Shown here: piece after piece, positions 1 through 64,000 of the stretch
Layout of the letters: the number at the start of each line of letters is the position of its first letter
How positions within the stretch are numbered: the first letter of the stretch is position 1
Source: Neelides folsomi
Lineage: Eukaryota; Arthropoda; Collembola; Neelipleona; Neelidae
Assembly (NCBI GenBank): GCA_034687125.1
Contig: JAQGBZ010000329.1
Span: 1 to 64,000 of the forward strand
Reading direction: 5' to 3'
Length of the DNA: 64,000 nt
Program-made: the position numbers and the translations under genes
Notes under the pieces: model-generated
Seen by the model: the letters and a program-made list of their open reading frames with translations, nothing else
Told to the model about the DNA's origin: nothing
Databases searched by the model: none

Positions 1-11
1 TCAAAATTAAA

Positions 12-127
12 ATTAGCAAAATGCACTATATTTCATAATAGATTTCTATAGTATTGTTTTTATATCTTATCTGCGAGGAAAAACTGTAATTTTAAAAAAG
101 GTCAACGGAGAACCACTACTTGGACAG
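12..127. repeat. Diverged copy of a dispersed MITE-like element (truncated by window start)
   Basis: This stretch matches the right half of the element at 35849-35978. Both carry an AAATGCA(C/T)TATATTTCA block, an ATAGATTT block, a TTATCTG(C/A)GA block, and an end rich in GGTC...CC...GGACA. The left half of this copy would lie before the window. The two copies are clearly diverged, with several small indels, which suggests an old non-autonomous transposon family. No coding potential is visible. Confidence 0.5.
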
Positions 128-2631
128 TACCTAGAATACCTATATACATTTTATGTAGGTATAAGTATATAATATATTTACTATTAAAGTTCGTTTGGTA
201 AAAATATAAATTATATCATATTTTTTAGAATTTTATAGATTCAATTTTGTCAGGAATATTATTTACGTGTAATAGTATATGTATATAGTATAGGTACATT
301 ATAAATGATTTGAATTAAATTTTTAACTTTCGAGTAGTTTCTAAATATTCACTCCGATGCATCGAGATTCCCATTTGGATATTTAAAAAGATAAATACAT
401 AAATTGAAAAGATAGAATTGAGTATGTGACACATTTAGGTCTTTTGGACTTACATAAATTGAGGGGATTTTGTGTTTGTAGGTCAATTTGATTTGGGATT
501 TACGGGCGTTCCTATGATGGCCAAAGAAAATGAGTTAATTTATCCCTACTGATAAAGTCAGTTTTCCGACAGTCAATAGCCATAAATAGCTTTCCATTTC
601 TAAAGGGGTGAATGAGATCCTAATAGCTACATACAAAGGGAGATTATCTCTTAACGCATCTACATTAAGGAATGAATGCATTGAGGCCGAGGAAGCCGGA
701 ATTCCCTTGAGGACTTGGGAGGAAGAGAAGTTCAACTGGAGGAAACAATGGTCTTTCCTTCTCCTGAGATGAACGGCTAATCTGTTCGAATTTCCTAATG
801 AAACGAGGCGGTGGGTTTTAGCAGACCATATAACTACAACTTACCCAATCCCCATCAAATTGAGAATTACAATGTCTAAGAAGCATTAAAGGAGATTTAA
901 ACTAAACTATACTAATGATAACGATACAATGAGAATGAGCAATAAATATAAAATTATATCTCAAGCTTACATATTCAAAATCCAAAGGTACTTTCCACCC
1001 TATTTCTAACTTATTCATTTACTCAAGATTTAATTACTTAAGTATTACTAATAAATTACTAAATTTAGGTTAGGTTAGGTTTGATAATCTCTTAGATATT
1101 CAATCCAAACAGGAACATCAAAAAGTTTGATTTTAGTGTGTCTGTATAGTATTATTGGTATGTAATGGTAGTATTCTAATATTTATTTGGTAAGTATTTC
1201 CTACTTTTATGTATATTTCATTATTTTAGTAGCGGAACACTATTTCACTTTTATAAATAATACTACTTGAGCTCATCTGCGAGAAAGTCTCTTGGGATTT
1301 TAATGTGCTTACGATTCCTTGTATCTCTAACTGTATAACTAATGTTCTTTTCATCTATCATGGCCATTAGGAGCTGAGTAGGGCAAGAGGAAGGATCACA
1401 TCAAAAATTGAGATACCTTGACGGAATTTGAGGCACAAAGGCGGGACTTGAATTTATTTTCTCTCAGTTGCAGTGGGCGTAAGTTGGACGGATGGTAAAA
1501 GGATTGTGTGGTTTTTCCTTTCCTTCTTCCCATTGAGGATGGGGCGAAGTCCAGGGAGGACATCCATAAGTTTGAAGCAGATGTCAAAGTTTCCTTTAAA
1601 AAGTTTAACCAAGAGGAGCGTCAAGGGACACTTTTCTCTTTTTATCGACTTCCTCCTTCGCCACGCAGTCCCTCACTCTGTATTTATACCCCTTTCCTCC
1701 TCCCCATCTCCATGTAAATTTGGGAGAGCGTAAAGGGAAAGAAGCTTCGAAGAAGTCCGACAGTTTCAATTTATGCAATCGAGGAACTCTCTCCCACTTT
1801 CCCTTTCAATTTGAATCAGAGGGAAAGATCGTGGTGATATGGAAGCTCAAGTGGGGGAAATGGCGAATTTTTATCCGCCAAATCATCCATACCTTCTTGG
1901 AGGTCTTGAGGGGTTCATAAGGAGGTGATTCATATTACCCTTCCCGCTACTTGAGATATGGGAACTAAACGAAGCTTGGGAACTGTTTGTTTGCCAAAGA
2001 ATTTCTCGGTTGACGTTGAGAAGGGCGGAGATTTTTCCGAGTTCCCTCGAAGGTCTTTTTGATCGAGGAGTTGACAAGTTGTCGTTGGGTCCTCGCCGGA
2101 TTTCGGATCAATGCTCCATCACATAAAGATGTTTCCCATGGAATCCCTCCCTTTGAATTTAAACCTCTCCTTCCGGATCAAGATTCCGGGACATGGAACA
2201 AGCCAGCGGAGGGAACTCTCTATCCAATACGCACTACTACGAACAGGCCTTTCCACTCAGGCTCATATTGAAAAATTGGGTCTTGTGTAAACGAAGTCTG
2301 AGGCTTTGAATTGGAAATTTCCCTACTTGCTCCCCTTCCTATACATTCTTATATTGGGACAATAACACATTGAGCGCCAGTCTGCTCACATTTACTCCTG
2401 CAATTTACACTTACTCTCCCTCAATTTTCTCATGTGACGATACGGCACTCTCATTCCCCTCACTTACCCGACTCAAAAGGCTCTGCCCTATGAATTTATG
2501 AATATCAATCCTCTCCGAACCAGGAGCCATATGGAGAAAATGCATACGGATACAAGTTTTCAATTTTTCAAAAACCCCATTTGTACCCATGTGGAAGCGG
2601 AAAGTGAATTTATTCTTCATTTTATTTCCAG
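128..2631. other. Non-coding, probably intron of the dpr-like gene
   Basis: I see no convincing exon here. Because the first dpr exon in the window at 2632 starts in phase 1 after a good acceptor, this stretch is probably part of an intron whose upstream exons (signal peptide, Ig1) lie outside. Positions 1065-1079 hold three TTAGG units in a row. Positions 1470-2270 are less AT-rich than their surroundings and hold overlapping open frames, but none shows a domain, a good start or splice-linked neighbours. Confidence 0.5.
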
Positions 2632-5600
2632 AGCCGGTGACCCACATTGAAGGGGTGGCAGGGCGCGGTTCCGAGCTTTTTATCAAGGCAGGGAGCACCA
2701 TCAATCTCACCTGTGTCGTCGAAGACGCGACTGAAAACGCTCCCAAGCACATTTTATGGCGACACAACTCACGGGTAAGAGACGTTTAAAATTCTACCCC
2801 AGTGCCCTACATCTGAACCGAGTCTTTAGAGGAATGTCTTTCAAGAACAGTCGAACAGAATCATTCTTTTACCTTATATCTAAACTCAATCCTGGAAATG
2901 AATGTGCAATTAGATTTCTCCACTTTCTCAACATGTCTTTCACTCCTTCGATTAGTTCTCCATTCCTCTACCAATTAATTTATTTCACAAGAATGCAAAC
3001 TAATTCAATTTAACCAATTTAAATAATTCAACTTTTCCAATTTTAAGTTTAATTAAACAAATATTTTTCAAATCCAATAATTTAATAATGTCAAACTAAT
3101 ATACAGAACATTCCATAAAAAGTTGGACACTTTCTCCATATTGTTGTATAGAGAAAGGTGAAAGTGTCCAACTTTTTATGGAATAACCTAATACACATAT
3201 TATTTGTATTTGGTACTTGTGGTATTACATAAGTAATTACATGGAATAATGAAATTTATTGATAGGCAGCTCGTAGAAAATAATTTTATTTTATTTTAAT
3301 AATACATACCGGATACATTGATGAAAAAATGATTGAAAGATGAATTTGTCAAAAGAGTATTTTATTGGTGAAAATTATTTTGAAGAAATGACCCAATTTG
3401 ATTCTTTTGTATGAACCACAAGGGAGGATTAGTTTGTATCGTTCGATCCGATTCGTATTTGACCGTAATTGAGAAAAAGGTATATATTGGAATAGGATGA
3501 TCATGTGAGCTAAGTCTAAGCAACATTTGAGACGGTGAGAGGTGATGGTCGAGAGTTTTCTCAAAATGAGAGTTATACGTACAAGGGTTTACGTGTCTCT
3601 TTTTCCTGAAAGCATCTCTTCGTAATTCGTCTCCTGGTCACGTCTGTTTGATCTACAATTCACCCTCATTCGGGATCCTCAACAGAAGGAGATGGATTCA
3701 ATCCATTGTGCTTTCCCTCACCGTCTGCTCTTCCTTACCAACTCGTTACTCTTCCCGCAATCTCCCGCAATTATATTTTCCTTCTCGGAACTCCAAACCC
3801 CTTGAGTTTGGCTAGATCTTTAATAAAGGCATAATTCCTCTATTTGTCGTCCCTTTTCCGTGTAGAGTTGAAAAGCTCAAAGGCTCTTCCATTGTAATTT
3901 GATGTAAATTGAATATTAAGGGAAATGTCTTTGATGAGGGATATTTAATTTAACAGATAGTAAACTTCGAATGGGCTCGAGGAGGAATGAGCCTTGTGAC
4001 GGAGAAGAAGAGCAAAGGAGTAACGGTGAGTCGACTCCTTATTCAAAAAGCTGTTCGGTCCGACTCGGGTGTCTACCAATGTGCTCCACAAAATGCCCAT
4101 CCCGCCGCAGTCAAAATCCATGTACTCGAACAAGGTAAGAAAATGCCCTTGGGCCAAAAAGTCCCCTTTCCACTCGTCAGCTTTTTTTATTAAGGCCAAT
4201 TCAATTTCCCTTTTTGTCATTGTCACCCATCTATAAGAATTTGCTGATTTTTATATAAGGAGGAAGAATCTAGTAATGGTAATCGTTTTTGACTGGGATT
4301 TGCTTTGTGGGTTTTATTGCTCTTCCGCTTTTGCGGCATCAGCGGAGATGTCAAGGAGTGGAGCCAAAAGGAAAAATCCCTTTGCACACCAACTGCTCCA
4401 TAGCCAACCAGCCCGCAGTGTATTTCTCCATAATTCTCTTCACTCTGAAATATCGTTAGGGTTCAACTCGTCGCCAATACCACATTTGACATTCTTTCAA
4501 GAGATTTATTGCCAAACCACTGAATCACTTTGCATTTCATCAATTATCGACCTTTCTTCATTACTTTTCACGATCCTGTCGGTTAGATTTATGTCCATAA
4601 GAATGAATAGGTGGCTAATTTTAAGGTCATTTCAATATTATGATTATTTTATCTATTTAAATGAATTAGCTATAAAGGTTATACTAAATATTGACTATAA
4701 AGGAATTATAAATTCATATCTCAACAAGTTGTAATTTCTAGATATCCCTATCATTATGAATAAGTAAACGGTATACCTATCAATCTATTGTATGTATTTA
4801 AGAAATATCTGTAATTTATTTAATATTAGTCAATAAAGTTCTATTTTGTTCAAAAGCCTTATTATTATCAATTGGAAAATATAATTTTTTTATTCTGTGT
4901 ACGCATGATAATTAATTTTCTATGGTAAATATCTTAAAGAAACGAGGAGAGAGGAATTATGGAAAGTGGGCCAAGTCATTTCAGTCCGACTGTTTGCTTC
5001 CTTTAAGTATCTAACTACTAAAGTAAGCTTTGGTGAATAGGAATAAAGGGATTTAATAAATAAATCATATTTAAATACCATTTTAAGCGCAGGCACGGAG
5101 TAATACTTTAACGCTTAAAGCCATCTTGGTCTTAATTGGATGCTAATTGGGAAACATTTAGTCCGAGTTTATTAAAGTAAAACCGCGGACGTAAATATCA
5201 GGAAAATAATAAGACCATTTAGCCTAAAGGATGTTGTTAGAACAGAAACTCAATTCATTCTTATAATTTTACCCGTGAACGGAAACAAGAAGTCTCCATA
5301 ATTAAAACCTGAGAAATGCGTTTGCCCGTTATTTTTGTATATTATCCTACTTTTATCTTACTGATATTTATTAAATATTTAATAATAATAATCGATCTTT
5401 AACAAATTAATTATTCGTATTACATAAATAATTAATAACAGGATAAGAACTTTAAATTTTAGTAGATAAGAGCACGAAATGAATTTCTTTCATAACTGGA
5501 GTAAATAACTACCATATATTACTACTCGTAAAAGGTAAATTTATTACATAGTAGATATATCCAAATGATCATATCATGAACTGTTCATAAATATAATATA

Positions 5601-7793
5601 TGGTACATAGTTCTTTATATTCCACAACCACCTCTTTTTAGATTTTAATCAAATGAATAAATAAACACTCGAGGATAAGAATGCCAACATTATCGCTTAA
5701 TTAAGAAAGTATGAAGGAGCCTGAGGGAGGGGCGAAATTCTCAATTATGCATTCATTTTCTTTAAGACCATACTTACTATTACGTAAAATGAGAGAAAAC
5801 ACTTTAACTTGTTTATGTGCCCCAAGAAGATTTAACAGTAAAGTTTTCCCTTTCAGTTTCCTCCTCCCACTCTTTCCGTTTTTCCTTTTCAGAATCTCAA
5901 TTTCTAAAACTGTTCAAAAAATCTCTAGAATCAGTAAAGTAGAGAAGTTGAGACCTGCCGTTTATCCATTCACCTTTCGATTTTATTCTAGAGAATAAAT
6001 TCGGTTACCGATTTGTTATAATGCCCGATATGTACGGCCTATTACAGCTAGTATAATATAACGATATCTACTACAATTGTATAGATTTGGTATAGATCTT
6101 CCAGATATACGAATTTGGGAGGAATGTATTTGAAATGTGTGTGAGAGGAAATCCGGGTAAGTTTTATCACCTTCAATCCATCAGGCTTAAACAAGTTGAG
6201 TTAAAGGTAGAAATCTCTCGGTCTTTTGCTTCCGAGAATTTTATAGACAATTGAAGTGTGTAAAACTTATTGAAGAACATTACAATCCCATTTAAATTTG
6301 AAGGAAATTTCCAATGCATAACAAATCTTTACAAGACGTGTAGTATAAAAGCATCTTATTCTACTATGAACTTGTATTGGATTTCAAATAATTTTATATT
6401 AACCACGAACACCCCATGGGAAATTCACCCTTTGACTCTTTTAGTGTATATTTCTATATAAAGGTTTTTTCGTCACGTCTATTTCGAATTCCACACGGCA
6501 CAACGGGCAGAGCAAATGGACCATTTAAGTTTGAGTAAAACATTTTGGTTGATCTTTTCCATTTATTGGCCCTATTAATTCTATGGGTGATGGGTGATGG
6601 GGTGAAATTGGTGATTTGGAAATTCCCCTTTCTTTATATCACATTATTTCCATTGTGGGGGTGGATGGTATACTAAAATGGTATACAGTATAAGAGACCG
6701 AGAAATGGGCGGATGAAGGAGTTGCATACAAATCTGCATCTTTCTTTTTTATTCTTTTTTTGTAATCGGTTCTAGGTTGAGAAAGAGTCCCTCTCGGGTC
6801 ATAAAAATAATTTTCTCTTGTTTCTCGGTTCTTAGAGATGGGTGGGGAGAATAAAAATGGGAGAAATGAGAATATCGCGACCCTTGTTCATAATGGGGAA
6901 AGTTGCAAGATAAAAAAAACTGCAATCAGTGCAAGCGGAGAGATAAGGGAATGGGTAGAATTGAATATTGAGACTGACGTTAGGTCAATTACGCTTTTTA
7001 AGGGTTAAACCTTTCCTGAAACTGTTATTACGCCCATAAAGATCATAAATATCCAGAGGAAAATTGTATTTGAAAATTTATTTTTACTGGTTCAATGATC
7101 ATTAAAGGAATGTAATGAATTTAGCATGTGAGGATGCAATCAAGGATTGAGCAATAAATAATACAATTGATGATTTTGCCCTTCGTTATGAATCCAAACA
7201 CATTATGCCAATTAAAAGTAGAATGAGAAACAAGGAAAGAATTTGGACCTCCCTCAATGAAAATCCTTTCCAAAATCATAATTTGGATGATGGTCCTATT
7301 ATTCCCATATTTGTTATAAATATTATTAGTGGATAATGTGGATATACCTAGGATAGGGTGTAGAAACATTAACCAGTGTTCTTGAGCCGATAAATAAATC
7401 ATGAGTTGGCTCAAGTAGATTTTGATGTGACGATTGCATGCAAGAGCCATTCACCCAACTTTTCATTTCTAAGCCTCATTATTCCCTATCTCGCCCTCCA
7501 CGCCCCATTTAACTCCAAGTTTAATCCCTTTTCCCTTCCATTTTTAATCTCTTGTTGTTCTTGTCTCTGTAGGGGAGAAGCAAGCAGCGATGCAGAGCGG
7601 CGGTCGAACGGTTGAGATTCGTTCTCACAGTCTCCACATCCTCCTCCCAATCGCCCTCCTTTCGCGTCTCTACACACCTCATCTCTTTCGGAGTCATTTC
7701 CTTCAGTTTGTCGGCATACTCCTCGTCCTTCTACTGCTCAAAACACTAAATCGATCTCTTGACCCTCCCATTCGAAACTTTCACTTCTCATGA
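2632..7793 (+). CDS. dpr-like (defective proboscis extension response) Ig protein, 3' exons only
   Basis: Three exons at 2632-2774, 3957-4134 and 7573-7793 join in frame (phases 1, 0, 1) to give about 180 residues ending in a stop. They encode the second Ig domain: AGSTINLTC (first Cys), then HILWRHNSRIV, RGGMSLVTEK, LLIQKAVRSDSGVYQC (second Cys) and the family signature linker VLEQGEKQAAMQ. A hydrophobic tail follows, including FVGILLVLLLL, which suits a GPI signal or a membrane anchor. In the dpr family the Ig1-Ig2 ectodomain binds DIP partners at synapses. Ig1 and the signal peptide are upstream of the window. The introns are 1.2 and 3.4 kb, far longer than those in genes after 26 kb, as is usual for neuronal Ig genes. 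Family assignment is firm; which dpr paralogue cannot be told. Confidence 0.88.
3110..3184. repeat. Perfect 25-bp inverted repeat with 25-nt loop
   Basis: Arms at 3110-3134 and 3160-3184 are exact reverse complements containing AAAGTTGGACACTTTC. The element is only 75 bp long and lies in the first visible dpr intron. Arm perfection suggests a recent MITE-type insertion, resembling the terminal repeats of Tc1/mariner elements in style, or a selected hairpin. No coding sequence lies inside. Confidence 0.8.
4135..7572 (+). other. 3.4-kb intron of the dpr-like gene
   Basis: The donor is GTAAGA after VLEQ and the acceptor is a pyrimidine-rich CTCTGTAG. An open frame of 152 codons at 4276-4734 shows no domain, no similarity I recognise and AT-driven composition in its second half, so I do not call it. 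I see nothing else in this intron. Confidence 0.75.
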
Positions 7794-10700
7794 AGAACCT
7801 TTCAAAATCATATGGACTTTACTTAAAATATTTAACTTTAACTTACATAAAGTAAGAGTACATAAAGCACATAATAACTACATTATATTGTATAATAATT
7901 CATAGATAGGTATTTAGAAAATCCTGCAGTTTTTCTTTAGCTAAAATAATTTAAAGTAAAATTTTTCAATTTATTGTGAGTATTTTAATAATTTAATTGG
8001 ATTTTTATTAGATTGAATTGAACGAGTGAATGACAGACATTTTTAGTTTGTTAGAGAACAATTGAGTGGAGAAAGATTAAGCAGAAAGAATTGAGAATAT
8101 AATTAGAATTGGAGAACAGCAGGCAAAGTTCGCATTTGTTTTTTCTCCTTCCCTATAAAAGTTGGCTTGAAGGATTGACGAAGTCTTTGGAAGAGGGGCA
8201 ATAAAGTGCCGCTGGGTGAAAGTTTTATTTCTCTCCCTCACCCTCTGACACATAAGGAATGGAGTTGATGGCCTTCTTTCGGATAAAATACTTATTGTCC
8301 AATACGACATGCATGGACCTTTTTATTCCCAACGCCATTTGACACCTTTGTCGCCTATTTACACTTTCATTCCTCTTCTATCACTTTATATGTTGTTTTT
8401 ACTCTCAAAGATTTTGTCTTAAAGGCAAGAAAAATATGCTAATTTTTCAGCTATTTGGGTTAATGATTTTATTTATTTTCACTATCAAATTCTACGATTT
8501 AATTAAATATTGATTGTTTTATTACAAAGTGAAAGCGGGAAACTAAGAGTTAAGCAAACCTGTTACGCGAATCTAACATTAAGCTTTATAATTATGACAT
8601 GTATTTAAATCGAATATGAATGCATACTTTGAATTTTGTAAGGTTAAGCTAACAATAGGATAAAATAAAATGAATAAAGTATAAAGTCACATTGTTAATA
8701 CAGGTATATTATCAAAACATAATTAGTAGGTATTAAGAAATGTGTTTATATTTTAAATAGATACTGTTCGATAATTAATCGATATAAGTAAGTCCAGTTT
8801 TAAAAGTTCAAGTCAAATTATTGTCAATTTCGAATTATCGATCCTATTTAATTAAATAGTAAAATACTTTAAATAAATAAAGATGCGTATCAACGAAATT
8901 CGTCAAGTATCATGTTGAATAGCAGCAGGTGTAAAATATTTATGTTAATATTAAGAGAGTTTAATGTTTAACTTATTAATTAATACTAATTAATAAACAA
9001 ACTTGAAATCATTAAATTATAAAATAACCAACTCATTATTAATAATTTTGAAATATAACTTACTCGTATAAAATATATAGTTAAATAAAAAGCTGTGTGA
9101 TTTTTATAAAAAAATTGTCTGTGTACAAATTATTTAATGCTCTGATGAAAAATTAGATTGGAAAATAGCATAGGTAATCTCTATTACATTTTAGTGTTTT
9201 GATAATACCTATCTGTATAAGCATTTATTCAAACCTATAAGCCTAAAAGTTACTTCATGATAAATCTGCTATAATACTTTATCTCCTTAATAATTTAATA
9301 TAAATATATTATTTAACACTGACATTGAGTGAATGTCCATTTAAAAGGGGCATTACCTAACTTTATGTACAATAATGTATGTTTAATATAAATATGTAAT
9401 GTCAAGAAGCGTGAATTCATTGTTACAATTATTCGACTACTTACTACATATTTATAGTGGCATAGGTAATACTGTAAGAATACAAAATAGTCCTTTCGTT
9501 ATATTAGCGGAGAAAGTATTAAAGAACATGATATTTACCTATATTATATCTGTACTGATAGTTAATATACTTTTTGATTTTTTTCCTTGATATAATAAAT
9601 ATAAAATACTGAATATAACTTCGCTAGATTACATGAATATATGGATGTAATATTACAAAATATTGGAATGGAATATGTCTCCAACATTGCTAAAGGAGAA
9701 ATGTCTTGGAGGGAGAGATGTGAGCCAATAAAAGAAATTGAATGTTTGAGATTGGAAATTGAACCTTCAAAGAGAGTCTTACTCCAAATTCTCATTTTGA
9801 GTATGAATCTCATTATGCATAAAAAATTTCATAACCCTTTTTTAAATCTCATTAAGATAAGAAAATGGTCATTGAACAGTAAAATAACGCTTATTTTTAC
9901 ATTACCTATGTAAAATTCAAAGTTCATAAACAATTTCACAGCATGTATCCTAAATACTTATTACTACATAAATGAGTAAAATGACATAACATGTCATGTA
10001 GGTATGTCACATAATACTTTACTTATACAACATCTACAGATAAGTAAAGCATTTCTAAAAAATCAAATAGAATTGAACTTGAAATTCTAAATGGTACTTT
10101 AGATTTTATAAATTGGGTGTCAATAAAATTTTTTTTATCTTGATGCAATTTAAACAGAAATTATTTCGCTAGTGTAAAAAAAGATTTTTATGCTTAAAGA
10201 AGAAAAATGGGTTTAGGAAGTTAAAGTAAGGTATTAAATCGATCAGAAAATTACCCATGAACCATCCTTGGGATCCATTACGCCCGATCCCCGTTGTAAG
10301 GGGTAATCGGTTGAAGGTTCCTGCGGACCATGGTTCATTCTATCGAGATGTTCAACTCATGTTGGCGCATCTCCCCTCTTTGTCATAACTCACTCCGTGG
10401 GACCAAGAGCCGACCCGAATTCGGAAGGAGCAATAATGGACCGTTAACTGCACATTTTTGGCCCTCCTATTCCCCAACAAGATGGATTGAGCCTCAACCT
10501 TCGTCCAGGGTCCTGAGAAGAAAATCTTCTTTTTGCCTACAGCGTCCCTTCCATCCATCTCCTCTGGCCGGGACAACAAAAAAATTTCCACTCTTGGTTC
10601 AAATAGGGAGAAAAGGGGTAAAAGGCGAAGAGTCAGGTCGAATCAAAAATCTCATCACTTTCTGAGTCGAGAGTTGAGGTAAAGGGAAAAGTTCCATCCG

Positions 10701-13700
10701 CTCAGTCTGAATTGTTTCTCAATAGTCTCCAACGAATCTCGGGTCTCTTGCATAAATCTGCATTTTCTTGTGAATCTGACGGGCGTTTTATACGTCTAAA
10801 AGAACTCTTTTTGTTTTTACTTTTTCTTCAACTTTTGTTCCTTTCTATCATTTTACTATTAAAGCTAAAGCCGTGTTCTTATACCATACTTATACTCTAT
10901 GGTATATAAGGTCATAGGTGGACGGGTTATTTGCAATGTAACAGCGACCAACAGACAGAGTTGAACTCTCCAAAACTCTCTTTTGGAAAAAGCGGAAAAG
11001 CTCTAAAATTTATTAGATGGAAATGGAGGGCGGTTTTACTTTTGCTTTCTCCCTTTACTTATTTTTGCCGCCATTTCTCCAATCTTCCTCTTTGTGAGTT
11101 TTTTCCGCCTGTGTGGATTATTGTGGACGGAAGGGGCCTACGGGTGTTGTAGTAGTATTAGAAGACATTTTCTCCCAACAGATCAATAATTGAAAAGAGA
11201 GGTTTGAGGAAGCGAATGCCCGGGTTGGCCTTTGGCAGTCGGATCTCAATTTCCTCTCCTCTAGATTCGGTCAAATGAGGTCATAATATCATATTTCATG
11301 GGAGGACCCCACTTGGGATTTCCACATCGAATTACCCTTTCTCTCCTTCCCCATCCTTTCCCATTACGGGGAGGATGACCGCGGCGGAGGACCCACTCGA
11401 GGCCCCTAATCATCATTACCCTACATCAAATGAGCCAAGACGGAGATGGGGATAGGGAGTGAATGGACAAATTCCCCAAATACACATCTCACGCTCCAAC
11501 GACCCATAATTCGACACTCAAAACTTTACCGACCTTTCAAGAACACTTTCATCTTTAATTTTCTTTTTGATTCCCAACTTTTTTAGTCATTGCTATTTCC
11601 TTGTTTCTTTATTTTATTTCGAATTTCGCACAATGAGGTATACAAATGATTTTATTCATTCTACAACATATCTCTTTCAATTCATTAAAGTCAAAGATTA
11701 TGCTTGGTATATTTATGCTTAATTTACTGTTTATCTTAACTGAATAAGAAAAATGGTGAAATGATGATGCATCGATGTAGATAATAATATGTATATGATG
11801 TATGGTATTTATAATAAAGTGAAATAAATTTGCAATTAAAATAAAACCCAGCTTTATTACTCGTTACTCATAATTAAATTTCGGATACAAATGAAAGATG
11901 AAAGAGTATTGTAGATCTACCACTGCGTTTTAAGTAAGATAATCTATTTATCATTACAATATTCATGAAGTTTATAAACATCAATTTAACAATTAGAGTT
12001 GTATAAAGAGACAGCTAATTTGAAAGTTTGTAAAACTTCTATTAGCGTTTAGTTAATTAATTTGTGCAGGGACGGGCCCTTGAGGTATGTTATATTTATA
12101 CCAATTAGACCTCTACTTAAAAGTTATTTATATTAATATAAGTAATTTAGAATTATATCTTTAGTATTCTTATTAATTAGGTATTTAAGCGTCTAGACCT
12201 TTGATACAAGTTAAAGTCTACTAGCAACCTAACATTAGTAATTACACTCATTAATCTTATTTCACATTACTAATTAATTACCAATAGGTCTTAATTGCAA
12301 AATACATAAGAATGGTATTTAACTTTACCACCCAGACATTACAATAAAGTACACGGTTTTTATAAAGAATTATACTTGATATAACGCGAATATCTAATAT
12401 AAAGCTTTAATTAAATTAATATCCAAAATACGAAGATATTATTATTATACTCAAACTTGCTTATACTTAATTATTTAAGGTTAACAAAGGTCACAATGAA
12501 AAACATTTTGAAAATAAGAATAATTTTATAAAAAAAATTATTAAACAAATAAACCCATTCATGTCCATATGAGAATCAATAAGAAATCAGCAACTAATTG
12601 AGTCAAATACATTTTTAAAATAAAACAGTAATTTGAAAGTTTGAAGTTTAAAATATTAGAACGCCGAATTTCATATTTTTCCAATTAAAATTTAAAAGAT
12701 TCCCGAATTTTGAAAAAGGGAATAAATCGACATTCAGCCACCTCATTCAAATATATTACAATTGGGTTCCCCACCTGCACTTCCCTTTTGAGGTTCGCAA
12801 GGATGGGGAGACCTGCACTCACTGATCGGCCTACCGTTGCAATTCCTCAAAGATCAAGAGAGACTTGAACGCAATTACCAAACAGCCCGATTGAAAACTC
12901 CTTCAACTTTCACCATAATCAAATATTGGTAGAAAATTACTGTCAAGAGTTTTCATTCAGATCAGGATAAATGGTTCAGTCGCCTTTACTCTGACCAATG
13001 ATTGGAAACTTAAGTTAAAGATTTCTTAATTTGTAGTTGAAAAATTAATAAAAATGTAGAATTATTAATACTATAATAGGTATTTAATATAAGTATAAAT
13101 ATTACATTAAATCTAATAACTTTAATTTTAAACTTTTATGTAATTTCTAATTCTAATTTCTACCTATGTACAATGCTTCATGTGAGCAGGCGACATTCAA
13201 GGTTCATAAAATTTCTTTACAGAATCCTACAATGATTTCATTATTTTTGAATAATCTTTTTCCGAATTCAACTCGTAGATTTAAATAACTATAAAACTAC
13301 TTAAATCACCAATTTAGACAGAAATGTTAATCTTCAATTAATTATATAATTTTGAATTTTGGATACTACAGATATTTTTATTAACCGATCGTTGATGAAA
13401 CCATTGTATTCTTCATTAAGAGATTTTCATAATATTATCTTGTTTATTTACACACGTTTAATTAATTATATTACATAATGTTAGTTAACAATAATTCTTA
13501 ATTATCTTATTTAACAGTAAACTGCATACATGAAATTCATACTAGACCTATACTCGATTCGATATCTACGACCTTACAGTAATAAATTGAGAACATAAAA
13601 AGGAAAGAAAAAGTTTAAAAAAAGAATAAATTTGTACAAGTGCTAACTTCCTGTCTTTTACAACGCCGAACCTCTCTCTGGACCTTCGCAATGAAATTGA

Positions 13701-16016
13701 CCACAGGTTTTCCACTCCCAATTTGAGCACAGATGTTACATGTGTCAAGAGAATGAAATTTATGGAATTTCAATGGTTAGGAATCAAAGGAGGTTTTCGG
13801 GTAGACAAGGAAAGTTAGCGAATGCTGCGGGCTTCCAAGTGGGTCCACACATCACATCCTCCCGAGACTTTATTTATTCGTCTCAAGGTGAGGATTGACG
13901 CTCTTATTACACTAATCTAATTTAAGTTCTATACTTAAATAAACTATTTACTTAAAGTTACCTTAAATATACTAGATAAACACCCATTTCACTCAAAGTC
14001 AATATATAATCTATTTAAATGCTAACAAGATATGCGATTTGATAAGAAAGATCTAAAATATTAATTATTATTATATAATTATGATAAAATCATCGAAGAA
14101 GGAGAAACCCTTAAAATGAGTTAAAATTTAGACAAAGGAAAATAATTAAAATGCGCAATTTTTGACTAGAAATGAAACACTTATAAAATAGTGAAATTGA
14201 AGATATTAAAGTATCCTAAGTATATTTAAGTAAGTAGTTTAAGTTAGCCTATTTAATATTAGCTAATTATATTGTTAAACCCTTTCTCCATTTATTAGCA
14301 CTTTAAGTACTAAAAAGGAGGAAGGGTTTACTAAATCTATTATGTACAGAGAAGAGCCGCCTTTTTCCTCGGACCGGAGGTCACGGAGATAAAAAGGTCA
14401 GCTGCTCTATTTTCATGCATGGGTTCACCGCCAGTACGACTTTCACGTACAATGTATACGTCCTTAAATTACTTAATGTTAGTTAATTAAGTATATTTTT
14501 AAACTATTCTATTAGAATAATTATAAGTAGAGTTATCTTACTCTGAGAGGTAAATTACAATTTGTACAATGATTAGAGTAGAGCAAAGTCATCCTGCGGA
14601 GAGGAAATGACGAGAAATGTAAACCTAAGCTTATCATTTAGATTTAATTGTAATAGAGAGCAAACTGACTTCATATTTACTGATTTCATTTCTTACCTAC
14701 TTAAAAGAGGAAATTTTGAATAATTAAGCGTGCAATTATCCTACAATGTGAGTTACGTGCTTTAGGAAATCCAATTAATGTTCTTTTGTATTTGATTAAA
14801 TGAAATTTTAAATTTTGTTTGGCTAGTGAGTGAGTCAACTAATAGTCTCATTTAAAGATTCCTTTTGAGTAAAGAGAGATAAAGTGCTTTTGTTTAAAGG
14901 AAGTTTATAGAGAGAAATAGAATTCATTATCTTATGCTTACAAATCTAATCTATCCATTAATATTTGAAGTTAGTGTACAGTTTAGGAACCTACCCACCT
15001 ATTAAATATATCTTAATATTTAATATACATTCATTTGCTCGCTGCCGCAATTCTTAAATTGAACATAACCTAATTTTAAATAACTGAGTTGTCTATATAA
15101 ATATTACGTCTATCTAATATAATAACTGAACTAATAACACTAATAAGTAATTTATAGAGAACTAAATTACATTAACATAAATAACCTAAATTTTATAATA
15201 CAATTGGCGTCTGCCTCGAGACATTCGCACAGTTTCGCACAATGGCAAAAAAGGGGCCTCGAGAACAGCGCTTTTTCCGCTGCATGTCGTCGGCTAATAA
15301 ACGTCTTCACTGAGGTTATATTAGCCCTCTTTACACTAACTAAATTAATCTTAACGAATCCTAATGTCTAAAAGTACTTCTAAACTACAAAATATTAACT
15401 ACAATTATCAATGATAATTATGATAATTACTATTTACTTAAAAATCGCGTGAAAATATGTACAGAATCATAAAGCCTTTATACAATCGGAAGATGAAAAT
15501 TTAATTTCTGGGCATAAAACCCGCTTCCCGAGATTATATCAAATTCACTCTTCACATGAGTTTGGTAAATATCAGAGGAGACATTAAACCATTGCTCATA
15601 TTAGACGACTTAACCTAGGTTAACGTTAAATATTAAATCTAATTAACTACACGCTAAAGTCATAAACCTTAATTAACCCTCGCTTAAAGAAAATCTATAA
15701 ATTCGAGTGAGTTCTATATTTTTAAAATCTTAAAAACTATGAAAAAGTCTTCGTGAGATATTTAATATTATGCGTAGATAAAGCTTCAAATGCAATTACT
15801 GTACTCTTTGGATTCAAAATTAATTTATACTTTTTCCTATTATTATTCAATAGATTCAAATTTTAAATAAACCGATCATTATCCTATTTATGTGAGTGAG
15901 TAGCATGGGTTTCTTAAATATTTATCATTAAGTAAATTAAGTAGTAAATTATTTAAAAAAGTAATAATGAAATATTTCAAATATAGAGGATTAAAAAGAT
16001 GTGGGAAAAGGTTTTT
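7794..16016. other. AT-rich intergenic region
   Basis: This lies between the dpr stop and the 3' end of the membrane-protein gene on the other strand. It is strongly AT-rich with long homogeneous stretches and few open frames. Small islands of more balanced composition occur at about 10250-10660, 11030-11520, 12760-12900 and 13700-13900; they have no splice-linked coding frames and may be regulatory. A hairpin lies at 14276-14330. A 21-bp motif near 13178-13198 recurs almost exactly near 49608-49627. Confidence 0.6.
14276..14330. other. Short strong hairpin (55 nt), function unknown
   Basis: The outer arms TAAACCCTTTCTCC (14276-14289) and GGAGGAAGGGTTTA (14317-14330) pair over 14 positions with one G-U pair as RNA. 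A further short inner helix (TAGCAC with GTACTA, mismatched) is possible. The size resembles a small-RNA precursor, but the duplex is short for a canonical miRNA. It could equally be a MITE relic. Confidence 0.4.
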
Positions 16017-18311
16017 TTAAGTGAGTAGATGGTTGCTGTAGAGCGGATGATCCCGATCGGCTGGAACTCTCAATCTCCGAAAACTCGGATGTTGTGCCAT
16101 ATTAAACTGGGCTGGATTTCCTCCTCCATATTCATAAGGATATGCGGGAGCGAGAACAGCTTGGTCGTAAGGTGACGTGTTCATGAAACCTGGGAGAATA
16201 ATAATTCCACATATTAAATTTTACTATCCCTCGACTCGTTCTCGTATTTATCAAAAAGGGTTAAAACTGTTAAAAGTGATGGTTGAATTAAACTACGTGC
16301 ATAATTTTTTATTTAAATCATAAAGCTTAAAGGCTTAGCTTACTCGTGATGGAATGAGGTCCAATGCCCGAGTCGAATGAGCTGCTCTCAATTGAATTCC
16401 CGCCCGGGTTTGGTCGTCCTGAAGAACCGGAACTTCCATCGCCGTAGGAGCTTCCACTACTTCTAGAACTCGGATAAATCCCGCCGTTGACTCCACCAGT
16501 TTGAATCACATCGTACGGCCTTGTGTTCACTCCATTACAAAGTGCGCTCTCGGCAAAGACGGCCACAAGATGTGGAGGAATCTTCATGGTCATTCCATTA
16601 TTCCCCATGATGATCATCGACCCAGGGTTGTTATTGTCCATTCCGACCGTCAATCGTTGTTGTTGCTGACGTGGTTGGTAAGCCGGTGGTGGCAATCGGG
16701 GATTTGTTCCAGGATATTTGTTCCCTCCATTTCTTCCACTTCTTCGATCAAGACTTCGTTGTGACTTAAAAGGATTTCCTGTTCCTCCTCCTGAACTTCT
16801 TCCTGGCCTCTTTCTCGTAAGTGACTGAGACGATGTTCGTAGTTTCCCATTCCGATCGGTTCCATTTCCGCGCTGTTGTTGAATCCGGGCTAAGTTTTCT
16901 CCAACGCCCGGCCCCACACCATTCTGACTCAATGGGACATCAATAACACTAAGTTCATCTTCAGCAAATTCATCGTCTGAAGGCCCATTGTTTCGCTCCG
17001 ACAGATGGTCAGGGAGCTCTTCGTAAATTGGTGGTGGGTTGAGGAAATAGGAAAAGTCCAGCTTTGAATTCCCCATCATTGTCCCGTTATTTCCAATCAA
17101 AGCATGATGGTTGACATCCAACATCTGAAAATTTAACAATTTCATGTTATATCCCTTCTTGACACTTCACAGTTTATCTCTATTACCTATTACATTTATA
17201 ATTGTAAATATCTTTATTACATGTTTAGTCTCTCACACTAGTGTGTTAAATTACATTCTGTATTTCTTTACCTCAAGAGCTGGAGGGGCAATCGGTGGCC
17301 GTGGGCGAGCATGGGAAAGATCTTCATACAAAATCCCGTTTCCGTTCATGTTCATCATCGATGGTCCATTATGATGATCAAAGTCCTTGGTTTGAGTTAC
17401 GCCTTTCCGCTTTTTCCTAATTGAGAGTAAGCAAAGAGAAGTGTGAATCACTCGGTATACTCTATTCTCACCCATTAATTTCACACTTCATTCATTTCCA
17501 ATAAAATCTCCTCCCCGTTCTAATGAAATGGAGTGACTGGCATAAAATACAGCGATGTGAACTCCCAGTATTTAAGTGTAAGAAGAGCCAATTTCCTATT
17601 TTATATAACTCAGCCGACGGCGTGATCATCAATTTCAAAGCTCAAAGGGTTCCGTTGGTCAAATGGTTCTTTTCTTAATTTCCCTTTCATTTAATCTACT
17701 TCATTCTACCAAGGGTGTAATCATCTTTGAGATGCTTTACAGATCTCATACTTACATACTAATATAAGTATATACCATAATGGTATAATGGAGAGATTAA
17801 GGAAAGTGTCAGAAGTCTCAGGAGCAATTGAAGATTATATACATTTATAATATACGTTATGGCCCTTCTTAAAAGAGTAGAAGGAAGAATGCGGCATCCC
17901 CTCTTTTAATCATTTAAGTAAGGGGTTCTTTGAAAGGTGTGAATAAGTGATTGCGGGAATGTGGCACATACCTCCATACAATTACCCCGATGACGAGAAG
18001 AATCACAGCGGAGAGAAGAGTGCAGCACACGATGACTGTGACTGAGGGAAATGATCCAATCCTCTTAAACTCAGCATCCGAAGGCTTTACAACAAAAAAT
18101 TACTTATTTAATCACCCGGAATAATTTTACAAACCTTGATTTATGATGAATTTAAAAGAATTAAGATTACATTGAGAAGAGAAGGACAGGTCATATCCAT
18201 AAGTTCGCATGGGATGTCCGGGGGAACCGGTGGTGGAGGTAAATGAAATCCAGGCGGTGGCCCTCCGCAATCGCAATCGTCGTCCATTAAAACCCATGCT
18301 GAAGAAGACAT
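16017..18311 (-). CDS. Single-pass membrane protein with PY-motif cytoplasmic tail, unidentified
   Basis: Five exons (18311-18171, 18084-17972, 17416-17272, 17124-16344, 16189-16017) join in frame to 450 residues with a stop at 16017. Residues 1-60 are Cys/Pro-rich (CDC, then PPPPVPPDIPC). About 61-83 is a clear membrane span (VTVIVCCTLLSAVILLVIGV) followed by a basic stop-transfer WRKKRKG. The tail of about 365 residues has PPPIYEEL and PPPAY motifs that fit WW-domain (Nedd4-type) ligands, a RKRPGRSSGGG stretch, Gly/Asn/Ser-rich segments and FDSGIG. The ATG at 18311 directly follows a good acceptor (TTTTTTAG), so this may be an internal exon with more ectodomain upstream that I could not find. 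I recognise the architecture of a signalling or adhesion receptor tail but not the family. Confidence 0.72.
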
Positions 18312-20232
18312 CTAAAAAATTTTAATTAAAATATTGGTAAACTTATTCCATAGGTTATCAAATTGTTTTTGTCTTTAATACTTATAAGTATTCAGCTATG
18401 CTTATTATTATTATACTTCTTATTAGATGCATACATACTAATAAGTATAATACTAATACATAAATATTTGTATTAGTATACTTTACACAGGAAATATTCT
18501 ACTTACAAGAAAATAAATAACTCCATGATGTAAATTTAAAAAGAGCTTAAGCTATCCTCAACGACCCACACAGTAAGAGCCAAGTGAAGCTGAAAGACTG
18601 AAAACGTCTTTTAAATAATAGACAAAAGAAATATTGCATAATGGATATTGTTCTGGAGCCGTAGATGCAAATAAGGACTTTGTGTGTAAACAAATCAAGA
18701 AGTGCCCTTAAGACTTTTTTTATACAAAACGAGTGCGGAGATACCGAAAACTTGTGATGCGCATAAAAGAAATGAAGGAGTGTTTGAATGTGAATATCAT
18801 TTGACAAAGAAATCTATTAAGTCTCCCTCTTCGTCTCCAAGAGTATCTCTCCGATCTCGGAACCTTGAAGGCATTTAATATTTACTGTAAGGGGACTCCG
18901 GAGTTATGACATGACTTATGACAACTGGAGGGAGTGAAAGATGGGAGGATGCCTGGGAGTTGAACAAGGGGCTCCTTCGTGCTTCCCAGGCTTTCATCTT
19001 TGGATGGTCGAAAGTGACAAGGTCCTAATCTTCGACTCTCAACAGAAAACCGGCCCTTACATCGCACACACATCGACTCAAAGACAAGGAGACGAGATAA
19101 ACTTCCTTTTGTCTCCTCAGGGGAACCGAAACTCCGTTTTTATTCACTCTTTTACTACCCATTCTCTCCACCTTTAAAATTATTCCTTCAAACAGAGCGA
19201 AGAAGATGAGACCGAACCTTCCAACCTTTATATGACCATTCTTTCCCTCTTTCTGACCATTTTTATTTCCCTTTCGTGCCGCGTTAAGGTGGAAAACACG
19301 AGTTCTCTTTATACACATATAATACAAGTATACAATATAATACATGTATGAATCCCTATCCTATCTATGTATGTATAATACATGTATTAAAAGTAGAATC
19401 GTCTTGCTCTCACTTATATTGTTAGTAAATTATATTCTAATAAAGGATTCCCATTCAAGGTATACAAACGTGTATGTATTCCTTCTAATAATCCAGAGGT
19501 TCTTTATGGCTCTTTCTTTATCTGTGTTGGGCTCATAATCCCTCAAGTGTATACCAAGCACATCATCTGATTATATTCGTCCAATTCCCTCAAAACTACA
19601 AAAGGAGTTAAGGAGTGAATAATGGACAGGAAAGGAACTTTTTAATTTAATTCCCCTCCAACTTAACTCAAGTGTCTTGTGAAGAATTTGAGCCATATAC
19701 AGGTAAATACATAGGTAAGATACATCCCGATGAGACTTGGAGGTAAATTGTATACTTTTTGTACAGAGTTCTTGTTTTTTCCTTCCAATTCGCCAAATGA
19801 TCCTCCTTTTATGGATGTGAGAGGAAGAAAATGTACAACATGGACTTCTTCAGTCTCCTCAAGCTCAATTGCTCGTGTCGTTGTGTCAAAAACTAGAAAT
19901 CCATTATTCTGATTCGTTTCTCTTCCTTTCATTTCATCTATGACCTTTTCTTATTTAAAGCATGGTTTATTAGCTTATAATGTCTTTTTGTCAATGGGCT
20001 AGAAAGCTTGTTCGTTACTTCGTTAATAATAAGTATATGCACATACATTTGAAATATTTTTTTAGGTCAGGTAAGAAATATTGAGCTCTGATATGTGTCT
20101 CGTCTCCTTTTCACTTTTAACGAGGCGAAAGGGTGGAATTTTGAAAAACACTCCCACTGAAGAGGAAACTCTGCATGTGTTGATGAGGTGAGAGGGAAGT
20201 AATTAAAAAACGATTTTCCTTTTCTATTTAAG

Positions 20233-20274
20233 AAAATTATGTGAAGAAACATAATTTTTTCTTCACATAATTTT
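20233..20274. repeat. Perfect 17-bp inverted repeat, 8-nt loop
   Basis: Arms AAAATTATGTGAAGAAA (20233-20249) and its exact reverse complement (20258-20274) would form a tight hairpin. It lies in non-coding DNA with no gene end nearby that I can identify. Confidence 0.75.
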
Positions 20275-23200
20275 ACTCGCTTTATGCGCTTAAATTATTG
20301 CGAGATATTTCTCTATTTTACATGAAATTTTAGCTATGTATAAATACTATTGAAAGTATTGCAATTAAAGTATGAATACTGAATACTATTAATGCTATTA
20401 AAGTATAAGTGCTTTTAAATTATTCATCAATTTGAAAGGTCCATGTTGTTTTGTCGTGGTTTACTTGTAAATGTTTTTAAGTTTACGAGAATCCCCTTTT
20501 TCATTCGTAGATCGAGGATTTGGAATTAACGGTTAAAGTAGGACATGGAGTAGAATGAAAAGGGTTCCATTTGTCCAATGTAGGAGATAAAAGAAGAAGG
20601 ATGAAGACCTCCCAAAAGTGGGAAGGAAGAGAAGAAAGGAAGAGCCTTAAAATAAATGAGACATCAGGAGGAACCAAACGTGTCTGTCCCATTAAACCCT
20701 TGATCGAGATCGAAGAACGACGACGGTCAGAATACAAAGGACGAACATCTACGTGAGAGGAGTCGAATTGAGATGAAGGGTCTCTGAAGTTCAATCTTAA
20801 ATCCAACACATACACACACAAGAAAAAGATGGTGAAATTGTAATCATGTGAACAGAATAACGTCTCCTATAAGAATTGCCCTTAACTCAAAAGTCGATTA
20901 CATGGCATTATTCTTCCACTGTCGTTTTCCTTTCGACGACGCCATAAAAACAATTTAAGTTAGTCACGTTTGACCAGCGTTGTTCTTCCTTGTCCAATTC
21001 ATCTTATTTGTTTGTTTTTATCAACATCGTTGACTATCCATTACAGTGTGGGTTGTGAATCTTGAATGTATCGTATCCATATGTAAATATATGGTTTGCT
21101 TTAAGATTAAACTCAAATTGAGTTCGACTTCAACATGAGTTTCAAATTGTTTCAATGAGTCTTATAAAAGTTATAAAACAGACCCATTCATCATCCACAC
21201 GATCTTGTTGTTTTACTAACAACGAATTATTCCTTTTTCTGTCCCTGTATTATCATTGTTCTTTCATTATATTTCCATATATAGTCCACAATTCAACTTT
21301 TTGTAAAAATTCAAATCCTTTGCTTAATGTTAGCTTTTGAGAATCTTGGTGGATTAAGGGATAAGGCAAACAATGCGTTTTGTGCGTGGAACAAAGGAAT
21401 TTGTAATGTGCCTATCTAATTGCGTGAGGGCCTTATGAGGGGAAAAGTGCAAAAGATAAATGAGCAGAGGTCCCATGTGGAGAAAAATGTCTCTTGGACC
21501 TGTTTCATCACAACTTCCTCTCCCTAAACTTGCCAATGTTAACTTGACATGCAAAAGGAGCATGACCTGACCTTTTAACCCTCAATGCACTCCATGTAAA
21601 TCAACCCATAGCAAAGGATTTGTCTAATTGTAGCAATGTAGCAAAGGCCCCTCGAGCCCTTCAACATACCAATTACTCAATGCACGTAGTCCAAGATAAA
21701 GAAATTATATAACACTCTCTTTGAGCGCTTTGAAATCTCCTTTAAATCATCTTTCCTTATGTGGATCTCCACATCGGCTTTGAAATCCCTCCTATCTGAT
21801 TTAAATGAGAGATCCACCCGATGAATGCATAATAAACCGTATCAATAATATTATTATGGAACACGTCCCAGGTGGGCGTAGAGTTTTAATTTTTCTCTGA
21901 GCCACATGTTGAACACAAATGTTAAATGTTTACAAGGGATGAGACCTATTGGGAATATTGTGTTCATACAATTCATATTATGTAATAATGTTGCAAGTGG
22001 TTCCTTGGGCCTACACAATCGTGTGGAGTTGAAAAGGAACCGTCGAAGTTATTCAAATGGCCCATCCTTTTCCTCCAATGTCCAAAGCATAACTCGAAAC
22101 GAGATGAGAGGAGATGAGTAGGAGATGAGATAGAAAGGTTGAGGAGGCGAAAGAAAGGAATTCCTGTCCGACCTCGTTAGCAGCTCGTCCTTCCTCGCGT
22201 CCACCTCGGAGAGAGGAAAACAAAATTTCTTCCCTGTGCTTCCATAAGAGTGAATGAGCTTGTATTTCATTCTCGAATCTCGATCCTTCTGTCTAATGGA
22301 GAGGAATGCCAACTGGTGAGGAATTCACCCTTACCATTACCATCGGACCTTCTGAAGAGGCTCAAGGAGTCTCAAACTCTGACCGAATGAATTGGACAAG
22401 AGACGGATCTCTTTGGACTTTATTTATAGTTAGTAAGGATAAAAAAGGGGAGAGATTTCTTGAACTAATCAATTCCTTTTTCTCTGGCTCAATGGGCGTT
22501 GAGGACGTGGGATGAATCCCTGTGACGAAATAAGTACACGCGGCTTAAGAAGATGTCGGAGACCAATAAATCAAATCCTTATTATTGCTATTATAGGCAT
22601 TAGGGAGAGTTCCGTAGGGGATGGGGAGGAATGGGAGAGACGTGCCGGTGTGGACGAGGACACGTTTCACTGGAAGATGAAAAATAAGGGTACACATATA
22701 ACATACCTATCTGTACGTATATATTATAACTATGAAAGATCCTGAATCCCTCTTGTGTTATTGAGGAACTCGCCTTGGGACTCAAAGGTTCCTTCTTTTT
22801 TCATCCTTGAGGGTTAAAAACGGAAGGAGAGTTTCCACACGAGTTCGATTTTGAGATTTTTCCTAAAGGGGATGAACATATGGGCCAAGTTTCGACAGGT
22901 TTGGTTACATGAAGTAGAAGAGGAAGCTGCGGTTCCCAATTGAGGGAATGGCCCTTATTCTTCACCACCACCAAATGTTGAACAGAAAAGGAGGAGTCCG
23001 ACCATTCAGCTCCCCCATTAATTTCTCACTTTCCTCATCTCCGCTCGGCACATGCTACGAGAATCCACAAGGACCGAAGGTCCCCTTAATTCTCCTTCGA
23101 CTATTATCCCAATCTTCCTCTCACTCAAGGACTTAACAAAGAAAGAGGCCACAAATTGCAGACGGCGGATTCCACCGCTTGCACCCTTCAAACCACTGGA

Positions 23201-24224
23201 AAGAGATTCCGACGAGGAGCAATAGTAAAAATGCATTGAGCTAAAATTGAAAGGATTCTTTCAACCATCGTTTCATCTTGAGATGGACGCCGCTGAGGAA
23301 AACTCAACAATGCATAAAAGTGACCGACCAAATTGTGGATCATCCGCTCAACACATTGAGAAGATCAACGATGAAATCGCTCAAGTCCTTCTGGAATGCT
23401 TTTCATATAAATTCGAAAAATGTCCAGAACGAATCGAAATACGTTTTCGGTTTGTCACGTTGAAATTGTGCTAACTCTCCGTAATTTCTTTCTCAATAAA
23501 AGTAGATTTTTTAAATTTCTTATCAAGGGGAGAATTATAGACTTTGTATGATTTTTAATGCTACATTGAAAGCTTAGACTTTTTTAATTTAATAGTTTAA
23601 AAAATTACAGATAAAGACGTCTAATATGTGTGTTGGGTGAGGTTGGATGAGAGGGCAAAAGCTTTGTAATAAATATTGTAAGAATATTTTTCGATCCTTT
23701 AGGTCTGGTCGTTGAGCTCATGAGGAAAAGAAAGAGAAGATAAAAATGATCCCTTGCTGGCTGAGGACAATTGTAAATGGTTCAGCCATTCGTTTCTTGT
23801 CTCATAATTACTTGGATTGAGCACAATTGAGGTTTGGAAGGAAAAATACACCGGCCTTTGTAGGAAGCCGAAGGGAATAAAAAATCAAGATGTTGCGAGA
23901 ATTAATTTGAGGAGTGAAATTAAGAGACACGACAAATGGCTCTCATTACTCTCCCACATAAACCAATTCCATTCCACATCTCTTTCTCCTCTCAGAGATG
24001 GAAACCGGCTTGTGGGAACGTTATTTATTTATATTTTAGATGACTCATATTACTGAAAGCTTGGGACGTCGAACGAATGAAAATGTCAAATTATTTAGTT
24101 CTAGGTTTCAGAGGATTCGCAAACAATTTATGACATTTAAAACTTACTCCTAGGAGTACTTCCATTCTCCTTTGTTACTTTAAATTAATATTATTTTTTA
24201 CATCTACTTTTGTATTTCATTTCA

Positions 24225-24258
24225 TACAAGTACTTGTATACGACTTGCAAGTCGTATA
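24225..24258. repeat. Two overlapping perfect palindromes
   Basis: A 14-bp palindrome TACAAGTACTTGTA (24225-24238) overlaps the start of a 22-bp perfect palindrome centred on CGACTTGCAAGTCG (24237-24258). A third palindrome, TACTCCTAGGAGTA, lies about 80 bp upstream near 24146-24160. Such symmetry could be dimeric transcription-factor sites or chance in AT-rich DNA. Confidence 0.6.
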
Positions 24259-26258
24259 TTATTCCATGTTAATCTTAGGAGTACTATTCTAAATACGATA
24301 TGATATTTTTAAAAATTTCAGCTTTAAACAACTACTTATCTTTAAAGTAAAAACTTTTAGCTTAACATCAAAAGAGCAATCATTTTTTAAGAATAAATGC
24401 GAGAATTTTTGTGTAAAGCGTTAAGCTAACAATAACTATAATATCAAATTAAAAGTCATATATAAAAATTTATTAATATAGAAATAAAAGAAATATTAGA
24501 AATTTTTTATAGTAGAGTTAATTTCTAGTAATTTAGTAATAACAATTAAGTGTTAAGTAATTTTTCAGATCTCACGAACTTTAAAATTCAAAATAAAATT
24601 ATATTTATAAAGTGACAATTGATAAAGTGACTTTACCTCTCCTTCCATCAATTTGTGAAGATAAATGAAGAATTAAGTTTTCATCCTGGAGTTCTTAACA
24701 GCAGCCCACCCTCTTTACAAATTAACTCCCGAGTGTTGACGAATGGCAACGAAGGGTTTCGGAATCGAATCAAAATATTATGAGAGAACTTAAAAAACCA
24801 AGCTCCCTAACGTCACTACAGTTTAGTTTAACTATCCAAATAAACGTAATCAAAGGTTTAAAAGTCCGCTGACGGATGTTAAGTAATTCCCTTGGCGGGG
24901 AAGGGTGGGCGGGTTGGCGGGACGGAGCGACGGAGGTGGGAGAGGTGGGAAAAGGAAATATGGACTCTCTCCTGCGGCTGCGAATTGCAGGCGAATATTT
25001 ATCCAAGTTGTAGAAGAAGAGCTCCGGCCGAGGTGAATGCAAAGATCGACCTCATCTGCGACTGCGACTCAACTTCTCCCTATTCGTGAGAGCAAGGGGA
25101 TGAAGGGCTATATGGGACAGATATACAGTCATCCCACGATCCCTAGTAGCCCTCGTTTTCTATAGGTGTATTTACCCACTCCCAGTGAGAGAGCACTGTG
25201 AGAGGAAGACAGTAGTTGGGGGATATATTGTATTAAATATATGTATGATATACATAGAGTATAGTGTTCCGGTTCGGATGGATATTACGAAAGCCTCGGG
25301 CTCCCTCACCCCCGACAACAGAACAACAAAAGGAAGGATGTACGGGAGATGAAGGCTCCAGCTGCAGCTGCCTTCTTCAACCCCCAACTTCCTCTCTCAC
25401 TAATTGAGACTTCTCTCACATTACACTCATAGAGAGACACGTTTCTTGACAACACCGGTGTTTGCCATATAAAATTCCTTTACTATCATCATCTGGACAA
25501 ACTTTTTAGATAAAACATTTTTGATGGTACTTTTCACTCCAGTTAAAAGAAAGAGAATTGTTAAAAGAAAGAAAATTGTTAAATTCTCTTTTTGTGTCTA
25601 ACTGTCTTTAACTCCTATTGGAATATGTACCATATATATGAAGTCTATGAAGTTAAGAAGAATGAATGAAGAATGAAGACCATTAAGGGTCAAGTGGAAA
25701 GTTGCTAAAAAGTGAAATAATGAAATCATGATCATTCCATAGATAATATGCAAATGCTAGATTATCCTCATTTAATTCCCTTTACTATAGATTATGGATA
25801 TTGGAGGATTTAGGGCTTAAATGATTGTTGGAAGATTTGAGAACGTTGGAAATGGGAGAAAGGATTATAAGAACTTTTACAACTTGTCAAAGACTTTTCT
25901 TGTTTTAAATGAGATATCCGAAGGCATAGGAAAAAAACAATTATCCAAATGTCTCTTGATTAAGACTATGCAAAAGCTATTAATTTCGTTTTTATCAATT
26001 AAAGAGTCAATGCACAAATTAAACTAATTACTTTGACGTATAAGTGCCAATGCATTATTAATAGATATATTAGTCATCATTAACACATATTTTGATTGCA
26101 CTTATTATCAATAACAATTTATATCATTATAATGTTATTACAATTGGGTATATTTTGTATATTCGTACATTTGATTCAATACTGAGAAAATGTTTTTAAA
26201 TGTTTTTTCGTATGTGATTCTCAAAATTAGGTTGCGTTTTCTTTTAATTGTTAATTTC

Positions 26259-26267
26259 TATATAAAA
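26259..26267 (+). promoter_or_regulatory. Candidate TATA box for the 26360 gene
   Basis: TATATAAAA lies about 95 bp before the predicted ATG, leaving room for a transcription start about 30 bp downstream and a short 5' leader. Such motifs are common in AT-rich DNA, so this is only a candidate. Confidence 0.35.
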
Positions 26268-26359
26268 TTAGTTTCTCAAGCTAAGACAAGAATATTCCAT
26301 ATTTGATTGTGCCGTAGGTTGTTGAATGCTTCGGATCAAATCTTGAAAAATATTTCCCA

Positions 26360-27553
26360 ATGGAATCAAATAATAAGTGGAAATTATTCTTTTTCACTTT
26401 TCTCTTCCTCCTATTTGAGACTTCCCAATGTACAGAGCTTTTAGAGCCACAAGTTAAAGATCAGCGTAATCAAGAAAATGCCGAAAATTATTTTGCTGAA
26501 GAAGAAAGGGTATGAAAGAAATTATATGTATATCTATAAACTTATAGGTTTTGTAAGCTCAATACTCTCAAATATTTGTATAAGTAACTAATTTTTGTCT
26601 AACTTAATTCATTTTAGGCTAAAAAAGAAGTTCCAGAAAGCGCAAAGGATTTAAAACTGAATCTTGAGAAGGAAGATTTTTTCATTCCTTTTCTTGACAG
26701 TGGAATGCTCGCTCTTCATGAGCAAATGGAATATGCGAATTTGAGCTCTATTTGTCTCCCAGACATAGATCATGAATTTACGAAAAAAGCTATTTTCATC
26801 TCTATGCATGGAGATTTTCATTTGAGGAATGGAACTCTTAACGGGCTAAACACCCTCAGGAGAATTTCTATTCTTAACTCTTTCACTAAGGTATGTCCAA
26901 TATTGAAGATCAAGTTAGGGTAATAATTTAGAAGGAAACGGGATTAGCTATAGATGTAAATTTTTATGGGTATAAAGTCCATTTGTTTTGGTATGTTAAT
27001 AGCTTGAGGAAATTGGTGCTTATGGAATCAACGTTGAAGTCGGGTTCTACAAATTAGCCTTCGAATATGATGCATTGATAAAGTTCATGAAAATGAGGCC
27101 TAATGGTAAACTGATTGGGACTCTTTCGGATACAAAGATCCAAATGAGGTTGAAATTCAAAAAGAAGGCTGGAATTATTGAGATTCGAGAAGTAACTTTA
27201 TTAAATATCGGAGAACTGAAGGTATATCTGGTTGAAGGCGGCGCTATAATGAATTCAATTTCTAAGGTATGTTAACCTTTATACTTTTTATAACTTTCTG
27301 TGTATCACTAATTTTTAAATATGTAAATAATATAGAATATATTTTTATGAGTATAATATCATTTTTTTAGTCGAATGATTTAACAATTAAAATTCGCGAG
27401 CCGTTATTGAAAATCCTCAAACCGAAGCTTGTCGAGTTCTTCAAAGATAATGTTGTGAAGAAAATTGCATTCCCAGGAGATTTTCACATTTTAAAGATGC
27501 CTATTGAAAACTTTTTGAAAACTAGCGATGAACTGAATGAGGAATATCTATGA
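26360..27553 (+). CDS. Secreted protein, possibly lipid-binding (group 7 allergen / JHBP-takeout-like)
   Basis: Four exons (26360-26509, 26618-26890, 27003-27266, 27371-27553), all joined in phase 0, give 289 residues. The N-terminus is a signal peptide (LFFFTFLFLLFETSQC). An acidic linker follows, then a domain of amphipathic strands and helices with few cysteines: FISMHGDFHLRNGTLNGL, GINVEVGFYKLAFEYDA, KIQMRLKFKKKAGIIEIREV, and a final helix KPKLVEFFKDNVVKKIA. This pattern resembles the BPI-like elongated fold of dust-mite group 7 allergens and juvenile-hormone-binding/takeout proteins, which carry lipids outside the cell, but I see no decisive motif. A poly(A) signal AATAAA lies at 27588-27593. 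It is tail-to-tail with COG5, with only about 200 bp between stops. The gene is well supported; the family is an inference. Confidence 0.85.
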
Positions 27554-27752
27554 AATATTTAATATTTATCTGTATTTATTAAATGAGAATAAAAAGTATT
27601 TAAAATTCGAATATAATTTAATTCATGACCAACTTAGAAACTGTTAACTGTAACCAAATAACATGAAAAGATTTCTTAAATTAAATAATATAATAATAAT
27701 TAAAGCTATAAATATAGTGGCTATTTAATATAATGATAATGTTATCATTTTA

Positions 27753-30700
27753 TCATGAATTATGATTAGCATTGAGGCCTTTTTGAAGCGTAGCAAACAC
27801 GTGCGGGTAAATTGGATCAAATTCGGCTTTTCCTGAACTTGTCACGTTGTGAACGTAAGTTTCTAATGTGGACGCGAGGAGTTGAAGCCGATCCTTTTCT
27901 TGTTTATGTTCATCCAACCATTTGGAATATCTCGTTACTGACCAGCCATTCGACTAAATTTTTTAAAAAGATTAAATAAATTAAAATTGTAGTATTTAAT
28001 TATTAGTTTTGGTTAATCCTACATTGTCAAAAATATCAACTTACTAAATGCGGAAGTTTAAGGTCTCCATTTGAAAAAGAAAGCATAACATGGACAGCCA
28101 TTGAAAATGGAACAGCTTGACCCAATAAATTAGATTCGGAAAATTCCTCAGATTTTAACATTAGGAGTGATTTGAATCCTCTAAGCATTTTGAACGATCG
28201 ACCAAGTTCAGATAAAACTGGACAAATTGGTGTAAGAGCAACTTCCAATTGATTGATATCTGCAAAGATTTGTGTTTTCGTCGAATTTGTTTTGATTGAA
28301 TTGAGCATTGATACATTCCAAGTAAATAACTCAATCGTTCGTTCGGCTAATTTTCTTCCACTATTACAAAAATAAAAAATAGCATGTAAATAGCTTTGAT
28401 AAACACAAATGTTTACATAAGAAAATTCTTATGTAGTTTTACATTTTAGGTATTCATGAATCATTTCGTATTACCACAATTGAACCAAATCAACGGATTC
28501 GAATAGGGAAAGATAATCTTTATTCGCCCGAAATATAAAGCTTTGGAGTTCTCCCATATAAAGTGAATATTCGGTTGCTTTTCTCCTGAAACACGATTAG
28601 AAACAAAATTTCATACTTAATAACTTTACTTTACTAAAATAAATATGAATACATAAATCAAAATTGATTTCAATTAACCTTTGAAAATTCTCATTATGCA
28701 TTGTGAGAATAATGGCTTCAATTGCATCAAAAATTCCATCAATGAGGGAGGAAATACTATTATTCATTAAAGGTTCAATTCCTTCCACTTCAATCGACAT
28801 TGATAAACATTGGGACTTCAAATATTCCAAGTTGTTCAATACACCAGCATTGGAAATTTGACTCTCAGTAGCTGGACCTAAATATTTAAGTGTCATTGAA
28901 TAAAAAATTAGCAATTTAATATAATTGAGTGATATAACTATAGATTGTTAATTGTGTTCTTTATAAAATTCTTTGCATTTTTATTATTTCTTACCAATAA
29001 CTTGAGTAGAATTTCCATCATTTACAATGAGCTGCTCAGATCGAACACAAATCAAACTAATTGTTTTTGAAATGTTTCGAGAAATGAGCTTTTTAAGTGT
29101 TAGATCATCAGCTGTGTTAAGCTCAGCAAACATGATTTTTATAAGACTGTCAATGCCTTTCTTGGTGGGATTGCCATTAGAAAAAGTTCCATTTACTGCA
29201 TCAAACAGTTTGGCAAGTGATTTAGACAAAAAGCCTTTTTCGTAATTTGACAAAACGCCTCTTAATCCGGATTGAAAACTACGAATAATTAAAATTTTTA
29301 ACATTATTAACATCTCATTTACTAAATTTAAAATCATTTGGAATTAAATAATTGACATGAGTTTGTAGTTATTGCTCACTTGATTTTCAACTCTGGGAAT
29401 TCGATAGAATCTTCAATTTTCTTGCCCAAGTTTGTAAATAGTTTCAAGAGTCTCGGAAATTCTTTTTCAAATGTTGTATTGATGAAATCAATTTTAATTG
29501 AACAAAAATGATGCAGAAGAATGTCAAGAAGATTATTCCAAAACTTTTGCCATTTTGAAACATCCAACGATTCAGAGAATCTCAAATTAGAGAGGCAATC
29601 TTTTTCTTTGGTGATTGTTCCCCACAGAAGTTTAACCTACGATTCATAAATTTTAATTTTTAAGTTAATGAACACAATAATCACAAAACTAACAATAAAG
29701 TAAATAAACAAATTTAATAATTTTACCTTTTCACAATTGGAAAGTATTTTCAAAGATAAACTATCCAAATTGGACCAAATCTGATTGCTGATTTGGGTAT
29801 TTATATTAGACCCGTGTCCTGTATTGAATCCTCGACCAGGTCCTTTAGTTTTAAAGTAGAGTTAATAATGAATAAAAATTTAACTTTGAATTTTTATATA
29901 AAATTTCATAAATGTCAATTTGATATTTTTATACCTTTTCCCTTTAAATCCATTGATTGTTGGATTCTAATCTGAAGTGCATTTTTCACGTCCCGTTCAA
30001 TAGTTTTCTCGATATCAGAAAATATTTTATTGGTTTTTGATTCAAGGACATTTAGATTGACAAAAATTTGAATTGCATTTGGAATCTAAAAAGAAGTTGA
30101 ATAATAAAAAAATTTTAACACACAATAACACTAACATTGCTAAGTTTTTAATATTAGTTATAATGGTTTTTACCTGAGCATAAGAATTCGAATTCAATCC
30201 TTGCATCAGCATATTCTCTGTTTGCTTTTCAATGTTTTGCCTGAGTGATGTTGCTTTTTCCAAATGTCCTTTTAAGATTGTCAATGGCGGTTCTTGTGTG
30301 CAAAGATATTCTGTTTAAAAAATCGTTTAATTTTCATTAATATCATTAAGCTTGTCAAATAATCATTATTCATAATTATGATAGCTGATAGAAATATCCT
30401 CCGCTTGCCAATTTGTGAAATGTTAGTCGCAATTTCAGCAAGATTGTGCTTCTGATTATCAATCTTTGAATCAATCTCAAAAACCTTCTTAACTCTTCGA
30501 ATGGCTTGTCGTGCTTGATAATAATTCTCAAGTTGAATAACTTTAGCTTCATATTCATTGTAAAGGTTGTTGACTTGTGAATGAAGTTTGTCAATCTGAC
30601 AAGCATTAGCTCTTGCATGACAGCTCTCAACCATTTTCTCCATCATTTCTACATTTTCAGTTTGAGCCAAAAGGTCTCCGTGATTATTTGTCACTTGAGC

Positions 30701-30989
30701 ATAAATGAATTGGTCAAGTTTAGCAATGCTATTTGATAATTGTGTAATTTGTGTAGATAGGTTTGATGAATTGAGATTGAGAAGTTTTGCCACATGGTCG
30801 CTGACAGATATTGTCTCATCTGTGAATTTCTTCAGAAATTCTGCAATATGATTTTATAGTACAATTATTTATAATAATTAGAATTTTCACGTAAAGGAAA
30901 TTGTATTACGAATACTCTACTTTTAGTAAAACACAATTAAAATAAATAAACGAACCATCTTTCTGTAGATCTTCAAATGTCAATTCCAT
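27753..30989 (-). CDS. COG5: Conserved oligomeric Golgi complex subunit 5
   Basis: Eleven exons give 745 residues: 30989-30956, 30840-30409, 30310-30174, 30085-29935, 29842-29727, 29636-29380, 29278-28995, 28877-28679, 28585-28475, 28360-28045, 27953-27753. COG5 is part of lobe B of the COG tethering complex that guides retrograde vesicles within the Golgi. Family blocks are seen in order: an N-terminal coiled coil with NNHGDLLAQ, the QIEYLCTQEPP/ILKGHLEKA segment, GFLSKSLAKLFD (about 391-402), VRSEQLIV, DAIEAIILTMHNE (521-533), SLYMGELQSFI, GRSFKMLRGFKSLL and the closing TRYSKWLDEH...FDPIYPHVFATLQKG. Length is close to vertebrate COG5 (about 830). All phases match. Intron 2 (30311-30408) has no GT donor and appears to be GC-AG. 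It is head-to-head with the gene at 31798. Confidence 0.95.
30311..30408 (-). other. GC-AG intron in COG5
   Basis: No GT dinucleotide exists on the minus strand between the conserved NISQI block and the acceptor AAACAG. Using the donor TTG|GCAAGC (phase 1) keeps the frame and joins QI to EYLCTQEPP, as the family alignment needs. Reading through would meet in-frame stops. The intron is 98 nt. Confidence 0.7.
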
Positions 30990-31797
30990 TTTAAGTGTTT
31001 AATATGGAATGTTGAAGATAACGAGAGTCACAATGAAAGTGATGATAAAATTCAGTAAATTAACTCAAAATGAATTTGCTGATATTAATTATTTAAAAAT
31101 TTCCCAGAAGCTTTTGCCAAAAAGCCCAAAAAGATAAAAGAGGAATCTTATATTTCAAAGACTTTTATTTGCATTTCTTAACATTAAAAAATAAAAGATT
31201 GTGACGTGTTTATCAAAATTGGCTCAATTATACCTTGCAAGCTGCATGTAAGTAGAAGATCAAAGTCTCATTTCAACCGAAACTGAATATCTCTTCTCTT
31301 GCTCCTTAACTCCTTGCATATTCCTACGGAGCAAGAGGATTAAAGGTAATATGTATACTTATATGTTAAGTCGAATATAATTAATAATTAATACCCGTTT
31401 TCGCATATTTAATTTTTGGGTTATCTTATGATTAGAGTAAAATCTAAACTCAAGAATTGGAGAAAAGATACAACAAGAGAAAATGAGATCAGTGTTCGAT
31501 TAATGATATGATCATTCCACGATAAAGAAGACGAATGGGAAACGGGCAAGTGGACAGTCCTACATACACAAGAACTTCTATCACCTACTTAAAAACACAC
31601 ATGTCGTTTTAACTTTATTGTTAGTTACTTGTCCAATTGTCACTTTTTCATTCCTTGAATTTAATTATCCCGAAAAAATACCATTTAGTTAACAAAGAAG
31701 TTTGGTTGAAGCGAAAGTTTCCCACCCTTCCTGTCATCATGAAAATATCATCAAATTTCAATCCAATCCTCAGTCACCATTTTGACTCGGAACGAAA
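30990..31797. other. Divergent promoter region, COG5 / Gly-rich gene
   Basis: About 800 bp separate the two start codons, which point away from each other. It holds a 10-bp perfect inverted repeat CTCTTGCTCC/GGAGCAAGAG (31296-31305 and 31328-31337). No TATA box clearly placed for either gene is seen, and there is no coding. Confidence 0.6.
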
Positions 31798-33062
31798 ATG
31801 GTCCATTGGCAATATTCGCATATAAAAATTGGCAAACAGAATCTTTTTATAATTTTTCTCCTTTTGGTGTTAAAAATTGAAAAATCATTTGAAGTCCCTG
31901 CAAGGAGTGGGATACTGATTGCTCGACGCATTGCTGAAACTCATCCAAATCCTCCATCAAATTCGCATTATTATCAAATCCTCCCAGAACGTAAGTTTGC
32001 ATTCGATATGTTAAAAGGTCTTGTCGGCGGAGGCGGAGGCGGAGAAGATTCCAGCACAGGTGATTCAAATACCAATGCGAATTACGACAATTCTGCTACT
32101 GGCGGTTACGGGGATGCAAATCCCGTAGGGCAGATGAATAACAACAATGTTGGTGGCGGATACGAAGGCGGAAAAGAAGAAGGCGGATATTCAAACAATC
32201 AGCAAGGAGGATACACAGAACAGCAAATGCAACAAATGATGCAAATGCAAGCAATGATGTACCAACAAATGATGCAACAACAAGGTTACTCAGGAGGTCA
32301 AAATGATCAATCTGGATATGAAAGTTCAACAAGTTCCACAGAAGGAGGATATGATTCTAACCAACAAGGATATTCTGGTGGAGAACAACAAGGTGGATAT
32401 GATGGAGGAACGGGAGGAACCGAAGGAGGAACAGCAGAAGGAGAAACACCCGCAGAGGGAGAAGGCGGTGGAGAAAATGGCGAAGAAGGACTTCTTGGCG
32501 GATTGGGAGGAATTGCGTCTTTTATGCAAGGACTTGGAGGAAAATTTTCAATGTTGAAAGAGAAAATTCAAGGGCTGGGTGGAGGACAACTCGGCGGTCT
32601 TAATGTAATGGGAGATATGAAAGAAATGATTACAAAAATGTTGGTCATTTACGCCCATACAATTTCAAACCTTACGGATGAAGTTACTCAAGAAGTTGAA
32701 AACATGTTCAACGTAAGACGTTTAATATTATTAAATAAATTATAATTTATGATTATGATTGCCATTTAAATAATTAGATAGCAAAATTCTACAATTTTTT
32801 AAAATTTTTTTAGAATATTCCAAGCTTGGGAGAACTCGCCAGACTCCCAGGCTTACAAAAAATCCCAGGAATTTCAAGTCTCAAGTCGGCCTTAGGAAAT
32901 GAAGGAAATGGAATAAGAGACAACGTGTCAATGGGGATGGTAATGAAACTCAAAGAAGAAATGATGGAAGCCCAAGAAAATGATAACAATGATAGACGTT
33001 CTTACTACGATGATCGAAATTACTATTTAAATGGAAATAACAACAATGGTGAATATTATTAA
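31798..33062 (+). CDS. Gly/Gln/Met/Tyr-rich secreted low-complexity protein
   Basis: Two exons (31798-32712 and 32814-33062, phase 0) give 387 residues. A hydrophobic stretch NLFIIFLLLVL near residues 16-26 acts as signal peptide or anchor. Next come an ARSGILIARRIAETHPNPPSN region, a Gly6 run, GGY repeats with Asn and Gln, a Met/Gln block (QQMQQMMQMQAMMYQQMMQQ), acidic Gly/Glu/Thr repeats, and a more ordered helical C-terminal part (MKEMITKMLVIYAHTISNLTDEV, then LARLPGLQKIPGISSL) ending in Asp/Asn/Tyr residues. No known domain is recognised. The composition suggests an extracellular matrix, cuticle, glue or silk-like role, but this is inference. An internal GTAAGT at 31991 lies in the open frame and is probably not used. 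It neighbours other secreted low-complexity genes at 36.5 and 39.3 kb. Confidence 0.85.
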
Positions 33063-33563
33063 CTGGTAAAATATATAAATTTTAATTTGGTGAATTTGAT
33101 CGTTAAAATTGGACTTTTATTCTTTTTCACATTTTAATTTTAACTATGAGCATCCAGCCAAACTTCATATACCAACCAAGCCTTGTATCAAACCCATTTA
33201 CTATAAATCTAGTTTTAATTGCACATGATGTTTTATTGTTATACTTTTGTATTTGATTGCTGAGATTAAAATCGATCTCTCTTTTCTCAAGAGTCAAATA
33301 AAGTAAAAACTAGTTTTGAATGCATTGTTTGGATTTAAAAGTGGTTAATATCATTAGCGTAAAAAAGAATTTATTTAGTTAATACAAATACTAGTTTATA
33401 TTTATAGAGTTTAAAGACATATAACACAACTACAATAAAATGTAATGTCAAATAAAATGTCAATAGGACAATAGTGTCAATACCTATCTGTATATAATAA
33501 ATTACATTTTATGCAAATACTTATAAAGAAAATAAGTTAAAATAATATATGAACTATTAACAT
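33063..33563. other. Convergent 3' intergenic region
   Basis: This is AT-rich sequence between the Gly-rich gene and the far 3' exon of the tetraspanin. AATAAA motifs near 33297 suit the plus-strand gene. No coding is seen. Confidence 0.6.
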
Positions 33564-33856
33564 TCATTTTGACTTTTTGCGATGGTGGTGGTGATGATGA
33601 TGATGATTGAGATTCTTGTGAGAAATTTTGTTCAGAATGGCTGGTGCACTTTTCCTAGCCGCCACTTCAACCTCTTGTTCCTCGGTTTGGATTTCCTTAA
33701 TTCTCTTTGCAGCTTCAATTAAGATTTTCAATCCTTTCTCCTTTTTCTTATGTGTTTTTGAATGATGGGCTTCTTCCTCTTCGGGATCATTTTTCTTCAC
33801 ATATATAACTTCTTCCTCTTCAAACTCTTTTTCGTTTTTGATGATTTTATCAAGTT
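33564..33856 (-). CDS. Alternative last exon of the tetraspanin: acidic, Lys-rich, His8 tail
   Basis: This open segment starts at a good acceptor (TTTTGTACAG) and runs 97 codons to a stop. It has ELDKIIKN, EEEE and EEEEAHHSK acidic blocks, a Lys-rich centre, and ends with eight consecutive histidines before RKKSK. It has no ATG of its own near the start. Splicing from 34013 (GATG|GTCATT, a weak donor inside the last tetraspanin exon) would join it in frame, replacing the last 31 residues that end at 33921. It may therefore be an alternative tetraspanin C-terminus, the true C-terminus, or an exon of a separate small gene. Transcript data are needed to choose. Confidence 0.5.
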
Positions 33857-33920
33857 CTGTACAAAATGACAATAAAGTCAATAAATAATATTTTGTAATA
33901 CACAATATAAATAGGTATAA

Positions 33921-35558
33921 TTAATTTGTCTCATTTGATAATATGAATTTGTATGTAAGCGGCTGTGGTTTTTTCTTATTTGGATAATGAATTAATAATA
34001 TTTGATAATGACCATCCAGCGTGGCTTCTTCCAAAATTTCATGAGCAAGTTGGTCAGGTTTTGTTTGTCTAATGTAATTGAGAACATCAACAGATTTAAA
34101 AAGGAATTCATGAACTTCCGTCATTGTTTTAAAAGTCTTCAGCTTCTTAATAATGTAATCTTTGACTTCTGGATTAAAATTCATATTATTTTGAAAATTG
34201 TCATCTTCTCTCAATTCATCCATAATGTCTTCAACGATGCTTCTCAACCTCTCGCTCGGCTTCCATTTGAAAAATAGCCAAAAGTAAACGGCATGAACAA
34301 GGAAAGAAATCAAGACGACCAAAATTCCAAAAGCAAGGTACACATAAGAGATTAACACCCTTCGACCCATATAATCCATCAACTTAGGAAGACAACCCTT
34401 CAAGTAAAAATTTCCGTAGGATTAAAACGCCTTTAACATTAAGTTATTTCAAAATTCTATTCATAAATCCTTCAATGCCCTTTATTGATCCCCTTACTTT
34501 TAGTATGAGAAAAGGGCTCTCCTTCTCGCACGGCTTTCTTCGACTCATTCCAAGATGAACACAACATGTGGCTGGAAGAACATCCACAAAGTCGGCTGGG
34601 CCATCGGCTCCACAACAGCTAAACTATTTATTTAATTGGAGAACCCTTAAGAGCTTTAATTCCCTTTGGACACTTTCAGAGGTTGAAACAAAGTAGAAGA
34701 AAATTTATAAATATAAAATTTATAAATACTTCTTCTTGAAGGAAATCAAGGTATATGGAAGAATCAGATTTCAATTTTGCGTCATCGCCATATTCATCAA
34801 TGTATGTTGACAAGTAGGATCTCAAATTCCCTTCGTTTCTGGCAAGAACGTTGAGAATTCCACCGATTACAACTGTCGCCATGATGAGGAAATGACCCGC
34901 TCCCATCTGCAAATCATGATCAATTCAGAATCACTGAATCTTATCAATTTAATAAGTAACACCAAAATGAACTACAAATATAATAAGAGAAAAGGATCAA
35001 ATAGACTTACAAATATAACAAATCCTCCTCGTTTTTTATCCGTTTGAAAGTTCGCCTTGAAGGCATACAATCCCACACATCCGGTTGACAGCAACAGTAT
35101 ACCAGAAATGCCAAATATCAATAATTCCCGATATCCCAATATCATCTTGAAAATTCTTATATTCTCAAAATATGCTATGAAAATAATATTAATTGTAATT
35201 TTATCGTTTTTAATATTATACAGATAGGTGATGAAATGATTCGTATGTTTAGTAATTTTTGTGACAAACCAGCAATTCCAAATGACAAAAAAATAATTCC
35301 AGCCAACTGAAAATTGACAACAGAATCTTTAATTCATTTATATAGTATTAAAGCTTATGCACAATGAAGCACGATATGATATTATGCCACGATATGATTT
35401 GTTTATTGGTAATAAATACATAATAGGAAAAAAGTAAATGCTATAAAATACAATCATACGATTAGTAAATAAATTGCTGCTTCAAGGAAATATCCTACAA
35501 AGTTAAGTCTCGACCCCGTACTGGATTTCGTCAATTCGCTGCACGCCTTCCAAAACAT
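33921..35558 (-). CDS. Tetraspanin with long C-terminal tail
   Basis: Six exons (35558-35460, 35306-35270, 35174-35011, 34906-34730, 34623-34498, 34397-33921) join in frame to 359 residues. Four membrane spans are seen at about 18-45, 63-83, 97-121 and 215-245. The large extracellular loop has the hallmark FSCCG (162-164), followed by GPADF, a second CC (179-180), and single Cys at 191 and 203, giving the six-cysteine pattern of tetraspanins. The C-terminal tail (about 115 residues) is much longer than usual and helical. Tetraspanins organise membrane microdomains with integrins and Ig proteins. I placed the start at the Met 17 residues before span 1; an acceptor-like CATAG lies upstream at about 35624, so an extra 5' exon is possible. 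An alternative 3' exon may follow at 33564-33856. It is head-to-head with the mucin-like gene. Confidence 0.88.
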
Positions 35559-36491
35559 AATGATTTCTCCCAAAAGAAATATCAAACTAACAATCGTGTA
35601 TAAGAGAGAAACCCCGTAAAGTTTCTATGAAAGAAAATCAATTCAAATTTAACGTTAGCCAATACAATGTAGGTAGTTTTACCATAATTTAAGAGATACA
35701 ATAATTATACGAGTTACTCTCTCGGCCACGGATCTAGGCAGACGAAAATTTCCCTAAATTGACATCAAGTAACTTTTTTTAAAGTTACATGGCAATTCAC
35801 TTTAAAAAAACTTACATGTTATATGACAATGTTACCCTACTTTCTCACATTAAAATAAGTAAAATGCATTATATTTCAATAGATTTATCTTGTTTTCATG
35901 CATTTATAATATTTTTTGTTTATCTGAGAAGAAATAAGGTAAATTAAAAACTCGTCCGCCAAGATCCGTGGTCGGGACAATATATAAATATTTTGAATAG
36001 GTAACTTTAAATGAGAAATTAAATTTTAAATTTAAATTTAAATTTTTAAATTTTATATCATCTTGGTCATAATTCTTATAATTTTATTATGGAGTAAAGG
36101 ATATTGGCATTTTGAGTTGACTTTTGTGTACCATTTGAAAGACGCACAAATACATATATCCTATATACCCAATACATATCAATACTTGTAGCTTTGATTA
36201 ATAAAGTCCTTTCGTATAATATACAATTATACCTATACATAGTTAGAATATGGTACATATTTAATACAGCTGAAAAATCCTTTAAGTTTTTTATGTTTAA
36301 TGCGCCAACGAAGTAAAGAACCCAACCCCTTTAATCCTTTCTTTAAAATAGTTTAGACAATTATGAAGTTTAAAGCGAGTCAAAAGGGTTAGGTGAAATA
36401 AAGGGTCACTTCAAATGTTTTAAACCGATCATTTCCTTTTGGACATTCCTTCAATCTTCACTTCTCATTGTCAGCCTATAAAAAAGTCAAA
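35559..36491. other. Divergent promoter region with inserted MITE-like element
   Basis: This lies between the start codons of the tetraspanin (-) and the mucin-like secreted protein (+). A roughly 258-bp element with terminal inverted repeats occupies 35721-35978. A pure A/T tract of repeated AAATTT lies near 36020-36056. A TATAAAAAA at about 36478 is only some 15 bp before the plus-strand ATG, too close to be its ordinary TATA box. Confidence 0.6.
35721..35978. repeat. MITE-like element with ~27-bp terminal inverted repeats
   Basis: The left end CTCGGCCACGGATCTAGGC (from 35721) and the right end, read in reverse (GTCCCGACCACGGATCTTGG, to 35978), are imperfect inverted repeats that continue into GCGGACGA-like sequence. 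The interior is AT-rich and non-coding. A partial copy occurs at 12-127, so this is a dispersed family. The insertion sits inside the divergent promoter of two genes. Confidence 0.7.
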
Positions 36492-38423
36492 ATGAGAAAA
36501 TCATATTTGATATCAGCTTTATTAATTATAGGATCTTTATCCGAAATTAGTTCTTTTTCATACAACCGTAAGTTTACACACTTTTAAACTCAATTCACAG
36601 AGAACGATATTTGTATCCAATTTCTAAAATTAATGTTTTATTAATTTTAGAAATTGGATACAAATGTATGCTAACGATACAAATGGATACTAATGTTTTA
36701 TTAATTTTCAGGCTACAGTCTCAACAATAGAAAAAGTCATTATAAAGACTCGGCTTCTGCATCTGGAGATGGATCGTCAGGTTCTTCTGTTACCGCTGTA
36801 AGTTCAGCTACTGGAAATCAACAAACTTCATCGAGTTCAAGCGTTTCATCATCATCTACAAGTTCATCCAATGCAGTAGCAACTGCAGGAGGAGGAAACC
36901 CAACAGCTTCCGGTGGTGGCGGTGGAAGTACTACAACTTCAGGGGCGACTTCTGAAACTGGGTCTGGACAGGCTTCTTCAGGCTCAACTGGAACGGTTAC
37001 AAGCAGTGAAACATCTTCAGGAGCAGGATCAGCTTCAACAGGTTAGTAAAACATAAATTATAACTAATAATGTACCATATTAGCATAATAAAATTAATTA
37101 AATATAGCACTTTATTCAAAAGCTAATAAATATAATTTTTAGGAACTTCAACTGGAACGGCGACTACAGCAGCACCAAACACAACACCATCTCCAACACC
37201 CACTGTAACGTTTCCAACTCAACCACCAGTAACTCAAGGACCTACAACCGTAGCACCACCACCAGGTTCAGGATCAGGGAGCGGTGGGAGCTCCGCTGGA
37301 GCTGGAGCAGGAGCGGGAGCAGGTTCAGGATCAGGGAGCGGTGGGAGCTCCGCTGGAGCTGGAGCAGGAGCAGGAGCAGGTTCAGGATCAGGGAGCGGTG
37401 GGAATGGATCTGGATCTGGGTCAGGGTCTGGGAGCGGATCCGGTTCGGGTTCTTCAGGAGGAGGAACGACACCAACAACGCCAACTCCCACTCAACCACC
37501 AACTCAGCCACCCACTCAACCACCAACTCAGCCACCCACTCAACCACCAACTCAGCCACCCACTCAACCACCAACTCAGCAGCCCACTCAACCACCAACT
37601 CAGCCACCGACAGGAACGCCGGCGCCACCAGGAGGAGCAAGTAATATTAGACATTATTTAATGCCCATTTAAACATTTTTGCGAAAACCTTTTAAATTAT
37701 TTGAATTTAATTATTTTATCCCTAAATGCAAACTAATTTTATGATTACAGATAGTGCAATAGGTAGTGGAAGTTCAATTTCGACGGGCTCATCAAGTAAT
37801 GCAGCGCAAGGAGCTGCAACTGGGACAGTCTCTGGTACTGGATCTGGAAGTACGGGAAATGCAACTGCACAAGCTGGCCCAAATACCATTGCAACAGGAA
37901 GTGGAGAGGGCTATACTGAAGGAAGTGGAATTGCTGAAGGTATAGGAAACACTGGAGCTTCAGCAGCTTCACAAAGCAATGGAACTACCGAATCAGACGC
38001 ATCTGGAGCAGTGGACACAGTTCCATGCATTGGTATATAACAATTATCATTTTTATTAAAAAAATTATTAAATCTTGTGACTTATATATTAACATATGGA
38101 ATGGATATAATTTAACTGTTTTTTAATCAGGTGTATCACAAGCTTCTGGAATGGGAGGCGGAGATGGACAAGGTTCGGCCGCTGGAACGGGGCACAATTC
38201 ACATGCTGACGCTTCAACTGTAGATAATGGAACAAGCGATGCAAATGCAATGGCCAGTGGAGCTCAAAATTGCAATACTGGAACAGCAAGCGGAGGAGGG
38301 ACAGGTTTCGGGGCCGCAGCTGCCAACGCAGGTTCTGCTGGACCTACAAGCACTGAAACATTGGATAGCGGAAGTGCTGGAGGAACAGCAAGTACTAATA
38401 GTTCGCCTAATACTTCTGGATAA
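36492..38423 (+). CDS. Secreted Ser/Gly/Ala/Thr-rich mucin- or silk-like protein
   Basis: Five exons are needed (36492-36567, 36712-37041, 37143-37640, 37751-38032, 38131-38423), and every intron is phase 1. The product is 492 residues. A signal peptide is clear (YLISALLIIGSLSEISSFS). The rest is low complexity: SSSSSVSSSSTSSS, a 19-residue tandem unit of GSGSGSGGSS plus AGAGAGA, a poly-GS stretch, ten or so PTQP/PTQPP repeats likely to be O-glycosylated, and further Gly/Ser/Thr segments with TATAQAG and SGAVD. Cysteines are almost absent (one at VPCIG, one at QNCN). No conserved domain is recognised. Likely roles are silk, adhesive, mucus or eggshell matrix, by composition only. An AATAAA lies about 10 bp past the stop. 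The symmetric phase-1 exons permit expansion by exon duplication. Confidence 0.88.
36609..36665. repeat. Perfect 25-bp inverted repeat in intron 1, with duplicated splice-acceptor segment
   Basis: Arms at 36609-36633 and 36641-36665 are exact reverse complements around a 7-nt loop TGTTTTA. The loop and right arm segment TAATGTTTTATTAATTTTAG is repeated almost exactly 60 bp downstream as TAATGTTTTATTAATTTTCAG, where it forms the real acceptor of exon 2. Confidence 0.85.
37265..37400 (+). repeat. 57-bp tandem repeat coding for a 19-residue Gly/Ser/Ala unit
   Basis: Units at 37265-37321 and 37322-37378 differ by a single base (AGCGGGAGC against AGCAGGAGC) and a third partial unit follows from 37379. 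Near identity at the DNA level shows recent duplication or homogenisation within the exon. Confidence 0.9.
37487..37606 (+). repeat. Five 24-bp tandem units coding for PTQPPTQP
   Basis: The unit CCCACTCAACCACCAACTCA plus GCCA repeats exactly from 37487 with one variation in the fourth copy (CAGCAG). The encoded Pro/Thr/Gln track is a typical extended, O-glycosylated spacer. Confidence 0.9.
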
Positions 38424-39331
38424 AGAAATCAAATAAAAAATAGACATTTATAGTACTATATTTAATTAACAAATCTTAACTAATAAATCTTGACATTAAT
38501 ACAATTTATGCATTGGCCCTATACGAAATCAACTTTATTCTTATCATAATCTCATATACCATAATACAAATACTAGGTATGTACATATTATTATGTAGAG
38601 TAATCATTAATCATACAAAAATAATAAATATCTCAATGTCAATATTTTCAATATTAATACTGCGTTTGTTAGATTCTAATTAGAGAACCAATATCCTCAA
38701 TATGCATTGCATGATGTGGCCCCAACTTTCCAAAATAAGTGATCAAATTACTGATATTTTTTCTTTTACCCAATCTGTTAATACTCGAAGTTTTTGGTTT
38801 TCTCCCGACTCTATCTATTAGTAATCTGGTTTCAGACGGATTATAAAAGGGTTAATGAGGAAAACCTTTTCAACACTCTCAAAGAACCTTTTAAAACACT
38901 GACCTACAAGTAAATGTATGGTTAGCTAATTCAGACATAAACCTAAAAACCATAAAGGTTATAAACCCATAAAATAAAATGAATGCTCCTACAAATACCA
39001 AAAAGGGTTAACAATATTTTTACATTGAGCATTGTACAGTATTTTGTACATTACTTGAAGCTTGAAAGTAAGAAAATAAAATATGAATTTTTCTTTACAA
39101 ATGGCAGCTTTCTACACATACATAATATATAGCTATGTATGTATGGTATATGCATGATTATAATTATAATAAAAATTATAGTTATTTTCTCTACTATACT
39201 ACTCAAGAAGAAAAAGAAAATTTTGAGTCTTAGAAGCATTAGTTGAATCTGGATCACCGACAAATTAAGACTTACCATAAGCTTATAATATCACCACTTT
39301 TAAATATTTCACTAAATAATTAGACATTACA
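38424..39331 (+). other. Intergenic region between two secreted-protein genes
   Basis: AT-rich, with poly(A) signals for the upstream gene near 38432. Frequent GTATGTA-type AT dinucleotide stretches occur around 39120-39160. A weak TATA-like TTATAATA near 39284 precedes the next ATG by about 50 bp. No coding is seen. Confidence 0.55.
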
Positions 39332-40018
39332 ATGAATTCTTTCCAAATACTTTTCCGTTTTCTCCTCCTTTCTCTAATGTTATCTTCTGGATTCTCCTTC
39401 CCTGCGTCTCTTAAGGAAAAAAGTAAATCGTTAAATAAAAATATAATGAAACATCAGTCGTAAAAAATGAAATACATACTCAAATTAACCAAATTCAAAA
39501 TTAAACTCATTTTTTAAAAATTTCCAATCTATCTGTTAATTACAGGTGGTGACAATGACAAGCAAACGAAAAACGTAGTTCAATCAAGTTCACAGGGATC
39601 TCACGTTGATTCAGCTACTGCTTCTCAAATGGCTATAGGAGAACTTGTAATCGGCGTGGTTATGGCTGGAACGGGATCTGAAGCTGATTCATTGTCATCC
39701 GCAAGTATCGGACCGTATCCTAGTGATGCATTTGGCGAAGCTGAATCACAAGCCACTGGAGTAGCACAAGATTATGCTTACGGAGAAGATTACGGGACGG
39801 GACAAGGATCGGGAACTGCCACAGGAGATTCTGCAAGTTCTGGAGAGACGTCGAGTACTGTTCAATCATCAAATCCAGCAGCTCCACAGGTCCAAAAACC
39901 TCAATCTCACTCTCATGGAAAACCAGCGAATCCTCCACTTCTTAAACCACCAGTACTTCCAGTTTTAACCAACCCTATTTTATCTACAGGGACTGGAACT
40001 GTAGTGAAATCCAATTAA
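39332..40018 (+). CDS. Small secreted Ser/Gly/Thr-rich protein
   Basis: Two exons (39332-39422 and 39546-40018) join by a phase-1 intron just after the signal peptide to give 187 residues. The signal peptide is QILFRFLLLSLMLSSGFSF. The mature part begins with Asp/Lys/Gln-rich sequence, has a short hydrophobic IGELVIGVVMAG, then Gly/Ser/Thr/Tyr-rich DYAYGEDYGTGQGSGTA, and a Pro-rich end (KPPVLPVLTNP). There are no cysteines in the mature protein. Gene architecture (signal exon, phase-1 intron, low-complexity exon) and composition match the gene at 36492, so the two may be diverged tandem duplicates or share a matrix. An AATAAA overlaps the stop region. Function unknown. Confidence 0.8.
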
Positions 40019-40787
40019 AATAAAGTCGAATGAACTTTAATAAACATAAATAAAATATAAACTTTCTTACATTCTCAAATGTAGTTTTTATTTCAATGAA
40101 TAAATTCGGTATTATTGCTAAAAATTTAATACAGATTCAAATTCAATTATATTTTCAATTAAAGTTACAATTAAGAAATATTTTTGGAGATGGGTAATTA
40201 ATACATTTAATAGTGTTGTTGATGTAATATAAGTAGTACCTATATATTACTACTAGTAGGTTGTTAAATATCTAAATAATACTACTTCATATTTAAATTA
40301 TGAACACAAATTAACAATTTTCAAGTGTTTAAGTAAATAAGAAACACTTATATACAAATGTTTTTATACCTAAATACTTTATAGGTACTTATATTATTAA
40401 ACTCACAAAAAAGACAAGAAATATTTTATAAATTTTCACAATATTGATTATGAATAAAGATTATTTATATAAATTAATTTATAAAATGTTGACAATTGTA
40501 CTTAAAAGACAAAATAAAATTCAATAATGAGTTAAAAAAACGTACAAGCTATTACTGGGTTGACATTTCTAATACACTAACTTTGTATTCCAAAAAATAT
40601 TTTAATGTAAATGATCCTAAACGTGATGGAAGATTCAATTGATACTACCATACAGAATAATATTTCTAAAGAATATTCAAAGTGAAAGTAAAAAGAAAAA
40701 CAATCAAAAACAATTAATAATTGAAGTTAATATAAAAAGCTTTTTAAGACTTAAATTAAAAAACAACAATTAATAAATTAATGCAAG
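40019..40787. other. AT-rich convergent intergenic region
   Basis: Very AT-rich sequence between the secreted-protein stop and the hairpin repeat beyond the zinc-finger gene. No coding or structured RNA is recognised. Confidence 0.55.
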
Positions 40788-41018
40788 TACGAAGGGAATC
40801 TCATAAAGGGTGAGACCCCCGATTTATTTTATTTTCTGCTTCAATTAAAATCCGGCCATATAATAACTTTATAGCAAAACCATCAGAGAAAATTCACAAA
40901 AATTTTTGCGGATTTTCCTTGATGGTTCTGCTATTAAGTTATTATATGGCCGGATTTTTAATTCAAACAGGAGAGAAAATAAATCGAGGGTCTCACACTT
41001 TATGAGATCCCCATCGTA
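40788..41018. repeat. 231-bp imperfect palindrome (MITE-like) in zinc-finger gene 3' UTR
   Basis: Two arms of about 110 nt run as inverted repeats around a centre near 40903. Matching blocks include TACGAAGGG/CCCATCGTA at the tips, AATCTCATAAAG, GTGAGACC, CGATTTATTTTA, AATCCGGCCATATAATAACTT and CAAAAATTTTTG. Arms are about 90 percent alike by eye with small indels. The tips are flanked by TA, as expected for a Tc1/mariner-type target site. The element ends 15 bp past the zinc-finger gene stop, so it should be transcribed in its 3' UTR and fold into a long hairpin. Confidence 0.9.
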
Positions 41019-41033
41019 TATTAAAATTGCGAA

Positions 41034-44000
41034 TCACATATCTTCAGAGTCACCCTGTGGAAAAAATGACTCTATTTCAGGCTTTATGGTCATATTCTCA
41101 GTTTCAGGGATAATCTCTTCATTATTTTTATCCGCTTCATTCTCATTTAAATCATCAATTTGATTTGGCTCTTCTTGAATTTTCTTTCCAGCATTTTTCA
41201 ATAATTCTTTGTTCTTCGGATCATGAACAAAAGATTCCATTCCATATTTCTTCCCAAATCCTTTGATTCGAAATCCTCCTCGATTCTTCTTCTTCGCTTT
41301 CCCAAGAAGCTTCCCCATCTTTTTTCTCTTAAGTCTTCGTTTTTCATTCAACGGCATATTCAGGGTGTTGTATTCTGGACCAAGGTAAAATTTGTGATCT
41401 GGATGTCTTTTAAAATGAACTTGAATTGATCTCTTGTTGACAAATCCCAAATGTTCAGGAGGGCAGTAAATACATTCAATGGCCTTTTTCACAAGTCGAT
41501 CTTTTGTTGCTTCCCTATGTTTAGCAATATCTTCAGGAAACGTAGCAATAGATTCCTCTCTTGCTTTCTTCTCATTATCAAGCATGGCTTGATATTCGGG
41601 ATTTTGGGTCACGAGTTTATGTTCCTCAAGTTGTTGAATGTGTTTTTCAGAGAGTTGACCCAAATCCAAGCGAACCACATTAACTCCAAAACTATCCGCT
41701 GTATTAATGCATTCTTCTTCAAGTAGAATCAAACTTTGAGTTTTGGGCATACAAATTGGTTTATTATCCGAGTTCATTGGAACAGTTCTTCTTGCCATAT
41801 TTGGACGCGGTTGGTCATTTATAGGACCTGTGAGATCAGAAGCTCGATGACTCCTTTCATGATTCGATCTGTTTGAACTTGTTCTAAATGATCGAGAACA
41901 AAATCGGCATTTGTATTCATCTTCTTCTAGAAATAAAAATCATAACATTAGCTCATGAAAAATGAAATTTTATGTATTTAAGGAACACCCTGTGCATACA
42001 ATAAATTACATAATTATGTATATAAGGAATATCGTTGAGAATAAAATATTATACTTACTTGGATGCAATGTCAGGATATGTCTTTTAAGAATTTGACTGT
42101 TTTTTAATTTCTTATTACAGATTGGGCAATGCACTGATTTTGACTTTTCAGGCTTCTCATCCCCATTGAGTAAAAAGTGGCCAAAATTAGCTGTTTCTTC
42201 AGACTCTTGTTTCACATTTTGGCAAGTTCTGTAATGTTCTTTAAATCTTTCTGGAATATGAAGTCTGTGCTGAGCTGGTTTTATTGCTTTAGAGAACGGA
42301 ACATTTGGATGCTCTTTTCTAAAGTGAGCTAAAAATTCGTATTTCTTAAAAAATCCCAGAGTTGCAGGGCAGTTGACGAATGGAGGACAGCGGTAGTAAA
42401 ACCTCGGGTCGTGAGTTTTCGCATGTCTAGTCATATAACTTAATATTGAGAAAGGTCGTTCGCAAACGAAGCAATCGAAACTTGCGCTCCCCTTCATGTG
42501 ATATGATTTAATGTGATTTTGAAGACTCCAATAAGAAGCCAAAGTTTTTCCACACATCTATAATAAAAACATAAATAATAATAATAAATAAATTGGTATT
42601 TAAAATAGTTATTCTTAAATGGTAATTATAAAATATTTTAACTTACTTGACACGTTCTATCGGTGTCTTTCGCCATTTGTGAATTGTTAATGGCGCCTTC
42701 GCTGTATTGTGGTTGGGCTTCATTTTTAATGGGAATATAAAATCCAGAATCAGGATTTCGATGAAGCCTCTCGTGGCGATATTTGCTTGATTTCATTGAA
42801 AATCCACGAGAACAAAATCGACATCTAAATCTTCCAGTTTGGTTATTATTGGTCAATGGTCGAATGTTTCTTCCATTAAAAGTTTTGAGAATGGGAACAT
42901 TTTGAGTCTCATTCTTAGGAACGGGGTTTGCCAACAATTTTGAAAGAATTGTTGAATTTCTGCGTTGAATTGATGCAGCTGTCTTGGGTCGAATAGGAAC
43001 TATATAAAGTTAAATGAATCGTGAATCAAAAATATTTTTTGCATGCTTTTCATTATTTTAATATAATTTTATAATTTCCTTTCGTACTTAATTTATGAAC
43101 TGTAATTTCATGTTCCTTTTGAGCTCGTTCATTTTCACAAAATACATTACAAATAGAACATCTTGTAGCTGATTCATGCTCCTCATCCATATGTTGTTTC
43201 AGACCCCAATTTGAAAAAAACACTCGTCCACACTGAAAGTAAATATTTGTTGAGTTATATAAATAGATAAATATCTTTAAGGGTTATTGGTAAACTTATT
43301 TCTAATTAAAGTTATTTTTTAAACAAATATTTTAAATATGTAGAAAATAAAAATATTTGTGAATTACTTCACAAGGCCAAGTCGTCGTTTTAATGTCATG
43401 TTCAGGAGGGAGTTGAGGAAGGCTCTTATTTATTGGAATTTTTGCAATTTCAGATTTACTTGCAGTTCCAGAAAGATGAGTCACCCGAGTATGACGACTT
43501 CTATTTGACGAGTGTCGGAAACACTTATTGCAATATTTGCAAGGATATGGAAAGTCTTCAGGATCATACTCTTCTATTAAAAAGAAAGTTGATAATTTTA
43601 TAAATATAATCCATTTACTAAATTCATATTCAAAAATTTTTAAAAAACTTATAATAATAAAATATTACGTTGTCCTTTTGCAGTTTTGGTAGTGTTGGGC
43701 TGAAGATTCTCTCGTTGAACAGTCGCTTTTGATATCGAAATTGTACGAATCTGAATATTGGTGTTTCCCATACCAAATGCGTTTTGGACTCGTCTTTTTT
43801 GAGCTGATTCAACTTCTAAAATGTGATGTGGTTCATTTCTCACAGAATTATAATTATCCATATCATCATTATTTATATTATCGAATGGTTCAATTTCCAT
43901 CAAATGATCGGTCCCGAGTGGTTCGATTTCAATAGGAAGTCTCGAGAGAGAATACATTGAGTTGATCCTTGGTGTCGAAGAATCACCTTCGTTTGAGAAT

Positions 44001-44696
44001 TGCTGACCGTAAAGTTTGGGTCTCCATTCTGCAAAAATCACAATTGTCAATTATATCAAAATTTCTCATTAAACTAAATCTATCTTGTATGAAACATATT
44101 GTAATTATTATAGAATTAAAATTACTTAAAGTTAATAAAAAAATGATGTTCATACTTTCAGAAACTTTGTGACGAAAATTGTAAAATTGTTGATTTCTAT
44201 CCCCCCTTTGAAAATTTTGAATGAGATTACGTCCAACATCATCTCTCATGTGTTTGATCCTTTTTAATTTCTCAGAGCATTCGGAACAAAACACATTTGA
44301 AACAGTAGTAAATTCCTCATCGGGGTTGATTCCAAAGAGAGAGCAGAAAAGATGTTTAAGTTCTTTCACTTCTTTAGTAAAATTCTTGTGAAAAACAGTT
44401 GCTGATGGAAAAACTTGGCCTTTGCAAATGACGCAAGAATCATCTAGTTCCAAAGGATCTGGTTCTGGTTCGATGTATGTGATTTGATTTCCATCGTCAG
44501 TGAGTTCAAGTGGATTTCGGAACCCTTCAATGACATAACCATTGGAAGTTCTTACTTCATATGTTCCTTGAGCTTCGAATTCCATTTCGGTATTTAACAT
44601 TTCTTGGTTGAAATTCGTTGCATCATCAACGAATTGCCGAGATGTACCTTGGCCTGGATAAACCCTCATCGTAGAATTTGGCCGATGATAAACCAT
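41034..44696 (-). CDS. ZAD and C2H2 zinc-finger protein
   Basis: Seven exons (44696-44156, 44028-43669, 43573-43368, 43232-43088, 42999-42647, 42557-42059, 41926-41034) join in frame to 998 residues. A ZAD dimerisation domain sits at about 86-160 with zinc-binding pairs CVIC (88, 91) and CSEC (137, 140). Fingers follow at 312-333, 368-388, 394-415, 477-497, 534-555, 564-584, 592-618 (spacing unusual), 679-700, 708-728 and about 853-875. Fingers are scattered singly, not in one tandem array, with long linkers, so DNA contact may be modular. Two fingers (477 and 708) share CRFCSR and HER(L/S)H, hinting at internal duplication. A basic segment KRRLKRKKMGKLLGKAKKKNR near the end could be a nuclear signal. 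A 5' UTR exon probably joins at 44731. Likely a nuclear transcription factor; target unknown. Confidence 0.92.
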
Positions 44697-45492
44697 TTTG
44701 AATAATTCGGAGCATAAAAGTAAGAAGAAATCTGAAAAGCACAATAAGATCAAATGAGTTATCTTGATATATTGAGAAAAATTATCCAGAAAATTAAACA
44801 TGATCAATAAAGTTAAAACTTACTAAAATATATTCATTCTATAAGGTAATACCCCAAACACTATAGTGGACTAAGCTCTTTGTGACAAACTTATTAAAAT
44901 TTAAGCTTTTGATTGAATCTAAATGATCAAGTTCAGACAATTCAATATAATTTGTAATTGAAAAAATAAGAATCTTCGGGAACTACGATTTAAAAAGATT
45001 AGAGGAGAACACGAACGATGCGAAACGAAAAGTACAAAGAAGGTGACGTACTTAGCCAATCGATTGACGGTTATCAACGTTAACTTCGCTGCTAAAAATG
45101 ATTTACAATTTTTAACTATCCTCTTACAATGTTACAATGTTTCAATTTGTAAGAAAACGTATTTTAATTGAATATCCAGTGGGAAATATTTAAACTTCAC
45201 CACGAACGATTAACTTCGGCATTCAGTTTAGGATAGATACTTCAACTTCATGCAGCACACGAAGAATCCAGAATTGTAAATATAGCGAGAGTGAAGGGGA
45301 AGCTTCAAGGGCGAAATTTAAAGTGCAGCATTGGAGGATATTTCTTGGCCGCGTGCTCGCCGTGCTCTTCCACTTCCATTATTGTTTCACGAATCGGGTC
45401 GTAATATTAATTGTAAAGTTAGTTAAACAATGTTTAACTTATAAATTGTATTTAATCACACCAATAACATTCTCCCCCAACTAAGAATCAAA
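44697..45492. other. Divergent promoter region, zinc-finger gene / EXOSC10
   Basis: Start codons point apart across about 800 bp. The start side of the zinc-finger gene has a good acceptor (TTTTCAG) at 44732, so its leader is spliced and promoter lies further up, near 44830-45400. An E-box-like CACGTG is not seen and no TATA is clear. Confidence 0.55.
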
Positions 45493-48400
45493 ATGTCGGG
45501 AGAAATTGAAGAGGGGGAAGAAGATATGGACCAAGAATTCATGCCTGGATTTGAGTCATCTGAATCTTTCTCAACGGTATGGAATTATTAAAAATGGAGA
45601 TTTAATATTATAAAAAGGTGATTAATCAATTAGTATATTAGTGTAATTTATTAAAGACATCAAAGAAGTCTACTAAATTAATATTTAACATTTAGGAAGC
45701 GCTTAAAAGGACAGTTCAGTCAGTCAGGGCATTTCACTCTCTTCCTTCAGTCGGACCAGAATGGGAAGCGCTTAAAACAAGTCCGATATTTAATCGATCG
45801 ATGAAGAAGAACAGACTTAAAATTTTAAATATGTAAGATGAAAAAACAGAATTCTTGTTGATTTTATAAGATGATGTTTTACATTTTAATAATTTTTTAG
45901 CGTATCGTCCATATTGCAACATTCGAAAATCTCATCGAACGAGTTTAAAAGACGAGATGCGGATGAAAAATTTGACTTTCTTATCGAGGCGAACGATGAT
46001 ATTTTGGAAAGGATTGTACGTATAAAATACAATATTTATTTAATTGAATTTATAATTTGGATAAACATGATGAAAAAAGATCCAACTCTGACCAACCATG
46101 TTGACCATTTATCTATTGAGCTTTTTAACCGACTGAGAAATATTCCAAATATCAAATATATGAATTAGGTATATTTAAACTAGCATCTATTTTGTATGAT
46201 ATAATAAATACTATGCTATCTTATAGGGTAGTTCACTTGATGAAGCTTCCGGGCTGTTCAAAAAAGCCGAAGCACTCGTTATAAATCCAAAGTTGAGTGC
46301 CATGAGACCTCCGGGTACTTGGAACAAACGCAAAGCAGGAAAAGCACCTTCAGCTCCAACGACTCAACCAATGGAAGAAACAATTGAACAAAATGTTGAA
46401 ATGACCAATTTGACATCTGAAAGTACAACTAGCGAAAATATCAAATTAAGGGATATGAAGAAAGCTCAATATAGATTAAAACAATCCGAAAAGCCACAAT
46501 TACGCTTTAATCCCAAGATCGACAATTCATTGAGCCCCTTTATACCCAAACTAAAAGAAAAGCCAAATTCAATTAAACCTCTTTCCATTCTTCCTGAATA
46601 CAACTTGAGAAATGAAGAATTGTAATTAATCTAATTAACAATAATTTATCAAATAATATAAAAATCTTATCTTTTTATCAATATTTTATATATAAAAAAT
46701 ATATTTTATATTATGTAACAGATACTTGGCGAAATAATAATTTTTATTTTTACTAAATTAGTTATGGCCATCCTTACCAATTTGAGCTTGATCGTTGGAA
46801 TCCTCCAGACTCACATCTAACAAAGACGACGCTTGAATTGCCTTCGGATATCAATGATACATCGTTTATATTTATTCAAACTCGTCTGGAACTTGAAGAA
46901 ATGATCGCCGAGTTACGACCTGTTGAAGAAATTGCAGTAGATTTAGAACATCACTCACTCAGATCGTTTCTTGGATTTACATGTCTCCTTCAATTGTCCT
47001 CTCGATCTAAGGATTACATCGTTGATGGCCTTGAGCTTAGAGAAGATCTTCATTTACTTAATGAGATTTTCACGAATCCAAAGATTATCAAAGTGTTTCA
47101 TGGATCTTCTAGTGACATTGAATGGCTCCAGAAAGATTTTGGGCTTTATATCGTAGGATTATTCGATTCCTATCTTGCTGGAAGGGCCCTTGGATTCAAT
47201 CAACTGTCGCTTGCATTTTTACTCAAGCACTACTGTGGAGTTACTTCGAATAAAAAATATCAGCGTGCTGACTGGAGGATAAGGTAAATATGATTTGTAA
47301 AATTTTAAATTTATTTCTGAATTTAAAAATCCAATCATTTCATTATTTATTATTAATGTAATAAGTAATAAGTAATAAGGAATATTAATTATATTTATTT
47401 CAAATAGACCAATCCCAGAAGCAATGCTTTCCTATGCTCAGATGGACACTCATTATTTGCTTTACATTTACGATTGCCTTAAGAATGAGTTGATTACAGC
47501 TGGAAATGACACGACTAATGTTCTTTGCTCAGTGTTTTCAGAATCTCGTTTACTTTGTTTAAAGGTAATATATTTATACAAAATCTACAAATATATTTTT
47601 AAAATACCAAATAACAATTAAGAATTAAACATTATTTTAATTAAATTATTATTTTAATAGAGATTTGAGAAGCCCACAAATAACCCAACACTTGCATTGC
47701 GAAAGATCAAACGTGCTCTTAACAATCGACAGCAAAGTGCTTACACAGAAATCTTTAAATGGAGAGATGCCCTAGCAAGAGAAAAGGACGAAAGCCTTGG
47801 ATTCATTCTTCCCAATCATATGCTTATTCAAATAGCAATTACTTTACCGAAAGAACTTTCTGGTGTTCTTGCTTGTTGCCATCCAGTGCCATTCTTTGTT
47901 CAAACAAATCTTGGACACATTCACAGAATTGTTCAGAAAGCAAGAAGTCTCCCATTCCATGAAGTTAGTAAAGACAAATATAAAAACATTCCATTTATAA
48001 TTTGATATGATGACTATGTATTTGCTACTATTGATGGGAAACTGATTTAAAAAATTCAATAACTGACGGTTTAATCCAATTAATTTTAATATTTTATAAT
48101 ATAACAACGATTAACTAATCGTATTCATTTTGTAGGAAAAACTGTCTAATGATGTCAAGTCTGATAAACCGAAGAAAGAAAGGGCGTGGGTTGTAATGAT
48201 GAATTCAATTCACGATGTGACTCCTGAAGATCTTGGTTTCGACATCAAATTAGACGACGAAGAAAACGTCCCAGAGTTAAAGACGAAACCCAAACTCAAC
48301 GTTTGCACCCAATGGCCACAATCGTATAAAGAAGTGCCTGATTGGGAAGAAATAAAATTATCAACTGGAAGGAATTTCAAATTCAATTCCCATCCAACGA

Positions 48401-49173
48401 AGTCATCAAATTCAAATGAAACAAATTCAGCCATTAATCCTTATGATAGATACAAATTGAGTAACCAAATTTTAGGGTTGCTCCGAGATCCAGAAAAGGG
48501 GAAAGAACTTGATATGAATGATCCATTGGTTAAGACTGTATATGAAACCATATTTAAAGTGGATGAGGAAAAAGACAATAAGGATGTATTGGAGATTCCA
48601 ACCACAAGTGCCAGAGTAGCAAACTCAGAAATGGAACAAGAGTTTATTCCTTTTAATCCTATGGCCGAAAAGAGGGGTGGTGCTGTTAATAAGAGAAAAG
48701 GAAAAAGGAAGCATGAAGAATGGGTTGAATCGTTTGCAAATCCTGGACCGAACGAAGATCATTTGGAAATTTCAAGTGATGATGATGATGCCATTGTGGA
48801 TTATAATGAAACCTCTAAAAAGAAAAAGACTCCCAAATTCCTCCCAGTTTCCAATGAGCAGACGAATAAAAAGAAAAAGAAGAATAAGCATTTAGAGAAG
48901 TTGAAGAGACTTGGAAGGAAGACGAAAGTTAAAAAAGAGGATGTTGAAGATGGGGAAGTGGTTGATGATGAAGAAGAGGACGAAGTTCCTCAAAATGATA
49001 GCTCAATGAGCAAAGGACCTCCGAATAAAAGATTTCGTCCTGATTCAAAGGATCACAAAGATAAACGTGGGAAAGGTGGGAAGTCTGGGAAGAAAAAAGG
49101 GAAGAATTCTAAAGGAAAGACTGGTTTCTTTAATTTTAGAAGCCGAGACGGTAAAAGCATGACTTTTAAGTGA
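45493..49173 (+). CDS. EXOSC10: Exosome component 10 (Rrp6), nuclear 3'-5' exoribonuclease
   Basis: Eight exons (45493-45576, 45696-45832, 45901-46015, 46227-46621, 46762-47283, 47408-47564, 47661-47963, 48136-49173) give 916 residues. Human EXOSC10 has 885. The enzyme trims and degrades RNA with the nuclear exosome. The PMC2NT region (EKFDFLIEANDDILERI then GSSLDEASGLF) binds the C1D/Rrp47 cofactor. The DEDD-Y exonuclease core keeps D304 and E306 (AVDLEHHSLRSFLG), D362 (SSDIEWLQKDFGLY), Y427 and D431 (SYAQMDTHYLLYIYD). An HRDC domain follows (QQSAYTEIFKWRDALAREKDESLGFILPNHM). The long tail is Lys/Glu-rich with nuclear-signal-like KKKKKNK runs and ends in FRSRDGKSMTFK. The residue before D431 is Met where vertebrates have Asp, not a catalytic position. 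All introns keep phase. Confidence 0.96.
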
Positions 49174-52041
49174 ATATTTAATCACAATTAACTTTTCCAT
49201 TTGAAATCTATTTCATATTTATTAACTGTTTATTATAATTAACCGAATTTATATTAAATTGAATTTACGATTTAATTAGTTTTTAAATATTAATTTATTT
49301 AAAAATATTTTCCGAAATGAACGTGTTTTAGTTGTGTAACATTTACTCATTTTAAAAAATAAATAATATAGAAAAATAGTAACATAATCAAGATGCAACG
49401 AGCTTTGCTAATTATTCTTCATAAAATTACATGATGCATAATTTTGCAAGACTGACATGAGTATGAATATAGTAAATATTGTAGAATTTATGAAAATGAG
49501 ATTATGGTTCATATATTTTGTAATCTTTTCACAGTTGATTTATTCTAAATTCTACGTAGATAAATTGATAAGTTTATCGATAAACTATCTTCAATATTTC
49601 ATGTTATTCATGTAGCAGGCGACATTGTTTAATGAACTTAAATTAAACTAGATTTTTGTAATTCTGAAAATAAATATTTAAATATCCCATCATATTTCAC
49701 ATTTTACACAATAATAACTCCAGCAATATCATAGAGTAAGTTAATAAATGTGAATAGTTTAATGTGTCGTCTTCTACAAACATGAATTCATAAATATTTA
49801 CATAGCATAAAGACATCAAGATTTTGCATAATATTCGCATAATAAACACAAACCAAAAAGTGAAGTGTGCGATATCAAGAGAAAAAATGTTTTACGAAGT
49901 TATTCTATTAAGGTACCCAAATTGGTTGACAATTGACACTTGCATCGAAAATAAAAGTGATTCTGAGTAATTTCACAATTACAATGCAATTTATAACAAA
50001 ATTCCTAAAAAAATAACTCAAGTAGCTAGTTATTAATTATTATGTACTTTTACAGACCTAATTGTAATTATTTTAATGCGAGAAAGCAAAGGTACATTTC
50101 CGACTTTTAAATATCTCAATTCTCACATATCTGAATGAACGAAATTCAACAGTTTGAAATGTTGAATGGCTATTTACATCGTGCGTTGTTAATTCTATTT
50201 AGCAGTTAATAAATGAAATTATAGTTTACTAATTATTCTTACTTAATCCGCATATTCTTAAAACTATCTAAATTAAAAAATACAATTATATTTTCAATGT
50301 GTATTCATATATTTACAACTTTTTAAGAATACACAAAGAAAGGTATTTAACGATGAGCAATCCAGATATATTATAAATATAGGTAATTAAGCTTAACATT
50401 TTGAGAAGCTTTTTAATTTTTAGGTAAACATTATCTTAATTTCTTAACCCATTTATTTGGTATAATTATATTGGCTTAATTTTTATAATGTTACACTCAA
50501 TAGTTAAGATACATTTCTTATATTTGTAACAATTTTTCATATTTTTAACAATTTAGAATTTTTATGTCAGGGAGCAAATACAGAGTTTTAGAGCAAGTAT
50601 TATGGGTTTATGTAGAATGTATGTTTAACCATACATGTGTTCCAGTTTACACTTTATTAAGTAATCCAGAGTAAAAAATGTGTAAAATCTATTATTTTAA
50701 TCGTTTCTTCTAATTGTTGGCTAAATTGTATTTTGTATTCAATATAGCAATATAATTATCTTATGTAAAACCTTAATTGAAAATGAATATTTTTGAACAA
50801 TAAACTTCTCAAAAATGAATTGAAAGATTTTAAAACAGATCTAATGATTTAATATCAAATTTATCGCTTACTCATTACTCAATAACAATATCAAATTTTG
50901 TGATTTTAGAATAAAAATGATAAAAAATGAAATATCTTTAATAAAGTGATTGCTGAAAAATAATTTGAACTACATTGAATTCATTCTTTCTTAGAACTAC
51001 ACATTTCTCAAAAATAACTTTTTTATTAAGCTTAATTAGCCTCTTACAGATTTTCATAAGTTCTTGCAATTTTTGAAGTCTCTCAAAATTATGCACTAAT
51101 TGTTTTAAATAACATTAATTAGGACTACTGTTTATTTTTAGTACATAAAAATGGAATAAAAATGTTGATAAATGTTAAAGTTCGATCGGTCGAGAGCCGA
51201 AGGTTTATTTTACTGTATGTATGAATGAATCTCACATGGAAAGAAAATTCGTCTTCTATCCGCCATTATCACAATGGGGATTTTTACTGATGAAGTTTCA
51301 TTTAAAGTATAATTGAGAATTTGAGTGATGATATTGAAATAGGCTTTTTTCACTAAAAGGAATGGGATGAAGTTCATTCATTTTTTTATATCGGAAAATA
51401 TTTTATAGTATTGATTGATTGATTTATCTTATTTAAATGTGTTTTGGAGCGAAGCAGTTCATGGGCAAGCCAATAAGTATATTTTGTGCCTTCTTGCTTC
51501 GTAATTTTATATAATATTGATTAATTTTAAATGGTCATTAAATTCCTTAAACTCGCATTTGGTGAATTTCTAATTATCTAATTAAATTCGTAGACATTTA
51601 ACTATCCATTATTTCTATTCTATGAAAATATTACGACAAGAACAGTATAGTGTATATTATAGTCACAACGAGAATAGAATATTGAATAATATTGAACTAT
51701 AATTCAATATTTAACCTTAATTAAATATATTACACACAAATCAAACACGCTTTAGGTTTCAAGTACATACGCGTGTGTATTAAATGTAAACCTCTACCAG
51801 AGGTTATTAAATCCCCAAATATCTCAATGATATATTGGAGAAGGGTAAAGACTTACATATTCTTACTGTTATAGATTATGTACACTTTAAAATGTAATTC
51901 CATAATATAAGATACTGTAGGTATCCGTATGCAATATGTGTGTTACTTAACATTAATATCAACTCGACAAAATTCACGTTTGAATATATAATTAACTTGA
52001 ATAGAGAATCTCATGAAGTAAAGAAGAGCAAGTGCGGAGAT
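49174..52041. other. AT-rich convergent intergenic region
   Basis: About 2.9 kb of very AT-rich DNA between the 3' ends of EXOSC10 and the USP gene. It holds 3' UTRs, but no boundary can be set. A copy of the TCATGT(G)AGCAGGCGACATT motif lies at 49608-49627 (other copy 13178-13198). No coding frame of interest. Confidence 0.6.
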
Positions 52042-55000
52042 TTATACCGTGCTCTCAATTTGAACTTCAGTTTGAAGTCCAATGATGCCCGTATCTTCCA
52101 TCTTGGCCAAAGGAGCTGTTGATCCGCTACTGCTAGACTTGCTTATTGTCGAACTCGTGCTTTCGTTCGAACTATGATATCCATTTGTTAACTTTTCTGA
52201 ACTCTCTTCTTTGAAGACCTTCACGGCATCTTCTTTCTCACAATGATCGCCATTCTGCTGGGCTATGGAAATTTTTTGATTCTCCAGATTGCTAAAAGGG
52301 ACTTTATGGTATTTCTTAAGAAGGTTTCGACACCAATGAAGGCTGCCAAGGGGAGGAGAACCGGTTGGGTTTCTTCGGTGGTAAAAGAGGATATAAGCCG
52401 CAGCAGTTTTCACTTCAGTAGATGGAAGTTCGGTCACACGAGTGTCATCAAATGACCACCAGGTACCATCGACTGGGTTTTTGCAATAAGCTATAAAATC
52501 ACAATTCAATCAAAAATTAAACTAATGGCAGTGGCAATATATAACATGTCATTATGTACTAATATAAATATTACATATACGCTTGTATTAAGTATATGAA
52601 AATCATTTTCATAAAGTTTGATCGATAATTGTCTTACCTGTATAATGACCCCCTTGAAGATCTTTTCCATGATGATTGCAAACCGCAAAGAGGTCATAAA
52701 GAACATTGTCGATTTCTGAACCAACTTGATGATGGAACCCGTTGACTCGATTATTACTGTTAGTGAAATTTGGCGCTGACGTGAAATGTTTTTTGAACGA
52801 AGCCCGATGTTTCCAAGCTCCAAGACCAAAACAGCCATTCATCGGTGAAGAGGCTGGACTTTGTCCATTGGGAACTCCATTAGGTATTTGACTCAGGGGT
52901 TCTATTTGGTTCTCGGAATTTGCGATTCCGTTTGTCAGAGGTTTAATGCTCTTTGGTCTATTCCCATGCGGTTTGAGGTCTAAACCTTCAATTGGGAAAT
53001 CGACTATTGATGATATTTTGGTTGCTGAATGTCGATTCTTTATCGCCTATAATTACACAATTAAATATTGATTACAATTTGAATTTAAATTAACGCTACT
53101 TTGATCAAATGTATTATTTAAATTAAATCTCACCTGTCTGAAACGCTTCAGATGAACGACAAGAACTTGAGGTGCTGACCAGAGACCAATCATCTTCAGA
53201 GTACCTTCCTCTTTTTTATTGCAGTGGGGGCAGTGCCATGTATCTGCTGGTGAGAGTTCTTCAGCTTTTGTATACAAATCGAAACATTCCCCGAGAGTGA
53301 CTGTTGAAACTGTTTCATCTGAATGCCTCTGTCTCGTTGTAGTCACAGACATATGTTCTTCAACACTCTCCGAATCATCAGCAATTATTCTGCAATGTGC
53401 ATATTTAATTCATTCAATTATCCCAAAAGGAAATGAAAAATATGCAATGTCTGAAAGAACAACCTATGCCATGCCCTTAATTTTTTTTGCATTTGTAGTG
53501 CAACGGAGCAGCTTCCAAGGAATAATAAAATAATAAGTTACTGACCTATCCTTCTCCTTTTGACTCCATTCCAAATGGATCTTAATATGGGGAGGAACAT
53601 CTTCATCACACAGGGAAAGGGCGTGGTCGACAGACTCCATATACAGCGGATGTTCCACGGATGGATCTACAAAACCTTCCGAACTCCCGTCCAAGATTCG
53701 AATAGAAAAAACAGGATCCTGGAAGGAATTCATCCCAAATGTAAAAATTCCCCTTCTTCGTCTCATTGATTAATAATGTAAGAGAATTTATAAATGCAGT
53801 GGTAGTAAAAACCTTTTGCTCAGAGATGAGAATTCCAGGGTGAAGAATTGAAGCCATTTCTTTGAGTAGAAGCTTCTGCAAGTCGATAAAACACGTTTCT
53901 CTGGCTATCTGACTAATATAGGGAGACCCAAATCGAATCCGCGTGCTTCCGGTCTCTTCACTCGTCACAAGGATGTTACACCAAGTGATCATGAGGAAAG
54001 CTCCATCATTTTCATTCACTTCTCTCGGCTGTGGAGTTCCAATGCAATAGATCGCCTCATTGTTCGAGAGCACTGACACCAATTGGGTTTCTATTATAAT
54101 AAACCCAAATATTTCAATTATTTTCATTCCATATTCAAATATGACAAAAACCATTTCAACTCTCTAAATACGATCATAGGGGCTCTCCCTTTGATATAAC
54201 ATATCTCTGATATACCATATTCTGATATACTATAATATGTATAAAGTGTAAGTTGAAATTCAATTTATTTATTAAATTCCTCACCCGTGAAAGTACGATG
54301 AAAGCCTTCTCCGTCTATTTCAGCCAAGAGGATTTCATTATCTTCAATGCCCGTATCAGCAGATAAAAGTTGCTTCAACTCTTTGATGTCGGCATTTGAG
54401 CTCACACTCAACCCCAATTTAACCTTTAGGAAAAATTTGAAAATATTAAGAATTTAGTTATTCAGTTTGAACTCTTGCATCGATTTTCAAATACTTACTT
54501 GTCTCGGTTGCTGTGAAAGATACACAACATTGACATAAACAGGGGCTTCTTGCTTCGCTTGAGGGATTGGAAGAGAAACGGAGAGGAAAGGGTCAAAAGT
54601 AGCACTCTGCCTCGAACAACCAGGACAAGTCAAGGATGACCTAAACTGAGCTCCAAAGATATCCTGAATGATTGAATTATTGCATCGGAGGTGGTTTGTC
54701 CAAGCTTCTCCAGCAACTTGCTCATCAGGTCTCCCAATGTTGCTCTGCAATGTGGAAAAACAATATGAAACCTTTCTCATTATTCCTGCCATTGTGGAAA
54801 AAGAGTTTGACGCCCTCATTAAGAATTGACAAGACAGCTTCATAATGCAAAACCATCCACCCATCAATTCCCTTACAAACTGGGTTGGTTATTAGAAGAA
54901 ACAAGAAAATTAGAATTAATCGACTCAAATAGGGCGTGTCGGACTCACGAATGAGCTGTCAATAAAAAAGTAATCTTACCTTTACAGGTTTGTACTTGTT

Positions 55001-56147
55001 GGATGCAGCTTGGTTGAGGTCCTCGTGGAGTCGGTCGAGGAGCCAAAGAAGGAACTCTTGAGCATCGTGTTGCTCCGAGCCTCTGTATTGTAGTGCTCCT
55101 TTTTCCACAGCCGACTTGAATCTTGCAGAAGCTTCTTCAAGTGTTCCAACATTGAGACGCAACCATGTTGACTTAAGAATGGCAGCTAATTCTTCTGTAA
55201 TCTCCCCTTTCCCATTCTTAATCCAATGCTTTTTCCGTAGATCACTCTTGTACGTATCAGTAACAAGGTATCTGGCGAGTGGGTCGGTGTGCGAAAGGCA
55301 CTGGACGATTGCATTCATGAAGCACGTGTTACCCTGGTTCTTGAGTCCCACTGCCCCCGGAGTTAAACCCGGTGGAAAGGCTGGAAAAGATATAAAACAG
55401 AGATTAGCATTGAATCAATTTAATAAAATGATCAACAATGAGTCACTCAATGTCAGTGACTCATCATAAAGATTCGTCCTATCATTAAAAAATATAATTT
55501 TATTCCGGGTTTGTTCCAATATCGCATTGTTCTAATAAATTACTAAATGACTGTTCATTCAGTTCCCCATACATCAACCACAGAAGACTGATATTGAGAC
55601 AATAATAAACACTATCAATATTACGTAGTTATATAAATGACGATACAATATACATTTTAAGAAATATTATAAATAACTACTTAGATAGGTATAGGATACA
55701 TTATATCGGTACTATTAATTTAATCGTGTTACCTGTATTATTAGGATGAACGATTTTTTGTTCTATATTATTAGCTGTTGGGTCAATGGTCTTCCCAGGC
55801 CTTAACCTGCTTTTCCTCCTGACTAGAGTGAGGAAGATGTGCCTCACAAAATTCCCATCTTCGGACCCCACAGCCTTCTTAGGGAACAAGGCTCGTGGGA
55901 GAGTAAATGAACGCCTTAAATTACTTCTTGCTTGACTCCCAAAACCCCGTTCTTTGCTCCGATCGTCCCTGGTGAGGGTTGAGTGCCCTTTAGACTTTTC
56001 TACTATGGTTTGAAGAGGGGCCTGATTGATAAGAGACTCGTCTCCTCCAGGTTCCTCTGCAATTGAGTTGGGAGCCATCGTGTCCAAACCCTTTTCACTC
56101 GATATGTCAAGAGGTAGTATTGGTACAGCCCCTTGAACTCGAGACAT
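52042..56147 (-). CDS. Ubiquitin carboxyl-terminal hydrolase, USP31/USP43 type
   Basis: Nine exons (56147-55733, 55380-54980, 54744-54499, 54423-54285, 54090-53813, 53718-53546, 53389-53134, 53046-52638, 52490-52042) join in frame to 921 residues. This is a cysteine protease that removes ubiquitin. The Cys box [13 protein letters not shown] puts the nucleophile at C158, the His box GGHYT puts the base at H770, with D787/D788 in [28 protein letters not shown] is the conserved QQD-type box. Zinc-ribbon pairs CPGC (312, 315) and CPHC (603, 606) are intact. The insert [17 protein letters not shown] is characteristic of USP31/USP43. The Ser/Arg-rich N-terminal 138 residues and Ser-rich C-terminal tail look disordered. 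The ATG at 56147 is the first in an open frame; an upstream exon cannot be excluded. It is head-to-head with vinculin. Confidence 0.93.
55438..55464. promoter_or_regulatory. Inverted pair of AP-1-like sites in USP intron 1
   Basis: ATGAGTCACT and its exact reverse complement AGTGACTCAT flank a 7-nt spacer. Each contains the AP-1 core TGA(G/C)TCA. It lies in the first intron of the USP gene, a common place for enhancers. Function is inferred from the motif only. Confidence 0.45.
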
Positions 56148-58055
56148 AACTTGTTCCTCTATGAGGACCTCCGACGGGGAGACTCTCCCGCAAGAGCTCC
56201 CAAAATTCTTCGGGATTTTCGTTATGGAACTTGCGAGGCGGATGTAAATTCGCCGATTTCTTCATTAAGATCAAACTGTCCCTCATTCAACCTGAGGGGT
56301 CATCAGAAAGTTTGTCACACGATGATAATGATGATTCTTGCATCAGATGATAATGACTCCAATACCTATGAATAAAAAAATAAAAAATCGTTAATTTGCT
56401 TCAATCCCTCAACAAGTAAAAATTATACGAAACATTTTAAAAACACATTTTATTGGCAATATTTTATTTAAAGGCAGTCTGGAATTGAAATTAAATACAG
56501 CAATGTGCGAAAACATTGACCATAATATCGCCATCGCCCTATAGTAAATACATGTTATCATCAAGATCTCTGAATCATTACAGAATAAAAATAAAATAAT
56601 ATTAATTATATACAAGTGGATAAAATTATAGTCAAAATAGAGATTAAACTTTACATCGGAATGACACAAGATAGAGTAAGTGGACAAAAGGTGGATGCAG
56701 GAAAGGATTAATTTGAAGTCGAGGTCGAACTCATTATTATTTTTAGACTCGCTTGAGAGTCTCGTAAATTAATTTACAATTCAATGTAATATCACATCTA
56801 AATGAATTAAAAACAATATTTGATGAAAATACCTTAAAACCGAATCAAAAATTCCGAATTGATGACACGTTGACACGAATGATCCAGATAAATTTACATC
56901 CAATACGGAGCACTTAAAAATTTACCGTTCTTGTTAGTTCCTATTTGTAAATGGAGTTTACAATTCTTCACGACCACTTTTCACTTGAATTGGTCCAAAC
57001 AATAAAATTTAAATTTTTAATTTTGACTCTCCGCCCGACTAATGAATATTTAAATATTGGGTTGAAATTAAATAATTACAATTTGAACATAATTTTTAGA
57101 AATCTCGTGAGAGGAACAGTCACCGTCTGAGTCCGATGAACATTAGAATGATGTCAGTGGCTGACTGTACATATGAAAGTTAGGAAGATATATCCATATA
57201 TCATTCATATATCCTCTCCACTTCCCATCCCAATCCTACATTCTACATTCATTTAATGCAAAACATTGCTTCTTTTTCATATATTTATAGCGTATCCCAA
57301 AGCATGGAGGTTCTTGGATAGGAGGATATATTCAACATCATGAAAGACCTAACCAAATAACCTAGCTTGAATTAGGCTCTAAGGATGAGTGAAAAATTTC
57401 TTGTTAGGTTTGGTTAGGTTATAGGTCCTTGAGGATTTCAAGGAAGGCGGAGCCGCCTTTGAAGATCCGATCGTCCTATTGGTTCTTTGTAGAGGAGGAG
57501 CGGAATTTGCAAATAGTAAGTAAGAGATGACACTCAACTCCTTATTTTATATATTCCCTTCGACTTCTTCACTCTCCCTATTAGATAACACACGTTGGAG
57601 CCTCTGCGCCCCGTGCAAAAAAATTGAGAATGATCCAAGTGAATTTGCCCTTTTGAGTCTATGCCCAACACTTGGTTCCTCGCACTCGAAATTGAAACTT
57701 GAGACTGAACGGGACGAGGAAAACCAAAGACTCGCCTTTTTCCTCCCTTCATCCCTTTACAAACCATGAAATATTTTATATTTAACACATTTTGCAAACC
57801 AACACATTGGACATGACTTGATCACATCAAGAACAGTGGGGTTTTCTTTTCTTTACTTTTATTTATTCTCACCGGTTTTGAGTGTGGCGTAGATGAACTT
57901 TCCTGCACCTATAAATTTAACTAGTTTTTTAACATAATTAAGACAAGTTTTGAAAAGAACATTAATTTTAAAAAACCAAAATTAATCTTCGAACTGGGAG
58001 TCGTAAAGAGAAAATATATTTTTCTACTCAAGTGTCAAATTCAATATTATTCAAC
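56148..58055. other. Divergent promoter region, USP / vinculin
   Basis: About 1.9 kb separates the two starts. The open frame just upstream of the USP ATG continues without a Met to a stop near 56270, so it is leader or spliced upstream. GGTTAGGTT-like stretches lie around 57345-57430 in both orientations. No coding exon is recognised. The vinculin leader probably lies near 57900-58055. Confidence 0.55.
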
Positions 58056-61000
58056 ATGCCTGTGTTCCACACGAAGACAATTGAAAGCATCCTTGAACCT
58101 GTCGCTCAGCAGGTATTATTATTATTCCATTTAAATATTTTACAATCATTCATTACATCAATTAATACATAAAGAAAATATTTTTATGGTATGGCACGGT
58201 ATGAATCATTTCAAATATTCCAAATAATGATTCACACTTATTGTGGGAATGTTGGATCATCTCCCTTTTGAATGACATCACTTTTAACGAAGTGTGTAAA
58301 AGTGAAAAGTATCCAATGTACAATAAATACATTATAGTTTTAAGGTTTTAATTATTTATCTAATAGTATTAATATTAACCACAAAAATTTACACACATTC
58401 ATTCATCATATCTTATCTCGAGTATATTATAATAATTTCTATAAATGGTACGCATAATTAATACGTCTTCCAATCCAATTTTCATATCCTTTTTTGGAAT
58501 TATTGTAATCGGTACTTTTAATGAAACTAATTTCCTTTTTAGTTTACATTAACGAGGGCTCAATTAATGCATGCATATTAGAGAACGAGATCAATATTTA
58601 ATTTCCCAATATCTTCCAATAACGGGGTTGGATATAATTTCATACAAACATTAATAACATTAATAAGCAATGTTTATTAATCGTTTAATCATGAAGTTAG
58701 ACATTGAACGTGGACGTGACTTGGGCATATAACTTTTACCATGAATGAATAAGAACAAAAACTAATTTGCTCACGAAAAGTTGAAAAGTAGAACGGAAGT
58801 TTATTCTCATTTCATTGACTGACGCCTGTCTTTAAATGCCTTATATAAGCAATTTACTTTTCTCGCCAATATGTTAATCCACAGTATCATTCCATCTTAC
58901 CACAAAAGTTTATATTCCAAAAACTTTCCTGTTAAATCGACCAAGTCCAAGTAAATGTTGACCCAAAATCATTAAAATGAAAAAAGCAAAAAATTCTTAT
59001 AGGCAAGTTTTAATTTTAGTAAATGATGCATATTTGGCATTTTTGGACCATGTGGGAGTCAATTGTGGGTGGAGAAGTTCCGAGTCATCGTTTCGGTTCA
59101 ATTTTCTCAAAAGGAGTCCACAAGAATGAGAATCACTAAAGTGGAATTTATTCAATGATCTCTCAGTCCATTCATCCCAGTCAGATTTTCCCAAACATTC
59201 CTTTCCCTCCTTAACATCTTAACTCGGATACAAATAGTTTCCCTTCATGTTCAAAAGTAAACATTCGGACGTTTGCCCTCCTTAATATTAAGGATAATAT
59301 GAAGACGACTTAAATGCTTTTATACAAAATTCAAAGACCAAATCTCAGTTTTACATTCTTATATTTCCTTCCCGGATTTTAAACCTTGTTCAAAAGAAGT
59401 GTTGTGTATGTAAATTTAAGAGTGGTGAGAAAGCAGAGGGAGTAATGGATGTTCAATCTTTCCAACCTTATAGTTTATGTCTTCATATTACGCATACGTA
59501 TACACATTTCTATACACACCCAAAAGCGCGGATGTAATATGTAATGTATGGTATTAAAGTTCTCCTCGGGTTGTTTGTGATGGCTGAAAGTTACGGTAGG
59601 GAGAGATCTATTTCTGGAAGGGTCTCCCGTTCCTCCTTCATCACCCTCAAGAGTCAAACAAACCTTTCTTTTTTAAACTTAAATATTTTTCTTCACTTTC
59701 GATCCCGCCCTCGAAGAAAGGAGAACAGGAGAATGCAATTAGTGCGAAGTGTAGATTTATTATCAAGACTTGGTGAAAAACCATTTAGTAAATTAGCAAT
59801 GGGGATAGGAAAAAACAAATGAAAGTATTTGTGATTTCGTGACTCATCGATTAATCATAAAATATCGAATTACAGATAACACTTTTGTGTGCAATCTGCT
59901 AGGTATACAGACCGTATATTATATACAGTACATACAATACACATTTTGATATGAATTTTGGAAGGTATTATGAATAGAAAAAAGAGTTAATCCGAATGTG
60001 TGGAAAGAGGCGGAGATGGGATTGTAACTTGTTCAGCGTCTTTTTTCATTTAAGATGACATAGGTTCATCTCTTTAAGAAATGAGAGTATTAGACCCATG
60101 AAATGAGCGTAATTTAATTCCGCCTCTGCAGATGAGCTGAGATGTGGATTGAATTAAATGGATGTATTTCATGTGTGGGTGTAGGCGGGGAATCTTCCAT
60201 TCTCCGCTCTCCAAACGGAGCTTCAAAGGAAAGAAACCGAACTGGCTTTTTCCATCTTCTACCCTGAAAAAAACATTGGGAGAATAAGTAGTATCTGTAG
60301 GTTGTAGTTGTATGTTTGTAGCTATAATGAAATGGATAAGTACAATGATGTTGTAAGCATATAATTCATATAAATAAGTTTAGTGTATTTACATATATGG
60401 AGCAACATACATGGTAGTATGTAAGTATATTGGCATATGGTATTATATACCATTGAGTATTGAGTCATTGTAAAAGCAGTAGGAAAGTGGGAGGTGTCTC
60501 ATAAGTGAGAATCTCCATCATGTTCATTATTCTCTCATTTTCATTTTGTCTTCCTCAACAACTTGCAGTTTTCCCTCATGATGATTATGGTTTCCCTTTT
60601 AGAATTCCTTCACTTCTCATTATCCTCATCTTGGTTCATTTAACCACACGCGTAGTTTGAATACTCCCTGTTACATAGCCCGTATCCAGCCAGTGACTCC
60701 TTGTAGATCTAAACCTTTGTATGGCTCGATTAATGTAATGTACGTTGAATTAATACAGCTCTTTACCTTTAAATGCACTTGGGTTTATAACGATTGGCGA
60801 TTAGTTAAAGTTAGTCATCCCAACCGTAAAGTAATGGAATTTAAATGCCATTTTTAGGACAGAAATGAAGCAAATGTTTGAGTTTGGAATTGAGAGATTT
60901 TTAAACTCGCATGTTATATGTAATGCAGTAATACCAATGGTACTAATACTTATTGTAAGAACTTACATTTAGAATATTTTGATATGAGATGAGATTTAGG

Positions 61001-63706
61001 TATAATGTTTTATTTATGTTTGTCCTTTCTGACACCCGAACCTGAGAAATGCTTGAAGGGTGGTCTTTAGTGAGTGAAAGAAATAAGAGATGAGATACGG
61101 CGAGTTACTCATTTATACTTATTTGACTATTTGTGTAACTCTGTCTGACTGTGTCCTTTGGTAGACATCACACATGCCTGAGGCTCAACTCATTCAGATT
61201 ATGACCTGTCTCCCCAACATCCCATAATTAAAATTTATACTCATTTTTTGAATTATGGATCTGGAGAATATGTGTGTTCTTTCGGCGTTTCCCCCTCACC
61301 TACTTCACTCATATACTCACATTAATGGTGAGGGTTCGAAGAGAGGTCGGCGATTATTTTGTAAATGGCTTCTTATTTTATATCCCATTTTTCATCTTGG
61401 GAGTCTCCTTTGGTAAAAGAGGAAGAGGAGAGGAATAACTTATGGAGAAGGAGTGAGAGCAAAAAAAGTAAAGGCGTTGGCTGCATGGAATTCGAAGGTG
61501 CTTCTTCTCACAAACTCCCATCCTCTGTAAGAAACTGAAGAAACATAGAAGGGAGCATGGAGAAAATGAAAGAGAAATTGTAGAAGTTGAGATGAGGGTT
61601 CAAACTGGTAGTAAAATACTTCCTAGCCAACTTCCTTACAGTGTGGAGTTGATGTTGAAGGAGCCATAGAATAGTAATAAGGTATGGAGGATGAAATAAT
61701 GTAAAACTGTAAGATCGTATAACTCACAAGGAATTCCATAAGAAGGGCTGCAAATCTTGAGTTGAAAATTCTGTTGGTTTAAAAGGTATAAACTGGAATT
61801 CATAATAATAGATTACTAGATTACTTTTAGAGGATAGCGAACCTTCATAATATTTTGCTTTATTTGGGGTCTATAAAAGGAGTGATGTTGGGCAATTTAA
61901 GTCAGGGCAAATTCTCATTTCTCTTATGATTGTTATTTTTGTTATTTTGGAGCTCACAACTCAATCAGTTCCCAATCTAACGATAACTTCGAACCTTCAT
62001 GTTTAACGCATTTACGCACTTGCTCTTGGTAATCGGGACTTTTAAGAGATAAAGAATAATGATTCAGAGTGAATAGCCGTAGAATGAACTTTTTGGTTAA
62101 ACAATCTACTGAAATCATATGAAATTGTATTGTAATTGGCAAAAATAGTTTATTAAGAAAATGAAAAATGAAAAATTCATTTATGAAAAATGAATCATAT
62201 TATGATGAACTTTGTGTATTCTAAATTCATTCTTTCATATTATGTAGATTTCATATGTAGTTTTCAGTTCTCGGTTCAAGACGATTTTCGGAGGTTAATG
62301 ATTCACACATGTAATATGTAAATATTGAATGTGACTTTTATTTTATACTGAAGAAGCATAAAATGATAAATTGGCACTAATAAAACTGAAGTGGAAGGAT
62401 ATGAGTTTAACTGTTTAATGGATGTTGATCGGATGAGTTGAGATGCATTTGACAATATCATGTTACTGGAATGGTTGAATGATAATATTAAATTTCCTCA
62501 GGTGTCAAGACTCGTCATTCTTCATGAAGAAGCTGAAGATGGGAACGCGATGCCGAACTTGGAGAAGCCGGTCTTCGCCGTATCGGCAGCAGTCACAAAT
62601 CTTGTTCGAGTAGGCCGAGAAACGATCCAAAGTTCAGACGATGCAATTTTAAGACAAGACATGCCTGCAGCGTTGCAGCGGGTTGAAAGCGCTTCTAAAC
62701 TCCTCGAAGATGCTTCCGGATTGTTGAAAATGGATCCTTATTCACAACCAGCAAGAAAGAAATTGATCGAAGGGTCTCGTGGGATTCTCCAAGGAACTTC
62801 CTCTCTTTTACTTTGTTTTGATGAATCGGAAGTTCGGAAAATCATCCGGGAGTGTAAACGTGTTCTCGACTATCTTGCTGTTGCCGAAGTTGTCGATTCT
62901 CTTGAAGATTTGGTTCGATTTGTTAAAGATTTGAGCCCGTGCCTTAGCAAAGTAAGTTTAATGAGTTCAATATTCATGCAATGTTTTATTCTTCCAATTA
63001 CTCTTTTTTATTTAGTAAATCTAATTGAAAATAGAAGGAAGTATATTAGGAAGCAAATTGATATCTTAAGGCTAGTTAATTAAAAAATGTTTATTAACTT
63101 TTTTAGGTTTCTCGTGAAGTAGATGGTCGGCAGCTCGAACTGACCCACCAAGTCCATAGAGAAATCTTAATCCGGTGCCTTGAAGAGGTGAAGACTCTGA
63201 CTCCTATCTTGATCTGCAGTATGAAGATCTACATTCAAATTCACTCCCAAGGTTCGTTTCCTCTTTACTCGATGAAATCTTATTTTTAGCCGCAATATGC
63301 CTTCGTCTATGCATCAGTCTCCTCAAAGAATTCTTCATTTGTTTACTTTCACATTCCGCCAATTTTTTCTTCTTTTGATGAGAATGCCGAGTTATATATT
63401 TTACATTGGGAGAAGACGGGGGAATATACTTACATGTAGAGGAAGGCTATTTAAATTTGTTCATCAACTTAAGTTGGATCAAGATAACAAAAGGATCATT
63501 TTGTAGGTGGCAAGGGGGCCGAAGAGGCTGCAGTGAATCGAGACTACTTGGCCCAGCGAATGACTGATGAAATTAACGAGATTATCAGAGTCCTACAATT
63601 AACAACGTACGACGAAGACGAATGGGACGCTGATAACCTCACGGCAATGAAGCGGGCTCTGACTGTCGTTGATTCTAAAATGCAGGCTTCGCACGACTGG
63701 CTTGGA
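58056..63706 (+). CDS. Vcl: Vinculin, first four coding exons (3' part beyond window)
   Basis: Exons 58056-58112, 62502-62951, 63107-63251 and 63507-63706 encode the first 284 residues, in frame (phases 0, 0, 1, 0). Vinculin links integrin and cadherin adhesions to actin. The start [19 protein letters not shown] is nearly the same as in vertebrates. The head domain D1 helices follow: [83 protein letters not shown], and then D1/D2 sequences [24 protein letters not shown] and [39 protein letters not shown]1 carries the talin-binding site. The first intron is 4.4 kb. The last exon seen ends with a GTAAG donor at 63707, so the gene continues past the window. Confidence 0.97.
58113..62501 (+). other. 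Vinculin intron 1
   Basis: A GTATTA donor at 58113 and a TTCCTCAG acceptor at 62500 bound it. The interior is AT-rich with a few GA/CT-rich stretches (for example 61270-61580). No coding exon is recognised. First introns of this size often carry enhancers, but nothing specific is seen. Confidence 0.7.
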
Positions 63707-64000
63707 GTAAGTTCCTTCAATTACTTCTTTTTATTACAGTAGTAAATTAACTCGTAAGTATTGCTCTCAGGAAGGATCTTGGAATAGAATTGAAGACAAG
63801 CATGTACTAAAATAAATGTTTTTTTACTTCGGCTGTAGACATACAATAACATAAATATTAAAACACATTATTTCTTAAAATGAAAAAAATACAAATTGGT
63901 TTGGAATTCAAGTTGATTTCGATAAGTGGATTTTAACATTTTTAACCATTTGTCTGAATTGAATTTTATGTGTTTTGTAATATACGAATTCTATTTTAAT
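63707..64000 (+). other. Vinculin intron 4, start
   Basis: It begins with GTAAGT after the ASHDWLG codons. The rest is AT-rich with no exon visible before the window end. Confidence 0.7.

Follow-up and report, generated by a model that had tools for sequence, protein, structure and literature searches.

Three clustered genes of the springtail Neelides folsomi, referred to here as A, B and C, would code for secreted proteins with a structural role in an extracellular material, C and the fourth exon of B being of a silk-type, sheet-forming kind; to this reading, drawn from the sequence, we assign a probability of about 0.55. It centres on a period-2 pattern of small residues, which is present in C and in B exon 4 and is a new element, unnamed in the original prediction. 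The material would most likely be located at the surface of the cuticle or in a coating secretion of egg, spermatophore or gland. The window mentioned below is the whole stretch of DNA that was analysed, i.e. 64,000 nucleotides of contig JAQGBZ010000329.1.

Gene models and coding signal

An 8.2-kb region of the + strand contains the three genes, and no stops are found inside the models. Gene A (387 aa), for which gene model, composition and motif counts were derived, consists of exon 1 (31798..32712) and exon 2 (32814..33062), the latter coding for the C-terminal 82 aa and including the stop; the intron, with splice ends GTAAGA...TTTTTTTAG, is of phase 0 and follows the 915-nt first exon. Exon 1 encodes, in this order, the putative signal peptide, a short non-repetitive part, a Gly/Tyr/Gln/Asn/Met-rich low-complexity core and the start of a Leu/Met-rich C-terminal part. 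Protein A is composed mainly of Gly, Asn, Glu, Gln, Ser, Leu, Met and Tyr, unlike B and C.

Gene B (492 aa) is assembled from five exons. Exon 1 (36492..36567) carries the putative signal peptide, exon 2 (36712..37041) is Ser/Thr-rich (48% Ser+Thr), and exon 3 (37143..37640) is built of Gly-Ser/Gly-Ala repeats with a 57-nt DNA unit and of Thr-Gln-Pro-Pro repeats with a 12/24-nt DNA unit. Exon 4 (37751..38032) holds the period-2 pattern and one cysteine, while exon 5 (38131..38423) forms a Gly/Ala/Ser/Thr/Asn-rich end, also with one cysteine. All four introns are of phase 1, including the one after the signal-peptide exon, and hence the inner exons (330, 498 and 282 nt) are symmetric, exon 2 being of the 1-1 type. 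Duplication among exons 2, 4 and 5 is unsupported by their pairwise alignments (exons 2 and 4, z 2.0, reached by 21 of 500 shuffles; 2 and 5, z -0.4; 4 and 5, z -0.8).

Gene C (187 aa) has a 91-nt exon 1 (39332..39422) with the putative signal peptide, followed by a phase-1 intron, and an exon 2 (39546..40018) that encodes a hydrophobic stretch (residues 59-70), the period-2 segment (residues 84-126) and a Pro-rich C-terminus.

Several signals indicate that these models correspond to genes. All six introns are GT-AG, and a codon log-odds score, trained on seven window stretches assumed to be coding, ranks the proposed frame as the best of six in each case (A 114.9, B 115.5 and C 41.7 bits, against -51.1, 72.2 and -21.1 bits for the best alternative among the five remaining frames), with the margin proportionally smallest in B, as its repetitive sequence would lead one to expect. 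An AATAAA or ATTAAA is found at most 400 bases past each stop, the polyA-type signals 3' of gene A being at 33265 and 33297. The N-termini fit signal peptides, putative from hydropathy, with hydrophobic 12-mers scoring 3.2 (A), 2.3 (B) and 2.5 (C) on the Kyte-Doolittle scale. Gly, Ala, Ser, Thr, Asn and Gln together account for 80% of B, 57% of C and 52% of A. No Pfam family is matched at E<=1 by any of the three, and no cuticular (e.g. chitin_bind_4) or chorion domain appears. The earlier description of three low-complexity genes with signal-peptide-like starts and no recognised domain is thus borne out, and the homology to ordinary cuticle or vitelline families that had been named as its possible refutation was not found in Pfam at this threshold.

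The period-2 pattern

In residues 84-126 of C, Gly, Ala or Ser occupies almost every second position and is interspersed with varied residues; split by parity, the segment reads SGYSAGASAGADAGDGGGGAGS on face one and IPPDFEEQTVQYYEYTQSTTD on face two. Residues 336-368 of B, encoded by exon 4, likewise show Gly, Ala or Ser at almost every second position. Two measures of the pattern, a parity statistic (D) and a score for the best segment, were computed for three residue classes and compared with 2000 shuffles. For the Gly/Ala/Ser class, C gives D=1.27 (p 0.0005) and a best segment score of 31 (p 0.0005), and the six tests of the mature protein (three classes by two statistics) range from p 0.0005 to 0.006. 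In B exons 4-5 the same class yields D=1.02 (p 0.0005) and a segment score of 18 (p 0.0075), and the Gly/Ala class a segment score of 21 (p 0.002), with an overall range of p 0.0005 to 0.0075. The signal was not found in A or in B exon 2 by either statistic against 2000 shuffles (p 0.09 to 0.94), and B exon 3 was excluded because it is built of DNA repeats.

Comparison with other open frames points in the same direction. Among 743 frames of a control sample, taken as 200 kb from 20 other contigs of the same genome at one fixed place each (0.27% of the 75.1-Mb genome), the top segment scores are 13 (Gly/Ala/Ser) and 9 (Gly/Ala), against 31 and 26 for C and 18 and 21 for B exon 4. Of the 1004 frames examined, the two with the top period-2 scores belong to the adjacent genes B and C, 0.9 kb apart; one window frame beyond the cluster (28039-28428, minus strand, adjoining the COG5-like frame described below) scores 16 for Gly/Ala/Ser. 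It should be noted that the residue classes were picked after inspecting the sequences and that the control frames are mostly probably non-genes, let alone secreted low-complexity proteins, which weakens the p-values more than the ranking.

An origin of the pattern in DNA-level repeat slippage is unsupported, since repeat searches show none making up the C and B exons 4-5 segments: tandem repeats and long direct-repeat families are found in B exon 3 and are absent from C and B exons 4-5, apart from a few short direct matches, 25-30 bases long and in two or three copies, that reach into B exons 4 and 5. As the pattern is spread over many codons and residues, we take it to indicate selection at the protein level.

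These data bear on an explanation in terms of lubricating or protective mucus, in which mucin-like glycoproteins, B above all, would hold water on a surface such as the gut, ventral tube or egg and the pattern would be a by-product of low-complexity drift. B resembles secreted mucins in its putative signal peptide, its Ser/Thr/Pro-rich repeats, including the Thr-Gln-Pro-Pro array, and its composition (36% Ser+Thr, 9% Pro and 7 N-glycosylation sequons); this combination of a signal-peptide-like start with Pro/Thr/Ser-rich tandem repeats is confined to B, whose exon 3 looks like a mucin-like spacer and whose exon 2 looks like a glycosylated one, as predicted from sequence. However, the other parts of B are Gly/Ala-rich, A and C are not mucin-like, C contains no sequons, and the Pfam search returned no mucin-type domain (VWD, trefoil, peritrophin). 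The period-2 pattern of C and B exon 4, which lies beyond shuffles and above control frames and is not seen as DNA repeats, also speaks against it, and we consider the mucus explanation unlikely.

Clustering and relationships of the three genes

The clustering was quantified by counting open frames of at least 60 residues that reach 50% Gly/Ala/Ser/Thr over 60 residues. Five frames pass in the control 200 kb, one of which also passes at 60% (L039, a 182-aa Thr/Ala/Ser frame with 93%), whereas the window alone has nine, eight of them inside the 8.2-kb region; six of these eight are exon frames of A, B and C and two are overlapping off-frame readings. Such frames are thus far denser here than in the control sample, so the clustering of low-complexity genes that had been proposed exceeds chance, as far as a sample of 0.27% of the genome can tell.

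Searches for relatives gave little. NCBIfam returned no family at 0.1, and in PHROGs, where A and C were searched, A has no match and C a single one at E 0.16. The viral and prokaryote collections yielded no confirmed relative of A, and the viral collection none of C. The PDB gave weak matches, taken as chance, to A (E 0.032, to an entry with an influenza-type polymerase subunit name), to C (E 1.1 and above) and to B exons 4-5 (E 0.11 and above). Within the genome itself, neither A nor C has a second copy at E<=1 among the best-scoring candidates; for B these candidates comprise the gene itself and at least eight further matches on five contigs (E 7e-4 to 0.9), which align to residues 241-301, i.e. 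the Thr-Gln-Pro-Pro region.

Concerning kinship between B and C, the common architecture claimed in the original prediction holds in part: both have a phase-1 first intron after the signal peptide, but the best BLASTP alignment of the two proteins has E 0.48 and leaves the signal-peptide region unaligned. Among six pairs aligned locally, B exon 4 against C is the strongest, scoring 81 where shuffles average 48 (z 4.2), a score reached by 2 of 500 shuffles and by 1 of 500 when parity is kept. With 4000 parity-keeping shuffles, 14 reach 81 when C is shuffled and 23 when B exon 4 is shuffled; if these shuffles are made inside 20-residue blocks, the counts rise to 1072 and 217 of 4000, respectively, and block shuffles with three other matrices reach the score in 252 to 445 of 1000. 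Paralogy of B and C is thus unproven, the alignment score being mostly accounted for by local composition. Since block shuffles often reach the score, what B and C share is the order of compositional zones, with correspondence of positions unproven. Gene A, with its phase-0 intron and other composition, does not form one family with B and C by these tests, and no common promoter words beyond chance were found in the 400 bases upstream of the three genes.

Another account of the cluster would be that A, B and C are unrelated fast-evolving or young orphan genes, neighbours by chance and without a common material. It draws on the distinct intron phase, composition and pattern of A, on the failure of B and C to align beyond local composition, and on the lack of a shared upstream motif and of relatives in the collections searched. 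Against chance neighbourhood stand the density of such exons, far above that of the 200-kb control sample, and the location of the two top period-2 scores in genes next to each other. We regard the orphan account as somewhat improbable.

Proposed material and comparison with known proteins

In an extended strand, side chains alternate between two faces. If the chains of C and B exon 4 adopt extended beta-strands, one face would be nearly all Gly, Ala and Ser, and these small faces would let sheets pack tightly against each other in a fibroin-like manner; the other face (Glu, Gln, Thr, Val, Tyr and Asp) would be mostly polar. In B, Thr-Pro and Gly-Ser sequence, probably O-glycosylated, would act as a flexible spacer between the Ser-rich part and the sheet-forming part. 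A review describes small side chains as helping tight stacking and beta-sheets in silks (PMC10512026). Single-sequence AlphaFold models were of low confidence, that of C exon 2 having a mean pLDDT of 55.5 and no secondary structure returned, and that of A exon 1 a mean pLDDT of 40.9 and helices only, with the Gln/Met-rich run at 141-161 least uncertain; these models weigh neither for nor against the proposed reading.

The likeness to Bombyx heavy chain-type fibroins, (Gly-X)n, lies in the Gly/Ala/Ser-rich composition, the predicted secretion and the alternating small residue in C 84-126 and B 336-368. Unlike beta-sheet fibroins, A, B and C are short (187-492 aa), the pattern is limited to some 33-43 residues, polar and varied residues make up the other face, and the patterned segments contain no long repeat array; the very long repetitive chain with non-repetitive ends is not seen, long arrays being restricted to B exon 3. 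Silk was among the materials suggested for this cluster; the suggestion agrees with C and B exon 4, where the pattern exceeds shuffles and controls, and not with A, from which it is absent. Among the titles and abstract beginnings listed in the literature searches, none describes springtail silk-like proteins.

Springtail antifreeze proteins, which have Gly at every third position, are likewise Gly-rich and secreted. This type was rejected for B and C, where the lag-3 autocorrelation has z -0.3 to 0.0 (B exons 2, 3 and 4-5) and -1.1 (C 32-140). In A 77-250 the lag-3 identity autocorrelation has z 2.9, but lag 1 (z 5.3) and lag 4 (z 3.1) score higher.

Protein A would contribute differently, since its Gly-Gly-Tyr motifs, present six times in the core, suggest a tyrosine-rich matrix that could be cross-linked by oxidases. 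These motifs, together with the putative signal peptide and low complexity, recall insect Gly-Tyr chorion and cuticle matrix proteins, from which A differs in its Leu/Met-rich C-terminal part and in having no Pfam cuticle or chorion domain. The same features can be read as an eggshell (chorion or vitelline), with A forming a dityrosine-cross-linked layer and B and C beta-sheet, amyloid-like parts. Drosophila dec-1 has Gln/Met-rich repeats, which sets the Gln/Met-rich run of A beside the Gly-Gly-Tyr motifs in favour of the eggshell reading. Dityrosine hardens the chorions of several insects (PMC13409908), and the Drosophila chorion protein s36 is reported as an amyloid fibril former (PMC11641622). 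On the other side, no chorion family is matched in Pfam and the three genes share no promoter motif, and an eggshell seems to us improbable as the specific identity of the material. For a structural material more broadly, the cuticle of the springtail Orchesella cincta is reported to contain glycine-rich structural proteins (PMC9861782).

Genomic surroundings

Between A and B, on the opposite strand, lies the tetraspanin gene that had been placed amid the cluster (33564..35624, -; outer coordinates approximate, exons partly modelled), confirmed by a match to PF00335 (E 7.6e-19, frames joined by eye); its product has a long charged tail with a histidine run at the end. It is a neighbour outside the proposed gene set. 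The cluster is flanked on the left by a COG5-like gene (PF10392, E 1e-6, just under the family cut-off) and a group-7-allergen-like gene (PF16984, E 9.2e-16), and on the right by a zinc-finger gene group, a gene with a 3'-5' exonuclease domain (PF01612, E 4.2e-39), a ubiquitin hydrolase (PF00443, E 4.2e-23) and a vinculin-family gene (PF01044, E 3.5e-60). No tRNA was called in the window with a bacterial setting, and no Rfam family reaches its gathering score there.

Elsewhere in the assembly, the mitochondrial contig (22 tRNAs called, 69% A+T) has a gene order, with protein genes named by eye, which we take to be the ancestral Pancrustacea order. The odorant-receptor model has three matches in a six-frame search, which can miss intron-rich receptors; the two that were inspected are presumably gustatory, judging by a C-terminal motif. 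Odorant-binding protein gives two weak matches. No odorant receptor is reported from the genome of the springtail Holacanthella (PMC5644144). The 2-oxoglutarate oxygenase domain has eight matches on five contigs, one gene resembling solved oxygenases. Globin has only three matches, hence no large globin cluster of the kind known as a trait of the water flea. Together these features are matched best by a non-insect hexapod, most likely a springtail.

Implications

The cuticle of springtails serves as a model of liquid-repellent surfaces, and in the passages considered here the description of its proteins goes no further than glycine-rich (PMC9861782). A more far-reaching version of our reading, which we think quite unlikely, is that B and C are an undescribed silk-like beta-sheet pair of tandem origin that, with A, would build a nanostructured surface or secretion, e.g. 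water-repellent cuticle granules. Were our reading correct, it would identify genes behind the protein component of an extracellular material in a basal hexapod, and short beta-sheet modules from nature, one face cleanly small and the other mostly polar, would be useful building blocks for materials.

Genes and repeats flanking the secreted proteins

Between the secreted-protein genes A and B lies a tetraspanin gene (33564-35624, minus strand), recognised from its translated frames and a Pfam match, whose product ends in a long, charged C-terminal tail with a run of eight His close to the tail end. A gene of the Group-7-allergen/JHBP-like lipid-binding type is found on the plus strand at approximately 26618-27550 (PF16984, E 9.2e-16), its JHBP match being under the Pfam cut-off for JHBP. 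The minus-strand frame at 28039-28428, adjoining a COG5-like frame, has a moderate period-2 small-residue score (16) and is without low complexity. One or more zinc-finger genes occupy 41034-44819 (minus strand), with all Pfam matches below cut-off and an N-terminus that is presumably ZAD-like by its motif. The 220-bp element at 40795-41015 is a near-palindrome, aligning to its reverse complement at 86%, and is MITE-like; five further contigs carry relatives of it that are shorter and match less well (73-84%).

Features elsewhere in the genome

Within the control sample, a 182-aa frame (stretch L039, 5784-6329, minus strand) is Thr/Ala/Ser-rich, Gly/Ala/Ser/Thr making up 93% over 60 residues; it may be some other repeat read out of frame. 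The mitochondrial contig (G000:C742, stretches L022 and L023; 15157 bases) has 22 tRNA calls, one of them lacking a clear anticodon, and its gene order appears to be the ancestral pancrustacean one. A 2-oxoglutarate oxygenase (stretch L024, around G000:C223:19220-19549), closely similar to PDB entries 9ovh (E 6e-106) and 6jyv (E 3e-94), was perhaps acquired horizontally.
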